In this document: positions 1 through 64,000 of the stretch, piece by piece
How positions within the stretch are numbered: the first letter of the stretch is position 1
Layout of the letters: every line of letters starts with the position of its first letter
Origin: Deltaproteobacteria bacterium
GTDB lineage: Bacteria > BMS3Abin14
Assembly (NCBI GenBank): GCA_013151915.1
Contig: JAADHJ010000010.1
Coordinates: forward strand, 1-64,000
Direction: 5' to 3'
DNA length: 64,000 nucleotides
Position numbers and translations under genes: made by a program
The notes under the pieces: generated by a model
Database searches by the model: none
What the model was told of the DNA's origin: nothing
Seen by the model: only the letters and a program-made list of their open reading frames with translations

Positions 1-6
1 GACGGT

Positions 7-111
7 CTTTTCAGCTCCGCCCGGGATTGCCGCGTCACTCTCGTCTCCCTCGATGCTCCTCGCAATGACAGCAAAATAATAATATAAGGTATGCATTAAC
101 CGGATGAACCA
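7..111 (+). repeat. Interspersed repeat family 2, copy 1
   Basis: This segment and 11284-11387 share the same order of blocks: CTTTTCAGCT, GATTGCCGCG, CTCGCAATGAC, GCAAAATAATAA and GCATTAACCGGATGAACCA. The middle is variable. The GATTGCCGCG...CGCAATGAC arms are partly complementary, so it can fold. No coding potential is apparent. It fills the first part of the gene-free stretch 1-328, the rest of which holds a family-3 block and GGACATT-type heptamers. Confidence 0.7.
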
Positions 112-118
112 AGTTTTA

Positions 119-189
119 AGGTTTTCTCCGTGACCTCCGTGCCTCCAGCGAGTCACGCCATCGGCGTGACGAGCGGGTGGTGAAATAAC
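119..189 (+). repeat. Interspersed repeat family 3, copy 1
   Basis: The segment contains GGTTTTCTCCG, then CCTCCAGCGAG, then GCGGGTGGTGAAATAA. Similar words recur at 62724-62759 and 62800-62815. A perfect 8 bp inverted repeat (GTCACGCC at 152-159 with GGCGTGAC at 163-170) sits in the middle. No open reading frame of note. Confidence 0.45.
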
Positions 190-218
190 CAAGGTCTGGG
201 GACCAGCTATTTTATCAC

Positions 219-318
219 GTTGGACATTGGACGTTCTTTACCCCGTTGGACATTGGACCTGTTTTTCCCTCTGGACCCTGGACCCTGGACTGCTTTATCC
301 TGTTGGACATTGGACGCC
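219..318 (+). repeat. Heptamer-type tandem array (GGACATT/GGACCCT)
   Basis: Degenerate 7-base units GGACATT and GGACCCT alternate with short spacers such as TTTACCCCGTT. The same spacer precedes the GTTGAAC array near 12270 and, in reverse, the one near 62615. This suggests modular arrays spread between genes. It lies just downstream of the larA-like gene. Confidence 0.65.
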
Positions 319-333
319 TTTTACGACCCTATA
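313..333 (-). repeat. Hairpin repeat family 1, partial copy (left end)
   Basis: On the minus strand this reads as a variant of the family signature GATAGGGTCGTAAAAAGTCC (here TATAGGGTCGTAAAAGGCGT). The TAG inside the signature is the stop codon of the upstream larA-like gene. Only the left end of the element is present. Confidence 0.6.
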
Positions 334-1621
334 AATGTGCGCATTCGACCAGGATGTCCGAAGCGTCGGGGATGATCAGGGGCCGCGGGATACCACCCTG
401 AACTCCCCTGAAATGGTCCTCCACTATCTTCATGGCCTCGTCAAGCCCTCCCGCGGGAACCATTCCCATCTCGATTACCCTTTCCCGGGGAAGGCTGCTT
501 ATGAGAATCGTCATGTTGGCCGATGCGCATTTCCAGGTGGAATAGGCGGTCTGTCCGTTGATCTGGTACTCCCGGTCCAGGGTGTCGAGCCACTGCTCAT
601 CGGTTGAACACCGTCGGAACCACGAGAAAAAGTCAGGGTGCCCCCCTCCTTCAGGGCAGGCGGCGGCCAGAACGAGAACGCCTCCTTCCTTCACGGCCCT
701 GTGAGCCGAATAGAGCCCCTTGTGGGCCTGAACGAAATTGATATCCTTCGGCCACCCGCCGACACCCGCGATCACCAGATCGGCCCTGGAATCGATGCGG
801 CGGCGATAAAAGACATCGTGCCGTCTGCAGGCCTCGATGTGAGCCGCCTCAACGCCACCCGCGGCCGCCGCGATGATCCTGTTGGACGGGTCCGTGACCA
901 CGTTCAGGGAAAAGATGGGCGGTACCATTGAACAGGCCGACAACATGTCGCTATGCACCGGGTTGCCTTCGAGCTTCCCCGGACAAAGGTCTCCATGCAG
1001 GTTCCCCCTTCTCCAGGAAACGACCATACGGTGGTTGGCCTCGCACGTTTCCCTCGAGGCGACCCCGGGGAGAATGGCCTTTCGTCCGCCGCCGTAACCG
1101 GCGAAGTAGTGGTAGGTTACGGAGCCCGTCAGAAGCAGGGTGTCGGCCTCCACAACCTTTCGGTTCAGCCGCAGGGGGATGCCTCCCGGTGTCCTTCCCA
1201 GGTCGATGAGGCCTGAGGGGTCGTCGCAATCATGGTTTTTTACGGAAAAGCGCCGCCAGACCCACGCACCCACGTGGTCCTTCAGCTCCCCATCCGACAT
1301 CTTCCGGTGAATCCCGAGGGAGACAACGACGCTGATATCCCGGCTGCCGACCCCGGCGTCAAGCAGTCTTTCAAGGACCAGGGGCAGCCAGGTGCGCACC
1401 CCGGACCTCCGGGTGATGTCCGGTATGACGCACACCACCCGCTGCCCTCTGCGAAAGAACCTTTCCATGGGGGGTGATCCAAGGGGGTTGTCGAGCGCCT
1501 CATCAATAAGGCCGGAACCGTGACGGGCAGGGAACGGCCCGGGCTCGATTACCGAAAAGGGCGCAGGGCACCGGGAGGGAAGGATAATTTCCCCTTTTCC
1601 GTATGGGATGCCTGGGGACAT
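329..1621 (-). CDS. LarA-like nickel-dependent racemase family protein (DUF2088)
   Basis: The 430-residue protein matches the LarA fold family: an N-terminal DUF2088 segment (CVIPDITRRSG, about residues 65-75) and the conserved block YHYFAGYGGGRKAILPG. In lactate racemase the lysine of the matching block anchors the nickel-pincer cofactor, and a Lys is present here. The family racemises or epimerises 2-hydroxyacids; the substrate here is unknown. I chose the ATG at 1621, 16 bp after the preceding stop and behind a GGGGG-rich ribosome binding site; a longer reading frame to 1840 would overlap the upstream gene deeply. It is the last gene of an operon with aminotransferase, FAH, PdxA-like and binding-protein genes. 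The cofactor genes larB, larC and larE are not in the window. The stop codon lies in a copy of the family-1 repeat. Confidence 0.8.
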   Translation of the reverse strand: MSPGIPYGKGEIILPSRCPAPFSVIEPGPFPARHGSGLIDEALDNPLGSPPMERFFRRGQRVVCVIPDITRRSGVRTWLPLVLERLLDAGVGSRDISVVVSLGIHRKMSDGELKDHVGAWVWRRFSVKNHDCDDPSGLIDLGRTPGGIPLRLNRKVVEADTLLLTGSVTYHYFAGYGGGRKAILPGVASRETCEANHRMVVSWRRGNLHGDLCPGKLEGNPVHSDMLSACSMVPPIFSLNVVTDPSNRIIAAAAGGVEAAHIEACRRHDVFYRRRIDSRADLVIAGVGGWPKDINFVQAHKGLYSAHRAVKEGGVLVLAAACPEGGGHPDFFSWFRRCSTDEQWLDTLDREYQINGQTAYSTWKCASANMTILISSLPRERVIEMGMVPAGGLDEAMKIVEDHFRGVQGGIPRPLIIPDASDILVECAHL

Positions 1622-1637
1622 GTTTTCCCCCGATATC

Positions 1638-2846
1638 CTAAAGGGTATTGGACTGTGATGGGAAAGAAGACCCCAAGATAAAATCGGCCGTTTTATTTTC
1701 AGGCGGCCATACGATTTCGTCCCTGCCATCGAGCCACTGCCCCATAAAGGTGGGCAGTATGTTCTGGTTCTGGTATCCGTCAATGGATTGGAAGAAAACC
1801 GGACCGAATATGGTGGTGAGCCGGATCCGGGCGAAAGCATCCCTCACCTCCTCCGGGGAGAGGGTCCCGGCCGCAGATAAGGCCGCGGCCAACACCTGGA
1901 CAGCGGCGTAGGCCTCCGCCGCGTGATAGTCCGGCTCGACACCGAACCTGGTGAGGTATTTTTGGAAGAAGGATTCCGCTCCGGGAAACTGCAGGCGGGG
2001 CGACCAGATGGTTAAAGTAAAGAGACCGTCCCATGGGCCGGCGCCGACCCTGAAAAGGCCCGGGCCCGATGGGGACGGCAGCCCATCTATGAATGCCTTG
2101 ATCCCCGGCATTTTCTCTTTAACGGCCTCCATGATGAACGTCGCCTCTTTGGGGTAGGTAAATATGACGACCACGTCAGGGTCAAACACCTCAATCCGGC
2201 CAATGTAGTCAAGCGGGATCCCGCCCCCGACATCGTATTCAAACCGACCGATTATCCAGCCCGCATCCTTCCCGGCGGAAACCAGGGAATCCGAAATACC
2301 GGCGCTGTAGGCAGTCCGCTCCCCGACAACCGCTATCCTCCCCGGCTGTACCGCACCCCGTAAAAAGCCGGTAATGCCGTCGGCATACATTGAAAAAGTT
2401 GGATTCAACCTGAAGACGTAGCGATATCCCCGCCGGGTGATGGAATCGTCAGCGCCGCTGACGGCAAGGTAGGGAACGCCCTGTGTCTCGCACCTGGAGG
2501 CGATCTCCCGTGTTACAATGGAACCGAGGCCGCCCATAACAACAGGGTACTGCTTGTCTTTGATGAAGTGCCGAACGATGCCTCGGGCCATGCCCACACG
2601 ACCCATGGTGTCCCGGATATCCAATCTGAGATCCACGCCGTTGATACCGCCGTGGGAGTTGACATCCTCCATTCCAAGAAGATATGCATCCCGCGCCATC
2701 CTGCCGATGACCTCATGGGGACCCGAAAGGCCAAGAGGAATACCAACGACGATTTCGTCCGCCGACGCCGCAGGCTGAAGAAAAGCCGTAAACATCAAAA
2801 CCGTCAGGGACAGTAAAAAGAACCTGTGTAGGGCAGGTTCCCTCAT
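1638..2846 (-). CDS. Periplasmic ligand-binding protein, branched-chain amino acid type (Peripla_BP_6)
   Basis: The 402-residue protein has a Sec signal peptide (hydrophobic residues 8-25, cleavage near AASA-DE) without a lipobox, then a type I periplasmic-binding fold starting IVVGIPLGLSGPHEV. The family binds amino acids, amides or other small organic ligands for LivHMGF-type ABC transporters or for sensory use. No permease or ATPase is adjacent, so it either serves a transporter elsewhere or works alone. Its ATG overlaps the upstream pdxA stop as ATGA, which implies translational coupling. The nearby racemase, dehydrogenase and hydrolase suggest a hydroxyacid-like ligand, but this is inference. 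Confidence 0.82.
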   Translation of the reverse strand: MREPALHRFFLLSLTVLMFTAFLQPAASADEIVVGIPLGLSGPHEVIGRMARDAYLLGMEDVNSHGGINGVDLRLDIRDTMGRVGMARGIVRHFIKDKQYPVVMGGLGSIVTREIASRCETQGVPYLAVSGADDSITRRGYRYVFRLNPTFSMYADGITGFLRGAVQPGRIAVVGERTAYSAGISDSLVSAGKDAGWIIGRFEYDVGGGIPLDYIGRIEVFDPDVVVIFTYPKEATFIMEAVKEKMPGIKAFIDGLPSPSGPGLFRVGAGPWDGLFTLTIWSPRLQFPGAESFFQKYLTRFGVEPDYHAAEAYAAVQVLAAALSAAGTLSPEEVRDAFARIRLTTIFGPVFFQSIDGYQNQNILPTFMGQWLDGRDEIVWPPENKTADFILGSSFPSQSNTL

Positions 2847-3859
2847 GTGATATCTCGACCCGTGAGTCTGGCCGCAAGCCTGATGGCCTCGATGAGGCTG
2901 CTGGGGTCGGCGAGCCCTTTTCCCGCAATATCGAAAGCCGTACCATGGTCCACGGATGTTCTGATGATGGGAAGCCCGAGGGTTACGTTCACACCCGATT
3001 CGAAGCCCAGCAGCTTTAACGGGATGTGCCCCTGGTCATGGTACATGGTTATCACGGCGTCATAATGTCCACGGTGCATCCTGAGGAAAACCACGTCGGG
3101 AGGGATCGGTCCAACAATATCGAGCCCCTCCTCTGCGGCCGTCCTGACCGCGGGGATCAGAATATTGGTTTCCTCGTCGCCGAAAATGCCCCCCTCGCCC
3201 GCATGGGGGTTAAGGCCTGCCACCGCCAGCCTGGGTCTGGCGATACCCATCTTTATCAAAGCGTCGTTGCCCAGATGCGTGACCCTGAGGACCCGCTCCA
3301 GGGAAATGTTCCGGGAAATCTGGGATACGGGAATGTGGGTGGTGACATGAAGGGCCCGCATGCTTCCGGCGGCAAGCATCATCACATAGTCCCGGGCCCC
3401 GGTACGCTCGGCCAGAATCTCGGTATGCCCGGGATAGGGATGCCCGGCCTGGTGAAGAGATTCCTTGTTGAGCGGGGTGGTTACAATACCGGAAACCTTC
3501 CCTTCAATCGCCAGGTCAATGGAGTGGATGAGGCATTGATAGGCAGCTTCGCCCGCGGCCGGATTCAGCCGGCCGAACGGCAATCCGGTGGGAACGTCCG
3601 CAACTTCCAGCAGGGGGACATCGGGTTCCAGGGATCCCGCTCTTTCGATGTCGCTTATAGGACGATAGCGCGTTGGGCTCCCGGCTTTTCTGGCACCGAC
3701 TGCGAGGCGTTTATGATTACCGATCACCATACAGCGGCGCCGGAGGGCCTCATTCTCCATGGCCAACGCGATAATCTCGGGGCCGACCCCACTCGGATCT
3801 CCCATGGTTATGGCAAGGGGGGGGGCGGAATCCGGCACTCTTTCGGCGGCCGGGCTCAA
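2843..3859 (-). CDS. pdxA: 4-hydroxythreonine-4-phosphate dehydrogenase (PdxA) family
   Basis: At 338 residues it is the usual PdxA length. It starts with the typical ITMGDPSGVGPEI motif and carries the metal-binding histidine motifs HVTTHIP, NPHAGE and YHDQGHIPLK. PdxA oxidises 4-phosphohydroxy-L-threonine in the DXP-dependent pyridoxal phosphate pathway. PdxA-like paralogues also work in catabolism of phosphorylated C4 acids. No pdxJ is nearby, and the operon contains a LarA-like and an FAH protein, so a catabolic paralogue remains possible. It overlaps its neighbours by 4 bp on both sides. Confidence 0.85.
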   Translation of the reverse strand: MSPAAERVPDSAPPLAITMGDPSGVGPEIIALAMENEALRRRCMVIGNHKRLAVGARKAGSPTRYRPISDIERAGSLEPDVPLLEVADVPTGLPFGRLNPAAGEAAYQCLIHSIDLAIEGKVSGIVTTPLNKESLHQAGHPYPGHTEILAERTGARDYVMMLAAGSMRALHVTTHIPVSQISRNISLERVLRVTHLGNDALIKMGIARPRLAVAGLNPHAGEGGIFGDEETNILIPAVRTAAEEGLDIVGPIPPDVVFLRMHRGHYDAVITMYHDQGHIPLKLLGFESGVNVTLGLPIIRTSVDHGTAFDIAGKGLADPSSLIEAIRLAARLTGRDIT

Positions 3860-4647
3860 GTAACCTCCCTCCGGACGGGGTTGGTCAACACCCCGATCCC
3901 CTCGACGGCTATCGACACCTTATCTCCATCCTTCAGGGGACCTACCCCCGACGGTGTTCCCGTGGCGATGATATCCCCCGGCTCCAGTGTCATCACCCCG
4001 CTGATGTGGGCAACGAGCTGGAAGGGGCTGAACAGCATGGAGGCCGTGCTGGCATCCTGCCGCAATTCTGAATTGACCACCGTGGTGATCCGGACCGAGG
4101 TGGGATCCAGATCCGTTTCGATCCACGGGCCCAACGGGCAGAAGGTATCGAAGCTTTTCGCCCTGGCGAACTGACCGTCCTTCCTCTGCAGGTCCCTTGC
4201 CGTCACATCGTTCAGGATGGTGTAGCCAAGGATCACATCCTCCGCGTCATCGAGTGAGACCCGGCGGCAGCGCTTGCCTATCACCACGGCCAGTTCTCCC
4301 TCATAATCCACCCGCTCCGATTCCATCGGAAGTTCGATATGCTCTCCGGCAGCGATAACCGAGGAGACGGCCTTGAAAAAGATCAAGGGCTCCTCAGGCA
4401 TTTCATGGCCCATCTCGCGGATATGTTCCCTGTAGGTCAGGCCGATGGCGACAACCTTTCCAGGTTTAACCGGCGGACATAGCCTGACGTCGGCCAGGAG
4501 ATGTTTGGAATGGCCGAACTCCACACCATCAAAAGGCGCCCCTTTCAGATCCCGAACCCAATCCCCATCAACCACACCCCAGACAACCGGGGAAAATTTG
4601 GGGGATTCCCTTGGAAGGTCCTGCGGATGAAATCGTACGATTCTCAT
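3856..4647 (-). CDS. Fumarylacetoacetate hydrolase (FAH) family protein
   Basis: The 263-residue protein has the short FAHD1-like architecture: a small N-terminal domain and a catalytic core with DYEGELAVVIG (metal-binding acidic residues) and NDVTARDLQRKDGQ. Family members cleave C-C bonds of beta-diketo acids, decarboxylate oxaloacetate or isomerise hydroxymuconates, so the exact reaction cannot be read from sequence. It starts 4 bp after the aminotransferase gene and overlaps pdxA by 4 bp, so it belongs to the same operon. Oxaloacetate as a shared metabolite with the aminotransferase is a possible link (inference). Confidence 0.85.
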   Translation of the reverse strand: MRIVRFHPQDLPRESPKFSPVVWGVVDGDWVRDLKGAPFDGVEFGHSKHLLADVRLCPPVKPGKVVAIGLTYREHIREMGHEMPEEPLIFFKAVSSVIAAGEHIELPMESERVDYEGELAVVIGKRCRRVSLDDAEDVILGYTILNDVTARDLQRKDGQFARAKSFDTFCPLGPWIETDLDPTSVRITTVVNSELRQDASTASMLFSPFQLVAHISGVMTLEPGDIIATGTPSGVGPLKDGDKVSIAVEGIGVLTNPVRREVT

Positions 4648-4651
4648 GATT

Positions 4652-5842
4652 CTACTCCAACACTGCTATTGCCGCCTCGATGCGGTCGAGCCCTTTCGCG
4701 ATATTCTCCATCGAGGAGGCGTATGACAGCCTGGCACAATCGTCGGCGCCGAAAGCTATTCCGGGAACGATGGCTACCTTTGCCTCATCCAGCAGGTAAT
4801 CGGCCATATCTGTGGAATTCTGTATCCTGTTTCCCTTGAAAGAACGGCCATACAGGCCGGAAAAGTTGGGGAAAGCGTAGAAGGCCCCCAGAGGGGTAAA
4901 ACAGCTTACCGAATCCATCCCGTTGAGCCGATCCACAATATACCGACGTCTTTTGTCGAATTCCGCCCGCATTATCCCCACAAAATCCTGAGGACCACTG
5001 AGCGCTTCTACGGTCGCCGGCAGGGCGAAGGATGTGGGGTTGGAGGTACTCTGGCTCTGGATCTTGGTCATGGCCGCCACCAACTCGGCAGGCCCTGCGG
5101 CATACCCTATCCTCCAGCCGGTCATGGCGTAGGCCTTGGACAGCCCGTTGACCAGGACCGTCCTCTCCTGCATTCCCGGCAGTTGAGCGATACTGGTGAA
5201 CTTGAAATCGTCGTAAACCAGTTTCTCGTAAATCTCGTCTGATATTACCAGAATATCCTTTTGCCGGGCGAACCCGGCTATGTCCTCTAACTGTCGGCGT
5301 GTGTATACCGCACCGGTCGGGTTGGAAGGGCTGTTTAATACGAGGGCCCTCGTGCGGCTGTTCGCCGCCCTTTCAAGGTCCTCGATGGTCACGGTGAAGC
5401 CGTTCTCCTCCCTGGTTTCAACGATGACGGGTTCGGCCCCCGCGAGGATAACCTGCGCAGGATACGAGACCCAGTATGGGGCCGGGATGATTATTTCGTC
5501 CCCCTCCTGGAACAGGGCCTGGGCGATATTGTAAAGCGTGTGTTTCGCTCCACATGAGATAATGATCTGGTTGCGTTCATAATCAAGGCCCTGGTCCCGT
5601 TTCAACTTGTCGACGATGGCGTCCCGGGCCTCGTTGGTGCCGGGTACCGGCGTGTACTTTGTAAAACCGTCCCGGAGCGCTTTAATTGCCGCCGCCTTGA
5701 TGTTTTCCGGAGTGTCAAAGTCAGGCTCACCCGCGCCGAATCCCACCACATCCAGGCCGTCCGCCTTCATCTGCTTCGCCTTGGCGGTGATGGCAAGGGT
5801 GGGTGACGGTTTTATTCCTTTTACCCTCTTTGCAAAATCCAT
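4652..5842 (-). CDS. aspC: Pyridoxal-phosphate aspartate aminotransferase (class I)
   Basis: The 396-residue protein is a class I/II fold aminotransferase of the bacterial Ib aspartate aminotransferase type. It has the PLP-lysine motif GLSKAYAMTGWRIGY, the NSPSNPTGAVY segment and the YEK segment near ISDEIYEKL. It likely converts aspartate plus 2-oxoglutarate to oxaloacetate plus glutamate in the cytoplasm. I chose the ATG at 5842, which follows GGGAG with 8 bases of spacing; an upstream in-frame start at 5869 would only add nine residues. It is the first gene of the five-gene operon reaching to position 329; a family-1 repeat lies just upstream. Confidence 0.88.
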   Translation of the reverse strand: MDFAKRVKGIKPSPTLAITAKAKQMKADGLDVVGFGAGEPDFDTPENIKAAAIKALRDGFTKYTPVPGTNEARDAIVDKLKRDQGLDYERNQIIISCGAKHTLYNIAQALFQEGDEIIIPAPYWVSYPAQVILAGAEPVIVETREENGFTVTIEDLERAANSRTRALVLNSPSNPTGAVYTRRQLEDIAGFARQKDILVISDEIYEKLVYDDFKFTSIAQLPGMQERTVLVNGLSKAYAMTGWRIGYAAGPAELVAAMTKIQSQSTSNPTSFALPATVEALSGPQDFVGIMRAEFDKRRRYIVDRLNGMDSVSCFTPLGAFYAFPNFSGLYGRSFKGNRIQNSTDMADYLLDEAKVAIVPGIAFGADDCARLSYASSMENIAKGLDRIEAAIAVLE

Positions 5843-5873
5843 TGTCTTTACTCCCTTGTTTTTGATCACTTTA

Positions 5874-6007
5874 GATAGAGTCGTAAAAAGTCCATCCGTG
5901 GCTTTTTACTTCACGAAAAGCGAAAAATTCATTTTCGCTTTCCTCACAAATCTTCAATTTGGACGCCCCTAAGGGGACGCGTTGATGACTTCACAAGAAG
6001 TCTTCAA
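5874..6007 (+). repeat. Hairpin repeat family 1, full copy
   Basis: The copy starts with the signature GATAGAGTCGTAAAAAGTCC and ends with TGATGACTTC...AGTCTTCAA. It contains the five hairpin blocks described for the copy at 34131. The right end runs into pta: the last codons of pta, encoding about [10 protein letters not shown], and its TAG stop are read from the repeat. Confidence 0.85.
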
Positions 6008-7030
6008 TTTCCGTGCGGCCTGAATAGCGGTAATGACCGCGACATTGATTATTTCGTCGACACCACACCCACGGGAGAGATCATTTGCAGGCTTCTTCAG
6101 GCCCTGAAGGATGGGGCCGACGGCTACCGTATTGGCAAGACGTTCCACCAACTTGTACGCGATATTCCCGGAATCCAGATCCGGGAAAACAAGAACATTG
6201 GCCCTGCCGGCCAAAGGGCTGCCCGGCATCTTCCGTTCGGCAACCACGGGGACTATGGCGGCATCGAGCTGCACTTCTCCATCAACGATAAGGCCGGGTT
6301 CCCTCTCCGCAACCAGGCGGGTTGCCTCGCGGACCTTATCCACCCTTGGATGGCCGGCGCTCCCATGGGTCGAAAAGGAGAGCATGGCCACCCGCGGTTC
6401 GACATCAAGGAAGAACCTGCAGCTTTCGGCGGCGGAAATGGCAATCTGCGCCAACTGCGGAGCGGTAGGGTCAGGAATCATTCCACAATCCGCGAAGATA
6501 AAAACACCCTCTTCCCCATATTCCATGATGGGCATAACCATTATGAAACAGCTCGAGACGACGTCCACGTCATCCATTTTTCCGATAATCCTAAGAGCGT
6601 TTCTGATAACCTTCTCTGTTGTGGTCACCGCCCCCGCGACGAAACCGTCGGCTCTCCCGGTATGGACCATCATCGCGGCGAAGGCTATCGGGTCGGCGAT
6701 CTCACGGGCCGCGGTCTGAATAGTAATCCCCTTGTGTCGACGCAGTTCGTGGTAAATATGGGCGTACCCATCCAGAAGAGGATCGTCGTTAAGGTCGATG
6801 ACGGCGGCGGCCCCCAGATCCAGACCGCGCCGATCCGCCAGACGGCCCACAGATTCAGGATTGCCCAGTATTACGACCTCCGCAATCCGATCCCTGATAA
6901 TATGGGAGGCCGCATCCAGAATCCTCTCATCGTCACCCTCGGGAAAAACGATGCGTATTCCGCTCCCACGCACACGCTCGCGAAGGGATGAAAGTATCCC
7001 GCTTCCCGTCGTTTCCCCACCGGTGTTCAC
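5969..7030 (-). CDS. pta: Phosphate acetyltransferase
   Basis: The 353-residue protein is the single-domain PTA_PTB type, close to the usual length of about 330. Recognisable blocks are [13 protein letters not shown] near the start, [16 protein letters not shown] and [20 protein letters not shown] near the end. It interconverts acetyl-CoA and acetyl phosphate. No acetate kinase gene is in the window. It starts with GTG overlapping the coaD stop as GTGA. The last about ten residues (from [10 protein letters not shown]) are encoded by a family-1 hairpin repeat and extend past the normal family end. Confidence 0.9.
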
Positions 7031-7533
7031 CGTGATCTGTTTCCCCTTTTTCCCCGGTACCGCTTAAGGAGTTTTTCGGCCACGCACTCCGAGACCATCG
7101 TGCCCACATCACCGCCGAGGCTGGCGATTTCCTTAACAAAGCTGGAACTGAGGTAAGCGTATTCCTCCCGGCTGATCATAAAAAATGTCTCAATACGTGG
7201 ATTGAGCCTCTTGTTCATCAACGCCATCTGGGACTCGAACTCGAAGTCGCTGACGGCTCTCAATCCCCTGATAATAACGTGGGCGGACAGTTTTTCGACC
7301 TCCTCGACGAGAAGACCGTTAAAAACCTTTACCTCCACATGGTCTGGAATACCACTGACGGCATCATGGACCATTGAGGTCCTTTCATCCGCTGAAAACA
7401 TGGGGACCTTTTTAACATCCGCCGCCACCAGGACGATCAGCCTTGAAAAGATGGCGCTTGCCCTTCGGATAAGGTCCACGTGCCCATGAGTAATAGGATC
7501 AAAAGTTCCAGGATAAACGGCAATAGTCCCCAC
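7027..7533 (-). CDS. coaD: Phosphopantetheine adenylyltransferase
   Basis: The product transfers AMP to 4'-phosphopantetheine, the fourth step of coenzyme A synthesis. The nucleotidyltransferase motif [11 protein letters not shown] is at residues 8-18, and [18 protein letters not shown] is the conserved C-terminal block. I prefer the GTG start at 7533: it gives the standard N-terminus ([13 protein letters not shown]) and is preceded by GGAGG with 5 bases of spacing; ATG at 7545 is the alternative. Length 168 residues is normal. Another CoA gene, coaBC, lies at 19.8-21 kb. Confidence 0.93.
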
Positions 7534-7613
7534 TTGAACCTCCATCACAAGGCTTTTCCATTCGGGATAATCTCGAAAAATCTCACCGACATACCGTTCC
7601 AGTACAATGGGTG

Positions 7614-7628
7614 GACTTTTTACGACAC
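7614..7628 (-). repeat. Hairpin repeat family 1, partial copy (left end)
   Basis: The minus-strand word GTGTCGTAAAAAGTCC matches the left end of the family-1 element. The TAA inside it is the stop codon of rsmD. The rest of the element is missing here. Confidence 0.5.
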
Positions 7629-8168
7629 CATAATAAAGAGAACAGCCGTATCGCCATACCGCCTCCTATCCGCGATCTCCATGCCGCTCGGGATCACATC
7701 GGGCTCACCGGAGGAGGAACATTCGAAGATAACGAGGCCTCTTGTGAGGGATTTAGCATTTTCAGATAGGGCCATCAAGGTCTTTATTCCCTCACCACCG
7801 CTATAGGGCGGATCAACGAAAACAAGCCCGGTCCCCTCGGGTATTCCCCCGCTTTTAATGAAAGGTCCGACGGGAGCGGTGACCACACGGGAGAGACCCT
7901 CGAAACGGCATGCGGCAACGTTTTTCCTGATAAACCGGCTGGCCGTAGGGCTCCTGTCTACGAATGTGGCTTTCAGGGCCCCTCGGCTGAGCGCCTCCAG
8001 GCCATAGGCCCCTGTACCCGCAAAAAGGTCAACTACCCCGGTTCCTTTCACCCTCTCCCCGATGATGGAAAAGACAGCCTCCCGGACCCGATCCGAGGTG
8101 GGGCGGGTCCCGAGACCACGGGGACAAAGGAGCGGCCGCCCCTTTGCTGATCCGGAGATTATCCTCAC
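7620..8168 (-). CDS. rsmD: 16S rRNA (guanine(966)-N(2))-methyltransferase RsmD
   Basis: The 182-residue protein begins with the family signature MRIISGSAKGRPL, followed by RPTSDRVREAVFSII. It has the SAM-binding glycine motif DLFAGTGAYGLEALSRGA and the catalytic FVDPPY motif. It methylates G966 of 16S rRNA. It starts with GTG overlapping the upstream M42 peptidase stop as GTGA. The rsmD-coaD pairing is common in bacteria. Its stop codon is inside a repeat fragment. Confidence 0.92.
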   Translation of the reverse strand: MRIISGSAKGRPLLCPRGLGTRPTSDRVREAVFSIIGERVKGTGVVDLFAGTGAYGLEALSRGALKATFVDRSPTASRFIRKNVAACRFEGLSRVVTAPVGPFIKSGGIPEGTGLVFVDPPYSGGEGIKTLMALSENAKSLTRGLVIFECSSSGEPDVIPSGMEIADRRRYGDTAVLFIMVS

Positions 8169-9238
8169 CTTTTTCCGTAAGGGATGAAACTATCTTCCGG
8201 TTTTAACGATTCGACGTAGGCTGCCAGGAGCTTCGCCGCGTTCTGCAGGTCCTTCAGGGAGATGATCTCCACGGGTGTGTGCATGTAACGGTTCGGGATA
8301 CTGAGAAGCCCGGCCGCCACCCCTTCCCTTGTCATCTGGATGACGTTGGCGTCGGTCCCTGTGGCCCGGGGTGAGGGCTCCACCTGACAGGGGATTTTTT
8401 CCGAACCGGCCACTTCAATGATCCGCTCAAACACCCTCGGGTTGATGTTGGCCCCGCGCGCTGCAACCGGCCCCTTTCCAACGGAGATCTGGCCGACCTG
8501 CTTTTTATCGATCTCCGGATGGTCAGAGGCGAAGGTCACGTCTACCGCTATACCGACATCCGGATCGATCCCGTATGCGCTCGTTTTCGCCCCACGGAGG
8601 CCTAACTCCTCCTGAACCGTGGACACCGAATAGAGAGCGGCTTTGATCCTCTTTTTCGAGAGGATACGAACGACCTCGGAGACCACAAAGCTGCCCACCT
8701 TATCGTCGAATGCCCGTCCCGCCACCATGTCCCCCGCAAGCCGCCCGAATCCGTCGGTAAAGGTGATGGGATCCCCCAGGGCGACCTGTTTCTCCGTCTC
8801 CTTGCGGCTGCCGGTTCCAATATCTATCCAGAGGTTGTGCCACTCCAGCTTCTGGGTGGACCTCGATGAGGGGTCCTGCAGATGGATCGGTTTTTTTCCC
8901 ACCACTCCCGGAACGGTTCCCCGGGACGTGTGTATGGCGACCCTCCTGGCCGAAACGATATGGATGTCCACCCCGCCTATCGGGGCGAAAGAGATGTATC
9001 CCTCATCGGAGATGTACTTGACCATGAATCCGACTTCGTCGCAATGGCCTGCCAGCATGACCCGCGGACTTCCCCCCTGATTCAGGACCGCGATAACGTT
9101 TCCGGTGACATCAACCCTGGTCTCGTCCGCAAAGGGAGAGGTCCTGTGGAGCCAGACCTCCTGGGCAGGCCCTTCGAAACCGGAAGGGCTCGGGGCATCG
9201 ATAAGTTTTTGAAGAAAATTCAGCGATTCTTTTCTCAT
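8165..9238 (-). CDS. M42 family metallopeptidase (FrvX-like aminopeptidase)
   Basis: The 357-residue protein shows the M42 di-metal ligands: LAGHCDEVGFM (His, Asp), AFDDKVGSF (bridging Asp), VQEELGLRGA (catalytic Glu pair), VAVDVTFASDHPE (Asp) and the terminal MHTPVE His. The family forms large oligomeric cytoplasmic aminopeptidases that trim peptides; some members were annotated as glucanases. It overlaps rsmD by 4 bp, so the two are co-translated. No signal peptide is visible. Confidence 0.9.
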   Translation of the reverse strand: MRKESLNFLQKLIDAPSPSGFEGPAQEVWLHRTSPFADETRVDVTGNVIAVLNQGGSPRVMLAGHCDEVGFMVKYISDEGYISFAPIGGVDIHIVSARRVAIHTSRGTVPGVVGKKPIHLQDPSSRSTQKLEWHNLWIDIGTGSRKETEKQVALGDPITFTDGFGRLAGDMVAGRAFDDKVGSFVVSEVVRILSKKRIKAALYSVSTVQEELGLRGAKTSAYGIDPDVGIAVDVTFASDHPEIDKKQVGQISVGKGPVAARGANINPRVFERIIEVAGSEKIPCQVEPSPRATGTDANVIQMTREGVAAGLLSIPNRYMHTPVEIISLKDLQNAAKLLAAYVESLKPEDSFIPYGKR

Positions 9239-9291
9239 GCGGTCTCCTTATGTTCCATGTCTCCAGGCGCAGTGAGCGCTTCCGGCCTCTA

Positions 9292-10041
9292 TTAATCCAT
9301 CCCGGTCAATCGCAGGGCGTTTCCGGAAAAGATGGCCGCGCGTTCCTCCTCCGTCACATTGAGTTTCCTGATCCTGTCGATGCTCCAGGCAGGGCTGCCG
9401 TATGGATAGTCGGAACCGCAAAGGAATTTTTCCGCGCCGAAGCTCTTAACCAGATCAGCGGAGATGCCTGCCAGGCTCACGTCGAAGTAGACGTTTTCTC
9501 TGCCCCCCACCGATGCCAGAATCCTTTCGGTGCCACCGTTGAGCGCTCCCATGTGGGGGATGATGACCTTGACATCGGGATACAGGTCCACAAAGATCTG
9601 TGTTATATCGAAATGCTCCTCGAAGTTGACCGGGATATTCATCTCCATGACCTTTTCCATAAGGGCGACCATCCGCGGTTCCGTCAGAACCCCGTGGACA
9701 TGGTCCTCATCCATTCCAAGCCGGGTACCGCCGAAATCGTGGCCGGGGGTAAACCAGCAGTGCCATTTAATGCCGCGGTATTCTTCGAGGATGCCGGGGT
9801 CAGGCAGATTGGGGTAAGGCCGGTTGGTGCTGTAGGCATTGCCGCCCACATAGAAAAAGGGTATGTGCCCCCCCTTCTTCGCGGCATCAAGGACGTACCG
9901 GTTATCATCCGAGATGTCGCTGCTCTCAGGATCGGCGAAAATGACCGCTCTATCGGCGCCGGCCTTGTCAAGAATAGCCTGGACCGAGTCCATGGGAAGG
10001 TGTTTTCTTCCGACGTGAACATGCGCGTCAATGATCTCCAT
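9292..10041 (-). CDS. Amidohydrolase family protein (TIM-barrel, Amidohydro_2 type)
   Basis: The 249-residue protein opens with the metal-binding motif DAHVHVG at residues 5-11. It continues with a His-containing barrel motif (FEEHFD), PHMG and the C-terminal GSDYPYGSPAW motif typical of small metal-dependent hydrolases or decarboxylases. The substrate is unknown. The ATG at 10041 follows GGAAGG with good spacing, and an upstream in-frame start at 10062 is less likely. It sits between queD and the M42 peptidase with gaps of 50-60 bp and is probably co-transcribed with them. Confidence 0.85.
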   Translation of the reverse strand: MEIIDAHVHVGRKHLPMDSVQAILDKAGADRAVIFADPESSDISDDNRYVLDAAKKGGHIPFFYVGGNAYSTNRPYPNLPDPGILEEYRGIKWHCWFTPGHDFGGTRLGMDEDHVHGVLTEPRMVALMEKVMEMNIPVNFEEHFDITQIFVDLYPDVKVIIPHMGALNGGTERILASVGGRENVYFDVSLAGISADLVKSFGAEKFLCGSDYPYGSPAWSIDRIRKLNVTEEERAAIFSGNALRLTGMD

Positions 10042-10100
10042 TATCGCCTTCCTTTCTACCACGGCCCCCTGGGAGTCCGTATGGATTTTCCGACAGCCCC

Positions 10101-10472
10101 CTAGGGCAGATATGTGGCGGAAGCGTTCCGGGATTCGCCAACGGTTACCGAGGCGACTTCCACATCCCTGCCTGACAGGAGTTCCTCGGCCCTTTTAAAG
10201 ACATACTCGGCAATCCTCTCGGATGAGGGGCTTTGCCCCGAGAACGCCGGAAACGAATTGAGGTCTGTATGATCGAGGTCCACGAGGATACCCCGAAGAA
10301 TATCTTTCAGGATGGTAAAATCAATCACCATGCCGGTATCATCGAGCCTGTCGCCCTCAACCGTAAGTTCCACGGAAAAATTATGGCCGTGCAGGTTCTC
10401 ACACTGCCCGCCGCTGCCTGCAAGACGATGAGCCGCGGCGAAAATATCCCTTACCACAAGAAGATATCTCAA
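10101..10472 (-). CDS. queD: 6-carboxy-5,6,7,8-tetrahydropterin synthase (QueD/PTPS family)
   Basis: The 123-residue protein carries the zinc-binding histidines (AAHRL near residue 14, LHGHNF near residue 28), the catalytic Cys in QCENLHGH and an acidic VGES motif near the end. QueD makes the carboxytetrahydropterin precursor of preQ0 and queuosine. It starts with TTG, overlapping the stop of the upstream SurA-like gene as TTGA. No queC or queE is in the window, so a generic 6-pyruvoyltetrahydropterin synthase role cannot be excluded. Confidence 0.88.
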   Translation of the reverse strand: MRYLLVVRDIFAAAHRLAGSGGQCENLHGHNFSVELTVEGDRLDDTGMVIDFTILKDILRGILVDLDHTDLNSFPAFSGQSPSSERIAEYVFKRAEELLSGRDVEVASVTVGESRNASATYLP

Positions 10473-11131
10473 CCCCGGTCATCTCCTTCCTCGCTGATGA
10501 TTTTCAGACCATAACGTTCTCGCAGGGTCTTGAGCCACCTGTCTCTTTCCTTCTGAAAGGCCCTCGCCCCGAGGAATTTCTTAATATCGTTCCATGCCTC
10601 GTTGATCCCGCGCCCGCCCCATCGACCGGGGTTGTTATTATACTCCTTCTCGATATCCGAAGGAAGGACCCCCACGAAGAACCGTATCCGGCTTTCCGTA
10701 TACAGAGACGCGATCAGACCATGGGCGAGACGTCTTTCCACCTCTTTCTCATCAATACCCCACCGACGGAGTTTTTCGTCGAAGGCCGCCCGAGTAGGAA
10801 ATCGGGAAAGATAACCCTTAAAGGCCGCTTCTATCTGCCCCGGCGACAGCCGGAAACTGCCGACCTCATTCGCCTCCCTGACAATCATCAGCCTGTTCAG
10901 ATAGGGCTCCAGAAGGGCATCCAATCCTTCCTTGTTATCGACCGGTTCAAGGAGACCGAGGTCATTCTCCATCAACAGGTCGCTTAGCAGAACCGGATTA
11001 TCCCCAACGACTGCGACAATCCTGTCCAACTGCGTCCAGCCGGACGTGGCGACCGAGGCCCATGCGGCCCCTGCACAGAGGAAAGCGGCCGTAATGGCCG
11101 CCGGAAGGATTAAGCCGCCTGGATGCCTCAT
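10469..11131 (-). CDS. SurA N-terminal-like periplasmic protein without PPIase domain
   Basis: The 220-residue protein has a signal peptide (hydrophobic stretch LILPAAITAAFLCAGAAWA) and then a SurA/PpiD-type segment starting LDRIVAVVGDNPVLLSDL, followed by helices typical of the chaperone N-domain. The parvulin prolyl isomerase domain that usually follows is absent; the chain ends in a helical tail. It may act as a periplasmic chaperone, but this is inference. The ATG at 11131 follows GGAGG; an in-frame GTG at 11149 is the alternative. It is the first gene of a run down to coaD. Confidence 0.65.
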   Translation of the reverse strand: MRHPGGLILPAAITAAFLCAGAAWASVATSGWTQLDRIVAVVGDNPVLLSDLLMENDLGLLEPVDNKEGLDALLEPYLNRLMIVREANEVGSFRLSPGQIEAAFKGYLSRFPTRAAFDEKLRRWGIDEKEVERRLAHGLIASLYTESRIRFFVGVLPSDIEKEYNNNPGRWGGRGINEAWNDIKKFLGARAFQKERDRWLKTLRERYGLKIISEEGDDRG

Positions 11132-11283
11132 TTCCCGTCGATCCTCCACAAGGGGTTTATCCCGGAATCCAGGAGTTTATGCCATGCCCCCGGCCCTGTC
11201 AATTATTGATGACTTCGCTGGTCATCGCGAACCGATAACTGTGTGAAGCGATCCCGTGGGCGACCGGAGGGCGCCGCAATGAC

Positions 11284-11387
11284 CTTTTCAGCTTCGCATG
11301 AGATTGCCGCGCCTACGGTTTCACTCGGGCTCGCAATGACGGCAAAATAATAAAGGTACGCATTAACCGGATGAACCATGAATTATT
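11284..11387 (+). repeat. Interspersed repeat family 2, copy 2
   Basis: This is the second copy of the repeat at 7-111, with the shared blocks CTTTTCAGCT, GATTGCCGCG, CTCGCAATGAC, GCAAAATAATAA and GCATTAACCGGATGAACCA. Similar GCAATGAC and CATCGCGAAC words just upstream (11216-11270) may be a degenerate extension. With the promoter candidate at 11413 it makes up the gene-free stretch 11132-11518. Confidence 0.7.
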
Positions 11388-11412
11388 GATGGGCCCCACG
11401 CTAATCCATACG

Positions 11413-11440
11413 TTGACATACCATTTGTCTTCCTGATACC
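11413..11440 (+). promoter_or_regulatory. Candidate sigma-70 promoter for the zinc-ribbon response regulator
   Basis: A perfect TTGACA at 11413-11418 is followed after 16 bases by GATACC (3 of 6 matches to TATAAT). It lies about 80 bp before the plus-strand gene at 11519. The weak -10 makes this tentative. Confidence 0.35.
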
Positions 11441-11518
11441 TTCGGGACGGTAAAGTTGGGGAAGGTCCATCAGCAGTCCCAAAGCTACAGCGTTTTTTGC
11501 GAGGTGAATAATACTGCC

Positions 11519-12103
11519 ATGAAACTCACATGTTTTCTATGCTCAAAAGAGTATATTTTCAATTCCGAAAAGATTCCGGAGGCGGGATTCCGCGTGACCT
11601 GTTCGGCCTGTGGAACAAAGATGACCGTCCAGCTGCCTCCGAAATGGAGGCGTCTCATTCAGGATTCGCCGGCGGTGCCGGCGCCCAAAAAGCCGGTGAC
11701 TGGAGACGGCAGGTACATCCTCCTGGCCGACGACACCGCTTTCTTTCGCACCATGATGTCCGACCTCCTCATCAGCCACGGCCATATGGTCAAGACCGCC
11801 GCCGACGGACAGGAGGCCCTTGAGATCTATGAGGCTGCACCTGATCTTTTCGGGCTGATCCTTCTGGACCTCCAGATGCCCCGGATGTCGGGATTCGGCG
11901 TCCTTGAACATCTGGCAAAGTCGGCCCGCCCCGCCCCTCCCGTTATCGTCATGACCGGAATCCACGACAGCCACGAGGACATTCAGATCGTGCGGGAAAA
12001 GGGAGCCGTCGCCTTTCTTGACAAGAGCCTTGATCCATCGGTCGCATACGAGAGGATCGAGATGGTCCTGAACCAGGCCAACAACCGTGAGTCTGAGGAT
12101 TGA
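11519..12103 (+). CDS. Zinc-ribbon plus receiver-domain response regulator
   Basis: The 194-residue protein joins two parts. Residues 5-31 form a zinc ribbon of the MJ0042/zinc_ribbon_5 type with Cys5, Cys8, Cys28 and Cys31. Residues 66-190 form a CheY-like receiver with acidic residues Asp71/Asp72, phosphoacceptor Asp117 (LILLDLQMP) and the conserved Lys in FLDKS. There is no output domain, so it should act by protein contact. I chose the ATG at 11519, directly before the zinc ribbon; an upstream start at 11456 adds unconserved residues. It is alone on the plus strand between two minus-strand blocks. A paralogous architecture with a dead receiver lies at 34262-35212. Confidence 0.82.
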   Translation: MKLTCFLCSKEYIFNSEKIPEAGFRVTCSACGTKMTVQLPPKWRRLIQDSPAVPAPKKPVTGDGRYILLADDTAFFRTMMSDLLISHGHMVKTAADGQEALEIYEAAPDLFGLILLDLQMPRMSGFGVLEHLAKSARPAPPVIVMTGIHDSHEDIQIVREKGAVAFLDKSLDPSVAYERIEMVLNQANNRESED

Positions 12104-12118
12104 AACGCGGATAAAGAA

Positions 12119-12312
12119 TGTTCAACGGGATAAGAAACGTTCAAAAGTTCAAAATGTTCAATGTTCAATGTTCAAAAGTTCAATGTTCAACGTTCAAAAG
12201 TTCAATGTTCAAAAGTTCAATGTTGGACCTTGCTTTACCTATAGCCTATAGCCTGCTCTACCCCGTTGAACCTTGAACGTTCTTTCCCCACGTTGAACCT
12301 TGAACGTTTTTT
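12119..12312 (+). repeat. Heptamer-type tandem array (GTTCAAT/GTTCAAC/GTTCAAA)
   Basis: About fifteen degenerate 7-base units of the GTTCAAN type fill most of the gap between the response regulator and the TamA-like gene. They are followed by GCCTATAGCCTGCTCTACCCC and GTTGAACCTTGAAC pairs. No open reading frame or terminator is clear. Confidence 0.75.
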
Positions 12313-12318
12313 ATTACG

Positions 12319-15054
12319 TTAGAAAGCGTGTCCGATACTGAAATGGACCCTATACCTGCTCTCTCCGGCCGTAGCGGGGTTCAGTTTATATCCGTAGTCC
12401 AGGCTTAACGGCCCGGCCGGGGTCGACAGGCGGATACCCATGCCGGCTGAGGCCCTGAGCGTCGAGTCGTCAAATGGCGCTTCGTTGAGCCACACGGCCC
12501 CCGAATCCACAAAAAGAACCCCTCCGATGGACCTGTAGACAGGATATCGGAGTTCCGTGTTCAGGTTGACCATATAATTCCCCCCAACGGGGTTCCCATC
12601 AGCATCTTTCGGACCCAGGTTGTCCAGTTTATAACCCCTTATAGAGGTCATCCCGCCGAGGAAAAAGCGTTGGCCGATGATCACCTGATCGCTATTGCCA
12701 AAGCTGTGAACAATCCCCCCCCTGGCAAGGCCTGCGAGTACAACGCCGCTCCCCAGGGAAAAGTACCGATGGACAGAGATCTCACATCCGTAATCCTCCG
12801 CCTCGGAACCCAGGTATCTGGAGGCCACATTCAATCGTACCTGCCCCAGCGTTCCTCCGGTGGGATTCAGAATATCATCACGGCTCTCGTAAATCCCTTC
12901 CAGAACAACCGATGCTACCTTGGTGGACCCCTGATCCTGTGGCGAGAGCACGACCCCGGGTGAGATATTAAAGATATCCTGTCCCTTGAAGCTGTATTCC
13001 GCTATCCCCGTTATCTTTTGGGTTATTTCCCGCTTCAATTTCAGGGAGATGGATCTCGTGTCCTCGCTGAAGCTCCCATTTTCTTCCCTGAAATCGCTCA
13101 ATGAGGATGTAAAATCCATTGACTTGCCAAGGAAATACGGATGCCGGTATACAAGAGATTCGAGGTGTTCGACGGAGCTTCTTCTCAAGCTCAAGGTCAA
13201 TGAGCGTGCCATGCCGGATACATTTCGATTGGTAACGGACAGCTGGGTCCGAAATCGGTCCTCACTTCCGAAACCCACTTTAATACCTATGGCATACCTT
13301 GCCCGTTCGCTGACCTTGACGATGACATCCTTGACAGGGGCCGGGATCTGCTCGTCTGCAAACCCGATGTCCACGGTTGCGAAAACATTCAGGTCGTAAA
13401 CCCGCTGCTGGGCCTCGATGAGCCTCTCCGTGGTTAACAGATCTCCCCTTTTCAGTCCAAGGGCCCGTCTGATGATTCTGTTGTTTACCTTATCGGTTCC
13501 CAGGACGATAAGACTCCCCAGATGCACCTGGGGGCCCGCTGCAACATCCAGAATCACATCCATCGTTCCGTTTTTCCGGGGCACCGCATCTTCTGCCGTT
13601 ACAGAGGCATAGACGTAGCCATCCAGTCCCAACCGGTCAAGCAGAGCGCCTCGCCCGGCGTCGACCTTTTCCGGTACGTAAGGCGTTCCCACATGAATCC
13701 CTACTATCCTCCTGGTCTCATCAGGTGAATACGGGGAATTTTTTATCGTCACCATGCCCACCAGGGTCTGCGGCCCTTCGTCAACGAGGATATGGACCGG
13801 ACTGGTCATGGGATCCTGAGCCTGGCTGAAAGAAAGCGGTTTGAGGGTCACCTCCGCGTCAAGGTATCCCTGATCCCGATATGCCCTCTTCAGTTCCTTC
13901 ACCCCGGAGTCAAGACGGCTGCGCACAAATGGCTCCCCTTCAGCAAATCCCAATGAGTCCCTTACCTTTTCCAATGTCAACGACTCCACACCATCAATGG
14001 TGAGAGTCCCGAAAACAGCTTTCAAACCCGCGGTGACATCCAGGGTGATTTCCCTCTCTCCCGGCGCCGGTGTCCTGTCGATCCACCGAACGGAGGCCAA
14101 CGGAAATCCGTCACCGAGAACCTTTTTCATAACCTCTTTCGCGGCCCTTTCCTTTGCCGGTCCGGGGCCGTCTTCCTCGGCAAATGATCTCTTCACTATT
14201 TTTAGAAACGGCTTGATCTTCTGATCGGGGCGATCAATAGTTACCAGCAGTTTGAATCGGTCCCCGCGAACGATTTTGTAGGTTACCACCACGCCGTCTT
14301 TCACTCGGGGATCGGGCTGGATTGAATAGCTTACCTCCGGATAGTAATAGCCCTTGTCCTTGAGATGGTCCACGATCCTCACCACATCCCGATCCAGGAC
14401 AACCCCGTCCATTGTTTCGCCGGGCATGGACGCGGTCAGTGAAAGCACCTTGAAACGCGACATGCCCGGATCACCCCTGAGCCTGACATCGGTTATCCGG
14501 TACTTCGGCCCCTCCATGATCCGATATATCACGTTGGTTTTCTGCTTGGGCCCCACCTCGGTCCTGTAGGCGGTCTTAATATCCATAAACCCCCTGTAGG
14601 AATAGTATTTCTCGATCTTCGACCTGTTCTCCTCGAGCCTTGCGGGTGTAATTTCCTCCTCCCTTCCAAGGTCCATTTTTCTTAAAAGACTGTTGGATGG
14701 AATGTGAAGGTTGCCCTCGAAGCGTACCTCCTTGAGCCATTTCCGGGGAAACATGCGAAACAGGACCAAGACGCCATCCGGGAGGGTCTTTCCCAACACC
14801 ACGATCCTGTCGAAAAGTCCTGTACGGTAGAGATTCTTGATGCCGTCCCTGATATCAGGGGGCCGGAGGACCTTCCCCACGGTTATGGGAACCAGGGCAT
14901 CAAACTCGGATTGAGGAAATTCCAGCCCCTCGTATGACACCTGCCGTACCGTCTTCCCCGCAAAGGAGAGGATGGGCGGGGACACCTCCGCCGGAGCCGC
15001 CGTGGGGAGTGAAAGGATAATGGTCAACAGCGATACGAGGAAGGCTATCTTCAT
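12319..15054 (-). CDS. tamA: Omp85-family outer membrane protein (TamA/BamA-like, seven POTRA units)
   Basis: The 911-residue protein has a signal peptide (residues 1-22), then about seven consecutive POTRA-like units (roughly 36-104, 106-185, 186-265, 267-345, 346-430, 432-511, 512-584). A C-terminal 16-strand beta-barrel follows (from about 586), with the conserved SIRGYKLD motif (the VRGF/Y loop) and a terminal Phe as the outer-membrane sorting signal. Its ATG overlaps the stop of tamB, so it is probably the TamA partner in outer membrane protein or lipid transport. E. coli TamA has only three POTRA domains, and this length is closer to an enlarged BamA, so the symbol is tentative. Confidence 0.82.
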   Translation of the reverse strand: MKIAFLVSLLTIILSLPTAAPAEVSPPILSFAGKTVRQVSYEGLEFPQSEFDALVPITVGKVLRPPDIRDGIKNLYRTGLFDRIVVLGKTLPDGVLVLFRMFPRKWLKEVRFEGNLHIPSNSLLRKMDLGREEEITPARLEENRSKIEKYYSYRGFMDIKTAYRTEVGPKQKTNVIYRIMEGPKYRITDVRLRGDPGMSRFKVLSLTASMPGETMDGVVLDRDVVRIVDHLKDKGYYYPEVSYSIQPDPRVKDGVVVTYKIVRGDRFKLLVTIDRPDQKIKPFLKIVKRSFAEEDGPGPAKERAAKEVMKKVLGDGFPLASVRWIDRTPAPGEREITLDVTAGLKAVFGTLTIDGVESLTLEKVRDSLGFAEGEPFVRSRLDSGVKELKRAYRDQGYLDAEVTLKPLSFSQAQDPMTSPVHILVDEGPQTLVGMVTIKNSPYSPDETRRIVGIHVGTPYVPEKVDAGRGALLDRLGLDGYVYASVTAEDAVPRKNGTMDVILDVAAGPQVHLGSLIVLGTDKVNNRIIRRALGLKRGDLLTTERLIEAQQRVYDLNVFATVDIGFADEQIPAPVKDVIVKVSERARYAIGIKVGFGSEDRFRTQLSVTNRNVSGMARSLTLSLRRSSVEHLESLVYRHPYFLGKSMDFTSSLSDFREENGSFSEDTRSISLKLKREITQKITGIAEYSFKGQDIFNISPGVVLSPQDQGSTKVASVVLEGIYESRDDILNPTGGTLGQVRLNVASRYLGSEAEDYGCEISVHRYFSLGSGVVLAGLARGGIVHSFGNSDQVIIGQRFFLGGMTSIRGYKLDNLGPKDADGNPVGGNYMVNLNTELRYPVYRSIGGVLFVDSGAVWLNEAPFDDSTLRASAGMGIRLSTPAGPLSLDYGYKLNPATAGESRYRVHFSIGHAF

Positions 15055-18000
15055 TACCGGATCTCAAACTGAAAATCCAGATCCAGGTTGAAATTCCCCT
15101 CGCCTCTCTCCTCACCGATCAATGAAAAACTGTCCAGGAGCTTGTAGCGAAGGGAAACCTCGGGCTCCTCCCGGCTCAGGATGGCAGCCGAAGCGCTCAG
15201 CGATAATCTTTCCCCGAGACGCTTGTCCAATCTTATCCTGGAGGTCGTTCCTCCTGTCCTGCTTACAGTGACCGGATCAATCACAACACGGTCAAATCCG
15301 GTGATGTTACGGACGCCCGATTCAAGGGTTCCCTTGAGTTCACTGGAAAGGAAAAGGGCCGCTTCGGTGGCCGAGACGTTTCTTCCGGATTCAAAGGCTT
15401 TCTCACTGACCGCCCCCCAATTCAGCAGGGAGAGGATATCCGTCTCACTTAAAGGTGGAGATGAGATGAGATCGAGCTTGAATTTGGAGGGTACGCCGTT
15501 TACCAGAAGCTCGATCGTATAGTCCCGCAGCATACCGTCCCGATCCAACCCGCTGATGTCCGTTCTGGCGGAAAAATCGAAGTTCGGTTCAATTACCTCC
15601 GGGTTGAAAAAACCGACGATGCCCCGGGAGATGGCAAACGACTTTCCCCTGTAGATGATATCCCCCTTATCCATAAAGAAACGCCCTGTCAAAACGGGCT
15701 TTCCCACGGTCCCCTGGAGATGGAGGGTCCCCTTTGCATCACCTCGCAGCAGTTTCATATCCACTTCAATGGGGTTTATCGTTTCCATTTCGATGTCGAG
15801 GGCAAATCGTCCCGTTCCACCGTTCCCCCCTCCCTTACCCGGAGCAAAGGGACCCGGAGCGCCTGCGCTCTCACCGAGGAGGGAAATTGGATTATCGATG
15901 TCGATATCCCTGATGTACTTTCCCTCGTCCATCTTCACGCTGCCCCGTATGTTCCCTTTTCCTCCATCAAGGCTCAGAACGATCGTAGCCCTGTTCAAGG
16001 TGGATAGCCCATCAGGAAAATTCACGGCGATCCCCTCGCCTTTCCACTGGAGACGACCCCGGACCGGAGTGAGGCCCTCCAGAAAAAGATCCCCATCCAT
16101 CTCTATCGTTCCCTTTTTCACCTGTCCGGTTATCGCGTCAAAATGGACCCTGTCGTTGAGAATCTCAATACGTCCTTCAAGATGCTCAACCTTCAGTGGA
16201 AATGGAAGATGGGCGACACAGGATGTGTCCCGGATGTTGAGATACCCGCTCAGGCTCGGATGTGAAAGGGTACCCGATATTCTCAGATGTATCTCGGTGC
16301 GGCCGAAAAAGGAGTTGACTGTAGGCCTCAGGTATGAAAATCCCCCCAGGTCGATCTCTCCTTCCATGTTTCCCCCGATGATCCCCTTGGGAGCAATGGT
16401 CAGGGCTCCTCTTAACACCGATTCTCCGGAAGCGAGCTGGAGATCCTCAAACCTGATGCCGCGTTCGGGTTGGTAGGTGAAAGGCACCGATCTGGTTGAT
16501 CTGAAATCGATACCCCGTATATTGAACCTGGCTTCGTCGATCGTGCCCTCGACTTCAGTTTTTTTCAGGTGCAGAAGAACCCCTTTGGCGCCGGCCTTTG
16601 CAAGCAGCTCCCCGGACGCATACCCGGAAGGTATGCCCAGTCCGAAGAAGTTGTTCAGGTCCTCATGACTTGCTTTCTCCAGTGTCCGGATCGTTCCGTA
16701 AAAGGGAATTTCACCGGAAAGGTCCACCGTAACCTCGGCGGCAAATTTGCCGTTTATCAACTCGGCATTTCCCTTCAGGGTTTTCCCCTTCAGGTCGAAG
16801 GTGCCTTTGCCGCTCCCCCAGGATCTTCCCTCGAAACTGATCTGATCCCACTTGGCGGCGGCGGTCCCTTCAATATCTTTTCCGTCCAGACCGCCGGAGA
16901 CCCCTGCGGTAAAACTTATCTCACCGCTGAGGGGCACCTTGAGCTCTTTAAGAAACCGGAGGCTTTCCATGGGGACACCATGGACCGTTGCCAGTTGGGC
17001 GCTGAAACGACCATCCTTTATGCTCCCTCTCCCAACCATTAGTTTACCCGCCTTCGTCAGTTCTATCTTGTCGAACACCAGCCCTCCATCCCTGAGAACC
17101 ATGTGAAAATCGGACCGTTCGAACTCCTCGCCGTTCAGTCTGATTTTCCGGAGGACACTGTCGCCTTTTCCGGTCAATGAACCGTTGCGAAAAGAAAAAT
17201 CCATCTGTACGGCGATTTCCCCGGAAAGGTCCAACGGGACATGAAAGACCTGAAGGATATCCTGCAACCGGCCGTTGGAGGTCCCGACCGACCATTCACC
17301 CCCGCGGTCTCCCCCTTTCCATGGAAGCCGACCCTGTAAAGTCAGTACGGTGGCTCCCACCTTGAGGGAGGCAAGTGGACATGTAATCCCCTTTGAATCG
17401 ATTTGCAGATGCGCCTTGAGAAAGTCGGCGGCATACCCTCTGATTGAGGGATGCTGAAAAACAAGATCCAGATTCGCCAGGGGTGCCTGCCAATCCCCGG
17501 ACACCTCGCCATCAGCCTGAAGAGTACCCCCTGCACCCCTGGCCCATGAAAAATTCTCCCAGGTTCCCAGGTCGGACTCGGTAAGTTTGACGGTCAGGTC
17601 GGGACCTGACGGCCCCAGTGTGCCGGACGCCTCCATTGCCAGCGATCCGGAGGCCGCTTTAAACCGCTCAAGTACATAGCTGGAACCGGCATAGACCCCT
17701 GACAGGTCAAACCCGAAAACCTTTGGGGCACCCCGGCCGATGGAAAGGTCTGCTGTTCCCTTGAGACCAACCTGAATACGCCCGCCGCCCTTACCGGGAA
17801 AAAGATACCCCTCTATGCCGCACTGTGCCGAGAAGCTTCCCTCCAACGGGGAGCGGTCCCCGGATATCTCCTGGAAGAGTTTGGCTATAGGATATTTACT
17901 GGTGGAAAGATCTGCCTTGAAAGGAAGCCCCCTCGTGAATCCCACCTCCATACGTCCCTCCAGGTTTTCACCGCGGTACAGCGCTTTTAACCCCTCAAGG

Positions 18001-18977
18001 GTAGCGTGGCCGGCGTCCAGCGAAAGGCGGGCACTGATATTATTAAATTTTCTCCCATAGACTCGGACCTTTCCGCCCTCCATTTCACCGGAAAGGTATG
18101 GTGAACGAAGATCGCCGCCAACCTCGCCCGAAAACCGCAATTTGCCCGCCCCGGCTCCGATCAGCCACGGCAGCTTTCCAAGGTCCGCGGTAAGGGCTAT
18201 CGACCCTGAAAGAGGGGTTGATGGGACCAGGGGAAGCGTGCCGGTAAAGCTGACTCCAAGGGGATCGGTGAAAAGGTTGAACTTCGACACGAGGAGCTCG
18301 GTGGGGGTATACGTCATCTCCGCCTGGAGTGATTGAACGCTGATTGTACGACCCTTGGGAAAGCCCCTCCATCCCACTTTTCCATTATTGGCATGAAGGG
18401 AGAGCCTTCCATGCCCGGGGGAATCGAAGGACCCGCGGTCAAACCTGACGAGAACGTTATCAAGCCCCACCTCGACGCCGGCGGGAAGATCATGGTACGA
18501 TATATGGGAATTCAGCAGTATGACACTACTTACCTGGATGTGTACCAGGCTTATGTTTTCAAGGCCCGGCGAAGATTTTTTCTTTTTCCAGAAGGGGAAA
18601 AGAGGCTTTACGGCGATGGTACCGTCCATGTCCCGAACCACGTTCAGGTCAATCCCGTCCACCTGGAGCTCCTTGATGCCGACCGTGCCCCTGAAAACCG
18701 AGAGGGGGTCGAATTTTATTCCCAGCCTTCTCACCGAAATTTCGCCGGCCTTGCCCTGCAGATCCTTCAGGGTGACGTTCTCCATGGAAAGACCGGTCAG
18801 AAACACATCGTAATCAAGTTTCCCGATGTGAAGCTCGACCCCAAGATGTTTCCTTGCCTGTTGGATTAGAAGGTCGCGAATGACATCCTTGAGTTTAGGA
18901 TTCGTGAGCACCTTCACTGTGACCGTTGCACCGGCCATGACCAGCACAAGGAAAAGGGCGATAATTCGAAGTTTCAA
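15054..18977 (-). CDS. tamB: Translocation and assembly module TamB (DUF490)
   Basis: The 1307-residue protein starts with a single membrane anchor (residues 4-24) followed by AsmA-like and long beta-strand-rich repeats that form the periplasm-spanning groove of this family. It ends in the DUF490/TamB domain, where FALDIEMETINPIEVDMKL, GDIIYRGKSFAISRG and LSETDILSLLNWG are recognisable. Members link the inner membrane to TamA and carry phospholipids or assist outer membrane protein assembly. It starts with TTG and is followed immediately by the tamA-like gene. Confidence 0.9.
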   Translation of the reverse strand: MKLRIIALFLVLVMAGATVTVKVLTNPKLKDVIRDLLIQQARKHLGVELHIGKLDYDVFLTGLSMENVTLKDLQGKAGEISVRRLGIKFDPLSVFRGTVGIKELQVDGIDLNVVRDMDGTIAVKPLFPFWKKKKSSPGLENISLVHIQVSSVILLNSHISYHDLPAGVEVGLDNVLVRFDRGSFDSPGHGRLSLHANNGKVGWRGFPKGRTISVQSLQAEMTYTPTELLVSKFNLFTDPLGVSFTGTLPLVPSTPLSGSIALTADLGKLPWLIGAGAGKLRFSGEVGGDLRSPYLSGEMEGGKVRVYGRKFNNISARLSLDAGHATLEGLKALYRGENLEGRMEVGFTRGLPFKADLSTSKYPIAKLFQEISGDRSPLEGSFSAQCGIEGYLFPGKGGGRIQVGLKGTADLSIGRGAPKVFGFDLSGVYAGSSYVLERFKAASGSLAMEASGTLGPSGPDLTVKLTESDLGTWENFSWARGAGGTLQADGEVSGDWQAPLANLDLVFQHPSIRGYAADFLKAHLQIDSKGITCPLASLKVGATVLTLQGRLPWKGGDRGGEWSVGTSNGRLQDILQVFHVPLDLSGEIAVQMDFSFRNGSLTGKGDSVLRKIRLNGEEFERSDFHMVLRDGGLVFDKIELTKAGKLMVGRGSIKDGRFSAQLATVHGVPMESLRFLKELKVPLSGEISFTAGVSGGLDGKDIEGTAAAKWDQISFEGRSWGSGKGTFDLKGKTLKGNAELINGKFAAEVTVDLSGEIPFYGTIRTLEKASHEDLNNFFGLGIPSGYASGELLAKAGAKGVLLHLKKTEVEGTIDEARFNIRGIDFRSTRSVPFTYQPERGIRFEDLQLASGESVLRGALTIAPKGIIGGNMEGEIDLGGFSYLRPTVNSFFGRTEIHLRISGTLSHPSLSGYLNIRDTSCVAHLPFPLKVEHLEGRIEILNDRVHFDAITGQVKKGTIEMDGDLFLEGLTPVRGRLQWKGEGIAVNFPDGLSTLNRATIVLSLDGGKGNIRGSVKMDEGKYIRDIDIDNPISLLGESAGAPGPFAPGKGGGNGGTGRFALDIEMETINPIEVDMKLLRGDAKGTLHLQGTVGKPVLTGRFFMDKGDIIYRGKSFAISRGIVGFFNPEVIEPNFDFSARTDISGLDRDGMLRDYTIELLVNGVPSKFKLDLISSPPLSETDILSLLNWGAVSEKAFESGRNVSATEAALFLSSELKGTLESGVRNITGFDRVVIDPVTVSRTGGTTSRIRLDKRLGERLSLSASAAILSREEPEVSLRYKLLDSFSLIGEERGEGNFNLDLDFQFEIR

Positions 18978-19114
18978 GTCTGAATAACCTCGTAAAAACC
19001 TCTTTCAAGGGACACAGCCTCAGGTCATGCTCCCCGTGACCCTGTTTACCTGAAGGGACCCGGGCAGATGCATCCGCAGGAAGCTCAGGGGACATGCGTC
19101 ACGGACCTGAGACC

Positions 19115-19804
19115 TCAACCCTCCTCGATGGGAAGACCGAGGCGTTCCATGATCATGCGCATGTCGCTCCAGACATCCTTCTTCGCGTTGGGATTCCGCA
19201 GGAGAAAAGAGGGATGGTATGTGGGCATGAGAGGAATCCCGTTAAAATCGTGAAACCTGCCCCGGAGCCCGGAAATCCGCATATCGGTGTCGAGCAAGGT
19301 CCTGGCGGCGAAGCTGCCGAGCGCGCAGATGATCTTCGGGGAAATAATTTCAACCTGCCTCAGGAGAAAAGGTTTGCATGCCGTTACTTCTTCAGGTTCG
19401 GGATTTCGGTTGCCGGGAGGGCGGCACTTGTTGACGTTGCATATATACACCTCGCCCCTTTGAAATCCCATGGCCTGAATAATTTTTGTAAGAAGCTGAC
19501 CTGCTCTGCCGACAAACGGCTCTCCCGTAAGATCCTCGTCCCTACCCGGTGCCTCGCCGACCAGAAGAAGCTGGGCATCCGGATTGCCTACTCCAAATAC
19601 GAGTGTTGTCCTGCTGTCACCCAGGGCGCAGCGATGACAATCCCCAATGGTCCGTTTGAGTTCCTCCAGCGCACGGCCAGGTTCAGGTTTCATAATATTC
19701 TCCGGAGCTTCGGATACGCCGGAAGTGATATCGTCCGTTGGGGATATTGCGGCATCCAGACCGATGGATTCCAGATAGATTTTCCTCAGCTCGCTCTCAT
19801 TCAT
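19115..19804 (-). CDS. udg: Family 4 uracil-DNA glycosylase (4Fe-4S)
   Basis: The 229-residue protein has a non-conserved N-terminal 45 residues and a family-4 UDG core. The core has the [20 protein letters not shown] active-site motif, the iron-sulfur cysteines (Cys56, Cys59, CRPPGNR and ACKPFL) and the [11 protein letters not shown] motif. It removes uracil from DNA to begin base excision repair. Its ATG overlaps the coaBC stop by 4 bp. The 137 bp downstream, before tamB, show no clear feature. Confidence 0.93.
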
Positions 19805-21027
19805 AAAGAGTTGATTCTCCAGAGCTTCAGCGCACGATCGAGTATCCTGTCGGCAAGTTCCCTCTTGGGGAGAAGCGGAAGGCCCTCGGTGGTCCCGTCT
19901 CTTTCGATCAGTGTCGCCCTATTGCTGTCGGATTGGAATCCGGAGTCCGCCTCAGTGATGTCGTTGGCTACGATCAGATCGAGGGATTTGGCCTCAAGTT
20001 TAGCCCTCGCGTTCTTTATCAGATCCTCACTCTCCGCGGCGAACCCTACAAAAAGCCTGTCCTCTTTTTCTTTTGCAAGCTCACGGAGAATGTCGGGATT
20101 AGCCTCAAGTTCAACGGTGAGTTTTTTTCGGCCGTCCTTCTTTATTTTTTTCCCGGACGGTGCCGACGGCCTGTAATCGGCCACCGCCGCTGCCATCATA
20201 AGCCATTGGCACCCGCCAATGTGGGTCCTGGCTGCCGCGAGCATTTCCTCAGCGGTGCCGACATTGACGACCTGGGGTCCCGCCGGAGGCGCCAGGTTTG
20301 AAGCGCCCGATATGAGAACAACCCCGGCGCCGCGTTCGTGCGCTGCCTCAGCGAGGGCGTAGCCCATCTTCCCGCTGGACCGGTTGGTCAGGAACCGCAC
20401 CGGGTCAAGGGGTTCTACGGTCGGTCCCGCCGTAACCATGACACTGATTTCCGACAGGTCTCCATCGCGGCCTGGAAGGGCCCGTGAAAGGGCATCGAGA
20501 ATCTTTTCCACATCGGCCAGCCGTCCGGGACCTTCGGCGCCGCACGCCAGCTCGCCCTGGCCCGGCGGAACGGACAGGACACCCCTTGAATGGAGGATGC
20601 CCATGTTTTCCTGTACGGCTGGATGCTCCCACATCCTGGAATTCATGGCAGGCGCCACCACAACCGGACAGTCCACAGCCAGGAGGGTAGTGGTCACCAG
20701 ATCGTCGGCCATCCCGTGGGCGGCTTTGGCCAGGAAGTTTGCTGTGGCGGGCGCGACAACCATCAGATCCGCCAGTCTTCCCCTCTCGATATGCCCGATC
20801 GCCCGCCCCTCGGTAGGGGAAAAGAGATCAACCCCCACCGGATTCCGGGTCAGGACCTCCATGGTCAGAGGGGTGATAAAGCGGGTGGCGTTTTGGGTCA
20901 TAATCACGGACACCTCGGCGCCCAGGCGAATCAGTGCCCTGGCGATTTCAGCGCTTTTATAGGCACCGATCCCTCCCGTTATCGCGAGGAGGATATTCCT
21001 GCCCTTAAGATTCGAGTGATCCTGCAT
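19801..21027 (-). CDS. coaBC: Bifunctional phosphopantothenoylcysteine decarboxylase/synthetase
   Basis: The 408-residue fusion has the CoaC flavoprotein domain at residues 1-185 (ITGGIGAYKSAEIAR at the start, the PAMNSRMW motif) and the CoaB synthetase domain from about 190. CoaB has VMVTAGPTVEPLDPVRFLTN, the RSSGKMG motif and the KIKK segment. The two domains add cysteine to phosphopantothenate and decarboxylate it in CoA synthesis. It is translationally coupled to udg. The upstream gap is a GGACTCT heptamer array, so its promoter must lie within or beyond that array. Confidence 0.95.
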   Translation of the reverse strand: MQDHSNLKGRNILLAITGGIGAYKSAEIARALIRLGAEVSVIMTQNATRFITPLTMEVLTRNPVGVDLFSPTEGRAIGHIERGRLADLMVVAPATANFLAKAAHGMADDLVTTTLLAVDCPVVVAPAMNSRMWEHPAVQENMGILHSRGVLSVPPGQGELACGAEGPGRLADVEKILDALSRALPGRDGDLSEISVMVTAGPTVEPLDPVRFLTNRSSGKMGYALAEAAHERGAGVVLISGASNLAPPAGPQVVNVGTAEEMLAAARTHIGGCQWLMMAAAVADYRPSAPSGKKIKKDGRKKLTVELEANPDILRELAKEKEDRLFVGFAAESEDLIKNARAKLEAKSLDLIVANDITEADSGFQSDSNRATLIERDGTTEGLPLLPKRELADRILDRALKLWRINSL

Positions 21028-21040
21028 CTAATTCCTTCCC

Positions 21041-21158
21041 TCTGTACTCTATACTCTGGACCCTGGACTCTGGACTCTTATGACTCTGGACTCTTCCCTC
21101 TACTCTGGACTCTATGACTCTGGACTCTATGACTCTGGACTCTGGACTATGGACTCTG
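21041..21158 (+). repeat. Heptamer-type tandem array (GGACTCT/ATGACTCT)
   Basis: Fourteen or so units of CTGGACT or TATGACT give a near-continuous 7- to 8-base periodicity across the gap between coaBC and the MBL hydrolase gene. The same unit occurs at 57654-57680 and, as its complement, at 62661-62698 and 59281-59332. Confidence 0.8.
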
Positions 21159-21170
21159 TCATCCCCTTTA

Positions 21171-21791
21171 TCACCGCAGGAACGGATTGTGCTTCCGTTC
21201 CCGGCCGACGGTCGTCTCCGGACCGTGCCCGGGGTAGACAGGGGTGTCGTCCGGAAGAACGAGAATCCTTTCCTTTATGGACCGGATCAGGGTCGAAAAA
21301 TCACCACCCGGCAGATCCGTCCTTCCAATGGATCCGGCGAACAGGGTATCCCCTGGGAAAATACCGATTGACGTTTTGAACGTAACACCCCCTGGACTGT
21401 GCCCCGGAGTGGACATAACCTCAATCGTCTCCCCTCCGACCGTTATGGTGTCGCCGTCGTCGAGCAGCCGATCGGGCTTCGGGGACGGTTGGACCGCAAG
21501 TCCGTACATGCCGGCCTGCGCGGCGGCCTGGTCAAGCATGGGCTCGCTCAGTCTGGGAACCATAAGGGGAGCTCCCGTTGCCCCGACGATATCGGCATTG
21601 GCCCCAACGTGGTCAAAATGGGCGTGGGTTATCAGTATCGCAACCACTTTCCAGGGCCTGCTGTTTATCCGGTCGATAATAAGAGCGCCGTCGCCCCCGG
21701 GATCGATAACCACCCCCTCACCTGTTTTTTCATCCCCGATGATAAAACAGTTCGACTGAAGAGGACCTACCAGCAGATGTTCCAGCTTCAT
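21171..21791 (-). CDS. MBL-fold metallo-hydrolase (glyoxalase II-like)
   Basis: The 206-residue protein has the metallo-beta-lactamase signature THAHFDHVG and further metal ligands in TPGHSPGG and GHGPETT. It is the short YcbL-type hydroxyacylglutathione hydrolase-like group, and the substrate is uncertain. The ATG at 21791 is preceded by AAAAGGAAA; a reading frame extending to 21854 would overlap dtd and lacks conservation. It lies 59 bp downstream of dtd. Confidence 0.88.
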   Translation of the reverse strand: MKLEHLLVGPLQSNCFIIGDEKTGEGVVIDPGGDGALIIDRINSRPWKVVAILITHAHFDHVGANADIVGATGAPLMVPRLSEPMLDQAAAQAGMYGLAVQPSPKPDRLLDDGDTITVGGETIEVMSTPGHSPGGVTFKTSIGIFPGDTLFAGSIGRTDLPGGDFSTLIRSIKERILVLPDDTPVYPGHGPETTVGRERKHNPFLR

Positions 21792-21850
21792 TGTGTTTTT
21801 CCTTTTCCCGGCAGAGCGTCGGAAGGCCCCGACAGACTCCCGGATTGAAA

Positions 21851-22291
21851 TCATCTTGACTCGAGCAGGATGGTTACCGGTCCATCATTGGCAAGGGTGA
21901 CCACCATGTCCGCCTGAAAAATGCCGGCCTGTGTGGGAACGCCCATATCCCTCATCCTCTCAAGAAACCTTTCGTAAAGCTCCCTGGCCTGTTCGGCGGG
22001 GGCGGCACGGGAAAATCCCGGGCGGTTGCCGCTGGACCTGTCCGTGATGAGGGTAAACTGGGAGACAACCAGGGCTCCGCCTCGTACGTCCTTGACCGAA
22101 AGGTTCATCCTGCCCGCATCATCGTAAAAGATCCTCAGGGCGGAGACCTTCCGCGCAAGGTAATCCACGTCCTTTGCGGCGTCATCCACGGCAACACCCA
22201 GAAAAACCAGCAGGCCGTTTTCTATGGCCGAGACAACCTTTTCGCCGACCTCGACCCTGGCCCACTTGACTCGCTGGACAAGCGCCCTCAT
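21851..22291 (-). CDS. dtd: D-aminoacyl-tRNA deacylase
   Basis: The 146-residue protein matches DTD across its whole length: MRALVQRVKWARVEV at the start, the catalytic SQFTL motif and the NDGPVT motif near the end. It hydrolyses D-amino acids and glycine from mischarged tRNA. A family-1 repeat lies directly upstream between dtd and murJ. Confidence 0.94.
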   Translation of the reverse strand: MRALVQRVKWARVEVGEKVVSAIENGLLVFLGVAVDDAAKDVDYLARKVSALRIFYDDAGRMNLSVKDVRGGALVVSQFTLITDRSSGNRPGFSRAAPAEQARELYERFLERMRDMGVPTQAGIFQADMVVTLANDGPVTILLESR

Positions 22292-22307
22292 AAACCTTAC
22301 TGATCCT

Positions 22308-22442
22308 GATAGAGTCGTAAAAAGTCCATTCGTGGCTTTTTACTCCACGGAAAGCGAAAAATGTCATTTTCACTTTCCTCACAAATCTTCGATTTGCGCT
22401 CCCTTCAGTGGGAGCGTTTATGACTTTTTACAAAGTCATCAA
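22308..22442 (+). repeat. Hairpin repeat family 1, full copy
   Basis: It runs from GATAGAGTCGTAAAAAGTCC to AAAGTCATCAA with all five hairpins. Hairpin D here is CGCTCCC/GGGAGCG, where the copy at 34131 has GCGCCC/GGGCGC, a compensated change. The murJ reading frame runs into the repeat and takes its final residues (about DDFVKSHKRSH) and its TGA stop from it. Confidence 0.9.
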
Positions 22443-24009
22443 TCCTGCTTACCAGCTTCCCTTTGATATCCATTGCGCCTTCACATCGGAGGGCCAATGC
22501 AGCAATGGAGTATACAATAATCCCCAGGGCCATACAACCGAGGAGCCCTGCCGCCCTGGCGGGTGTACCCATGGCGAGCCAGTCGTAACGCCCCGAAATT
22601 GAAGAGGCCGCTCCAAACATGAGGATGGCGGCCATGAAAGATTTTGCGGCCTCCCTCAGGAACCCTCCGGTCATCCACGACTTTCCCCTGCGAATTGTAA
22701 ACCTGATCGCGAGAAATCCAAAATTAAGAACGGAGGCCAGGGATGTTGCCAGGGCAAGGCCCGCGTGCAGCATGGGACCCATGAGCAGGAGGTTCAGCAG
22801 GACATTCGCCGCCATGGCCAGGGAGGCCCCTGCGAAGGGAGTGCGGGTGTCCTCCATGGCGAAAAATGCCCGTCCCATTATCTTTACCCCGATGAAAAAT
22901 GGGATTCCCACGGAATAGAACAGGAGCGCGGCGGCGGCTCCGATGACATCCTTGCCCACGAAAGCTCCTCTCGCGAAAAGGGTGGCAATGATGGGCTCCC
23001 TTAGCGCGATGAGGCCCAGGGCCGCTGGAAAACCTATGAAAGCGGTCAGGGACAGTGAGAATGATACCGTTTGCGAGAAATCGTCGAACCTCCCCCCGGA
23101 GAACTGGGCTGACAGGGTAGGTAGGGCCGCTGTGGCCAACGCGATGCCGAAAACCCCCAGAGGAAACTGCATCAGGCGGTTTCCGTACCACAGGTAGGTA
23201 ATACTTCCGGCGGGCAGAAAGGAAGCGATAAGTGTGTCGACCACCATATTGACCTGATAGACGGCTACTCCCAATGCCGCGGGGCCCATCATTACCGCAA
23301 CACGCCTTACACCTGGAGACACTACCTTCAAGCTCAGGGAGGGGATTGCGTCCCTGGCCTTCAGAGGACCCAATTGTATGAGGACCTGCAGGATGCCTCC
23401 TACCAGCACACCCCAGGCTATACCCACGATTGGGTCGGCAAGTCCCGGCGAAACCAGCAGGGCAAAAATAATTATGCTGACATTAAGGAGGGCAGGCGCC
23501 AGAGCGGGGGTCAGGAAGTGCCTCCTGGCGTTCAGTATCCCCATGCCGAGGGCGGCCACACAGATAAACATCATGTAGGGAGCCAGCCAACGGGTGAGAA
23601 CAACGGTCCTGAGAAAAATATCGCTTCCGGGGTCAAATCCCCAGGCTACAAGGCGAACCACCTGGGGTGCAAAGAGGATCATCCCGGCAGTGAGGACAGA
23701 GAGTACAGCCACGAGCAGGGTAAAAAGGCCGCTGGAGAATTTCTTCGCCTCCTCCGGCCCGCGATGTTCCAGGATATCGGTGTAGACGGGGACGAAGGAC
23801 GCCGCCAGTGCGCCTTCCCCGAACAGCTGTCTCATGAGATTGGGAATCCGGAAGGCCACATAGAACGCGTCCGCGGAGGATGCCGCACCGAAGAGGAAGG
23901 CCATGACGGCATCCCTGCACAGGCCCAGGACACGGCTGACAAAAGTGGCGCCGCCGACAATCCCCGCCGCCTTGACCATGCTGCTTCTCTCGCTCACATG
24001 TCCCTTCAT
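22405..24009 (-). CDS. murJ: Lipid II flippase MurJ
   Basis: The 534-residue integral membrane protein has about 14 hydrophobic segments and the MurJ/MviN start (VGGATFVSRVLGLCRDAVMAF) with conserved arginines. It has the PNLMRQLFGEGALAASFVPVY motif in the first loop. It flips lipid II across the inner membrane for peptidoglycan synthesis. The last about 11 residues are encoded in a family-1 repeat. It is divergent from rpsT across a 190 bp gap. Confidence 0.94.
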   Translation of the reverse strand: MKGHVSERSSMVKAAGIVGGATFVSRVLGLCRDAVMAFLFGAASSADAFYVAFRIPNLMRQLFGEGALAASFVPVYTDILEHRGPEEAKKFSSGLFTLLVAVLSVLTAGMILFAPQVVRLVAWGFDPGSDIFLRTVVLTRWLAPYMMFICVAALGMGILNARRHFLTPALAPALLNVSIIIFALLVSPGLADPIVGIAWGVLVGGILQVLIQLGPLKARDAIPSLSLKVVSPGVRRVAVMMGPAALGVAVYQVNMVVDTLIASFLPAGSITYLWYGNRLMQFPLGVFGIALATAALPTLSAQFSGGRFDDFSQTVSFSLSLTAFIGFPAALGLIALREPIIATLFARGAFVGKDVIGAAAALLFYSVGIPFFIGVKIMGRAFFAMEDTRTPFAGASLAMAANVLLNLLLMGPMLHAGLALATSLASVLNFGFLAIRFTIRRGKSWMTGGFLREAAKSFMAAILMFGAASSISGRYDWLAMGTPARAAGLLGCMALGIIVYSIAALALRCEGAMDIKGKLVSRIDDFVKSHKRSH

Positions 24010-24102
24010 TTCGTCACGTTCGTATGATAGATAAGGCTATCCCGGATCAGCCGGGAGATGATCGATATCATCATTAACCTTTTATCTTGCCGGAAAAATC
24101 AT

Positions 24103-24130
24103 TTGACAACCATCGCGTAATCAGGTTAAT
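24103..24130 (+). promoter_or_regulatory. Sigma-70 promoter for rpsT
   Basis: TTGACA at 24103-24108 is a perfect -35 box. After 16 bases GTTAAT (24125-24130) matches the -10 consensus at 4 of 6 positions. It is about 65 bp before the rpsT ribosome binding site, leaving a short leader. This fits a strongly expressed ribosomal protein gene. Confidence 0.55.
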
Positions 24131-24200
24131 AGCCTTTCTTTACCCACACTACCTAACATTTCAAACCATCGGTCTTAATGCCAAAACAGGAGGAGTGGAA

Positions 24201-24473
24201 TTGGCAACACATAAATCGGCCATCAAGAGACACAAACAGAGCCTTAGAAGGAGGCTCGGCAACCAGAGGAGGCGCACCCGCATCAAGAGCCTCACGAAAG
24301 ACCTCATCGTTGCGGTGGACGCAGGAGACAGGGCAACAGCTGAAAAGACCCTTAAAGAGGCCGTGCCGGTCATCCAGAAAGCGGCTTCGGCGGGAACCAT
24401 CCATAGAAATTCCGCAGCCAGGAAGATCTCCCGCCTGACGCGCAGATATAATTCTCTCCCATCAGACCAGTAA
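24201..24473 (+). CDS. rpsT: 30S ribosomal protein S20
   Basis: The 90-residue basic protein shows the S20 pattern: ATHKSAIKRHKQSLRRRLGN at the start and GTIHRNSAARKISRL near the end. It binds 16S rRNA in the lower body of the 30S subunit. The start is TTG at 24201, preceded by a perfect AGGAGG with 7 bases of spacing; this gives the family's normal N-terminus, and a longer frame to 24087 is a false extension. TTG start use fits the known autoregulation of S20 initiation in E. coli (there UUG as well). Its 3' end overlaps the convergent holA by 12 bp. Confidence 0.95.
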   Translation: MATHKSAIKRHKQSLRRRLGNQRRRTRIKSLTKDLIVAVDAGDRATAEKTLKEAVPVIQKAASAGTIHRNSAARKISRLTRRYNSLPSDQ

Positions 24474-25433
24474 ATCCAACAGCAATTTATCCAGGATCAC
24501 TTCATTAGGGAGACTACCGGTTTTTATATGCCGGTCGCAGACCGACAGGCTTTTCAGGTCACTTTCCAGATCCCTTTCCCTTGCCCGCCTCAACTGGCGG
24601 GCAAACTTTTCCTGGAGATTCGGATACTGAATTCCAACCTTGACGGCAGCCTGGATGGGCTGCAGACCTGTTCCCACCAGTTCCTTCCCTTTTATCAATT
24701 TTCGATAGTGAGCGGCGGTCATGTGCACCAGAAATTCCGGAGGGGCTCCTGATTCAAGAAGCCTTTTCAGGCAGACAATCGCCTGGGATTTTTTCCCCTC
24801 CCCCAATGCATCCAGAAAGGAAAAGACCGTTTCCACACCTCCGGGAAGAGATGCGTTCAGGTCATCCCTGGTAATCGTATCCCGATTCCCCGCATGCAAA
24901 GAAACCTTCTCCACTTCCATCGCCAGGGAGCTTAAGACCGTTCCGGAGATCTCAATCAGCATCCCGGCCAGTTCAGGGCTTATCCCCTTGCCGGCCGCCC
25001 GGAAGCGTTTTACCACCCATCCTGTAAGTGATTTACCATATGGTCTGCTCAATTTGGGAACTTCCACAAGCCGTGAAAAGGACCGATAGACCGCGCTCTT
25101 TTTGTCCATCTCGCTGGAGGTTAAGAGCAGAAATGATGACGGGTTGGGGTCTTTCAGGTAATCAAGAAGCTTTTTCCAGTCGGAAAATTCCTGGATCTCG
25201 CGGATCACGAGAAGACGCCTGTCGGACAAAAACGGCAGGGTCTGGAGAAATTCCAGGACAGAACCGATCTCGGCGTCCCATCCGTAGACTGAAAGGTAAT
25301 TGAAATCCCTGGCCTCCCGGGGAATCAGGAGTTCCATAAGCTCCTCGACCGCTTCATTTATCAACAACAGCTCCGCGGAGATGAGAAGGCGGGAGACACC
25401 TTTTGCTTTGCGGCTGCCTGCCGGCTGTGTCAT
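24462..25433 (-). CDS. holA: DNA polymerase III subunit delta
   Basis: The 323-residue protein follows the HolA layout: a degenerate AAA+ N-terminal region (FLQTLPFLSDRRLLVIREI at about 65-85), a middle lid and a C-terminal helical collar (LEKKL-type segment near DLESDLKSLSVCDRHIKTG). It loads the sliding clamp as part of the clamp loader. The Walker A motif is degenerate, as is normal for delta. It overlaps lptE by 4 bp. The leuS-lptE-holA order is common in Gram-negative bacteria and supports the calls. Confidence 0.9.
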   Translation of the reverse strand: MTQPAGSRKAKGVSRLLISAELLLINEAVEELMELLIPREARDFNYLSVYGWDAEIGSVLEFLQTLPFLSDRRLLVIREIQEFSDWKKLLDYLKDPNPSSFLLLTSSEMDKKSAVYRSFSRLVEVPKLSRPYGKSLTGWVVKRFRAAGKGISPELAGMLIEISGTVLSSLAMEVEKVSLHAGNRDTITRDDLNASLPGGVETVFSFLDALGEGKKSQAIVCLKRLLESGAPPEFLVHMTAAHYRKLIKGKELVGTGLQPIQAAVKVGIQYPNLQEKFARQLRRARERDLESDLKSLSVCDRHIKTGSLPNEVILDKLLLDLLV

Positions 25434-25918
25434 GGCTGATCCTCGAGCCTGTCGGACAGGGCTCTGGCGGCATCCTTCGAAAGGAGTCTGATGGCGGCCC
25501 GTCTGTTCCAGTCAAGGGTGTTGATGTCGCTTGACCATGGGTACGATCTCGCCACACGTTCCTTCCCCTTACGCAAGAGCTTTCCGTCCTCCCCGACAAT
25601 TCGCCACAAGAACCCCAGCGTGAGTTCCTCGCGCACGGGATCTCCTTGGGATGAAACGGTCTGTGCCCTTTCGGAAAATTCGGTGATTACGATGGAAACT
25701 TTTCGAGGCGCGTCGGTTCGACGCAGCCCGGCTACCTCTGCCAGAGAATCCTCCATCATCCGGTAGAGAAGCGGCTCATCGGTGGAATTTCTCAAAACAC
25801 CCAGGGAAAAGCCCCTTCCGCTGTAGGGGCGGACAGGGCTGTAGCCGCACCCGGCGAAAAGTGCAAAAATGAGGACTGTGGCAACGCCCCCCAAAAAGGC
25901 TCTTACCAGGGCTCTCAT
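25430..25918 (-). CDS. lptE: LPS-assembly lipoprotein LptE
   Basis: The 162-residue protein starts with a lipoprotein signal (hydrophobic [17 protein letters not shown], lipobox LFAGC, Cys about 24) followed by GYSPVRP, the typical GY-start of LptE. The rest is an alternating beta-alpha fold with weak identity. LptE plugs the LptD barrel and helps insert LPS into the outer membrane. Position between leuS and holA strengthens the assignment. It overlaps both neighbours by 4 bp. Confidence 0.85.
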
Positions 25919-28398
25919 CTAACCACCAGGGAGACCAGCTTTCCCGGAACGGCGATCTTTTTCACCAGCTCCTTGTCCGCAATGAGTTCCCTGACTCTGG
26001 GAATAGCCAAGGCCATACTCTCGAGTTCATCCTTGCCGGAATCGGGGGCGGCATCGAACCGGGCCCTGACCTTGCCGTTGATCTGCACCACGATCTGGAC
26101 GGTTGTACTCAGGGTTAATTCGGGGTCGTACTCCGGCCAGGACTGCTGGAAAACGCTGTATGGCCGGCCGGCTGTTTCCCAAAGTTCTTCAGCGAGGTGG
26201 GGAGCGAAAGGCGCCAGCAGGAGAATTAAGGTCTCAGACGCGTTTAACGCTACCCATTGACCCCCGGATGACGACGCTCCGCTTCCGGTCATGAAACGAT
26301 GGAGCTCATTGACCAGCTCCATGATCGCACTGATGGCCGTATTGAACTGGAATCGTTTCTCGATATCCTCGGTGACCTTTTTAATGGTCCTGTGGGTTGT
26401 GATCAGCAGCGGAAGCGCCGCGCCGTCAACCGAATCGGGCTCGGAAGCGGGGCTGAGGAAAAGCTCCTTGTGGTCGGTGATCATCCGGTAAACCCGGTTT
26501 AAAAAGCGGAAAGCCCCCTCCACTCCCTGATCATTCCACTCCAGTTCTTTCTCCGGGGGAGAGGCGAAAAGGATAAAAAGGCGCGCGGTATCGGCGCTGA
26601 ACCTGTTAATAATCTCACCGGGATCCACCGTGTTGCCCAATGACTTGGACATCTTGGCCCCGTCCTTGATAACCATTCCCTGAGTCAACAGTCGTGAAAA
26701 GGGCTCCGAGACACCGGTAAGGCCGAGATCCCTCAGACCTTTGGTAATGAATCGTGCGTACAAAAGGTGTAGAATTGCGTGTTCAATTCCACCTATGTAC
26801 TGGTCAACCGGCATCCAGTAAGCCGCCTTTTCGGGATTGAAAGGGGCCTGGCTGTAGGATGGATCGGTATATCGGAAGAAGTAGTAGGACGAATCGATAA
26901 AGGTGTCCATCGTATCTGTCTCCCGGCGTGCCGGTGCCGAACATCGAGGACAGGTAGTGCTCACGAAAGAGGGGGAAGTCTCAAGCGGGTTTCCCTCGCC
27001 GGTAAATTCCACGTCATCCGGCAGCAGAACCGGAAGATCATCAAACGGAACGGGGACGATGCCGCAGCTGTCGCAATACACCACGGGAATGGGCGTGCCC
27101 CAGTACCTCTGTCTGGATATCAGCCAGTCCCTGAGGCGATAGATGACTGCACCCCGACCCCACCCGTTTTTCTCCAGGTACCCTATGAAGTCCGCCATGG
27201 CTTCCCGGTTGTCACGGCCATTGAAGGGACCGGAATCAACCATGGGGCCGTTGCCGGTATAGGCGCATTCCATGGTGGCGCCATCCAGGGCTCCACCTTC
27301 ATCCTGGATGACAACCTTTATCGGCAGGCCATATTTTCCGGCGAACTCGAAATCGCGCTGGTCGTGGGCCGGAACCCCCATCACCGCGCCCGTACCGTAG
27401 GCCATGACAACGTAATCCGCGACAAGGATGGGGAATTCCTCACCCGTCACCGGATGGACAAAACAGCGGCCGGTGTCGATGCCTTCCTTCTCCCTTGTCT
27501 CATCGGTCCGGACGGTCGCTGACTCTCTTTTAACCCTTTCGCAAAATTCGAGGACCGCCCCCTCACGGTCGGTCCCCTTTACCAGCTCGGCGACGAGGGG
27601 ATGTTCGGCCGCAAGGACCATGTAGGTGATTCCAAAGACCGTGTCGGGCCGGGTGGTAAAAGTGGAGATAACCGTATCGGATCCCACAACGTGGAAATCA
27701 ATTTCAGCACCTTCACTTCGACCGATCCAGTTTACCTGCATGGTCTTGACCTTATCAGGCCAGTCCTCCAGCGAATCCAGATCGTTAAGGAGTTCCTCGG
27801 CGTATTCCGTCGTTTTGTAGAACCACTGCTCAAGATCCCTGCTGACCACCTGGGCGCTGCACCGCCAACAGCAGTCGTTTTCCACCTGCTCGTTGGCAAG
27901 GACGGTCCTGCAGGAAGGGCACCAGTTTATGGGAGCTCCCTTCCTGTAGGCCAATCCCCTCTCCAGGAATTTAAGAAAGATCCACTGATTCCAGCGATAA
28001 TACTCCGGCTCGCATGTGGCCAGGGTCCGTTCCCAATCGTAGGACAGTCCCAACTGCTTCTGTTGGTCCTTCATCTGCCGAATGGAATCCCTTGTCCATT
28101 CACCGGGGTCCACCTGGTGCATGATGGCGGCGTTCTCGGCGGGCATGCCGAAGGCATCATAACCCATGGGATAGAGAACGTTGAACCCTCGCATGCGGAG
28201 AAACCGGGAGTAGGTATCCCCAATGCTGTAGTTTCGAACATGGCCCATGTGCAGCTTCCCCGACGGATAGGGAAACATCTCGAGGCAATAGAATTTCTTC
28301 TTCCCGGGGTCCTCCCTTGCCCTGAATATCCCCGTTTCCTCCCAACGTTTCTGCCATTTGGGTTCAGTCTCCCGGGGATTGTACCTGGAACTCGGCAT
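25915..28398 (-). CDS. leuS: Leucyl-tRNA synthetase
   Basis: The 827-residue class I synthetase has the HIGH-type motif ([15 protein letters not shown] at about 47-61), zinc-binding cysteines (CPSC and CWRC), the editing CP1 domain with the [14 protein letters not shown] motif, and the KMSKSLGN loop. It charges leucine onto tRNA-Leu. Length is normal for the bacterial type. Upstream is a heptamer fragment plus a family-1 repeat, and no promoter is obvious. Confidence 0.97.
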
Positions 28399-28457
28399 AG
28401 CTCGACCTCCGACCCTTCATTTCAGCGTGTGGAATGGCCTTCGACCCCACATCCCGC

Positions 28458-28481
28458 AACGTTCAATGTTCAATGTTCAAC
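28458..28481 (+). repeat. Short GTTCAAT heptamer run
   Basis: About three GTTCAA(T/C) units lie between leuS and the adjoining family-1 hairpin repeat. The unit is the same as at 12119-12312 and 63928-64000. Confidence 0.6.
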
Positions 28482-28590
28482 ACGCCCATGGGGGGGCGTT
28501 CAAATCGAAGATTTGTGAGGAAAGTGAAAATGACACTTTTCGCTTTCCATGGAGTAAAAAGCCATTAATGGACTTTTTACGACACTGTCA
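28481..28590 (-). repeat. Hairpin repeat family 1, copy lacking the last hairpin
   Basis: On the minus strand it runs from GTCGTAAAAAGTCC to the ACGCCC/GGGCGT hairpin; the terminal TGATGACTTC hairpin is missing, where GTTCAAC heptamers take over. The stop codon of the response regulator at 28588 sits at its left border. Confidence 0.85.
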
Positions 28591-28962
28591 AATATCCAGA
28601 AGTTTTTTGACGGTTGACAGAAGGCTGGTGGACTGGATAGGCTTGGTAACATAAGCGTTCGCCCCCAGAGCCATGGCTCTATCTCTATCCTCTCCGGCAC
28701 CTTCCGTAGTAATGATGACGATGGGAATATCCTTGTAATTATCGTTGCCCCTGACCATGCTGACAAGCTTCAATCCGTCCATTATGGGCATGTTGATATC
28801 GGTCAGGATCATATCAATCTGGTTGGAGGAAAGCTTTTTCAGGCCGTCCAGACCATCGTTTGCTTCGATAATCTCCGCGTGGGGAATGCGTTTAATGGAA
28901 AAACGGATGAGCTGCCGCATCGTGGGGGAATCTTCGATTATCAGGAACTTAAGTGCCGCCAT
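28588..28962 (-). CDS. CheY-like single-domain response regulator
   Basis: The 124-residue receiver has acidic pocket Glu10-Asp11, phosphoacceptor Asp55 (ILTDINMP), Thr85/86 and Lys107 (VTKP). It has no output domain, so it acts through a partner such as a motor or kinase. Start ATG at 28962 follows GGAG with 7 bases of spacing; an upstream TTG at 28968 is less likely. It is flanked on both sides by family-1 repeats and lies at the downstream end of the chemosensory cluster. It is similar in style to the second CheY at 39089. Confidence 0.9.
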   Translation of the reverse strand: MAALKFLIIEDSPTMRQLIRFSIKRIPHAEIIEANDGLDGLKKLSSNQIDMILTDINMPIMDGLKLVSMVRGNDNYKDIPIVIITTEGAGEDRDRAMALGANAYVTKPIQSTSLLSTVKKLLDI

Positions 28963-28989
28963 CTTCAATCTCCAGACCGTCTGAAAGCT

Positions 28990-29138
28990 GATGACCTTTT
29001 ACGAAGTCATCAACGCGCCCCGCATGGGTCGCCCAAATCAATGACTCGCACCATAAGTCATTGATTTATGAGGAAAGCGAAAATGATACTTTTCGCTTTC
29101 CGTTAAACAAAAAGCCGCGGATGGACTTTTTGCGACCA
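28990..29138 (-). repeat. Hairpin repeat family 1, copy with enlarged hairpin
   Basis: Hairpin C, usually CAAATC/GATTTG, is here extended by a nested insertion so that AAATCAATGACT pairs perfectly with AGTCATTGATTT over 12 bp. The other hairpins and the signature GGTCGCAAAAAGTCC (minus strand) are present. An insertion that keeps pairing supports a structural role. Confidence 0.85.
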
Positions 29139-29150
29139 TATAAAAGTAAA

Positions 29151-29987
29151 TCACTGGCTCAACAGATTAAGGAATCCCTTATAGGTCGTCAGCTTTCTTC
29201 TGGACTCGGAATACAGCCTTGAGCTGAAAATCGCAGTTGCGGCATGCCCGGCGAGAAGGGTGAAAAGTTCGAAATCAACCGGTACAAAACCCTTCTTCTG
29301 CTGAAAAAGTTTGTATAGATTAATCATGCCTATGAGTTCATCCTTGATCATCAGCGGTATGCACACCAACGGGTTTTCAAGAAGCTCCTCTGATATCGAA
29401 GGAGGGTTCTCGTTAAAGTAGCTTTCTTTCGACCGGGCGGCGACTCCTGTCACACCCTCACCCATGGTTACCGGAGAGATCTTCTCAGGATCGACCCCTT
29501 CGGCCGCAACGGGGATCAGGATCTCCCTCTTCTCATCCAGGAGAAAGATGGCGAATTCCTCAGCCCCGATGAGGTTGATGATGATTTCCAGGATAATCTG
29601 GAGAACTTCCTCGTAATCGAGAGTGGAGTGCAGCTGAAAGCTCGCTACGTAGAGATTGGCGAGGTTGTTATTCTGTTCATCTACATCAATGTAGCGTTGA
29701 GCGAAGTCAATATTCTCCTCCTCGACCTCATTGAGTTTTCCCTCGAGTTCGCGCAGCTTCCGCTCATAAAGGGCAACCTTTCTGGCCAATTCCTCGTATT
29801 TATCGCCGCTGAGCCTTGGGGCGGATTTTTCCGGCCTGCTTTTGAGTGACTCCTCAAGTTTTACGACACGGTAGCGAAGCTGTTCATTATCCTTTAGAAG
29901 ATCCAGGGTAAATTCCTGTCCCTTCCGAAAGATTTCCAGAAACTCCTCCCCCTTATCAAAAAGAGATGAAACCTTGTCATCCTTCAT
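29151..29987 (-). CDS. Coiled-coil GAF-domain protein
   Basis: The 278-residue cytoplasmic protein has a long coiled coil at about residues 15-115 (heptads with LEESLKSR and ALYERKLRELEGKLNEVEEE) followed by a GAF domain at about 125-270 (TLDYEEVLQIILEIIINLIG, then IPLMIKDELIGMINLYK). GAF domains bind small ligands or mediate signalling contacts. No kinase, cyclase or other catalytic domain follows. Within the cheB-cheR cluster it may serve as a soluble sensor or scaffold; that is inference. It starts with ATG one base after the stop of a small upstream reading frame. Confidence 0.8.
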   Translation of the reverse strand: MKDDKVSSLFDKGEEFLEIFRKGQEFTLDLLKDNEQLRYRVVKLEESLKSRPEKSAPRLSGDKYEELARKVALYERKLRELEGKLNEVEEENIDFAQRYIDVDEQNNNLANLYVASFQLHSTLDYEEVLQIILEIIINLIGAEEFAIFLLDEKREILIPVAAEGVDPEKISPVTMGEGVTGVAARSKESYFNENPPSISEELLENPLVCIPLMIKDELIGMINLYKLFQQKKGFVPVDFELFTLLAGHAATAIFSSRLYSESRRKLTTYKGFLNLLSQ

Positions 29988-29988
29988 C

Positions 29989-30147
29989 TTAAATGTTCCT
30001 TTCGATAATCGACCCGGGCGCCATGAACGGGCTGTCCACCATCACCTCCGGGCCGTCCATGCCGGGCAAGGTATCCCATGGACCTTCCCATCCACACCGG
30101 TATTTACCAAGCTTCCGGAATTTCTCACATGCCCCGGTTTCTAGCAT
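29989..30147 (-). CDS. Possible small protein, 52 residues, between cheB and the GAF gene
   Basis: A reading frame of 52 codons starts with ATG inside the 3' end of cheB (23 bp overlap) and ends in TAA one base before the GAF gene ATG (ATTTAAGATG). It fills an otherwise empty gap. The predicted protein has no membrane segment; it contains two Cys (positions 7 and 20), two Trp and a C-terminal PFMAPGSIIERN. The ribosome binding site is weak. No family is recognised. The tight coupling on both sides argues for a real gene; the short length argues against certainty. Confidence 0.45.
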   Translation of the reverse strand: MLETGACEKFRKLGKYRCGWEGPWDTLPGMDGPEVMVDSPFMAPGSIIERNI

Positions 30148-31231
30148 CGCTCGACTCATTTTTCAAGCGACAGATATCCATTGCCATCGCCTCTATCCTC
30201 CCTGACAGGGTGTTCAAGGGCAGGACTACCTCCGCGGCGCCGTTCCGGATGGCAGCCTTGGGCATCCCGAAGACAACGGTGCTTTCCTCCGACTCGGCAA
30301 TGGTACGGCCTCCTGCGTTACGGATCTCGAGCATCCCATGGGCCCCGTCATTCCCCATTCCCGTGAGCAGGACCCCCAGGGAACGTTTCCCGAAAACGAT
30401 CGCAGCGGATTCCATGGTGATGTCAATGGATGGGACGAAACGATCGCCTTTCCTCTTTTTTCTCAGTTTCACCGCGACCGAAGGTGAGCCTGTAATCTCC
30501 AGATGATAACCTCCCGGGACGACTAAAAGCAGGCCAGGCGTCAGAAAATCGCCATCCTCGGCCTCTTTTGCCTCAAACGCGGTGTTTTTACCAAGACGCA
30601 TGGCGAACTGTTTTGTAAACACGGGAGGCATGTGCTGGACTACAATTACAGGCAGAGGAAACGTGGAGGGCAACTGGGTCAGGACTCTCTGAATTGCCGA
30701 CGGCCCACCCGTGGAAGCCCCGATGACAAGAACGCCGGCCGGATGGATCTTGGTGCCGGGCCTCCTGGGCGCCTTCACCCGTTCCCTGACCGGCTTGGCA
30801 GACCGCAGCCTGCCAAGATAGGGCGCCATGTCCTGTCCCCCTACAGCCCGGACCTTTGTCTGAAGTTCCTCCTTTATCTCGATTATCCTTTCTGATGCAT
30901 ACCGGCGGGGTTTGACGACAAAATCCAGCGCACCGAGATCAAGGGCTTTGAAAACGTTTTTCTCGCCGCCATCGGCGCTCACAACCACGACCGGAAGCGG
31001 GTGATTTTGCATAAGCCATCGCAGAAATGTAAATCCGTCCATCCTGGGCATATTCAGATCCAGCGTGATAAGATCGGGCGGATCCGTCATAACTGTGCGA
31101 ATAGCGGTTTCTCCGTCCGAAACCACTTCCACAGAGGCAACCTCCTCCATCTCAAGGAGCATGGACCGGACCATCTTTCTATTGTAGGCGGAATCATCAA
31201 CGACCAGAATGCGCAGCTGCCCATTAATCAT
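30125..31231 (-). CDS. cheB: Chemotaxis response regulator protein-glutamate methylesterase CheB
   Basis: The 368-residue protein has an N-terminal receiver (Asp12/Asp13, phosphoacceptor Asp58 in LITLDLNMP, Lys108) and a C-terminal methylesterase domain with the catalytic triad Ser173 (GASTGG), His200 (VVQHMPP) and Asp295 (GMGNDGAHG). It removes methyl groups from, or deamidates, chemoreceptor glutamates. The ATG at 31231 overlaps the cheR stop as ATGA; an upstream frame to 31435 is a false extension. Local receptor genes are absent, so the substrate receptor must be encoded elsewhere. Confidence 0.95.
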   Translation of the reverse strand: MINGQLRILVVDDSAYNRKMVRSMLLEMEEVASVEVVSDGETAIRTVMTDPPDLITLDLNMPRMDGFTFLRWLMQNHPLPVVVVSADGGEKNVFKALDLGALDFVVKPRRYASERIIEIKEELQTKVRAVGGQDMAPYLGRLRSAKPVRERVKAPRRPGTKIHPAGVLVIGASTGGPSAIQRVLTQLPSTFPLPVIVVQHMPPVFTKQFAMRLGKNTAFEAKEAEDGDFLTPGLLLVVPGGYHLEITGSPSVAVKLRKKRKGDRFVPSIDITMESAAIVFGKRSLGVLLTGMGNDGAHGMLEIRNAGGRTIAESEESTVVFGMPKAAIRNGAAEVVLPLNTLSGRIEAMAMDICRLKNESSDARNRGM

Positions 31232-32088
31232 CCGTCGTCCCCTGGTTTCTGATAAACCATCACACGGCTGAGATGCTTCAGCTTGAAGGCCGTGGAGATA
31301 TTCATCAAAGATTCCGAATGCCCCAGAAATAGATACCCCCCCGGAACGAGTTTTCTGTGAAAGGCGCTGATGACCTTTGCCTTTGCGTCCCTGTCGAAAT
31401 AGATAATTACATTTCTGCACATTATCAGGTCGCACTCACCGATCAGGCCAAGCATCTTCTCATCCAGAAGGTTGTGATGCCCGAAGTGTACCATTGTTCG
31501 GATAGAATCATAGAGAATCTGTTTGCCGTTTTCGGATGTTTTGAAATACCGCTGGATCCTGGAACTATCCGTCGTCCTGAAGGAGGAGGATGAGTATTCG
31601 GCCTTCCGGGCGCTTTTCAGGACCTGCTGACTGATATCAGTCCCGATAATGTCCACATTCCATCCTTCGAACAGTCCCGATTCCTTGAGAAGGATAGCGA
31701 TGGTGTACGGTTCTTCCCCGGTCGAGCACCCGGCACTCCAGATGCGGAGTTGTCTCCTCCGGGCTTTTTGTTGAGCGATATACGGAAGCACCTCATTGGA
31801 AAAGGCGTCCAACTGGTTCTGTTCCCTGAAGAAATAGGTTTCGTTTGTGGTTATGACGTTAAGAAGTTCATTTATCTCCTGAACCCTGTCCTGATGGAAG
31901 AGGAGGTAATGGTAATATTTCAGGAAGGAATCGAAGTGGTAGGTTCGCAGCCTCTTCTGGAGCCTGCTTTCAAGAAGAAACCTGTTGGATTCATCAAAAT
32001 GCAGCCCACAGTACTCGTAGATGAAGGTCGATAGAAGCCGGAACTCCTCATCAGCGAGATCAACCTTCTCCGGGGAATTGAACAGCAT
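31228..32088 (-). CDS. cheR: Chemotaxis protein methyltransferase CheR
   Basis: The 286-residue protein has the CheR N-terminal helical domain, then the SAM-binding motif SAGCSTGEEPYTIAI, the NVIIYFD motif and the terminal GHSESL. It methylates glutamates on chemoreceptors. It follows the HEAT gene with a single base between them and overlaps cheB by 4 bp, so the three are likely co-translated. Confidence 0.95.
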   Translation of the reverse strand: MLFNSPEKVDLADEEFRLLSTFIYEYCGLHFDESNRFLLESRLQKRLRTYHFDSFLKYYHYLLFHQDRVQEINELLNVITTNETYFFREQNQLDAFSNEVLPYIAQQKARRRQLRIWSAGCSTGEEPYTIAILLKESGLFEGWNVDIIGTDISQQVLKSARKAEYSSSSFRTTDSSRIQRYFKTSENGKQILYDSIRTMVHFGHHNLLDEKMLGLIGECDLIMCRNVIIYFDRDAKAKVISAFHRKLVPGGYLFLGHSESLMNISTAFKLKHLSRVMVYQKPGDDG

Positions 32089-32089
32089 C

Positions 32090-34156
32090 TTACCCGCTCG
32101 GCTCCATCAGGGATCGGATGGTCAGCCGCACGGTCCTGTCCGGGTCGGAATCGGCCATTTCAAGGAGTGTTCGCTCTACCTGATCTCCACCTTTCCCGAC
32201 GAGGGAATGAACGGCGAAAATCCTTGTGCTGGCATCCTTATCCCCGAGCGCCTGCATGAGCAGATCAAGACCGGCGTCTGAAGGGATGTTCCCGAGGGTC
32301 CGGCAGACGGCACGCCTTATCTCCACGGTCCCTTCGATAAAAGCCTCCTTGAGCAGTTTCATGGGGACTTCATATCCTGCGCTCACCCTGCGTCCCAGGG
32401 CTTCAATAACAGCGGTCTTCAACATGAGATCTTCGCCATGGAGAATATCGGACAGATCCCCGGGATCCAGGTCCGGCTGCATACTGAGGGATGTGGCGGA
32501 CGCTGCCCTGACCCATGGATCCTGGTCGTAAAGAGCCGATTTGAGGGGTTCAACGGCGCCTTCCGGCCTCATGATTTCCAGGGCCATGGCGGATTCCGAC
32601 CGGACTTGGGGATCCTCATCGCTTAAAGCGCCCATCACAGCCTCGGCCGCTTCTGATCCCTCACAACGACTGAGAGCCCGGACAGCCGAAGCCCTGATAA
32701 GGGGCTCCGAATCACGGAGGGTCCCAAGGAAAAGGTCGATATGTGTCGATGGGTCCACATCACCGAGCACCCTGATCAGGAGGGCACGGACCTCGGGCGG
32801 TGAAGTTCCCAGGTGAGGACCGATTTTTCCAAAAAAAGCCCCGGGATCTTTTTTGCCCAATACGGACAGGGCCGCTCCCCCAACCTCGACGACGTCCGGA
32901 TATTCATCAAAGAGGAGGGAAAGGATGGAGTCTATGGCATCAAAATCCCCAAGGGCGGCCAGGGCAAGGACGGCATCCTTTCGGACGTGCCCGCTGACAT
33001 CTCCGAGCATCGGGATTATATGGGAAAGCAGGCCCGCGCCGCCCAGCTTTGTCAGAACCTGCAGGGCTTTTCTTCGAATGTTTCCCTCAGGGTTCTGGAG
33101 AAGTGAAAGGAGGATCGTGCGGTCCCTATTGCCGATGGTGAAGAGGGCCATGCCGACATCGCCCTCCAGGGAATCATCAGCGATAAAGGCGAGGACGGCC
33201 TCGGTGGCCCTGTCCCCGCCGATGAGGCTCAGGGCGGCAAGACAGTCCTTTCTCTCCTCAATCCGGTCGGCAATCTCCAGATGGTCGATCATGAACGATG
33301 TAATCTGCTCATCGGCATTATCCGCCACAGCCGCGGCAAATTTTTCGAGGTCTCCACCGGTTTCTTGCGCCATGGCCCTTCGATAGATAGCCCCCAAAGC
33401 CGCGAACGCCGCTTTAACAGCACCCCTGGGAAGGGATGGGATTCGGTCGATGAGCCCCAACCCATCGCTGATGGAGCCGATCCTCCCTATTCCCCGAACC
33501 GCGGGTGCGGCCAGAATACGGTTGTCAAGAAAACGGAAGAACGAAGGCAGCGCCTCCTTTGCTCCCAGGCTGGAAAGAGCGCTCAGGATGCTGAAAGCCA
33601 CCCAGTCATCGGCCGAATCGAGTGCACTGATGAGGGCGCTCACGGAGGACGGGTCACCGATGTTTGCCAGGCTCTCGGCTGCGGCTGCGCATATATTCTG
33701 CTCCGGATCATGGAGTAGTCTGATCAGATCGGGGACAAATGAAGGAGTGGCAATATTCCCCAGGATATCCACCAGAAACTTTCGGATATCCGGCTGCTCC
33801 ACCGACAGATGCTCGGAAAGCAGGGGAGCTGCTTCCCTACCCATCCTTCCGAGGACCTCCACGACGGAGTTTCTCAGGGTTACTTCATGGGTCGGGTCCA
33901 TCATGGGAATAAGACGGGAAATCAGCCCCCTGTCGGGCGCAAGCGAGGAAATCCCCTCAATGGCCTCTTTCCTGACCCGCCAGCTCTCATCGGACAGGGG
34001 AACAGGGAGCCAGCTGAGATCGTCTTCCGAAAGCCCCTCCTTCAGGTCCAGCATGGCCAGCCGCCGGACTTCCTCGTCCGGGGACTTTAATTCAGCAACC
34101 CGGGCCTCCCTGCCTTCAGGCTTCAATCCTGATAGGGTCGTAAAAAGTCCATCCAT
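32090..34156 (-). CDS. HEAT-repeat protein in chemosensory cluster
   Basis: The 688-residue protein consists almost entirely of HEAT or PBS-lyase-like helical repeats (examples: VPDLIRLLHDPEQNICAAAA, ALSDEDPQVRSESAMALE), about 18-20 units, without signal peptide, membrane segment or catalytic motif. Such alpha-solenoids act as binding scaffolds. It sits directly before cheR. The start codon (34154-34156) and the GGAG upstream of it lie inside a family-1 hairpin repeat, which supplies the first residues (MDGLFTTL). No alternative ATG exists before about codon 30. Related HEAT proteins occur near chemosensory genes in other deltaproteobacteria, to my recollection, but the function is unknown. 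Confidence 0.8.
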   Translation of the reverse strand: MDGLFTTLSGLKPEGREARVAELKSPDEEVRRLAMLDLKEGLSEDDLSWLPVPLSDESWRVRKEAIEGISSLAPDRGLISRLIPMMDPTHEVTLRNSVVEVLGRMGREAAPLLSEHLSVEQPDIRKFLVDILGNIATPSFVPDLIRLLHDPEQNICAAAAESLANIGDPSSVSALISALDSADDWVAFSILSALSSLGAKEALPSFFRFLDNRILAAPAVRGIGRIGSISDGLGLIDRIPSLPRGAVKAAFAALGAIYRRAMAQETGGDLEKFAAAVADNADEQITSFMIDHLEIADRIEERKDCLAALSLIGGDRATEAVLAFIADDSLEGDVGMALFTIGNRDRTILLSLLQNPEGNIRRKALQVLTKLGGAGLLSHIIPMLGDVSGHVRKDAVLALAALGDFDAIDSILSLLFDEYPDVVEVGGAALSVLGKKDPGAFFGKIGPHLGTSPPEVRALLIRVLGDVDPSTHIDLFLGTLRDSEPLIRASAVRALSRCEGSEAAEAVMGALSDEDPQVRSESAMALEIMRPEGAVEPLKSALYDQDPWVRAASATSLSMQPDLDPGDLSDILHGEDLMLKTAVIEALGRRVSAGYEVPMKLLKEAFIEGTVEIRRAVCRTLGNIPSDAGLDLLMQALGDKDASTRIFAVHSLVGKGGDQVERTLLEMADSDPDRTVRLTIRSLMEPSG

Positions 34157-34263
34157 GGCTTTTTACTCCACGGAAAGCGAAAAGCGTCATTTTCACCTTC
34201 CTCACAAATCTTCGATTTGAGCGCCCCTAAGTGGGCGCTTTGATGACTTCCTGCGAAGTCATT
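34131..34263 (+). repeat. Hairpin repeat family 1, full reference copy
   Basis: Five consecutive hairpins are visible. A is 34140-34166 (GTAAAAAG and CCAT pairing with ATGG and CTTTTTAC). B is 34172-34201 (GGAAAGCGAAAA with TTTTCACCTTCC, imperfect). C is CAAATC/GATTTG at 34205-34219. D is AGCGCCC/GGGCGCT at 34220-34239. E is TGATGACTTC/GAAGTCATTA at 34241-34263. It lies between two co-directional genes, giving the HEAT gene its start codon and the 34262 gene its TAA stop. Confidence 0.9.
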
Positions 34264-35212
34264 AATCCTCCCCCTCTTTCATCACCGTACCAACCCCTCT
34301 GGAACGCAGAAGGGCCAGCATCTCCTCCTTAAGCGCCGTCTCATAGCTGCCTCCGTACTCAGGGAACCTGCTCTTCAGCAGCAGAACCCCCTCTTCAAGG
34401 TCATCCGCGATCAACTCCAACGCCGTCTCAGGTACAGAACCCCGGATCATATCCTCGTTGTAAAGCGCAACATCTCCCACAATGATTCTGCACATCCTTC
34501 TCACGTCCTCCTCGAACGGCTCCCCGATCTGTTGGAGTGATTTCTGATGGATCTCCTCAATCTCTCTCCGGTCGTCAACTGCCAGGTCGGCATGCGCCCC
34601 GCCGACCTGCGGTTCAGACTCCGGACGGTCCCCGGATTCGCTCTCCAGGCCGACACAACGCCTGATCTTGGTGATAAGCATATCCGGCAGATGGTGTCTT
34701 TCTATATAATCGTCCGCACCGTAAAGGGAGGTGGGTTCCCTCTTGTAACGGGTACCGTGGTGGAGGGAAGCGAGCAGGATGGACGGAATGTGGTCTTCCC
34801 CAAGGGTTTCCCTCATCCGGTCAATCATTTCATACCCCAACATGTCGGGAAGGACCACGCTGAACAGAACCGCATCCGGCGGTTGGAGGGACAGGATCTT
34901 CAGGGCCTCGGTCCCTGTCGATGCGAGCCGCCCCCTGAATCCGTTTCTTTGGAGAATCCTCACAACGAGATGGCCCAGGGCCTGTTCCTGAACCACCACC
35001 AGAACCGTCAGGGCGTCTTCGGCTATCTCCTGCTCTTCCCCGGGCAGAACAATGGGGATCAGAGAACCGCACTTCCTGCAGTTGAAGGAGAAAACTCCAG
35101 GCGGCAGTTTGTCCGGATGAATCCTGTAAAACCTGCCGCACCCGGGGCATCTGAGGACAGGTGAGTCAACCTCGGAGGATTCCCCCATGTTTTTTTCAGG
35201 TGTTTTTTTCAT
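34262..35212 (-). CDS. Zinc-ribbon protein with degenerate (non-phosphorylatable) receiver domain
   Basis: The 316-residue protein has a zinc ribbon with Cys22, Cys25, Cys45 and Cys48, then a receiver-like domain at about 68-185 and a helical C-terminal region to the end. In the receiver the phosphoacceptor Asp is replaced by Ser118 (VLFSVVLPD) and the acidic pocket is missing (VLVVVQEQ), so canonical phosphorylation is not possible. It should act as a constitutive protein-binding module. The architecture parallels the gene at 11519, which keeps its Asp. It overlaps the CheW gene by 4 bp. The TAA stop is at the edge of a family-1 repeat. Confidence 0.8.
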   Translation of the reverse strand: MKKTPEKNMGESSEVDSPVLRCPGCGRFYRIHPDKLPPGVFSFNCRKCGSLIPIVLPGEEQEIAEDALTVLVVVQEQALGHLVVRILQRNGFRGRLASTGTEALKILSLQPPDAVLFSVVLPDMLGYEMIDRMRETLGEDHIPSILLASLHHGTRYKREPTSLYGADDYIERHHLPDMLITKIRRCVGLESESGDRPESEPQVGGAHADLAVDDRREIEEIHQKSLQQIGEPFEEDVRRMCRIIVGDVALYNEDMIRGSVPETALELIADDLEEGVLLLKSRFPEYGGSYETALKEEMLALLRSRGVGTVMKEGED

Positions 35213-35973
35213 CCCGGCAAATCCGTCTGATCAAAGGCCGATTCCTCCAATCCGCCGGAAATGTCCTCATCAACCGCGAGGATTTTCTGGAGGTTCAGGA
35301 GAATGATGAGGCGGTCATCGACCCTGCCGATCCCCCGACAATATTCGCCCTCGACCCCACCTACGATTTCGGGAGGAGGTTCTATCCTGCTGAGGGGAAT
35401 ATCCAGGACCTGGACCACTGAATCCACCAGAAGCCCGAAAAAGTGTTCCTTCAGATTCACCACGATGATCCTGTTTTTCGGGTTCAACTCCGTGGAGGTA
35501 AGACCCAGGCGTTTTCGAACATCGAAGATGGGCACAATCATCCCCCTGAGGGAGATGATCCCGAGCACATAATGGGGAGTCCGGGGCACCTCGGTGGGGT
35601 CCTTGGGTCTTACGATCTCCTTGATATCCATAATGTTAAGGCCGTATTCCTCCCCGGCGAGTAAAAAGGTCAGAACCTGGATCCGTTCCTCTTCCTCCTC
35701 CTCACGGTTCGCCCTGTGCTGGCTCATCAGGACCTCCCTCAGGTCCCCCGGCTCGCTTCCAACCGCCACACCCGAATTCCGGACACGAACAGGGGCTTCG
35801 ACCGCCACTGCCGCGGACTCTTTTACCTCTGCTTCTTCGACATGGTCCGGTGCCTCGGGAATGGGCCCGGCAGGCGGCTTTTCCCTGGGAGGATTTTTCG
35901 GCTTGGTCTCCTTGCGGCTTTTTTTCGCCTTTTTCGCCTTTTTCGCCTTTTTTCTAATCTCTACCAGATCCAT
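35209..35973 (-). CDS. cheW: CheW-like coupling protein with Lys-rich N-terminal extension
   Basis: The 254-residue protein has a lysine-rich, low-complexity N-terminus (KKAKKAKKAKKSRK at about 8-21), a Pro/Glu-rich linker, and a CheW domain at about 95-245 (VLTFLLAGEEYGLNIMDIKEI; LRGMIVPIFDVRKRLG). CheW couples chemoreceptors to CheA. Ordinary CheW has about 160 residues, so the 90-residue extension is unusual; its positive charge could bind membrane or nucleic acid. The ATG at 35973 is preferred because it lies behind AGGG. Confidence 0.88.
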   Translation of the reverse strand: MDLVEIRKKAKKAKKAKKSRKETKPKNPPREKPPAGPIPEAPDHVEEAEVKESAAVAVEAPVRVRNSGVAVGSEPGDLREVLMSQHRANREEEEEERIQVLTFLLAGEEYGLNIMDIKEIVRPKDPTEVPRTPHYVLGIISLRGMIVPIFDVRKRLGLTSTELNPKNRIIVVNLKEHFFGLLVDSVVQVLDIPLSRIEPPPEIVGGVEGEYCRGIGRVDDRLIILLNLQKILAVDEDISGGLEESAFDQTDLPG

Positions 35974-36072
35974 GTGATCACCCTCGCTCGCAATCCAACT
36001 CTTTTCCGCAGCCATGGAAATGTTAGCTGATACCCTCCCGAAAGAATATCTGCGGTCACTTGCCCCCGGGAA

Positions 36073-36936
36073 TCACGGCTGACCCTGGGCGTTCCCGCCT
36101 GCCTGACAGGCTGAAGCGTCAGCCTGCATCCTCGGTTCCAGATCAAGTTCTTCAATGACATCAAGTACGATATCCGGTCCGATGCTGAGGAGTTCCTTGG
36201 AAAAGGCCGCAAGGAGAGCATTGGACGAGATGTTATTGATGAGACGGGGCAACCCTCCCGAGTATCCATAGATCACGTCCAAGGCCTCCTCATCGAAGAG
36301 ATGGGTATCACCGCCTACCTGGTCCAGGCGGGACGCGATGTATTTACCGGTGTCCTCCCGCCCGAGGGCTCCAAGATGGAATTGGATTCCTATTCTCTGA
36401 CGCAGGGCCTCGAAGGCAGGCTGTCGGAGACGGCGCTTGAGCTCCGGCTGACCGACCAGAATCAGGGACAAAAGGTTCACGTCGTCCAGCTGAAAATTGG
36501 TCAGGAGACGGATTTCATCGAATGTCGCCTTGGTGGGAATCAGCTGTGCCTCATCGATAATGACCACCGGGCATATTCCCTTCTCGAAAAAACTGAAAAG
36601 GGCCTCGTTGATCCGATCGACAAGCTCGACTCTAAGAATAGTTCCGCCCTTGATTCCCAACCTCGATGCCAGAATTCTGAGAAACTGGTTCGGCGTCAGA
36701 CGAGGATTGATCAGGAGTATACAGCGGTAACTATCTCCAAGTTGGTCTATGAGCGCTCTGGTGAGGAGGGTTTTTCCGGATCCTATTTCCCCGGTGAGCA
36801 ATACCAGCTCCCTCTCCTCCGCACCGTACTGAAGCCTGGCTAGAGCCTCCTCATGAATACGGCTGGGGAAAAAGAACGCTGGGTCGGGTGTTTTCCCGAA
36901 AGGCTTGTCGTCAAACCCGAAAAAATCCCTGTACAC
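36073..36936 (-). CDS. ExeA/GspA-type AAA ATPase
   Basis: The 287-residue protein begins with the ExeA/GspA signature YRDFFGFDDKPFGKTPDP, then Walker A GEIGSGKT, Walker B VVIIDEAQ and a C-terminal lid. Members of this family are found with type II secretion (ExeA), with polysaccharide export and as stand-alone ATPases. There is no peptidoglycan-binding C-terminal domain here. It lies between cheW and cheA, starts with GTG 3 bases after the cheA stop and is therefore probably co-transcribed. Its role in a chemosensory cluster is unclear. Confidence 0.85.
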   Translation of the reverse strand: MYRDFFGFDDKPFGKTPDPAFFFPSRIHEEALARLQYGAEERELVLLTGEIGSGKTLLTRALIDQLGDSYRCILLINPRLTPNQFLRILASRLGIKGGTILRVELVDRINEALFSFFEKGICPVVIIDEAQLIPTKATFDEIRLLTNFQLDDVNLLSLILVGQPELKRRLRQPAFEALRQRIGIQFHLGALGREDTGKYIASRLDQVGGDTHLFDEEALDVIYGYSGGLPRLINNISSNALLAAFSKELLSIGPDIVLDVIEELDLEPRMQADASACQAGGNAQGQP

Positions 36937-36939
36937 AGC

Positions 36940-38973
36940 TCAGACCTTTCCCTCTGTGGAACCCAGCCTGATGGCTTCCATCATCAGGCCGGCAACATCC
37001 AGGACCAGCACGGTGGATTGGTCTCCCAGTTCCGTGGCGCCGGCCAGTCCAACGGCCTTGGAAAAGGCATCGCCCAACGGCTTGATGACGACATCCTGTT
37101 TACCCAGCAGCTCGTTGGCCATAAGTCCCATTGTTCTGTTGGCTATGCCGACAATAACGGCGTAGGCGTCCCCGTTTTCCTCCGCGGCGGGGATGCCGAA
37201 GATCCGTTCCAGCCTGAGCAACGGCAAAGTTTTATCCCTCAGGTTGATTATTTCCCGTCCCTGGACGGTTTTGATATCGTCTTTCTCAAGCTGGATCGTC
37301 TCCTGGATGGACCCCATAGGGATGGCGAAGACCTTCCGGCCACTCCGGATGAGGAGTGCCTGGAGGATGGCAAGAGTTATGGGCAAGGTCAGGGTAACCC
37401 TCGTGCCCAGTCCCTTAACGGTGTTGATCTCTACCGTCCCCCCCACGTTCTCTATTTCCTTCCGAACCACGTCCAGGCCGACACCGCGGCCGGAGATCTC
37501 GGTAACGTTTTCCTTGGTGGAAAATCCCGGTTTGAAAAGGACAGAAAGCACATCTTCCTCGGCATGAAGATCATCGCGGCCCAGCAACCCGCGCTCAATT
37601 CCGGCTGCCCTGACCTTGTCAAGGTCGATTCCCCTGCCGTCATCCTCCACTTCAAGAACAACATGGTTGCCCTGCTGGTAGGCCGAAAGTCTCACAAGTC
37701 CCACCTTGTCTTTTCCCTCAGCGATACGTTCATCGGCATTCTCGATGCCATGATCCAGACAGTTTCGGACCATGTGAAGAAGGGGAGATATCATTTCCTC
37801 CATGATCATCTTGTCGAGTTCCGTGTCCCCGCCTATGAATTCAATTTTGACCTCTTTCTTCAACTCCCGGGCGATCTTTTTCGAAACCCTCTGAAGTTTG
37901 TTGAAGAGCTGCCCCACGGGAACCATCCTGGCGTCCATGACGCTTTCGCGCAGATCAATGAGCTTCTTCTCCATCTGTGCGTTGCTCTTCTCAAGGTCCT
38001 GTATCACCCCAGTGCCGCCGGTTCCCCCATGTTGACGGAGACGGTCGGCGATATTGGAAAAATTGGAACGGAGGATCACCAGTTCTCCGACGAGGTTCAT
38101 AAGATGATCAAGTTTGACAATATCGACCCGGACGGTATTGCTGACCCCCCTTATCTCCTCAACCATGGCATCTTCCACAAAGCCCTCCGTGGATTTCGGC
38201 GCCGGGACCGCCGAAACGGGAGAGGGAGGCTCACCCTTGTACGGTATAGAGGTCAGGATCATCCCCTCGCCTTCGAATTCCTTTGATATGTTCTCCAGGG
38301 GTTCCTTTGTCGTGAAAAAAAGGAGAAAACCGATGCTCCCCTCCGCCCCGCCATCGGGCTGAGGAAGGGTGGTAATCAGCTCACCGATATCCCTGATAGA
38401 ATTTCCCATATCTCTGAGCAAGGTGTCGAAGGTTGCCAGGGGAAAGTGACACTGGACACTATAGAAAGGGGTCCCCTTCCGGATATTATCCCTGAAACGG
38501 TGTTCCTCATATTCGGATAGCATCTCGGTCATCCCCACCGGCACATCGATAAAACCGGACAGGTCCCCTGCCTCACCATCCTGGGAAGTCTGACCGATCC
38601 TATTGATATCCTTTATAAATTCCCCGATATCAACAGAATCGTCACCCTGTCCCGAAGCAACGGCATGAACCATCCGAATAATAAGCTGCACACCGTGTGA
38701 AAGGGCGTCAACAACCTCATCGGAAAGTTCGACCCTGTCTAAACGCATATCGTCCAGGAGGGATTCCATGCGGTGTGAAAGAGCGCTCAGATTCTCCAGG
38801 TTCAGCATGCCGGACAGACCCTTAAGCGAGTGGGCATCGCGAAAGATGGCGTTGATGATATCCGGTTTCCGGTGGTCTTCAGGCGAAATTTCCATCAGTT
38901 GGCTGATGAAATTCTCCAGATCCTCCAGAATATCTTCCGCTTCCGAGACAAAATCTTTCAGGGATTGGTCCAC
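36940..38973 (-). CDS. cheA: Chemotaxis histidine kinase CheA
   Basis: The 677-residue kinase has the Hpt domain with phosphorylatable His48 (DAHSLKG), a P2-type spacer, a dimerisation domain (RVDIVKLDHLMNLVGELVI), an ATPase domain (HMVRNCLDHGIENADER; GRGVGLDVVRKEIENVGG) and a C-terminal CheW-like domain. It phosphorylates CheY and CheB. I chose the GTG at 38973, preceded by GAGG; frames extending to 39036 lack conservation. The P2 spacer is longer than in simple CheA. Two CheY proteins in the cluster are likely acceptors. Confidence 0.95.
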   Translation of the reverse strand: MDQSLKDFVSEAEDILEDLENFISQLMEISPEDHRKPDIINAIFRDAHSLKGLSGMLNLENLSALSHRMESLLDDMRLDRVELSDEVVDALSHGVQLIIRMVHAVASGQGDDSVDIGEFIKDINRIGQTSQDGEAGDLSGFIDVPVGMTEMLSEYEEHRFRDNIRKGTPFYSVQCHFPLATFDTLLRDMGNSIRDIGELITTLPQPDGGAEGSIGFLLFFTTKEPLENISKEFEGEGMILTSIPYKGEPPSPVSAVPAPKSTEGFVEDAMVEEIRGVSNTVRVDIVKLDHLMNLVGELVILRSNFSNIADRLRQHGGTGGTGVIQDLEKSNAQMEKKLIDLRESVMDARMVPVGQLFNKLQRVSKKIARELKKEVKIEFIGGDTELDKMIMEEMISPLLHMVRNCLDHGIENADERIAEGKDKVGLVRLSAYQQGNHVVLEVEDDGRGIDLDKVRAAGIERGLLGRDDLHAEEDVLSVLFKPGFSTKENVTEISGRGVGLDVVRKEIENVGGTVEINTVKGLGTRVTLTLPITLAILQALLIRSGRKVFAIPMGSIQETIQLEKDDIKTVQGREIINLRDKTLPLLRLERIFGIPAAEENGDAYAVIVGIANRTMGLMANELLGKQDVVIKPLGDAFSKAVGLAGATELGDQSTVLVLDVAGLMMEAIRLGSTEGKV

Positions 38974-39088
38974 GATTGATAACCTCGCAAAAAGTCTCTT
39001 CGAACCTTTTTCCTCGGCGAGGGATGACTTCCTCACTTATTCAGTATAAGGCTCCTCGCACCAGGCACGGCATACCTGACGCCCGTTT

Positions 39089-39460
39089 TTAATCTCCCAA
39101 CAACTCCTTCACCTGGCGCTGAAGGTCCTCCGGGTTGAACGGTTTGACAAGGTAGCGGTCCGCGCCCAGCCGGAGTCCCCTTTCCCTGTCTATCTCGCGA
39201 CCCTCGGTGGTAACAATAATTACCGGGATAGCGCTGAAATTATTACTCTGCTTGACGAAACGGACTACCTCCAGCCCATTGATATCAGGCATATTGATGT
39301 CTGTGATCACCAGATCCGGCAGGACCTCCGGAAGTTTCCTGAGCGCCTGGAAACCGTTGGCCGCTTCAATGACGGTAAAATCCCCCAGGTCCTCCAAAGA
39401 AGATATGATCATCAACCTCGTTGTTGGGGAATCCTCGACTACCAGAATCTTTTTCGTCAT
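39089..39460 (-). CDS. cheY: CheY-like response regulator
   Basis: The 123-residue receiver has Asp10, phosphoacceptor Asp54 (LVITDINMP), Thr84/Thr85 and Lys106 (LVKP). It lies directly upstream of cheA, so it is the likely direct acceptor of CheA phosphoryl groups. The second single-domain receiver in the cluster is at 28588; both keep all catalytic residues. Confidence 0.93.
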   Translation of the reverse strand: MTKKILVVEDSPTTRLMIISSLEDLGDFTVIEAANGFQALRKLPEVLPDLVITDINMPDINGLEVVRFVKQSNNFSAIPVIIVTTEGREIDRERGLRLGADRYLVKPFNPEDLQRQVKELLGD

Positions 39461-39481
39461 CGGATTTTTCCTACCCTCTTC

Positions 39482-41257
39482 TCATTTCCTGCCCTTGTCC
39501 GCCTTAAGCTTCATCTCCAGAAAGGACCTGTCGAGAGCCAGCCCGGCATGGCTGAGAAAGATATCCAGACTGTTGGTGGGACCAAGACCCCCTTTGTCCT
39601 GGCAATCATCGGCATACAGAACCACCGCAACCTTACCCATGCTCACCACCGGGCCAACGTAGACCTCATTGGGCCTTTTACCGCCCAGGGCCTGAAAAAG
39701 GGGATCCATGTCGCCCTCCGGGGGAGCTCCACGGTGACTCTGCTGGGTCTGGATAACCCTTGAAAAGAGTGAATTTTCACCGATGGGGAGAACCAGGGCA
39801 CGGACAACCGAATCAGCGTTCCCCCTTCCACCAAGATCAACCCCGAACTGACCCAGCCCCTTCAGATCAGTCTTCCTTACGAGGAAAAGAACCGCCCTTG
39901 AAAAAATCTCGGTAGCGAACCTGAGCGTCAGGAGGGTTATCTCTCCGCGAACATCATCCCTGTTCAGCTCGGAAACGTATGATCTGAGCCTCTCCATGTA
40001 GGGGTCCTGTCGTTCCTGAACCTGCGCCAACGGCGCCCCCTCCAGGTGATCGAAGGGCATGTCCAATCCCGCGAGGTCCTCGGAAAGCTCCCCCTGAATG
40101 TCGTAAAACTCACATTCCTCCCTTCCGGGAGTCTCCTCGATTGCCATGGCGGAGGCAAGAAATTCAACGGCCAGCTCAAGACCGTGAGGATTTATCGGTA
40201 GGAGGGATACGTTCTTGATACCGGCGATCATCTCCTTTAAGCCGGCGGGAGCTTCCCCTTCAAAGGTGATAACCGTTGGAAGATTTAATCCCAGGTCCCA
40301 AAGCGTGGTGATGATATCCAGCCCGCCGAGAATGATTCCGTCGGTGATACCCGCGGCCTTCAGGTCCGCGACAAGACAGGGATGTATGTCATGGGATCGC
40401 AGCTCCTGAATTTTCGTCATGGCATGGGCGGAATCCTCAAGGTGCAGAATCGTAACTTCATGCTCTTTCAAAGGTTCTTCCAGACCCCTTGCCAGCTGCC
40501 TGTTGTCCGAGACGACAAGTACAACCTTTGAAATTCTCGCAGGCACGGCAGGCAGGGTTGATGGTACAATGAACCCCGCGACTTCGGAGATCAGACGATC
40601 CTCCTCGGACGCCTCGGGAGGACTCTCCGTTTTATAAACCGCTCCAGGATCGAGCGACAGGTCCTCTTTCAAAGGCGCGGCCCGGGTTATTTCATCCCTT
40701 CGCCTGGCCCCTTCCATGACCAGAAACTGTGCGTTTATCCCCTTGTCAAGAAAGAGCGGGGCTACACGTTCAAGGAGCGGATGGCCTTCCTCTCTATTTA
40801 TCAGTTGGAAGCTGAAGGTTCCTTCCTCCCAGTCGAAAAGAGAGAAGATGACCTCCTCAACCCTCCTTTTCAGGACTTTCTGGAAAGATTCCTGGGAGAC
40901 GCCGAGAAGATCGGATATGAGGCTCTTGAGGTCTTTCGGGTGATCACAGAACTCGAGGCGTTCCTTTATTTTCTCAAGCTCAGACACCTCAATGATGCCG
41001 TGGTGAACCAGGAGGCCAAGGAGTCCGTCCTTCTCATCCGACCGCCCGGCATAGACAATAATCCCATCCTTGATGTAGATGTTCGCCTCTCCCACCGGGC
41101 CTTCCAGATTGAGAAGTCCGGAACGTTTACTGAGGCTGACAATCTGAAGGATTTCGCCCAGGGACAGATCTTCCAGTTTCCCAACCAGGCTCATGGCGGG
41201 ATCCATTCTGCCCCGTGGATGTCTCTCGCCACCCGATGTGGATCTCTTCTCGCTCAC
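39482..41257 (-). CDS. DUF4388 (PATAN) multidomain signalling protein
   Basis: The 591-residue protein has a DUF4388/PATAN domain at about 22-180 (LEDLSLGEILQIVSLSKRSG; the DWEEGTFSF element), a receiver-like region at about 245-370 (KVVLVVSDNRQLARGL; CLVADLKA with a possible phosphoacceptor Asp) and a C-terminal GAF-like domain at about 420-580. PATAN domains are found in proteins controlling gliding and type IV pili in cyanobacteria and in deltaproteobacterial signalling. No enzymatic output is visible. The ATG at 41257 overlaps the phosphoesterase gene stop by 4 bp. Confidence 0.82.
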   Translation of the reverse strand: MSEKRSTSGGERHPRGRMDPAMSLVGKLEDLSLGEILQIVSLSKRSGLLNLEGPVGEANIYIKDGIIVYAGRSDEKDGLLGLLVHHGIIEVSELEKIKERLEFCDHPKDLKSLISDLLGVSQESFQKVLKRRVEEVIFSLFDWEEGTFSFQLINREEGHPLLERVAPLFLDKGINAQFLVMEGARRRDEITRAAPLKEDLSLDPGAVYKTESPPEASEEDRLISEVAGFIVPSTLPAVPARISKVVLVVSDNRQLARGLEEPLKEHEVTILHLEDSAHAMTKIQELRSHDIHPCLVADLKAAGITDGIILGGLDIITTLWDLGLNLPTVITFEGEAPAGLKEMIAGIKNVSLLPINPHGLELAVEFLASAMAIEETPGREECEFYDIQGELSEDLAGLDMPFDHLEGAPLAQVQERQDPYMERLRSYVSELNRDDVRGEITLLTLRFATEIFSRAVLFLVRKTDLKGLGQFGVDLGGRGNADSVVRALVLPIGENSLFSRVIQTQQSHRGAPPEGDMDPLFQALGGKRPNEVYVGPVVSMGKVAVVLYADDCQDKGGLGPTNSLDIFLSHAGLALDRSFLEMKLKADKGRK

Positions 41258-41982
41258 CTGCCCTCCGACAGCCGGTCTGCCAGAGGTTGCGGCAGCCCGG
41301 CCTCGCGCATCTTTTTCTGAATCGCGGAGATATCATATTCTACCCGCTGAATGCTGAACACGCCGGCATCGCGATCCAACAGCCCGAAACAGGCGGCCGG
41401 GTTTCCGTCCCTGGGCTGCCCCACACTTCCCACATTGATAAGATACCGGAAGCCGTCCTCTATTGTCAGGGAATCCCCGGGCACCACCGAAACCGCTCCA
41501 TTCACATCCATGCTCACCATCACAGGCTGATGGGAGTGTCCGACAAAGCAAATTGGTCCGTCAAAGTGGGAGAAATTGACCTCGGCGTCCCAAAGGGTAA
41601 AGATATAATCCCATACATCAGGCAGCTTCGGGCTCGCATGAACCAGGGTAATTCCGTCCCGCTCTTCCACCAGGGGCAGGGACGATAGAAATCCGGATGT
41701 TTCCGGTTCCAGCTGCCGGGCATTCCAGAGAATCGCCTCACGGGCGTAGGAATTGAATGACTCCGAGTCGGCAAGCCCCACCGCCGCGGCGTCGTGATTC
41801 CCGGCAACGGCAACTTCAGCATTATCCATTACCCATTTGGTGCAGGGATTGGGGTCAGGCCCGTATCCGACCGCGTCCCCGATAAAGTAGATGGAATCGG
41901 CGCCCAACCGCTCAACAGCCGCATGGACCGCATCGAGAGCATCCATGTTGGAATGGATATCGGAGACGATTGCGATCTTCAC
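41254..41982 (-). CDS. Metallophosphoesterase (MJ0936/YfcE-like)
   Basis: The 242-residue calcineurin-like protein has the metal-ligand blocks SDIHSN (residues 7-12), GDAVGYGPDP, GNHD and the histidine motifs VHASP and GHSHQP. Such proteins hydrolyse phosphodiesters; substrates vary and include cyclic nucleotides and nucleotide 5' caps. It starts with GTG overlapping the M17-like gene stop, and overlaps the DUF4388 gene at its own end. The pairing with DUF4388 may be operon chance or a nucleotide-signal link. Confidence 0.85.
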   Translation of the reverse strand: MKIAIVSDIHSNMDALDAVHAAVERLGADSIYFIGDAVGYGPDPNPCTKWVMDNAEVAVAGNHDAAAVGLADSESFNSYAREAILWNARQLEPETSGFLSSLPLVEERDGITLVHASPKLPDVWDYIFTLWDAEVNFSHFDGPICFVGHSHQPVMVSMDVNGAVSVVPGDSLTIEDGFRYLINVGSVGQPRDGNPAACFGLLDRDAGVFSIQRVEYDISAIQKKMREAGLPQPLADRLSEGR

Positions 41983-42515
41983 CCGGTCGCCTCGTTTGGC
42001 GAATCCGGGACGGTACCCGCTCCGGACCTGCGGGGAAAGGAGGCTTTGGCTGCAGAAAGGGTCTCTGGAGACGTGATAAACAGAGCCGCGTCCCTGACGG
42101 GAAGGTCCGCCAGCTCTGCGACGACCCCGTAAAACTCCTCAACCGTCGAAAGATCCTGGTCATCAGGCATGCAGATTTCCTCTGTGGCGACACGCTCCGC
42201 GCCAAGTCCGGCCATCGCCCTGATACCCATTCTGTAGGCTTCCCTCCGAAGATCCCTGCCAAAATCCCCCTCCTTACCAAGCCCCATCAGAATAACGAAG
42301 GAAACCGGCAGCTTTCCCTGCGTCGGGATAAGAGTCTGGGCGCCAAAATCCAGGAGGGTGGGCCTGTTTTTCCAAAGCCGGCTTACAGATGCGTTAAAAA
42401 GCCAGTCCATGGACGCAACGGTCCCCCTGAGGGGCAAAACGTCCGAAAAGTGCCCAAGAAGAATAACATCCCCACGGTATTTCAGGGGCTCGCCGCCCCG
42501 CAGATGAACATCCAT
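41979..42515 (-). CDS. Orphan M17 (leucyl aminopeptidase) N-terminal-like domain protein
   Basis: The 178-residue protein resembles the macro-fold N-terminal domain of leucyl aminopeptidases: a PLRGTVASMDW block near residue 28, then FGAQTLIPTQGKLP and the FVILMGLGKEGDFG motif (about 75-88), followed by RREAYRMGIRA. The catalytic peptidase domain is absent. Stand-alone N-domains of this type are occasionally seen and may bind nucleotides or peptides (inference). It abuts nusB directly and overlaps the phosphoesterase gene by 4 bp. Confidence 0.6.
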   Translation of the reverse strand: MDVHLRGGEPLKYRGDVILLGHFSDVLPLRGTVASMDWLFNASVSRLWKNRPTLLDFGAQTLIPTQGKLPVSFVILMGLGKEGDFGRDLRREAYRMGIRAMAGLGAERVATEEICMPDDQDLSTVEEFYGVVAELADLPVRDAALFITSPETLSAAKASFPRRSGAGTVPDSPNEATG

Positions 42516-42929
42516 TTAATCCTGTCTGCCCATATCGTACCTGACCCGATCGAGTATTCCGTTTATGAACCCGCCCGATTCCTCGCCGCCGAAGCTTTTA
42601 GCCATCTCAATGGCCTCGTTAAGAACCACGCGGGCCGGGGTATCCTTGTGGAACATGAGTTCATAGCTTGCCAGTCTCAGCAGATTTCTATCGACAGCGG
42701 CCATCCGTTTAATATCCCACCTCAATGATGCAGCCGAGATGGTCCGGTCGACCTCCTCAAGATTATCCATGGTTCCAATGACCAGGTTTCTGGCAAACCC
42801 CTGAACGTCGGGCTCCATGTCGCCCAGACCTTCCATCTCTTCGCATGCCGTGCCGGGATCACACGGGTTTGCGTCCAATCGATAGAGGATCTGAAGGGCA
42901 ATCTCCCTTGCCCTGCGGCGGTTACCCAT
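42516..42929 (-). CDS. nusB: Transcription antitermination factor NusB
   Basis: The 137-residue all-helical protein has the NusB start RRRAREIALQILYRLD and the block NLLRLASYELMFHKDTPARVVLNEAIEMAKSFGG (shown in part), which are hallmarks of the family. It binds boxA RNA with S10 and promotes antitermination of rRNA operons. It follows ribH by 9 bp, matching the ribH-nusB pairing seen in many bacteria. Confidence 0.95.
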   Translation of the reverse strand: MGNRRRAREIALQILYRLDANPCDPGTACEEMEGLGDMEPDVQGFARNLVIGTMDNLEEVDRTISAASLRWDIKRMAAVDRNLLRLASYELMFHKDTPARVVLNEAIEMAKSFGGEESGGFINGILDRVRYDMGRQD

Positions 42930-42938
42930 CAGGTCCGA

Positions 42939-43409
42939 TCAGAGCTGCCGCAGAAGATTGGCCATTTCTATGGCCCCCGCGGCAGCCTCGTAACCCTTGT
43001 TCCCGGCTTTAGCGCCCGCCCGATCCACGGCCTGTTCAAGGCTGTCGGCGGTAATGACCCCGAACGTTACAGGAACTCCGGAAGTCATGGATACCTGAGC
43101 AATCCCTTTGGTCACCTCGGCGGCAATAAAATCAAAATGAGGCGTTTGCCCGCGGATGACGGCGCCCACACAGACTACCGCGTCCACTTCTCCCGTCTCA
43201 ACGACTCTCCGGGCAATCACGGGTATCTCGAAGGAACCCGGCACCCTGTAGACGGCAATATCTTCCTCCTCAGCGCCATGCCGGAGAAGGCAGTCGATAG
43301 CACCGTTGATCAACCTGTCGGTAATAAAGTCGTTAAACCGGGAAGCAATGACGGCAACATTAAGCCCTTTCGCGTCCAGCTTTCCCTCTATCGTTCTGTA
43401 TCCGCCCAT
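42939..43409 (-). CDS. ribH: 6,7-dimethyl-8-ribityllumazine synthase
   Basis: The 156-residue protein has the lumazine synthase blocks [24 protein letters not shown], the substrate-binding [15 protein letters not shown] (His catalytic) and [17 protein letters not shown]. It condenses ribitylaminouracil with dihydroxybutanone phosphate. The ATG at 43409 follows GGAGG with 6-base spacing; a longer frame at 43427 is not needed. Part of the ribD-ribE-ribBA-ribH set. Confidence 0.95.
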
Positions 43410-43435
43410 AAAGATCCTCCATTTCAAGAGGGTAG

Positions 43436-44638
43436 TTATACCTTCCTCAGAAGATGGCCCATCTTGGCTTTTTTCGTCTGGAGGTAGCGAAGATTCTCAT
43501 CCCTGGCCGTAACCTCGATGGGAATCCGCTCCACAACCTGAAGGCCGTAGCCCTCGAGACCCACGATCTTCTTGGGATTGTTCGTCAGGAGCCTGATTTC
43601 AGACACCCCCAGGTCAACGAGAATCTGCGCTCCTATACCGTAATCACGAAGGTCCGGCGCGAACCCCAGTTCGAGATTGGCCTCGACTGTGTCTCTTCCC
43701 TCATCCTGAAGCTGGTAGGCCTTCAGTTTGTTGGTCAACCCTATTCCACGGCCCTCCTGGCTCATGTAGAGGAATATCCCTGTGCCCTCTTCCTTGATCA
43801 TCTTGAGGGCGTTCTCCATCTGTTCACCGCAGTCACATCGCAGGGAATGGAAAACATCACCGGTAAGGCATTCGGAATGCACCCTCACCAAGGTCGGTGA
43901 ATCCGGAGTTATCTCGCCGATTACAAGAGCTATGTGTTCCTGACCGTCGACCGCGTTTTGAAAGCCGTGAGCGGTGAAATCACCGAAACGGGTGGGAAGA
44001 AGTGTAATGGCGACCCTTTCGACCAGCCGCTCATGCCGCATCCGGTATTTTACCAGGTCCTCGATGGTAACGATCTTGAGCCCGAAACGCCTGGCAACGA
44101 CCCGCAGTTGGGGCATCCGGGCCATGGTTCCATCCTCATTCATAATCTCGCAAATTACACCGGCAGGCCTGGAACCGGCGAGGCGGGCAAGGTCAACGGA
44201 ACCCTCCGTCTGGCCGGCCCGCACCAGAACCCCGCCTTTTCTGGCCCTAATGGGGAATATATGGCCCGGCCTGGCCAGATTTTCCGGCCTGCAGTTATCA
44301 TCGATGACGGTCCGGATGGTATGTGCCCTGTCACTGGCGGAGATACCGGTCGATATGCCCTGCCTGGCCTCAATGGAAACCGTAAAGGCGGTGCCGTATT
44401 TGGCTGTGTTGTCCGGAACCATTTGAGTAAGGTTCAACTGCTCACACTTTTCCTCAGTTAATGTCAGACAGACAAGCCCACGGCCGTGAAGGGCCATAAA
44501 ATTGATGATTTCCGGCGTGACCATTTCGGCCGCCACCATGAAATCCCCCTCATTTTCCCGGTCCTCGTCATCGACCAATATTATCGGTTTTCCGGCCCTG
44601 ACATCCTCAAGGGCATCCTCGATGGTGGAGATCGGCAC
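43436..44638 (-). CDS. ribBA: Bifunctional 3,4-dihydroxy-2-butanone 4-phosphate synthase / GTP cyclohydrolase II
   Basis: The 400-residue protein fuses a DHBP synthase domain (residues 1-200: [12 protein letters not shown] near 21-32, HTPAxxRAG-type region with [10 protein letters not shown]) to a GTP cyclohydrolase II domain (205-400: zinc motif [15 protein letters not shown], catalytic [11 protein letters not shown]). It supplies both precursors of riboflavin. The GTG start follows GGGAGGG. It lies between ribE and ribH. Confidence 0.96.
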
Positions 44639-44647
44639 AATCCCTCC

Positions 44648-45304
44648 CTAGTCTGCGATAAATCCCGAGTCTACAAGCTTATCCATGGTAAGTCCCGGGG
44701 TGTTTTCGCCATGGATAACCGCATCAACCGCGGACCTGACATACTTCATTATGAGATCAGGCTCCAAGTTAACAGAGTCACCTTGGCTTTTCAATCCAAA
44801 GGTCGTTTTTCCAAAGGTTTCCGGGATGATGGCCACCGAAAACCGATCCTTCCATCCGTTAATAATCGTAAGGCTTACACCGTCCACAGCGACGGAGGCT
44901 TTGGGTACGGCATAAGGGGCAAAATCCGGTGGAAACAGGACTTCAAGATCGAAGGAAGCTCCGGTGCGTTTGAGGACCTGGATGCGCCCTTTGGCCTCCA
45001 CGTGCCCTGCCACAAGATGCCCGCCTATTCGGTCGCCAAAGGAAAGCGCTCTCTCCAGATTGACCGTCTTCCCGATCCGCGCCGAACCGAAGGTGGTTCT
45101 GTCGAGGGTCTCATTGGAGAGAAAACAGGCGAAACGGTCATGGGCTCGGCTCTCGACCGTCAGGCACACGCCATCCACCGCAATACTGTCCCCCGACTTG
45201 GTACCTTCGAGTACCAGGGAACAAAGGATCTCCATCCCGGCCCCGCCGTCCACGCGATTCAGACCCGATATTTTCCCTTTTTCTTCAACAATTCCGGTAA
45301 ACAT
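44648..45304 (-). CDS. ribE: Riboflavin synthase, alpha subunit
   Basis: The 218-residue protein opens with the MFTGIVEE signature and has two lumazine-binding halves ([13 protein letters not shown] in the first, [12 protein letters not shown] in the second). It dismutates two lumazines into riboflavin and ribitylaminouracil. The ATG at 45304 follows AGGAG. The C-terminus is slightly longer than usual. A short TGCAC-rich tandem lies upstream, between this gene and ribD. Confidence 0.95.
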
Positions 45305-45320
45305 CTCTAAACTCCTGTGC

Positions 45321-45350
45321 ACCAGTGCACTTATGCACTAATGCATTATA
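45321..45350 (+). repeat. Short TGCACTTA-type tandem run
   Basis: TGCACCAG, TGCACTTA, TGCACTAA and TGCATTA units of about 8 bases follow each other between ribE and ribD. The run reaches the ribD stop codon. It resembles the heptamer arrays elsewhere in style but not in sequence. Confidence 0.4.
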
Positions 45351-46449
45351 AGCACCTGTCCGCGGTAATGCGAACATCACCTCCCACCCTGCGGCATCGG
45401 ACGATATCAAACCTCGGGGCATCTCCAAGCGCTTCGAGTGCCAAAGGGCCCATGGCGGAAATGCCCTCGGAACCGACCAGAATGGGCGCGATGAAGGCCT
45501 CTATCCGACATATCGCATCCTCTTTGACAAACCATGCAGCTGTCTTTCCACCACCCTCGACCATCAGATGGATAATCCCCTTTTCGACGAGGCGCCTCCC
45601 CAGCGAAGGCCAGGAAAAAAGTCCGTTGGCGATGGGGAGCTTTACCAGCTTTATACCCATGTTGTTGAAAGCCTTTGCCCGTTTTTCCGCAACCTTCTCG
45701 TCTACAACAATCATGGTTCTGCCATCCTTCCCCCGGGCGACCACTTTGGCTGTAAAGGGGGTTTTCAAGGACGGGTCCAGAACGATCCTCCACGGCTGAA
45801 CCTTCGACCTGACGGCCCTGACCGTTAATTCCGGGTCGTCGGCAAGAACGGTCCCTACGCCCACGAGAACGGCATCGGCCCGGGAACGCAGGCGGTGAGC
45901 GGCTTTTCTCGATTCCTTTCCGGTTATCCACCGCGACTGTCCACCGAAGGTGGCGATCCTGCCATCGAGGGTCAAAGCAGTCTTAAGGGTTACATAGGGA
46001 AGAGCATTGGCCACGTAATAGAAAAAGGCCCTGTTGATCTCACGCGATTCCTCCCCGAGAAGACCCTCCGAAACCTCGATTCCAGCCCTTCTCAGGATTT
46101 CGAAACCCTCCCCGTTGACGTCAGGGTTCGGATCCCGACAACCAGCGACCAAACGGCTGATGCCGGCCTGGATGATTCGGTCCGTACACGGCGGTGTGCG
46201 ACCATAATGGCTGCACGGTTCCAGGTTCACGTACAGGGTGGCTCCCCTGGTCCGGCTACCGGCCCGGTCGATGGCCAGGATCTCGGCATGCGGCTTGCCC
46301 GGAAGTCTATGCCATCCCTCGCCGACGACACTGCCGCCGCGCACCAGCACCGCCCCGACCATAGGGTTGGGGTGCGTTGTTCCTACCCCTCTCGCGGCAA
46401 GCCTCAGCACCCGTTTCATAAAAGACCTGTCAATCGAGGTCTGCGTCAC
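45346..46449 (-). CDS. ribD: Bifunctional riboflavin biosynthesis deaminase/reductase RibD
   Basis: The 367-residue protein joins a zinc-dependent deaminase domain (HAEILAIDRAG and PCSHYGRTPPC motifs, residues about 50-85) with a reductase domain from about 150 (VTLKTALTLDGRIAT; GVGTVLADDPELTVR). It performs the second and third steps of riboflavin synthesis. It starts with GTG overlapping the prfB stop as GTGA, so riboflavin synthesis is translationally coupled to release factor 2. No FMN riboswitch could be found upstream. Confidence 0.95.
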   Translation of the reverse strand: MTQTSIDRSFMKRVLRLAARGVGTTHPNPMVGAVLVRGGSVVGEGWHRLPGKPHAEILAIDRAGSRTRGATLYVNLEPCSHYGRTPPCTDRIIQAGISRLVAGCRDPNPDVNGEGFEILRRAGIEVSEGLLGEESREINRAFFYYVANALPYVTLKTALTLDGRIATFGGQSRWITGKESRKAAHRLRSRADAVLVGVGTVLADDPELTVRAVRSKVQPWRIVLDPSLKTPFTAKVVARGKDGRTMIVVDEKVAEKRAKAFNNMGIKLVKLPIANGLFSWPSLGRRLVEKGIIHLMVEGGGKTAAWFVKEDAICRIEAFIAPILVGSEGISAMGPLALEALGDAPRFDIVRCRRVGGDVRITADRCL

Positions 46450-47556
46450 CCCAGACTCTCTATCAGGTAGGACTGGATAAATCCGTCCAGGTCCCCATCC
46501 AGAACCGCATCAGCGTTCCCGGACTCATAACCGGTCCTGTGATCCTTGACCATCCTGTAGGGGTGAAGAACATAGCTGCGTATCTGGCTGCCCCAGGCGA
46601 TCTCTTTCTTCCCTTCCTGGAGCTTGGCAAACTTCTCATCCCTTTCACGCTTGGCCAGCTCAAAGAGTCTTGCACGAAGGATTCGCATGGCGGTGGCCTT
46701 GTTCTTGTGTTGGGACCTCTCGTTCTGGCAGGTAACGACAATACCGGTCGGAAGATGGGTGATCCTGACGGCCGAGTCTGTTACGTTGACATGCTGCCCC
46801 CCGGCTCCACTTGATCTGTAGGTGTCGATCCGAAGGTCTTTTTCTTCAATCTCCACTTCCATGTCATCCTCAACTTCAGGGTAGACAAAGACCGAAGCAA
46901 AAGAGGTGTGCCGCCTTTTGTTGGCATCGAACGGGGAGATGCGAACCAGACGATGAACCCCGATTTCCGCCTTCAGGTAACCGAAGGCGTAATCCCCTTC
47001 AACTGCTATGGTCACGCTCTTTATCCCTGCCTCCTCGGCCGGCTGAAGGTCGAGTATTTCAGAGGCAAACCCCCTGCGCTCGGCCCATCTGATGTACATG
47101 CGGAAAAGGCTCTGCGCCCAATCCTGCGACTCGACCCCGCCCGCGCCCGGATTGATGGCCAACAGCGCATTCCTCGAATCCGCCTCATCACCGAGGAGCG
47201 ATTCGAATTCCATCTCCGAAAGGGCTTTTTCAGCATCCTGAAGGAGTGGGAGGTATTCCTTCAGGAGAGCAGGGCCTCCATCCTTGTCCTCTTCCATGAG
47301 TTCAGCAGCGGCGCCAAGATCATCGAGCATTCCCCGAATGCGTCCGGATCTATCGATTTCTCTCTTGAGCCGGCTGATCTCTCTGGTCTTGACCTGCGCT
47401 TTCTCCTGGTCCTTCCAGAAATCCGGGGCGGTGGTATCCTTCTCAAGCTGCTTTAGTTTGGCCGCTTTTCCAACCAGGTCAAAGATGCCTCCCGAGGGAG
47501 TCCAGCTTTTCGGCTGCGTTGCCTATGGCGAGTTTGAATCCTTCCAGATTTTCCAT
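46446..47556 (-). CDS. prfB: Peptide chain release factor 2, with programmed +1 frameshift
   Basis: The gene starts at ATG 47556 (RBS AAGGAG) and reads 25 codons to an in-frame TGA (47479-47481). The site is CTTTGAC at 47484-47478, preceded by the SD-like GGGAGG (47493-47488) with exactly CAT between. This matches the classical prfB autoregulatory frameshift (E. coli: AGGGGG TAT CTT TGA C). After +1 shift the protein continues for a total of about 369 residues, with the GGQ motif in SSGAGGQHVN. It ends peptides at UGA and UAA. A simple ORF finder sees only the last 294 residues. It overlaps lnt by 34 bp and ribD by 4 bp. Confidence 0.95.
47478..47493 (-). promoter_or_regulatory. Programmed +1 ribosomal frameshift site of prfB
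   Basis: On the minus strand the site reads GGGAGGCATCTTTGAC. The internal SD-like GGGAGG lies 3 bases before the CTT codon, and UGA is the stop that RF2 itself reads. Low RF2 favours the shift to GAC. All elements and spacing agree with the known mechanism. Confidence 0.93.
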
Positions 47557-49064
47557 GGTTTTCTCCTTGTCCCGAAAAGTTTTCTTGAAATAGCTAATAT
47601 TATCACAAAGGCAGATATATAGACAATCAGGTCGCCCACCCGGCAATAGAAGGTCCTCTTCCCGCCCGTTTCCAGCGTGGCGGTAATGGTTCCCCTGCGG
47701 AACAGGCCGAGGGACTTAACCATGTGCCCTCTCCTGTCGAAGATCGCCGAAATTCCCGTATTAGCGGCCCGAATCAGCGGGACGCCGTTTTCGGCCGCCC
47801 TGACGGCGGAGGCCGCAAGATGCTGGTGCGGACCCCACGATTTTCCGAACCAGGCATCGTTGGTTAAATTCAGAAGGATTTCCGCTCCACGGCGGACCTG
47901 CTCACGGGCCAGGTCAGGAAATGTGGATTCGAAGCAGATGAGGGTTCCAGCCGGAACAGGTGTACTGAAAGGCCCCTTCATGCGGCCCGGCATGAATTCC
48001 CCTGAACCGGGAACCATTTTCTCCAAAAAACCCAGGACACGATGGAATGGAATGTATTCCCCGAACGGCACAAGCCTGACCTTGTCGTACCATTCCTCAT
48101 CGCCGTCAGGGCCGATGTGATATGCGCGGTTGAAATAGACCAGTTCACCGCCCCTGACACCAAAGGCGGGGCTGCCGAAGACGAGATGAACCTTCTCCTT
48201 CCGGGTAAAATCGCGGATCCTGTCGGCGAACTCCTGCTCGGTCTGATAATAAAATGGAACAGCGGCCTCGGGCCAGACAATGAGGTCGGATCCCTTGAGG
48301 TCAGCCCCACGGGAAAGGCCGATATAGGTGTTAAGGGTCTCCTCCCGCATGGACTTCTCCCACTTTATCTCCTGAGGGAAGTCTCCCTGGACAACACTTA
48401 CGGTAATCTCGCGTTGGGCCCCTTCGTCCCCCGAAAAATGCCCCAGGGAAAACACGGACGTCGCCAACACAAGTAAAACACCGACTCTCGTCAGAAACCC
48501 GCGCCGGTTTCCTTCCACCACCGATTCAACAATTTCCAGCAGGAGAACGCTCACCAGGATGCACAGGAAGGATACCCCAAAGACGCCCACCAACCCGTAA
48601 AGGGGAAGGACAGGGGATGTTTTCCAGAACCCGGATCCGAGAATAAGCCATGGGAAAGGGGCCGGAAACCGGGAGCGGGCGGCTTCCGTAAGTACCCACA
48701 CCGAGGGAAGGATAATCGCCGGCCATGGACCTCCTGCCTTTTTGACAAGGGGAACAACCGCTGTAAACACTCCCGGGTAAACGGCAAGGATGGCGCCCAG
48801 GATAACAATGGCCAATTGATTGAATGGAAAGGGGATTCCACCATAACGGGAAAGAGTCTGGGATATCCAGTTCAGAGAAACGAAAAACCAGATGAACCCG
48901 GCAAGCCACCCGTAAAAAAAGGCGGCTCCGGCAGTCAAACGTCGGACGGAGAAAAGAAGCGGAACCAGGGCAACCGGAGCCAACCATCCCATGTCAGGTC
49001 CGGGGAAAGTCAGGATCAACAGCGCTGATGATGCAAGAATTCCGGCGAGAGGCCCGGCCCTCAT
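47523..49064 (-). CDS. lnt: Apolipoprotein N-acyltransferase
   Basis: The 513-residue protein has about seven membrane segments in the first 210 residues and a nitrilase-like periplasmic domain. The domain has the catalytic Glu in IVWPEAAVPF, the Lys in the RKEKVHLVFG region and the Cys in GTLICFESTFPD. It adds the third acyl chain to lipoproteins, which fits a Gram-negative envelope with LptE. It overlaps the corC gene by one base and prfB by 34 bases. Confidence 0.93.
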   Translation of the reverse strand: MRAGPLAGILASSALLILTFPGPDMGWLAPVALVPLLFSVRRLTAGAAFFYGWLAGFIWFFVSLNWISQTLSRYGGIPFPFNQLAIVILGAILAVYPGVFTAVVPLVKKAGGPWPAIILPSVWVLTEAARSRFPAPFPWLILGSGFWKTSPVLPLYGLVGVFGVSFLCILVSVLLLEIVESVVEGNRRGFLTRVGVLLVLATSVFSLGHFSGDEGAQREITVSVVQGDFPQEIKWEKSMREETLNTYIGLSRGADLKGSDLIVWPEAAVPFYYQTEQEFADRIRDFTRKEKVHLVFGSPAFGVRGGELVYFNRAYHIGPDGDEEWYDKVRLVPFGEYIPFHRVLGFLEKMVPGSGEFMPGRMKGPFSTPVPAGTLICFESTFPDLAREQVRRGAEILLNLTNDAWFGKSWGPHQHLAASAVRAAENGVPLIRAANTGISAIFDRRGHMVKSLGLFRRGTITATLETGGKRTFYCRVGDLIVYISAFVIILAISRKLFGTRRKPWKIWKDSNSP

Positions 49065-49882
49065 TATGTTTTAAAGTCCCCGTTTTCCGACTTGGTCACC
49101 AGTATCCTGGTGACCTTTCTGGCATCGGCCTCCTCAATTGTAAAATGGAGAGAACCCACCTCACACTGTTCTCCACGCGCGGGCACATGTCCCAGAGTGT
49201 GGCTGATAAAACCGCCCAAGGTATCGTAATCACCCCTTGCAAGGGATACACCCAGTTTGTCCTCGAAATCCTCGATATGAAACCGCGCGTCAAAAATGTA
49301 TTTTCCATCATCCAATTTGGTAAACGGGATCTGCTCCTCTGCGTCGTACTCATCCTGGATATCCCCGACAATCTCCTCAAGAATATCTTCAATGGTAATA
49401 AGGCCGGCTGTCCCGCCGTATTCGTCAACCGCGACGGCCATGTGAACCCTCCTGGCCTTGAACTCCTTCAGAAGATCCCCGATCGTCTTTCCTTCCGGGA
49501 TGAAGTAGGCCTTGTGGAAAAGACTCCCCAGGTTGATTTCATCCGGAGTCTTGCCCCAGTACTTGAGCAGGTCCTTCGCGTAGAGGATTCCAAGGATATG
49601 GTCGATATCCCCGTCATAAACCGGGATTCGGCTGTGGCCGGCGGCGATAATCGTCTCGAGAACCTGTTCGAGGGGCATATCCTTTTCAATGGCTACGATA
49701 TCGGTCCTGGGGACCAGGACCTCCCGCACGCGCGTCTCATCGAGATCCAGGACGGCATCGATCATAGCGTGTTCGTCGCGGTTGATAACCCCTTCCTGCT
49801 CCCCTTCCTCAATGAGGCTCTGGATCTCCTCTTCCGTGACGTGCAGACCGAAAAGTCTTCGCACAAATGTTTTCATCCGCAT
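49064..49882 (-). CDS. corC: CorC/HlyC-type CBS-domain protein
   Basis: The 272-residue cytoplasmic protein carries two CBS domains (about 60-180: VLVPRTDIVAIEKDMPLEQV and YAKDLLKYW; VAVDEYGGTAGLITIEDILEEIVG) and a C-terminal CorC_HlyC domain (about 190-270). Members regulate Mg2+/Co2+ efflux or stabilise membranes. There is no DUF21 membrane domain, as in E. coli CorC (YbeX). The ybeY-corC-lnt order is conserved in many bacteria. Confidence 0.92.
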   Translation of the reverse strand: MRMKTFVRRLFGLHVTEEEIQSLIEEGEQEGVINRDEHAMIDAVLDLDETRVREVLVPRTDIVAIEKDMPLEQVLETIIAAGHSRIPVYDGDIDHILGILYAKDLLKYWGKTPDEINLGSLFHKAYFIPEGKTIGDLLKEFKARRVHMAVAVDEYGGTAGLITIEDILEEIVGDIQDEYDAEEQIPFTKLDDGKYIFDARFHIEDFEDKLGVSLARGDYDTLGGFISHTLGHVPARGEQCEVGSLHFTIEEADARKVTRILVTKSENGDFKT

Positions 49883-49934
49883 GATAATCCGCCTCACTAC
49901 TTATGGCTGGACCAAAATACCGGTGAGGGACGGT

Positions 49935-50387
49935 TCAGATGACATATCGGTCTTCCAGGTTTCTCATGGTATTCACCTCTTCCTCACTTCCCTCATGATC
50001 ATATCCGAGAAGGTGCAGAACGCCATGGGCCAGCAGCCTTCGAAGCTCTACCTCCAGGTCCGTTCCAAGCTCCCGCGCCTGCTCTTTGGCACGATCCATT
50101 GAGATCACCACGTCCCCGAGAAGGCAAGGCCCTCCGGCGGAAGACAGGACCTCACCCTCCTGCTGGGAAAAAGAGAGAACGTCAGTCGCACTGTCTACTC
50201 CACGGTACTGCCTGTTGAGATCCCTGATCTCCCGGTCATCGGTTAGATATAGGCTCAATTCTCCATCAACTCTGCCCAAGTCTTTTAATATTCTGGAGGC
50301 CAGGATCTTCAACATCCTCATGTACGGTTTCGACTCGGTGGTTCTGCTCTCTATCAGAACCAATGGTCTTTCTTCCCTTTTTATCAT
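49935..50387 (-). CDS. ybeY: Endoribonuclease YbeY, rRNA maturation factor
   Basis: The 150-residue protein has the zinc-binding motif HGVLHLLGYDH near the end and the block YRGVDSATDVLSF. It functions in 16S rRNA 3' maturation and ribosome quality control. I chose the ATG at 50387, which follows GAGG, so the gene overlaps the upstream pgpH-like gene by 122 bp; the frames differ. A longer frame to 50426 is possible. Confidence 0.92.
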   Translation of the reverse strand: MIKREERPLVLIESRTTESKPYMRMLKILASRILKDLGRVDGELSLYLTDDREIRDLNRQYRGVDSATDVLSFSQQEGEVLSSAGGPCLLGDVVISMDRAKEQARELGTDLEVELRRLLAHGVLHLLGYDHEGSEEEVNTMRNLEDRYVI

Positions 50388-52755
50388 CCCTTTCCTCAGC
50401 AGTGGCCCGAAGGTCCGGATAGTCAATCCTGTGATGAAAAATACCGGTAATGGTCCTGGTGAAGCTTTTGGCGATCTGGTGAAGGTCCTTAAGGGTCAGG
50501 TCCGATTCATCCAGTTGCCCGTCGATGAAGATATCATTAATAATTTTCTGAACCAGTCCACGAATCCTGGCAGGAGTGGGATCCGTCAGAACCTTGGAGG
50601 CTGCCTCCACTGCATCGGCCAGCATTATAAGGGCTGCCTCGCGGCTCTGGGGCTTGGGCCCGAAGTAGCGAAAATCCCTTTCATCCACAGTCTGAACGGA
50701 AGGGTCTTCCATATCCTTGGCCTTATTGAAAAAGAAGGTTATCAGGCGGGTTCCGTGATGCTGTTTGATGATATCCACCATCCTCCTGGGGAGGTGTTGT
50801 TCCCGCGCCACTTCCACACCGTCCTTAACATGGGCGGTGAGAATCAGAGCGCTCATGTTGGGTGAAAGTTTTTCATGACGGTTGCCCCGGCCTTCCTGGT
50901 TTTCCACAAAATACTCGGGCTTGTTGATCTTGCCCACATCATGGTACAGGGCGGCAACTTTGGTCAGGAGCGGGTTGGCCCCGATCTCCTCGGCGGCAGC
51001 TTCCGCAAGCGACCCGACAAGCACGCTATGATGATAGCTTCCCGGTGCCCTCAGGATCATCTTCTTGAGGATAGGCTGATTAAGGTTGGCGAGTTCCATG
51101 AGTTTCATGTCGGTACCCACGCGAAAACCGGATTCCATGATGGGAAGGGCGAGGGAAACAATGAGAGAGGCAACGATTCCGCCGCCAACAGCAAAAGGCA
51201 GCTGCCATAGGGTTCCGATGGTAAACAGCTCACTGCTTTTGAGCACGTTGACGAGAGCGAGAAGAGCGCTTACCCCTCCCACCGCCAGGCCCGCCTTGAC
51301 AAGGGAGGACCTCTGGCGGCAGTGAATTACGCTGAAGGATGCGACTACCCCGCCGATGAATGAGTAGAGGAAGGTCATCAGGCTCCATTCAGTCAGCAGG
51401 GCGGAAAAAATGGATGTCAGGCCGGCGACTATGAAGCCCACTCTGACGGGAAAAAGGGTTGCGGCAATCATCGCTCCAGCGGAAAACGGCACCACGAGCG
51501 TTAACGTCGCCAGGGTCAGACCGGTGTAGGTAGCGGCGAGCGTCTGGACGAAGGCCAGGGAACCCTTCGTCAAAACCACCTGGAAGGCAATAATCACCAC
51601 AAGAATAACGAGACTTTGCGTATCCGTTGCTACCTTCCGATCGACCCGGAAAAGGACCCGGAAGAAGGTAAAAAGGACAATGGCTACAAGGATAAAAAGC
51701 CCCAGAATAAGGGTGACCCTCCCATCGCTGGGACCGGAATGGCTCAAGGCCCGGATTTTGACAATTTTTTCGTCGGTCAGTGGATCACCGGCCCTGACTA
51801 TGACCTCTCCCCTTTTTACCTGAAGATAGACAGGTTTCGTCTCCGTGACCGCTTTGATCCGACGCGCTTCGGTTTCGGAGCGGTTGAAGGTAAAATTTGG
51901 GCGTACCAGGTCCTGTGCCAGAACCTCAAGCAGTTGTTTGAGGCGGAGTTCGTGTCTGGACCACTTAACAGAGGAGAACACTTTTTTTACCCGCGCCCTC
52001 GCGGCCTTTTGAGAGAGGATGCCGGAAAAATCGTCCAGAACCATCTCCTGTGTAACAGCGTCCAGCGTCCTCACTGCTACACCTCTTCCCCGCTCCTTGA
52101 GAAGAAGTTCCCTGTTTGAAACGATGCCCATCCCGAGGATAGGCTGAAAGGATTCCACGAGGATCATTTGGCTCTTCTCGCTGAACCCATCGTTGAGAAG
52201 GGGGGCCATCTGTTCCAAAGAGACCCCGATGGACATGGATTCAATGAACTCCCGAACAGGTTCCGCCCTCGCCTTCTCAGCCTGTTTCCTGAACAGGTCG
52301 AGCTCCTCTTGAATCTGCGGCCTCGATTCCTTGGGGGCGTTCCGGTACCTGCTGATCAGTTCCTTTTCATCGCTCTGCTGATCCATGAGCAGGTTCCGCA
52401 TCTTCTGGAAAAAGAGCTTTATTTTACTGATTGTTTCGAGATCCTGCTTGCGGTCGAAATCGTAGACAGCAAGAACCGATGCCTTGGCCTCCAGTCTCCT
52501 TGCCTGGGTGGAAGCCTCATCCTCCACGAGAATCGACTTGGACGCCTTGATGTCGCTCTTCGCTATATCACCTGGCTGGTAGTCCGCGTTTGACGATTGA
52601 CGGAAAGGAATGAGAAGGTAGGTGATAAGTACAACGGTTACCCAGAACAGGACGGACCATTGGACTTCCCGGTCCCACTTAAACAGCTGCTTTATCCTGA
52701 AAGATCCGGAACCCGACGTTTTTTCCTCTTTTACAGGCGCCTGCGGTTTAGGCAT
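50266..52755 (-). CDS. pgpH: 7TM receptor with intracellular HD hydrolase (PgpH/YqfF family)
   Basis: The 829-residue protein has an N-terminal membrane anchor (about 32-48), a large extracytoplasmic domain, a run of seven membrane segments (about 350-540) and a C-terminal HD phosphohydrolase domain (HHSVLVGSLAEAA; YHDVGKINKP). In Firmicutes PgpH hydrolyses cyclic di-AMP. The enzyme here is likely a nucleotide phosphodiesterase, but the ligand is inferred. Its last about 40 codons overlap ybeY. It is coupled to phoH with one base between. Confidence 0.9.
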   Translation of the reverse strand: MPKPQAPVKEEKTSGSGSFRIKQLFKWDREVQWSVLFWVTVVLITYLLIPFRQSSNADYQPGDIAKSDIKASKSILVEDEASTQARRLEAKASVLAVYDFDRKQDLETISKIKLFFQKMRNLLMDQQSDEKELISRYRNAPKESRPQIQEELDLFRKQAEKARAEPVREFIESMSIGVSLEQMAPLLNDGFSEKSQMILVESFQPILGMGIVSNRELLLKERGRGVAVRTLDAVTQEMVLDDFSGILSQKAARARVKKVFSSVKWSRHELRLKQLLEVLAQDLVRPNFTFNRSETEARRIKAVTETKPVYLQVKRGEVIVRAGDPLTDEKIVKIRALSHSGPSDGRVTLILGLFILVAIVLFTFFRVLFRVDRKVATDTQSLVILVVIIAFQVVLTKGSLAFVQTLAATYTGLTLATLTLVVPFSAGAMIAATLFPVRVGFIVAGLTSIFSALLTEWSLMTFLYSFIGGVVASFSVIHCRQRSSLVKAGLAVGGVSALLALVNVLKSSELFTIGTLWQLPFAVGGGIVASLIVSLALPIMESGFRVGTDMKLMELANLNQPILKKMILRAPGSYHHSVLVGSLAEAAAEEIGANPLLTKVAALYHDVGKINKPEYFVENQEGRGNRHEKLSPNMSALILTAHVKDGVEVAREQHLPRRMVDIIKQHHGTRLITFFFNKAKDMEDPSVQTVDERDFRYFGPKPQSREAALIMLADAVEAASKVLTDPTPARIRGLVQKIINDIFIDGQLDESDLTLKDLHQIAKSFTRTITGIFHHRIDYPDLRATAEERDDKKGRKTIGSDREQNHRVETVHEDVEDPGLQNIKRLGQS

Positions 52756-52756
52756 G

Positions 52757-53701
52757 TCAAAGCCCTCTTTTCTCGTAGGCCCTTATGACCTGCTGAACAA
52801 GCGGATGCCGGACCACATCACCTTCATCGAAGTTCACGAAGCTGATCCCTTCGATACCATGGAGAATATCCAGAACCTCGACCAGACCCGACGAGGTTCT
52901 CACGGGAAGATCGATCTGTGTGATATCCCCCGTGATGACAGCCTTGGAATCAAACCCCAGACGCGTCAGAAACATCTTCATCTGTTCGGTGGTTGTATTC
53001 TGAGCCTCATCCAGAATTACGAACGAGTCGTTCAGGGTTCGACCCCGCATGAAGGCCAGGGGGGCTATTTCGATAACACCTCGGTCGATGAGCTTCAGCG
53101 CTTTCTCGGAGCTGAGCATCTCAAACAGGGCATCGTACAACGGCCTAAGGTAGGGATTGACCTTCTCGTATATATCTCCGGGGAGAAATCCCAGTTTTTC
53201 ACCCGCCTCTACCGCAGGTCTCGCGAGAATGATCCTGCTCACTTCCTTTCTCACCAGGGAGAGCACCGCGGCGGCCATGGCCAGATATGTTTTACCGGTC
53301 CCTGCAGGCCCAACCCCGAACACGATATCATCTTCCCGTATTTTTTTGAGGTAAAGCCTCTGGTTGACACTCCTCGGCACGATGGATTTCCGGGGAGAAA
53401 TGACGATCGTCTGGGACATGAGATCCGATAGTTCAGGTTTTCCTCCACCCGCAATCTGCCCGAACAACCCCTCCAATTCTTCGTGCGTGATCCTGGTCCC
53501 CCGGTCAACAGTATCCAGAATGTCGCTGATGACCCTTCCTACCTCGTCAACTTTTTCCTCCGGACCTTCCAGGAAGACCTTCTCCCCGCGGATGCCGACG
53601 CGAACCCCGGTGAGCCTTTCGATAGTCTTCAGGTTGCTGTCCAGATCCCCGGTCAGGACACGGGCCTGGCGTTCATTATTCAGTTTAAGAGCCCTTTTCA
53701 C
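52757..53701 (-). CDS. phoH: PhoH-like ATPase
   Basis: The 314-residue protein has an N-terminal KH-like segment (about 15-70) and a RecA-like ATPase with Walker A GPAGTGKTYLA and Walker B FVILDEAQN. PhoH proteins are ATPases linked to RNA metabolism. The start is GTG at 53701 (or the TTG three bases earlier), preceded by AAGGGG. A truncated family-1 repeat lies just upstream. Confidence 0.93.
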   Translation of the reverse strand: MKRALKLNNERQARVLTGDLDSNLKTIERLTGVRVGIRGEKVFLEGPEEKVDEVGRVISDILDTVDRGTRITHEELEGLFGQIAGGGKPELSDLMSQTIVISPRKSIVPRSVNQRLYLKKIREDDIVFGVGPAGTGKTYLAMAAAVLSLVRKEVSRIILARPAVEAGEKLGFLPGDIYEKVNPYLRPLYDALFEMLSSEKALKLIDRGVIEIAPLAFMRGRTLNDSFVILDEAQNTTTEQMKMFLTRLGFDSKAVITGDITQIDLPVRTSSGLVEVLDILHGIEGISFVNFDEGDVVRHPLVQQVIRAYEKRGL

Positions 53702-53728
53702 CAATAAACCCCTTCTCCCTCAAATTCC

Positions 53729-53775
53729 GATAGGGTCGCAAAAAGTCCATTGATAACTTTGTAAAAAGTTATCAA
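53729..53775 (+). repeat. Hairpin repeat family 1, internally deleted copy
   Basis: Only the left-end signature (GATAGGGTCGCAAAAAGTCC) and the terminal hairpin remain. Hairpin E here is TTGATAACTTT/AAAGTTATCAA, while full copies have TGATGACTTC/GAAGTCATCA; the paired change keeps complementarity. The stop codon of the following gene (53772) is in its right border. Confidence 0.85.
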
Positions 53776-54974
53776 TCTTCCGGTATCCCGAAGACCAGGC
53801 CATTGTCAGTCGCCCTGACGGTGTAGGGTTGAGCAAAGGGATAGGTGAGGTCCGATGGCAAAATAAATTCACTTTGGACAAGGTCATCCGCAGTCACAGG
53901 GTAGATTCCCTTCTCAAGACGGTAGACATTCATGGCGAGATCCAGACGCGATGTCTGGGCTTCCGCGATGGATCTTTTTATAATGACGGCTTTTTCGGAT
54001 GTCAGCCTTGAGAAAAGAAGAAGGCGGTAGCCGGAAATGCTCAAGACCGAAAAGGCGATAAAGAGTACAACGGCAAACACCGCAAATGTCACGACCATGG
54101 AAAAAATCCTTTTCCCCGTTCCGGTCTTTCCCTCTTTTTCGGTGGTTCTGGGCGTTGACGCCGGTACCTTGACGGGTTTGATAAGGCCGAATCCCAGAAG
54201 GTCAACGAGGATTCTGGCGGCCTCGAACTCACCGAGAAGCGATCGGTATGCAATATCGCTAACCGTCCATCGGCCATCAAGGAGGTCAAAAACCATCTCC
54301 TGCTCGGCGGTAAGCAGGATTTTATCCCCATCATTCGGCTTAGGTTTTTCACCACCGAAAACATCGATATCGGGAATATCCTTTTCCACATGGTCACTCA
54401 TCCGAGACCTTCTAAGAATCTTATCCTCCGCACTGGCAAGCCTGGTGAACACTATATCCAATGAGGGAATCTTTCCCATGATACCCGGCCATTCATCGAC
54501 CATTCGGGCGGCCTCCATGAGTACATATTCCGCCGCCAGCGGGGTCAACAGTTGGGTATCGTAGCTGACCTTCCCTCCCTCAAAACGGTAGTTGCCGCTG
54601 GTCCACTGGAATATCTTGAAGAGAGTTTCCCTGATCTGAAAAGTCAGGACCGCTTTAAACTGTTCGGAAGTAATGTACCCCTTTTCCTGGAGGATATAGC
54701 CGAGTTTCTTCATGGTCCTTCCCTGTTCCTCAAGGACATCATCGAGCTGCGTTCGATCGATCAGGCCGGACTTGAGAAGAATATCGCCAAGCCTCTCCTT
54801 GGCGATGGTCTTTGCGGTGCCGGATTCGGCATTCACGACCTTTCCCGAGTCGAAGGTTACGGCAACGCTCTTCCCCTTGTCCTCCAGTTGGAGAATCCCC
54901 GTCTTTCTCTGATGTGAGATAAGCTGGAAGATATCTGAGAGGCCGAAATCCTTGAGAGTGCCTTTAAGCGCCAT
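53772..54974 (-). CDS. DUF4388 (PATAN) protein with membrane segment and pseudopilin-like tail
   Basis: The 400-residue protein starts with a DUF4388 domain (LKDFGLSDIFQLISHQRKTG; VTFDSGKVVNAESG), continues with a helical middle region and has one membrane segment at about 292-315 (VVTFAVFAVVLFIAFSVLSI). The roughly 80-residue C-terminus (LDLAMNVYRLEKGIYPVTADDL) resembles the beginning of the major pseudopilin GspG C-domain. Function is unknown; cytoplasmic sensing linked to a periplasmic tail is a reasonable guess. The ATG at 54974 is 4 bp after the upstream stop. The TGA stop lies in a repeat. Confidence 0.78.
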   Translation of the reverse strand: MALKGTLKDFGLSDIFQLISHQRKTGILQLEDKGKSVAVTFDSGKVVNAESGTAKTIAKERLGDILLKSGLIDRTQLDDVLEEQGRTMKKLGYILQEKGYITSEQFKAVLTFQIRETLFKIFQWTSGNYRFEGGKVSYDTQLLTPLAAEYVLMEAARMVDEWPGIMGKIPSLDIVFTRLASAEDKILRRSRMSDHVEKDIPDIDVFGGEKPKPNDGDKILLTAEQEMVFDLLDGRWTVSDIAYRSLLGEFEAARILVDLLGFGLIKPVKVPASTPRTTEKEGKTGTGKRIFSMVVTFAVFAVVLFIAFSVLSISGYRLLLFSRLTSEKAVIIKRSIAEAQTSRLDLAMNVYRLEKGIYPVTADDLVQSEFILPSDLTYPFAQPYTVRATDNGLVFGIPED

Positions 54975-54978
54975 TGCC

Positions 54979-56940
54979 CTAATCCTTCTCCAGCTTTCGG
55001 CCGACACTGTACAGGGCCGCTACGTAGTAAAGGACAAAAAGGGTAATAAACAGGATCCTGGACTCTGGTCCCGTCTGGAATACCAGGTTTGTCGTGTCCC
55101 TGTACAACCCATACCACAGGACCCACTTCATCCAGAAACATGTGGTGATGATAATCATGACCACGGACTGCCAACCGGCTCCAAGCAGGGTGTGCCCCAT
55201 CCCCGGGAAAAGGATGGTTAAAAATCTCGCAAGGAGCGCCCTTTTCCTCTTGAAGCGCATTATCTGCATCATTTTTCTGACTCTACTGGCAGGATCAACG
55301 CCGGTCCTGATCCGGAAAATCTGCCTGCACTGCGAGCAGAAGGATTCATCGCTCGACTCGCTGCATGTTGGACAGTGAAGCCTGCCGCACTGCCTGCACC
55401 GGTTGGCGGTGGCCAGTCGGCTTTCAAGCGGCCGACCGGCGAAGAGAAGAAGGGCCGCGAGAGGAAATACAAACCATGAAAACGCGAAGGGTACTTTCGG
55501 TATGATATCCGACCAGAGGCCCTCCCTCCACCTGATCCCGTCGGGATCAAGCTTAGCCGCGCCCTCAAGATATCCCATGAGGCTTCCGGAGATATCTATG
55601 GTAATCCTGCGCTTCCCTCCCGGCTGATCAGCGGCAAGACTCCCGGCGAGCTTGGGGTCCATTTCCTGGGCCTGTCGAAATTCCTTCTCACCTTCTTCCA
55701 GTTGCAGATTTTCACGAAGCGCCTGACTGAGGTTGTAGTGGATGCGAGGGTCATCGCTGTATCGGAGCGCCCTTTTGTAAAAATCAATGGAATCTGCGAA
55801 CCTCCCGGACCCCATCAGCACATTGGCCAGATTGTTAAGTATGGAGGGTGACTCCGGATCTTTTTCCAACGCCTGTCTCAGGAGGGATTCGGCCTCCCTG
55901 ACCTTTCCTCCCCGCTTGAGAACGACGGCGAGAGTGGAGAGAATCTGCACATTATCAGGATCCTGAACGCGGAGTTTGTGGAGTTCATCTATGGTCCTGA
56001 TCCCTTCTCCACTCATCTCAGCCGTGTAGACGGTAAGGCCGCTTCCTCCACCAAAAAAAGAGTTGTTCAGCGCGAGAACATGGACAAGCAACGGCAGAGA
56101 GATGAGCAGGAGAACCGCAAGGGCTACGGCCACACGTTCGCCGGAGTGGAGATGGGCCACCATCAGGAGAGCCGCCAGAATGACCCACATGATGAACGCC
56201 ATGCCGGTCAGAAGCAGAATCCCAAGAAAAACGGGGATGATGATGTACCAAACCCACTGGGGAACCCGGATCATGTGGGAAAGATCATGGGCAGCCCGCG
56301 GGAAAACGCGGATCGAAAGCAGGAAGATCGTCACGATGGATGCAACCAGCACGCTGGAAAGAATCCACAGCATCAACCCCGTAATCCATGGAAAGATGGA
56401 ACGAAAATCCTTGAAGAACGCGCCCCATCCTTCCAGAACCGTGTCGAGCGAGGCGAGGACGCGCAGACGGCTCTGCCGCCATCTGGCCTGTGCTTTCAAA
56501 AAAAACGGCGCGGGGTAATCCGGGGCGAGTTTTCCGGCGTAATCGATCAGCTCTAAGGCACTCTTATACCGGGATTGCTCCATGGCCTGGGACGCTTCCA
56601 GAAGAAGGGCCGCGGCAGGAAGATAAAGGTCAGGAATCCCGGTTTCAACACGGTAGCTGACAATTCTACCGAGGTTTTTTTTCGCCTCGCCCGGATCGCC
56701 CCTGACCGCATTCTGACGATAGGCGAACCAGTCCTTCTCCCACGGGGCGCGGACACCCACCGGAAGGGCCCCGGAAGGTCCGCCGGGGGAAACCCCCTCA
56801 CTGGCCCCCGGGGGCATATCGAGCACATCGGCCAAGGGGAAATCGACCGTCAACTCGCTTACCTCGGCAGCAGCAGCCGTCTGGGGAAAAACAGTGAAAA
56901 TGGCGAGAGCCAGGAGAAAACAGGCGGTAACCGTTCTCAA
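54979..56940 (-). CDS. TPR-repeat membrane protein with zinc ribbon
   Basis: The 653-residue protein has a signal peptide (residues 4-24), a periplasmic-type first region, four or so membrane segments at about 180-290, TPR units at about 310-440 (TLAVVLKRGGKVREAESLL, NLANVLMGSGRFADSIDFY), one membrane segment near 490, a zinc ribbon (CRQCGRLHCPTC and CSQC) and a C-terminal membrane pair. TPR regions bind partners. It starts with TTG. It lies upstream of the DUF4388 gene with a few bases between and 10 bp after the DUF1844 gene, so the three form one unit. Confidence 0.75.
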   Translation of the reverse strand: MRTVTACFLLALAIFTVFPQTAAAAEVSELTVDFPLADVLDMPPGASEGVSPGGPSGALPVGVRAPWEKDWFAYRQNAVRGDPGEAKKNLGRIVSYRVETGIPDLYLPAAALLLEASQAMEQSRYKSALELIDYAGKLAPDYPAPFFLKAQARWRQSRLRVLASLDTVLEGWGAFFKDFRSIFPWITGLMLWILSSVLVASIVTIFLLSIRVFPRAAHDLSHMIRVPQWVWYIIIPVFLGILLLTGMAFIMWVILAALLMVAHLHSGERVAVALAVLLLISLPLLVHVLALNNSFFGGGSGLTVYTAEMSGEGIRTIDELHKLRVQDPDNVQILSTLAVVLKRGGKVREAESLLRQALEKDPESPSILNNLANVLMGSGRFADSIDFYKRALRYSDDPRIHYNLSQALRENLQLEEGEKEFRQAQEMDPKLAGSLAADQPGGKRRITIDISGSLMGYLEGAAKLDPDGIRWREGLWSDIIPKVPFAFSWFVFPLAALLLFAGRPLESRLATANRCRQCGRLHCPTCSESSDESFCSQCRQIFRIRTGVDPASRVRKMMQIMRFKRKRALLARFLTILFPGMGHTLLGAGWQSVVMIIITTCFWMKWVLWYGLYRDTTNLVFQTGPESRILFITLFVLYYVAALYSVGRKLEKD

Positions 56941-56950
56941 AACGGGGATC

Positions 56951-57382
56951 TCACCCTTTCTCCTTTACGGCATTCAGGTATTTCCATTTCAGCTCAGCCG
57001 AGGCGTTCTCAAAAAATTTCCTCTCCTCCTCCTCGAGATTCCCCTTTGTCTTGTCCTTCAGAATGTCGAGGATGTCAATCGTCTGTTTCGCTGCTTCCAG
57101 ATTCTGCTCCTGCTTACCATTGATGGGATCAGGCATCTCTCCCAACTGGATAAGGGCTGAGCTGAAAAGAGAAAAGATGAAAGTGGAGAAGTCAAGTTTG
57201 GGCGCCCTGTCACCAGGCGCACTGCTCTTCCTGTCGTCGAGCTGTTTTTCTTCCGGAGCTTCAGGCGACTCCTTTGCGCTGTCCTCACCAGCGGTTTTCC
57301 CCCCGGACTCATCTTTACCTCCACGGGAAGTCCTCCGGTCCTCAACCTTAAACTTTTTTTCGCCGTCCTTTTCTTCGGACAT
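56951..57382 (-). CDS. DUF1844 family protein
   Basis: The 143-residue protein has a charged, disordered N-terminal half (rich in Lys, Glu, Ser) and a conserved DUF1844 C-terminal half (LDFSTFIFSLFSSALIQLGE, then AAKQTIDILDILKDKTKGNL). The family is widespread in deltaproteobacteria and related phyla and is uncharacterised. The ATG at 57382 follows GGAGGAG. It is the first gene of the trio with the TPR and DUF4388 proteins and has a promoter and long leader upstream. Confidence 0.85.
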   Translation of the reverse strand: MSEEKDGEKKFKVEDRRTSRGGKDESGGKTAGEDSAKESPEAPEEKQLDDRKSSAPGDRAPKLDFSTFIFSLFSSALIQLGEMPDPINGKQEQNLEAAKQTIDILDILKDKTKGNLEEEERKFFENASAELKWKYLNAVKEKG

Positions 57383-57474
57383 GGCTGCTCCTCCCATACC
57401 GGACAACCTCTAAAAAGGCGCCGGCACGCCACTCCTGTGCAGGGAGATGGTTAGCGCCGGGCACCCACCCCTCA

Positions 57475-57505
57475 CGAGGGACCATTCTCCAAGGTCCTCG
57501 TTTTT
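57475..57505 (+). terminator. Intrinsic terminator-like hairpin in the leader region
   Basis: On the plus strand CGAGG(G)ACC pairs with GGTCCTCG and is followed by TTTTT, which has the shape of a rho-independent terminator. No plus-strand gene precedes it, so either a small plus-strand RNA ends here or it forms part of the structured leader of the minus-strand DUF1844 gene. Confidence 0.45.
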
Positions 57506-57519
57506 AGAATTCGCCGTTG

Positions 57520-57549
57520 AATATACCAATTTAAACAGTATGCTTGCAA
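57520..57549 (-). promoter_or_regulatory. Candidate promoter with long leader upstream of DUF1844 gene
   Basis: On the minus strand TTGCAA (57549-57544) and TATATT (57525-57520; 5 of 6 matches to TATAAT) are spaced by 18 bases. The expected start near 57513 gives a leader of about 130 nt before the ATG at 57382. The leader can fold (GAGGACC with GGTCCCTC; CCCTC with GAGGG). No known riboswitch class was recognised. Confidence 0.5.
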
Positions 57550-57653
57550 GTACCTCTACTTCCCCTCGAGCTCCTTTAAAGTTCCCGGAATGACGTTCAT
57601 TCGGACGCGGTCCCGCCAATCATGAGATTGCCGCTCCTCGTGTCCGGCTATCC

Positions 57654-57680
57654 CTCTGGACTCTGGACTCTGGACTCTGA
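57654..57680 (+). repeat. GGACTCT heptamer run
   Basis: Four consecutive CTGGACT units. With the promoter and leader at 57383-57549 and weak family-2-like words near 57620 (GAGATTGCCGC), this is what the gene-free stretch 57383-57848 holds; no mazG promoter was clear in 57681-57848. Confidence 0.7.
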
Positions 57681-57848
57681 AGTTACCCTGAAAAGTATAG
57701 CAACTAACACCCCTGAATACCATTTTCCCGTTTTATATGATTATATCCATATTCTCCATTGTTTTCCTCACCCGTGGTTGGCATACTGACGGGAAATAGC
57801 CCGCCAGGCCGTGTGGCCGAATGATAGCCCGACAATACAGGACATCGG

Positions 57849-58658
57849 ATGAGCAACATGACAGAAAAGGAAAACCCGGCGATTAACCAACTTCAGGCGA
57901 TCATTGCACAGCTCCGCGGACCCGACGGGTGTCCATGGGACCGAAAACAGACCCCCACCTCCCTGATTCCCTACATCATCGAGGAAGCCTATGAACTGGT
58001 GGATGCCATCCAGGGAGGAGCTTCCGATAAAATTCTTGAAGAACTTGGGGACCTTCTGCTTCAGATCGTCCTCCAGGCCCAGATAGCCGGCGAGACGGGA
58101 CTTTTTAACCTTAACGATGTCGCACGCGGGATTACAGACAAGCTCATACGCAGGCATCCCCACGTCTTTGGAGGAGAAACCGCGGCAAATGATGAGGAGG
58201 CCGTCCTCCACTGGGAACGCATCAAGGCCGACAAGGAGGGCAAGGACATCCGGAAAAGGCATCACGGTACCCCTATTCTGCACAGGGCGCTGAGGCTCCA
58301 GGAACAGGCGGTGGCATACGGTTTCGATTGGGAGGAAGTTTCCCAGCTTTTCGGAAAACTCGACGAGGAGATCGGGGAGATTCGGACCGCCCTGAGGTCC
58401 GAGGACAAGAAGGCCGTAACAGAAGAGGTCGGGGACCTTCTCTTCATGGCCGTTAACCTGGCCCGCTTCCTGGAAATTCACCCCGAAGAGGCCCTTGAAG
58501 GATCCATCGAAAAATTTCAGCGGAGGTTTAAGGTGATGGAGAAGATGGCATTGGAGAAAAACCGGCCGCTTAACGGCATGAACATTGAGGAGATGGAAAG
58601 GTTCTGGCAGACGGCCAAGAACCGGGAGAAAAGGCACAACGGACCCGCCGAATCCTAA
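57849..58658 (+). CDS. mazG: Nucleoside triphosphate pyrophosphohydrolase MazG
   Basis: The 269-residue protein has two MazG domains: the first with GPDGCPWDRKQTPTSL and EEAYELVDAI, the second with EEVGDLLFMAVNLARF. It hydrolyses NTPs to NMP and pyrophosphate, with roles in nucleotide-pool cleaning and in ppGpp control. Length is normal. It is on the plus strand and pairs with the chalcone-isomerase-like gene 11 bp downstream. Confidence 0.94.
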   Translation: MSNMTEKENPAINQLQAIIAQLRGPDGCPWDRKQTPTSLIPYIIEEAYELVDAIQGGASDKILEELGDLLLQIVLQAQIAGETGLFNLNDVARGITDKLIRRHPHVFGGETAANDEEAVLHWERIKADKEGKDIRKRHHGTPILHRALRLQEQAVAYGFDWEEVSQLFGKLDEEIGEIRTALRSEDKKAVTEEVGDLLFMAVNLARFLEIHPEEALEGSIEKFQRRFKVMEKMALEKNRPLNGMNIEEMERFWQTAKNREKRHNGPAES

Positions 58659-58669
58659 GGAGGAGCCAC

Positions 58670-59257
58670 ATGCGCTATCGAACCGCTGTTTTTATTCTCG
58701 CCACCCTTTGCCTCGCGGTGATTGCAACGGCGGTCATTTCCGGAACGTCAACGGCCGCCGAACTGGCGGGCATTTCAATGCCCGATTCCATAAATATTTC
58801 CGGGGAAAATTGCGTCCTCGTCGGTCAAGGTCTGAGGAAAGTGCTGTTTATAAAAATCTACGTTTCCGGCCTGTACATGGCAACTCCCCTTCACCAGGCC
58901 GACGCGGTGATCAACTCGAATCAGATCAAACGTCTGGTTGTCCACTGGAAGTATAAAAACGTCAGTGCGAAAAAACTCCAGAAGGAATACAGGGAAAAAC
59001 TCGAGGAAAACACTCCCGACCGATCGGAGGAGCTGAACCGCAAGATCGATCATTTTATCTCCCTTTTCACCAAACCTGCTGTTAAGAACGATCAATTCAT
59101 CTACACTTACGAACCCGGCAAGGGCACATCGATATCCCTGTCGGGGGAAAATAAAGGACTCATCGAGGGGGAGGATTTCATGAAGGCTCTCTTCAAGGTG
59201 TGGTTCGGAGAAAAACCCTTCGATAAAAACCTGAAGAAGGGTCTGCTTGGGGGGTGA
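58670..59257 (+). CDS. Periplasmic chalcone isomerase-like protein (Chalcone_3)
   Basis: The 195-residue protein has a signal peptide (hydrophobic residues 5-24) and a chalcone isomerase-like fold (CVLVGQGLRKVLFIKIYVSGLYM, and the C-terminal GLIEGEDFMKALFKVWFG). Bacterial members are periplasmic and of unknown function; they are not true flavonoid enzymes. The ATG follows AGGAGG. A strong 8 bp stem-loop starts at the stop codon (59257-59276), without a T-tract. Confidence 0.85.
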   Translation: MRYRTAVFILATLCLAVIATAVISGTSTAAELAGISMPDSINISGENCVLVGQGLRKVLFIKIYVSGLYMATPLHQADAVINSNQIKRLVVHWKYKNVSAKKLQKEYREKLEENTPDRSEELNRKIDHFISLFTKPAVKNDQFIYTYEPGKGTSISLSGENKGLIEGEDFMKALFKVWFGEKPFDKNLKKGLLGG

Positions 59258-59276
59258 ACGTCCCTTACGGGACGTT
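59257..59276 (+). terminator. Stem-loop after the mazG operon (no T-tract)
   Basis: AACGTCCC-TTAC-GGGACGTT is a perfect 8 bp inverted repeat right at the end of the chalcone-isomerase-like gene. The run of T residues of a classical terminator is missing, so it may instead protect the 3' end or need another factor. Confidence 0.45.
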
Positions 59277-59280
59277 GTAT

Positions 59281-59332
59281 GAGTCCAGAGTCGCGGAGTT
59301 GCGGAGTCCAGAGTTCAGAGTCGCGGAGTCCA
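59281..59332 (+). repeat. AGTCCAGAG/GAGTCGCGG heptamer-type array
   Basis: Units AGTCCAG, AGTCGCG, GAGTTGCG and AGTTCAG follow each other. It lies directly against a radical SAM gene remnant (59328-59462), so the array sits where that gene was broken. Confidence 0.65.
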
Positions 59333-59462
59333 TCCCGTAGATGAACATGCCATGGAGATCGATGTCGGCTTTGCGGATGATGCGAGCGGCCTGGGTCATC
59401 TCAACTAATGACTGGGTTTTGTTTATTTCCCTCAGGGCATCCGGGTAAAGGCCGTAAGCCAT
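59328..59462 (-). pseudogene. Remnant of a B12-binding radical SAM protein
   Basis: The minus strand encodes about 45 residues of which roughly 36 (LREINKTQSLVEMTQAAR, IIRKADIDLHGMFIYGMD) match the region following the iron-sulfur core in B12-dependent radical SAM enzymes (typical pattern KxQS...I...GI.VHGMFIFG.D). No radical SAM CxxxCxxC cluster or B12 domain is present, and the frame ends in heptamer repeats. I read this as a gene fragment left by deletion. Confidence 0.6.
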
Positions 59463-59510
59463 AGGCTGCAGGCGTTAAATGCCCTAACGTCCATTCGCCC
59501 CGTAGCCCTA

Positions 59511-61298
59511 CTAATGCAGTTCAGTCCCGGCCTCCCTGTACTCTCTGAAGGTTATCTGGAACGTCGTCCCATTTTCCCGGTGGATCTCTATGCGGCCTCC
59601 CAGGAGTTCAACGAGTGTCCTGACCAGATTAATGCCCAGGGTGTTGAAACTGCCCAGATCCTTGCCCGCCGGCATCCCGGACCCGTTATCGGCCACCGTC
59701 AGGACATACCCGGTTCCCTCGGACCCGTGGAATCCGATCCTCACCTCTCCGTCCTGCCTCCCCGAAAAGGCATGCTTATAGGCATTGGTGATCAGCTCGT
59801 TGATAATAAGTCCGGCGGGGATGGCGGTATCAATAACAAGGTCGACCTTTTCCAGATCAAAGATGAATTCGATATTCTCTTTTCGCTGTCCGTAGGATGA
59901 AGATATGTTTCCGGCGAGACTGCGCACGTAATCCGCAAAATTGATCCGGCCGAGATCCCGGTTCCTGTAGAGATTCTCATGGATCAGGGCCATGCTCATC
60001 ACCCGAGTTTCACTCTCACGGTAAAGTTCCTTGGCCTTTTCGTCCTCCGCATGCCGCCCCTGCAGGTTGAGAAGCCCCGAGACCATCTGGAGATTATTTT
60101 TCACCCGGTGATGTATTTCCTTAAGAAGAATCTCCTTCTCCTGGAGGAGCGTGTGAAGATTCGCCTCAACCTTCCTGCGTTCCGCCATCTCCTTTTTCAG
60201 CTCAATATTGGAGCGGGAAAGCTCAGACAAAAGACCCTCGACTTTATGGGCGTGTCGCATGGTGGTCCACAGGAAACCGCACAGCAGACCGATGAAAATC
60301 AGTCCACCGGTCAGGACCAAAAAACCCCTGTCGGAATTCATCCCGTAACGCCCGGAAGTCCTATAGAACAGGACGGACCATGCGCGTCCCGGCACACTCA
60401 GGTTCGTTCGATAATTAACACCCTGGAGGATGGCCTCCGGAACCCCGTGAAAAGGTTCAGGTTCTGAAACTTCGCGGGTTTCGTCATAATGATAAAGAAA
60501 CCTCCGGCCGGGTGGCGCTGAATCATCAAACAGATAGAACCCGATTCCTTCCATATCCCTGTCCTTAAGGGACTCAACCACCAGGTTGGAGACAGTGAAG
60601 ACCCCAAGGGCGAAACCCTGCAGGCCCGACATCGGGCCTCCGGGAGTGGTCGGGGAAACGACCCTGCGGTATATGGGCCGAAAAATCAGAAATCCATAAC
60701 GATCTCCCCTCCCCTGCACAAGGGCTATCCTGCCGGAGGATATTGCCGCTCCTGTCTCAATCGACTTTCTGATGGATTCCAGACGGGTAGGATCCGATCC
60801 GAGATCGAACCCGAGGGCCGTCTCGTTTCCCTGGAGAGGTTCCACATAATACGCAGGAAAATACCACGGCCTTCGGCCGGCTCTTCTCATAACACTTCGG
60901 CTTTTCCGCTCGGTGAACTGAAAATCGTTCATTCCATCCGCACGGGCCTCTTCCTCATATTCAGCTCTGTCTTTGTCCGCCACAGCCGGTATCCACTCCA
61001 GGGCCAGGATCTGGGCATGGCGGAACAGGGGAGTTGCCACAAACCTCCTGAATTCATCCCTTTCCACAAAAACGGAGGCGTTAAAGAAACCCGCAATCGA
61101 CTCGACTACTTCGGTGGATAGATCAATCTGGCTCTGAAGATCCGTGGCATAGTTTTCCATCTCTCTTTCGAAAACGGCCGTCGTCAGAACCCGCTCGTTT
61201 TCCCTGACAATTCCATGGATGATCAGCAACAGAACGACGCTCAGGACGAGGACGGATAACGCATAGAGATACCGTCGGCGGAACAGTCGGACGAACAT
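59511..61298 (-). CDS. CHASE-domain sensor histidine kinase (HisKA_2 type)
   Basis: The 595-residue protein has membrane segments near residues 10-28 and 310-330 enclosing a CHASE extracytoplasmic domain (ILALEWIPAV; GFDLGSDPTRLESIRKS; GFLIFRPIYR). Then come a short coiled coil, a HisKA_2 domain (LLKEIHHRVKNNLQMVSGLLNLQ, phosphorylatable His) and an HATPase domain (LIINELITNAYKHAF; DNGSGMP). CHASE domains sense small ligands in plants and bacteria. The ATG at 61298 lies after GGGG; earlier in-frame starts are unlikely. No paired output regulator is adjacent except the receiver-PilZ protein 385 bp upstream. Confidence 0.88.
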   Translation of the reverse strand: MFVRLFRRRYLYALSVLVLSVVLLLIIHGIVRENERVLTTAVFEREMENYATDLQSQIDLSTEVVESIAGFFNASVFVERDEFRRFVATPLFRHAQILALEWIPAVADKDRAEYEEEARADGMNDFQFTERKSRSVMRRAGRRPWYFPAYYVEPLQGNETALGFDLGSDPTRLESIRKSIETGAAISSGRIALVQGRGDRYGFLIFRPIYRRVVSPTTPGGPMSGLQGFALGVFTVSNLVVESLKDRDMEGIGFYLFDDSAPPGRRFLYHYDETREVSEPEPFHGVPEAILQGVNYRTNLSVPGRAWSVLFYRTSGRYGMNSDRGFLVLTGGLIFIGLLCGFLWTTMRHAHKVEGLLSELSRSNIELKKEMAERRKVEANLHTLLQEKEILLKEIHHRVKNNLQMVSGLLNLQGRHAEDEKAKELYRESETRVMSMALIHENLYRNRDLGRINFADYVRSLAGNISSSYGQRKENIEFIFDLEKVDLVIDTAIPAGLIINELITNAYKHAFSGRQDGEVRIGFHGSEGTGYVLTVADNGSGMPAGKDLGSFNTLGINLVRTLVELLGGRIEIHRENGTTFQITFREYREAGTELH

Positions 61299-61494
61299 GG
61301 CCTTTTCCCCATTACTGGCTTTCCGGCACAAGGGTACTTGGGGCTGTACGCTCCGCGCACATCCAAATTCCCCCGGTTTGAACATGGAGATATTACAACA
61401 GAAGGTCTTTGTTTCGCAACTTAACGAAAAATATGGCTACCCTGGGAGTCTGGGTGGGATTCTCCGACGAATCTGTGATCCGGCATGGAAAGAC
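61299..61494. other. Gene-free stretch upstream of the CHASE kinase
   Basis: The interval 61299-61682 holds no gene. Its middle is the family-1 repeat at 61495-61625. In 61299-61494 and 61626-61682 I see only a GC-rich leader and an A/G-rich tract; no clear promoter. Confidence 0.5.
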
Positions 61495-61625
61495 GATGAC
61501 TTCGCAAGAAGTCATCAACGCGCCCACCGAAGGGCGCGCAAATCGAAGATTTGTGAGGAAAGTGAAAATGACACTTTTCGCTTTCCGTAAGTAACAAAAC
61601 CATTAATGGACTTTTTACTGCCCTA
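61495..61625 (-). repeat. Hairpin repeat family 1, full copy
   Basis: On the plus strand it runs GATGACTTCGCAAGAAGTCATC, then GCGCCC/GGGCGC, AAATCGAAGATTTG, the GAAAATGACACTTTTCGCTTTCC block, and GGACTTTTTAC. The signature at its far end is slightly changed (GGCAGTAAAAAGTCC on the minus strand). It lies between the CHASE kinase and the receiver-PilZ gene. Confidence 0.9.
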
Positions 61626-61682
61626 CCAAGGATGAACGTGAGTCTGAGGATTCCAGGAAATCAGGGGGAAGAAGGGAAAAGT

Positions 61683-62423
61683 TTAAAGGGGAAAGGATTC
61701 TGTAAGACAGGGCGCGCCTTCAAACCCATTTACCTCCAGGATCAACCGTACATAATCATGTATAGATCCCTTATCAACGGGGTCAATGGTAAGAAATCGC
61801 ATCCCGGCCCCTTTCGGACCGGTCTCTTTCAACCTTCCGGTCCAGACCACAGCCGCTGAACGGACATACACCGCCCGTTCGCGGGAGGGCAGGGCGAAAC
61901 GAATTTCAAACACATCTCCCGGGATTGGAAGCGGAGCCATATCAACGAAAACACCTTCCGCAGACAGTGAAAGGACGTTGGCGCTCATCCCCACGTTATC
62001 CCTGGAGATAGTGCATGGCAGGGACAAGGAGACCCTTTCCAGACGCCGTTCGCCGAGGTCAAGCAGTTCCTCGACAATTGTCACCAGAAGATCATTCCTA
62101 ATGGGTTTATGGATCAGCCCGTCGCACAGCGCCATAATCGTGCCGATCCCGGAAGATTCCCGGGAACCTGAGCTGACAATTACGACGGGGATGGAACTGG
62201 TGAGCGGGTCGTTTTTCAAGTGCCTACATACTTCCGGCCCTGTGAGATCAGGCATGATATGATCAAGGAGGATGAGGTCCGGCAAAAGATTCCGCGCCAT
62301 TTCCAAGGCCTCACGCCCGCACCGGGCCGAATAAAAATAGAACCGATCCCGCCCCAGGCAGGAAATCTCCTGCTGAATAAAGAACTCGTTGTCGTCAACG
62401 ACCAGAATCCGTTTTTTCATCAT
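61683..62423 (-). CDS. Receiver-PilZ response regulator
   Basis: The 246-residue protein has an N-terminal receiver (Asp10/Asp11 pocket, phosphoacceptor Asp in LILLDHIMP, Lys in HKP) followed by a PilZ-like domain at about 125-235 (RRLERVSLSLPCTI with the basic motif; NVLSLSAEGVFVDM). Canonical PilZ binds c-di-GMP through RxxxR and D/NxSxxG; here RR and LSLSAEG give a partial match, so ligand binding is uncertain. It could be the partner of the CHASE kinase downstream. Confidence 0.82.
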   Translation of the reverse strand: MMKKRILVVDDNEFFIQQEISCLGRDRFYFYSARCGREALEMARNLLPDLILLDHIMPDLTGPEVCRHLKNDPLTSSIPVVIVSSGSRESSGIGTIMALCDGLIHKPIRNDLLVTIVEELLDLGERRLERVSLSLPCTISRDNVGMSANVLSLSAEGVFVDMAPLPIPGDVFEIRFALPSRERAVYVRSAAVVWTGRLKETGPKGAGMRFLTIDPVDKGSIHDYVRLILEVNGFEGAPCLTESFPL

Positions 62424-62606
62424 GAAATCCCTTTCCTGACCTTATCAATACCGCCCATGCCGAAAGAAGAGCAAATATCAGGCCAGGATGGGACTGCATT
62501 GTAACCTTTTGTAATTCAAACGTTTTTCAATCAGAAGGTAGATTGAAATACAGATAACTGCACACCTACATGGGCAAGTTGCACATAATTGTATGCATAC
62601 AGTAAA

Positions 62607-62698
62607 GAACGTTCAACGGGGTAGAGCAGGCGATAGGCTATGGGCTGTAGGGTAAAACAAGTCCAGAGTCCAGAGTCCAGAGTCCAGAGTCCAGAGAG
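62607..62698 (+). repeat. Compound heptamer array (GTTCAAC, AGTCCAG)
   Basis: GTTCAACGGGGTAGAGCAGG and CGATAGGCTATGGG are followed by five AGTCCAG units. CCCCGTT next to GTTCAAC-type units is also seen at 12259-12285, inverted. Confidence 0.7.
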
Positions 62699-62723
62699 AA
62701 GAAAAACGAACATGGAGTCTGTG

Positions 62724-62759
62724 TCTCCAGTGAGCGCAGCGAACGGGCGGTGAAATAAT
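62724..62759 (+). repeat. Interspersed repeat family 3, copy 2
   Basis: TCTCCAGTGAGCG, then GCGGTGAAATAA, match the blocks at 119-189. The downstream CAGGTTTTCTCCG (62800-62812) also has a counterpart there, but in different order. Confidence 0.4.
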
Positions 62760-62902
62760 CTGCTTCATCGCGGAGCGCCGCTTCTTAACCCCAGAGATCT
62801 CAGGTTTTCTCCGCTTCCGATGTTTGCCTTATCCCCTCCATCCCCTTCATCCCTGTGAGAAAGACACAGGTTTGAATTTTGGTTACAACACCGGACGTCC
62901 TA

Positions 62903-63883
62903 TCACCAGCGAACGACGGCCCCCGCCCACGTCAGCCCCGCTCCGAAACCGGCCAGGACCAGGATGTCGCCCTCCTTGATGATGCCTCGGCTGTCGGCCT
63001 CGGCCAACGCGATGGGAATGGTCCCGGCTGAAGTGTTTCCAAAACGGTCCAGGTTTATGTAGAATTTCTCAATGGGAATTTTCATGGCCTTGGCGGCGGA
63101 ATCGATAATCCTCATGTTGGCCTGGTGCGGAAAGAAATGATCCACATCATCCAGGGTCAGACCCGCCCTGTCCACCGCATTGCGAACGGCGTCCGGCAGG
63201 GCCTTGACACCGAACTTGAACACATCCTTACCCTGCATGCGTATGGCAAAATCCTTCAGACGTGAATCCCCCAGGGGCGTCATTTCGGCCACGCCCGGTT
63301 CAACACACAGCCATGGCGGCGGCGCCGATCCGTCGGCCTTCAGGTATGTGGACAGGATACCGCTGTCTCCCCCCTCATGCCGAAGGAGGGCTGCCCCACC
63401 CCCGTCGGCAAAAAGGACGCAGGTGTTTCGATCACTCCAGTCAAGGACCCTTGAGAGGGTTTCGGCACCGATTACAAGGGCATGCTTGATCCCGGTTTCA
63501 GGCATCATGCTGTCGGCGACCGCAAGGCCGTAGACGAACCCGGAACAGGCGGCCTCCAGGTCGAAGCAGGCGGCGTTTTTCGCGCCGATCTTGTTTTGAA
63601 CAATGCAGGCTGTGGACGGAATAAGCCGATCCGGGGAGAGGGTGGCCACGATTATGAGATCAATCTCCTCCGGTGCCACACCTCCCCGATCGAGGGCCTC
63701 CAATGCCGCGCTTGCGCAAAAATCGGAGGTCGTTTCATGGTCCTCGGCGATACGTCGTTCCTTTATCCCCGTACGGGAAGTAATCCACTCGTCCGAGGTA
63801 TCCACTATCCTGGCCAGATCATCGTTGGTGACAACTCTGGAAGGAACGCCCATTCCCGTTCCCACGATACGATTTCCCTTCAT
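62903..63883 (-). CDS. fabH: 3-oxoacyl-ACP synthase III
   Basis: The 326-residue thiolase-fold protein has the catalytic triad Cys113 (LEAACSGFVYG), His253 (PHQANMRI) and Asn283 (FGNTSAGTIP) and the C-terminal GFGAGLTWAG. It condenses acetyl-CoA with malonyl-ACP to start fatty acid synthesis. Start ATG at 63883 follows GGAGG. No other fab gene is in the window. A fragment of the family-1 repeat is just upstream. Confidence 0.95.
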   Translation of the reverse strand: MKGNRIVGTGMGVPSRVVTNDDLARIVDTSDEWITSRTGIKERRIAEDHETTSDFCASAALEALDRGGVAPEEIDLIIVATLSPDRLIPSTACIVQNKIGAKNAACFDLEAACSGFVYGLAVADSMMPETGIKHALVIGAETLSRVLDWSDRNTCVLFADGGGAALLRHEGGDSGILSTYLKADGSAPPPWLCVEPGVAEMTPLGDSRLKDFAIRMQGKDVFKFGVKALPDAVRNAVDRAGLTLDDVDHFFPHQANMRIIDSAAKAMKIPIEKFYINLDRFGNTSAGTIPIALAEADSRGIIKEGDILVLAGFGAGLTWAGAVVRW

Positions 63884-63903
63884 TGGAATCCTCCATTAAT
63901 GTT

Positions 63904-63923
63904 GATAGGGTCGCAAAAAGTCC
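63904..63923 (+). repeat. Hairpin repeat family 1, partial copy (left end)
   Basis: GATAGGGTCGCAAAAAGTCC is the left-end signature of the element and is followed directly by GTTCAAC heptamers, not by the rest of the hairpins. Confidence 0.75.
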
Positions 63924-63927
63924 AACG

Positions 63928-64000
63928 GGATGAAAAACGTTCAACGTTCAATGTTCAACGTTCAACGTGATAAAGAACGTTCAATGTTCAACAAACCCTT
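63928..64000 (+). repeat. GTTCAAC/GTTCAAT heptamer array, continuing past the window end
   Basis: Units GTTCAAC and GTTCAAT alternate with GTGATAAAGAAC up to the last base. It adjoins a family-1 repeat fragment, as at 28458-28590. Confidence 0.75.

Follow-up and report, generated by a model that had tools for sequence, protein, structure and literature searches.

A probable new family of hairpin-rich miniature inverted-repeat elements in an uncultured bacterial phylum, with an IS1182-like candidate partner

Introduction

Miniature inverted-repeat transposable elements (MITEs) are gene-less elements with matching ends that depend on the enzyme of another element. Members linked to the IS1182 family are known from Methanosarcina acetivorans, where ISMac2 is the partner (PMC3852290). 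The family described here resembles them in being a short, non-coding, putative IS1182-family derivative with inverted repeats (theirs measure 160-169 bp); compared by description, the Methanosarcina elements are archaeal, number 7-14 copies and have direct repeats of 4 or 0 bp, whereas the present family exceeds 150 copies and duplicates a 6-bp AANNTT target (PMC3852290). IS1272 of Staphylococcus, also of the IS1182 family, has a related transposase type and prefers palindromic targets, but its insertion is reported to take the place of a stem-loop and to leave no target duplication (PMC5678879), unlike the element considered here, whose target is duplicated.

Among bacterial intergenic repeats, the enterobacterial ERIC/IRU sequences offer the closest likeness in style, being about 130 nt long, intergenic and present in tens to hundreds of copies, with inverted repeats, hairpins and a target duplication (PMC2229807, PMC10969869). 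ERIC has a 7-bp terminal inverted repeat (TIR) and 5'TA3' termini (PMC2229807), whereas the present element has GAY...ATC ends, the AANNTT target and a host in a different phylum; TA termini are absent from it, and its termini together with the absence of any Rfam match set it apart. The Correia/NEMIS elements of Neisseria likewise are intergenic, have a TIR and a target duplication, and occur in two size classes that differ by an internal segment (PMC2229807), but their 24-bp TIR has TA termini and their target is different. GTAG/CGTC REPs, BIMEs and REPINs with RAYT share palindromic structure, high copy number and intergenic location; however, their units measure 20-40 bp and either go with Y1 transposases or lack an associated one (PMC3733652), whereas the present element is not a 20-40 bp unit with a GTAG or CGTC tag, duplicates its target and has no Y1 link. 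The original prediction, made from the letters of one stretch of DNA, had placed the repeat in the ERIC/BIME style. The description holds in that the repeat is interspersed, strongly intergenic, multi-hairpin and ERIC/Correia-like, but the likeness to BIMEs fails on the lack of a RAYT link and on a real target duplication.

Copies in the window

The window is the whole stretch analysed, 64,000 nt of one contig of the host draft genome. Sequence related to the element is present at all ten sites first proposed, although these are unequal, comprising six long copies, one short form with two ends and three fragments. The focal copy, a full copy of the 135-nt type with GAT...ATT ends, occupies positions 34131..34263 of the plus strand and scores 158 bits against covariance model R1. 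It is bracketed by perfectly matching AATCCT duplications, at 34125..34130 on the left (from sequence reading and flank statistics) and 34264..34269 on the right (from sequence reading). Five consecutive hairpins follow one another within it, all given on the plus strand: hairpin A (34140..34166), which holds the left inverted-repeat core TCGTAAAAAGTC; hairpin B (34172..34201); hairpin C (34205..34219), here in a short version that measures about 35 nt in the 155-nt form; hairpin D (34220..34239), which covaries; and hairpin E (34242..34263), which also covaries and constitutes the right inverted-repeat end. The copy folds far better than shuffled sequences (z = -6.3 as DNA; -5.8 and -6.3 for the two strands as RNA), which bears out the five-hairpin architecture originally described.

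The other long copies lie at 5874..6005 and 22308..22440 on the plus strand, the latter with flanks GATCCT and AATCCT, and on the minus strand at 28455..28589 (previously placed at 28481), where a GTTCAAT heptamer array takes the place of hairpin E, at 28988/28990..29142, a 155-type copy with a long hairpin C, and at 61493/61495..61627. The short form of about 49 nt at 53729..53777 (plus strand) is made up of nothing but the two ends. Three fragments, each about 20 nt of the left end, lie at 313..327 (minus), at 7611..7632 (minus; the site listed as 7614), at the 3' end of a predicted gene, and at 63904..63924 (plus), running into a heptamer array.

Several further features of the window accompany these copies. 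The minus-strand gene at 32090-34156 has its predicted start codon inside the focal element, which may contribute an N-terminus (MDGLFTTLS...) to the protein; alternatively, the start may be mis-called. Intergenic arrays of units of about 7 bp (GTTCAAY and TGGACTC types) occur at 211-324, 12138-12231, 21034-21158, 28465-28499, 57648-57682 and 63928-63990; they are similar to the element target TTCAANNTTGAA, and some copies of the element are inserted within arrays. Small elements of another, related group, whose ends resemble GACAACCTCGYAAAAAGTCTCTTC and share the TCGYAAAAAGTC core, occur at window positions 38978-39009 and at four other loci (L083, L097, L108 and L154).

Copy number, distribution and size forms

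Collecting copies genome-wide with a covariance model, the check named in the original prediction, recovered at least 151 near-full copies in the host genome (G000), a 2.27-Mb draft in 60 contigs. The left end alone has 238 matches genome-wide, against 2 for a reversed control pattern, and 610 kb of host stretches around copies hold 221 model matches, fragments and some opposite-strand matches included. Contig ends C22, C30, C34, C39 and C43 lie in or beside element copies, so the counts may fall short of the real number of copies and may miss intact copies of a transposon.

In a sweep of the whole phylum, whose examined genomes represent one family and 12 species, the element was found in 11 of the 12, with 6 to at least 150 copies each. 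It was absent from 29 genomes outside this set, and phage, plasmid and viral collections gave no match; among the named genomes scanned, matches were confined to Pseudomonadota bacterium CSMAG_1715 and Proteobacteria bacterium SZUA-178.

Copies span about 47 to 186 nt overall, with no transposase gene inside, and cluster near 135, 155 and 175 nt; the shortest forms, of about 47 nt, retain the ends only. The copy at 28990 had been described as carrying an inserted segment that still pairs, which proves to be a misreading: the form of about 155 nt, with the longer hairpin C, is standard in other genera, so the segment is a family-wide feature and no insertion. The 135-nt form common in the host lacks part of hairpin C and is probably a shortened derivative. 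Truncated host copies mostly keep the left end, have variable internal breakpoints and often lie just to the right of a full copy, and right-end-only pieces are fewer and mostly consist of hairpin E alone, a pattern in which detection bias is possible.

Ends, target duplication and tandem copies

The element begins with GAY and ends with ATC, and its imperfect terminal inverted repeats, left GATAGGGTCGYAAAAAGTC and right (as reverse complement) GATGACTTCGCAARAAGTC, have the core GAYNNNNTCGYAAAAAGTC in common. Comparison of the flanks of 98 single host copies finds an excess of matching bases in a single register, in which positions -7 to -2 are set beside the bases that directly follow ATC. 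At least six of seven flank bases agree in 26 of these 98 copies, compared with 5.8 after shuffling (maximum 15 in 2000 shuffles), and in G004, from another genus, the same level of agreement is reached by 29 of 40 copies against 7.1 (maximum 16 in 5000 shuffles). The duplicated 6-bp target is AANNTT, the centre of the palindrome TTCAANNTTGAA when left and right context are read together. Many host copies now have no matching duplication, which may reflect decay or another history.

Seventeen pairs of tandem copies were found; in most, the model ends are exactly 4 nt apart, in the others 1-5 nt, and a spacing of 4 nt corresponds to one AANNTT between elements. As the element starts with GAT and ends with ATC, every junction would re-create the target TCAANNTTGA, making arrays possible.

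The family combines several features of a MITE, namely terminal inverted repeats, a target-site duplication (AANNTT in both G000 and G004), and short length with many copies and no internal transposase gene. It is very probably a non-autonomous DDE-type MITE with AANNTT duplication, a judgement that concerns the class of element and leaves the name of its partner aside. Mobilisation would take place in trans: a transposase would recognise the inverted GAYNNNNTCGYAAAAAGTC ends, the element would insert into the palindromic target TTCAANNTTGAA with duplication of the central AANNTT, and the re-created TCAANNTTGA junctions would allow a second copy to insert beside the first, building tandem arrays with one AANNTT between copies. 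Such insertions would survive almost solely between genes.

Candidate partner transposase

The window contains no transposase, as originally stated, and the DDE_Tnp_1 domain has no match in the host genome, where the candidate transposase survives only as a degenerate fragment at a contig end. The likeliest enzyme would be an IS1182-like protein with PF05598 (DUF772) and PF01609 (DDE_Tnp_1) domains, whose gene occurs in three relatives (G001, G005 and G008), every copy being broken, with ends of the same kind as those of the MITE. The protein matches the IS1182 model NF033551 at 1.6e-33, which is below the curated NCBIfam cut-off, and the element ends agree with those of the MITE, as expected of an IS1182-derived MITE, in a common GAYNNNNTCGCAAAAAGT core. 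A 5' end GAYNNNNTCGCAAAAAGTATCATTCTTC is conserved in three genera, with 3' ends of the same type; G001 and G008 have the 5' end of the G005 element, together with its own conserved continuation.

In G005, the transposase gene (520 residues) is bounded by GACGGCATCGCAAAAAGTATC (after AATATT) and GATGGACCCGCAATTAGTC (after AACCTT), flanks that are not identical, and this element and a MITE copy lie exactly one AANNTT (AACCTT) apart. From the C-terminal catalytic region of the G005 protein, about 60 residues that G008 has are missing; the G008 gene is itself divided between contigs, one of its parts holding a stop, and its element has AAGGTT before the 5' end and AAGTAA before the 3' end. The G001 transposase is cut after about 167 residues. 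In the element-rich drafts G000, G004, G006, G007 and G010, a partner transposase is either not intact or not detectable, and in the G000 and G004 DNA examined, searches for a transposase enclosed between MITE ends turned up nothing beyond separate copies paired by chance. In G004, a 464-aa open reading frame (locus L230, contig C29) that lies near two MITE left ends resembles an IS1182-type transposase; no inverted repeats of the MITE type were found around it on testing.

On this evidence, the IS1182-like transposase is the best candidate mobiliser, at somewhat better than an even chance; the link is good but circumstantial. The strongest competitor keeps the DDE-type MITE and gives it a transposase from some other element, for example an unassembled IS. 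The small number of IS1182-like relics against hundreds of MITEs, and the presence of other DDE genes in G001, G004, G005 and G008, lend this reading some weight, but none of the four other DDE genes tested has inverted repeats of the MITE type, whereas the IS1182-like element has them at both ends, and a different partner is accordingly regarded as possible though distinctly less likely.

Placement, orientation and turnover

Judged by midpoint, only one of 151 host copies falls within a predicted gene, compared with 84% of random positions, and none of the 40 copies of G004 does, genes in both cases being called by a simple codon-based gene finder. Random placement, including inside genes, had been named in advance as an observation that would tell against the original prediction, and it is not seen.

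Sites are unstable between congeners. The window aligns to contig C27 of the congener G001 at about 84% identity, where the element is absent from the sites matching 5874 (a near-clean empty site), 22308 and 61493, and where those matching 28455, 28988, 34131, 53729 and 63904 hold remnants or other forms. These empty or altered sites indicate that the family is mobile or rapidly lost.

Orientation is biased. In gaps between co-directional genes, 77 of 102 host copies and 20 of 29 in G004 lie opposite to the genes, 97:34 together (p=2.5e-7, p=0.06 and a combined p of about 3e-8, respectively), a bias that falls outside what simple insertion predicts. Divergent gaps hold 30 of the 151 host copies, at a density like that of co-directional gaps.

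Paired stem changes and their interpretation

The paired changes noted in the stems of D and E are genuine. When only the 31 best copies are compared, just 3 of 42 pairs have any double change, while across 150 copies 23 of 42 pairs show one, against 5.8 after shuffling and 4-12 in slid controls, concentrated in D and E; between genera the figure is 17 of 42 against a control of 4.5. Covariation above background, the check originally suggested, is thus obtained against both shuffles and slid controls, in counts that ignore shared ancestry and come from alignments fitted to structure.

Whether this covariation denotes selection on folding, as was claimed, bears on a reading in which the family spread as a MITE and was then kept by selection as an RNA element, its hairpins processing or stabilising operon mRNA as reported for ERIC and Correia. 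The excess of double changes over controls, within and between genera, and the 97 of 131 co-directional-gap copies lying opposite to genes would fit such a role. If RNA structure were under selection, pairing exceptions read on the transcribed strand should lean towards G-U. In total, the two kinds of stem exception, G-T and A-C, are about equal in number (140 vs 118, p=0.19); split by orientation, those of the host lean towards G-U rather than A-C when the transcribed strand is read (permutation p=4e-4), but the effect is absent in G004, and unpaired host bases show a weaker trend in the same direction, so that part of it may be mutational. Against an RNA role stand also the copies in divergent promoter gaps, which are not scarce, the instability of sites between congeners, and the lack of any promoter-like (sigma-70) or intrinsic-terminator-like match in the four copies scanned. 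Selection as RNA is therefore judged improbable, and since there is no consistent strand signal of G-U against A-C, the paired changes are no proof of selection acting on RNA or, as first claimed, on folding. The palindromes may instead stay matched because they serve as element ends, or because imperfect palindromes in DNA are evened out by templated repair, and they would be maintained mainly at the DNA level.

A more speculative history, which must be counted a long shot, has an IS1182-type transposase inserting or replacing stem-loops in an ancestral two-end MITE, so that the five hairpins arose by stepwise capture through 47-, 135-, 155- and 175-nt forms, while hosts kept one orientation as transcribed hairpins affect operon mRNA.

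A REP-, BIME- or REPIN-type repeat moved by a RAYT (Y1, HUH) transposase on single-stranded DNA hairpins, as hairpin architecture, high copy number, intergenic placement and two Y1_Tnp genes in the host (open frames of 333 and 342 aa) might suggest, is rejected as highly implausible, because neither gene is flanked by the element and both have their own inverted repeats, G007, G008, G010 and G011 have the element with no Y1_Tnp match, G002 has Y1_Tnp and no element, and a variable AANNTT duplication is not expected of IS200/IS605-type insertion. No RAYT gene flanked by the repeat, with GATAGGGTCG...GTCATC ends, was found. The two Y1_Tnp genes, of RAYT/TIRYT type, lie at L031 (contig C37) and L032 (contig C44) with inverted repeats GGGGACGTAGTTAAGTTG and GGGGTCAAAGCTCAGAT, and a small derivative of the L031 element adjoins a MITE left end at position 30040 of host contig C16.

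Conclusions

The repeat is probably a new MITE family, ERIC/Correia-like in style and a member of neither, with an IS1182-like transposase as its probable mover. For a whole uncultured phylum it would supply a MITE family that is well defined, follows a clear target rule and has a candidate parent, and the junctions that re-create the target offer an explanation for the formation of tandem arrays. The family also cautions against taking paired changes in genomic hairpins as a sure sign of selection on RNA, and its orientation bias makes the effects of MITEs on operon transcripts testable in a non-model group.

Follow-up and report, generated by a model that had tools for sequence, protein, structure and literature searches.

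A dispersed MITE-like element at an operon junction as the probable source of the start codon of a HEAT-repeat gene

A 135-bp non-autonomous MITE-like element appears to have transposed into a junction between two chemotaxis-operon genes, and its ATG at 34156 is now probably the start of the downstream HEAT-repeat gene (probability about 0.7). Positions are those of the window, the whole stretch of 64,000 nucleotides that was analyzed, and the features are collected in Table 1. The element would have entered where two genes overlapped, the zinc-ribbon/response-regulator gene with its stop codon and the HEAT gene with its start, and transposition would have duplicated the target GGAT. Ribosomes would now initiate at the element ATG using the GGAG 9 nt upstream. 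This would extend the N-terminus of the HEAT protein by ten residues (MDGLFTTLSG), and a peptide with MDGLFTTLSGLKPEGR would be expected.

Table 1. Positions of the element, its target duplication, the candidate starts, and the neighboring genes in the window
Feature	Positions	Strand	Basis
Dispersed MITE-like element, full-length copy	34130..34264	-	Model match 1-135, 161 bits
Target duplicate GGAT (4 bp), left of the element	34265..34268	-	Flank table; duplication signal over 135 copies
Target duplicate GGAT (4 bp), right of the element	34126..34129	-	Flank table; duplication signal over 135 copies
Upstream gene with a response-regulator receiver domain and a zinc-ribbon match	34262..35212	-	ORF and domain match
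Upstream-gene stop TAA, made of element bases 1-3	34262..34264	-	ORF end (34262-35212) and element start
HEAT-repeat gene, PF13646	32090..34156	-	ORF listing and domain match
Element-borne ATG, likeliest HEAT-gene start	34154..34156	-	ORF, alignment with relatives, parallel cases
GGAG, Shine-Dalgarno-like, 9 nt 5' of ATG 34156	34166..34169	-	Sequence
In-frame TAA 5' of ATG 34156	34163..34165	-	Alignment row L031
TTG aligned with the relatives' start codon; native start position, rival start	34124..34126	-	Alignment
Start-codon hairpin GTAAAAAG...CTTTTTAC	34140..34166	-	-8.7 kcal/mol and pattern matches
Putative overlapping ORF within the element (29 codons if begun at GTG, 24 if at ATG 34190)	34116..34205	-	ORF listing
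Further element copy	5873-6006	-	
Further element copy	22307-22441	-	
Further element copy	28460-28590	+	
Further element copy	28989-29143	+	
Further element copy	61494-61628	+	
Partial element copy	53724-53763		

Element structure and distribution

The element is a chain of hairpins, and the interval singled out in an earlier note on this DNA is one end of it. A model of 135 positions was built from copies including the one at the HEAT junction itself, and it matched at least 150 sites in this genome and 53 in that of the sister species, the one same-genus genome. In a DNA search, 11 of 21 genomes had matches, namely this one and 10 of the 11 other family members, with no DNA match in the family genome G002 or in the nine genomes outside the family. 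Aligned copies mostly start with TGATGACTTCG and finish with ACGACCCTATCA; the ends, TGATGACTTCG and the reversed TGATAGGGTCG, are similar and look to the eye like imperfect inverted repeats. In the consensus fold there are four hairpins; one is GC-rich, two are CAAATCGAAGATTTG and GGAAAGNGAAAA...TTTTCGCTTTCC, and the fourth is the start-codon hairpin. A palindrome seen by eye at the left end of the element is absent from the consensus fold (pattern search). With up to 3 mismatches allowed, the start-codon hairpin pattern (34140-34166) matched four times in the window (mean of 100 shuffles, 0.00), and a second pattern from the element (34172-34196) had five matches, likewise against a shuffle mean of 0.00.

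Flanks were taken for 136 listed copies, and one copy without a left flank was omitted from the duplication test, leaving 135. The 4-nt flanks were identical in 26 of these (shuffled mean 3.3, maximum 9 in 1000 shuffles), and identical flanks of 3, 5, and 6 nt were found in 6, 6, and 0 copies, against shuffled means of 3.1, 1.2, and 0.05. The excess of exact 4-nt identity is the signature of transposition with a 4-bp duplication. The element shares several features with MITEs: it is short, dispersed, without a transposase gene, and flanked by this target-site duplication. Assignment to the repetitive extragenic palindromes (REP), given as 20-40 bp in PMC3733652, was rejected, since this unit spans 135 positions, contains several hairpins, and makes 4-bp duplications. 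In genome G000, copies lie at or near the ends of contigs C22, C43, C39, and C30, and tandem copies about 140 bp apart lie on C50, C17, and C16, which suggests that the assembly broke at these repeats.

Insertion at the HEAT gene junction

The upstream gene ends in GAG GAT TAA, and its TAA comes from the element; most of the listed copies have TGA at the place of this stop. The earlier note had placed ATG 34156 and its GGAG in repeat sequence, and the model match and the comparison bear this out, both lying inside the dispersed element. Nine near relatives of the HEAT protein (L032-L040) were collected and seven were aligned, after L038, which is masked and matches from residue 60 on, and L040, whose gene is truncated by a contig end, were dropped. 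In all seven, the chosen start aligns with codon 11 of the window gene, TTG 34126, and in the six relatives other than the sister species the aligned codon is ATG. This ATG is the first possible in-frame start in L035, L037, and L039, and it was our choice in L033, L034, and L036, which have start candidates farther upstream. Since the relatives' ATG aligns with TTG 34126, residues 1-10 of the window HEAT protein are additions. The eight repeat-derived residues proposed earlier (MDGLFTTL) become ten, as the element and the target duplication together contribute MDGLFTTLSG. Before the insertion, the junction would have consisted of a TGA stop overlapping the start, behind GGGGGAGG. Another palindrome-like sequence was seen by eye in L035 and L037 at the same intergenic place upstream of the HEAT gene.

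This genome and the sister species were compared at the HEAT, MerR, permease, and U32-peptidase genes by pairwise alignment with cheap gap extension. At the HEAT gene, the sister (L032) has the same left junction as the window, followed by gaps of 3 and 136 nt relative to it. There, 12-15 element bases are left, joined to a gene that starts ATG-ACT-TCG, so that the sister start is element-derived too. The 15-mer TTGATGACTTCGCAA occurs 16 times in the sister genome and 63 times in this one, and its reversed control occurs 0 times in both. At the U32-peptidase gene, the sister has the element-free site GAGGAGAAAGGTTTGAAAGC, in which a TGA stop and a TTG start overlap (by eye). In this genome, an insertion of 139 nt with non-identical flanks (AGAT and ACGT) occupies that site. 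Judged from the aligned sequences, the architecture is the same as that of the HEAT-gene insertion.

Candidate starts of the HEAT gene

The HEAT ORF on the minus strand has 688 codons and opens at ATG 34156-34154. The in-frame TAA close 5' of this ATG excludes starts farther upstream. The strongest alternative is that the native TTG 34126 still starts the gene, giving a protein that begins MKPEGREAR..., with the element as a 5' untranslated leader and the in-frame ATG incidental. We consider this unlikely. The TTG is intact and aligns with the relatives' start, and the lack of a genome-wide excess of the ATG frame and the nonconserved element codons of the permease case, both described below, also favor it. 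Against it, AGGA directly abuts the TTG, leaving no spacer, and the native ribosome-binding site GGGGGAGG now lies about 140 nt upstream, which makes ATG 34156 the likeliest start. Past the TTG, the next start is 75 nt beyond the element end, and its use would delete residues invariant in eight of eight aligned sequences. Among the 136 listed copies, an ATG stands at this place in 39, with GGAG at the same spacing in 23 of the 39.

Parallel cases and genome-wide tests

The element start is also favored over the native TTG by a gene for a YbgC-like thioesterase in this genome (PF13279, PF03061), which has an identical GGAG-9 nt-ATG from the element. Its next in-frame ATG, GTG, or TTG lies 225 nt beyond the element end, behind the DTD motif (residues 19-21) that presumably marks the active-site region. 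That start being too far downstream, the element ATG is the only one of these usual codons that keeps the conserved region; a start at a rare ATT could also serve. Candidate starts of the YbgC relatives lie 7-10 codons before the conserved stretch in six of seven, L183 (offset misplaced) and L189 having been left out of the comparison. On its left, this copy borders directly on the end of another one.

The MerR gene has a whole element in this genome. In the sister, no recognizable full element was found within 190 nt upstream of the gene; TGGAG, the 9-nt spacing, ATG, and MNGFFTTQSKL are retained, and the hairpin arm has decayed. The first 11 codons differ between the species by two synonymous and no nonsynonymous changes, and the next 129 codons by 29 and 19. 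The sister gene has a second in-frame ATG five codons farther upstream. At the permease gene, where the insertion is common to both species, the nine element codons carry four nonsynonymous and no synonymous changes and are not conserved.

Open frames of at least 100 codons behind the copies numbered 20, 15, and 21 in the three frames, without an excess of the ATG frame. Of the 18 copies followed by a frame-0 open frame, 8 had the ATG, compared with 27 of the 101 others (Fisher test, P = 0.16, with 17 of the 136 copies omitted for want of a recognizable loop). These counts show no general selection for in-frame insertion. The element starts with TGA, its right end is open in three frames, and GGAG and ATG are nearby, so it could land on stop-start overlaps and silence neither gene. 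That it serves as a portable translation-junction cassette, repeatedly rewriting protein N-termini across a prokaryote family, nevertheless seems doubtful.

Folding around the start codon

The earlier note had proposed that a hairpin covers the start region and that folding could control initiation. The hairpin exists, with the AUG predicted to lie mostly in its loop rather than in a stem (0.72-0.77 unpaired, and 0.35-0.63 for the GGAG). Regulation of HEAT initiation by this hairpin, for instance as a thermometer, a protein target, or an RNase target, is improbable. In its favor, none of 200 shuffles folded as well as the isolated hairpin (-8.7 kcal/mol) or the 201-nt leader (z -3.4), and 6 of 200 did so for the 61-nt start region (z -2.3). 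The predicted openness of the region from -15 to +12 was 0.32-0.37 here, whereas the sister reached 0.58-0.60 and four relatives 0.42-0.52; being less open than in these five comparators, the start region could have its initiation lowered by the hairpin. On the other side, the 86-nt start region had z -1.1, with 21 of 200 shuffles as good, and the consensus fold showed two-sided change in 4 of 37 pairs with a covariation term of 0.22. The HEAT gene of the sister has lost the hairpin (pairwise alignment), and the sister MerR gene has kept GGAG, ATG, and codons despite its decayed stem arm. The proposed control of initiation therefore did not hold up: with its mostly unpaired AUG, its near absence of covariation, and its loss at the sister HEAT gene, the hairpin around the ATG is a structural feature of the element family, and the predicted folds do not support a dedicated switch.

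An Rfam search over 34000-34400 returned two matches, at 16.6 of 35.1 and 12.7 of 42 bits, both far under their gathering scores. Together with the covariation and the missing sister hairpin, these do not support a structured RNA regulator of initiation. The first, an S10-Clostridia leader, overlaps the element and was rejected as an RNA family at a score so far under the gathering score. No promoter-like site was found in 33900-34500, and a terminator role for the element was rejected, as the two terminator-like sites both lie outside it. It is very improbable that ORF 34116-34205 is a leader peptide whose translation melts the hairpin and whose stop beside TTG 34126 allows restart there: the ORF overlaps both candidate HEAT starts and ends 6 nt beyond the TTG codon, but the element carries it generally and not specifically at the HEAT locus, and its translation is putative.

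Relation to known elements

Element ATG 34156 as the HEAT start would be of a kind already known from MITE 5' gene fusions, as in MITEAba12. MITEAba12 of Acinetobacter (PMC6382973) is likewise small, dispersed, and non-autonomous and has start codons close to its ends; three of its insertions are described as able to give neighboring genes the first four residues MQQS. It differs in length (113 bp) and sequence, and the effect described is tied to an outward promoter, whereas here the element contains a Shine-Dalgarno-like GGAG and makes the upstream stop, and the displaced native start is visible in relatives. The enterobacterial RU-1, RU-2, and RU-3 repeats (PMC2759123, PMC2229807) are described as small palindromic mobile repeats that form in-frame gene fusions, one of which makes up the N-terminal half of a protein. 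The fusions presented there are mostly long element ORFs or C-terminal, whereas here nine element codons replace the start. Rickettsia palindromic elements (PMC2229807, PMC10969869), about 150 bp long and palindromic, are read in frame as protein; those described are inserted within genes, in contrast to the position at a gene start, with its own ATG and GGAG, seen here. Coxiella QMITEs (PMC5896051) are MITEs that also alter protein ends, and the example given supplies a C-terminal end and stop, compared with an N-terminus here. In a literature search not targeted by organism, no published work pointing to this element family was found.

A mobile repeat that gives both the upstream stop and the downstream start is a seldom documented route of protein editing, and automated annotation would log such N-termini as ordinary starts. 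At the sequence level, the apparent replacement of stop and start within an operon has parallels in the same genome and seems to be partly retained in the sister. The frequency with which small mobile repeats are adopted as translation starts becomes testable.

Other repeats and insertions

At one further insertion shared by the two species (L154/L217), the sister has the element ATG and has TTG where this genome has the gene ATG, and this genome is without the element ATG. The window also has unrelated short direct repeats, resembling TTCAATGTTCAA and CTGGACTCTGG, at 12138-12231, 21034-21161, and 57648-57679.
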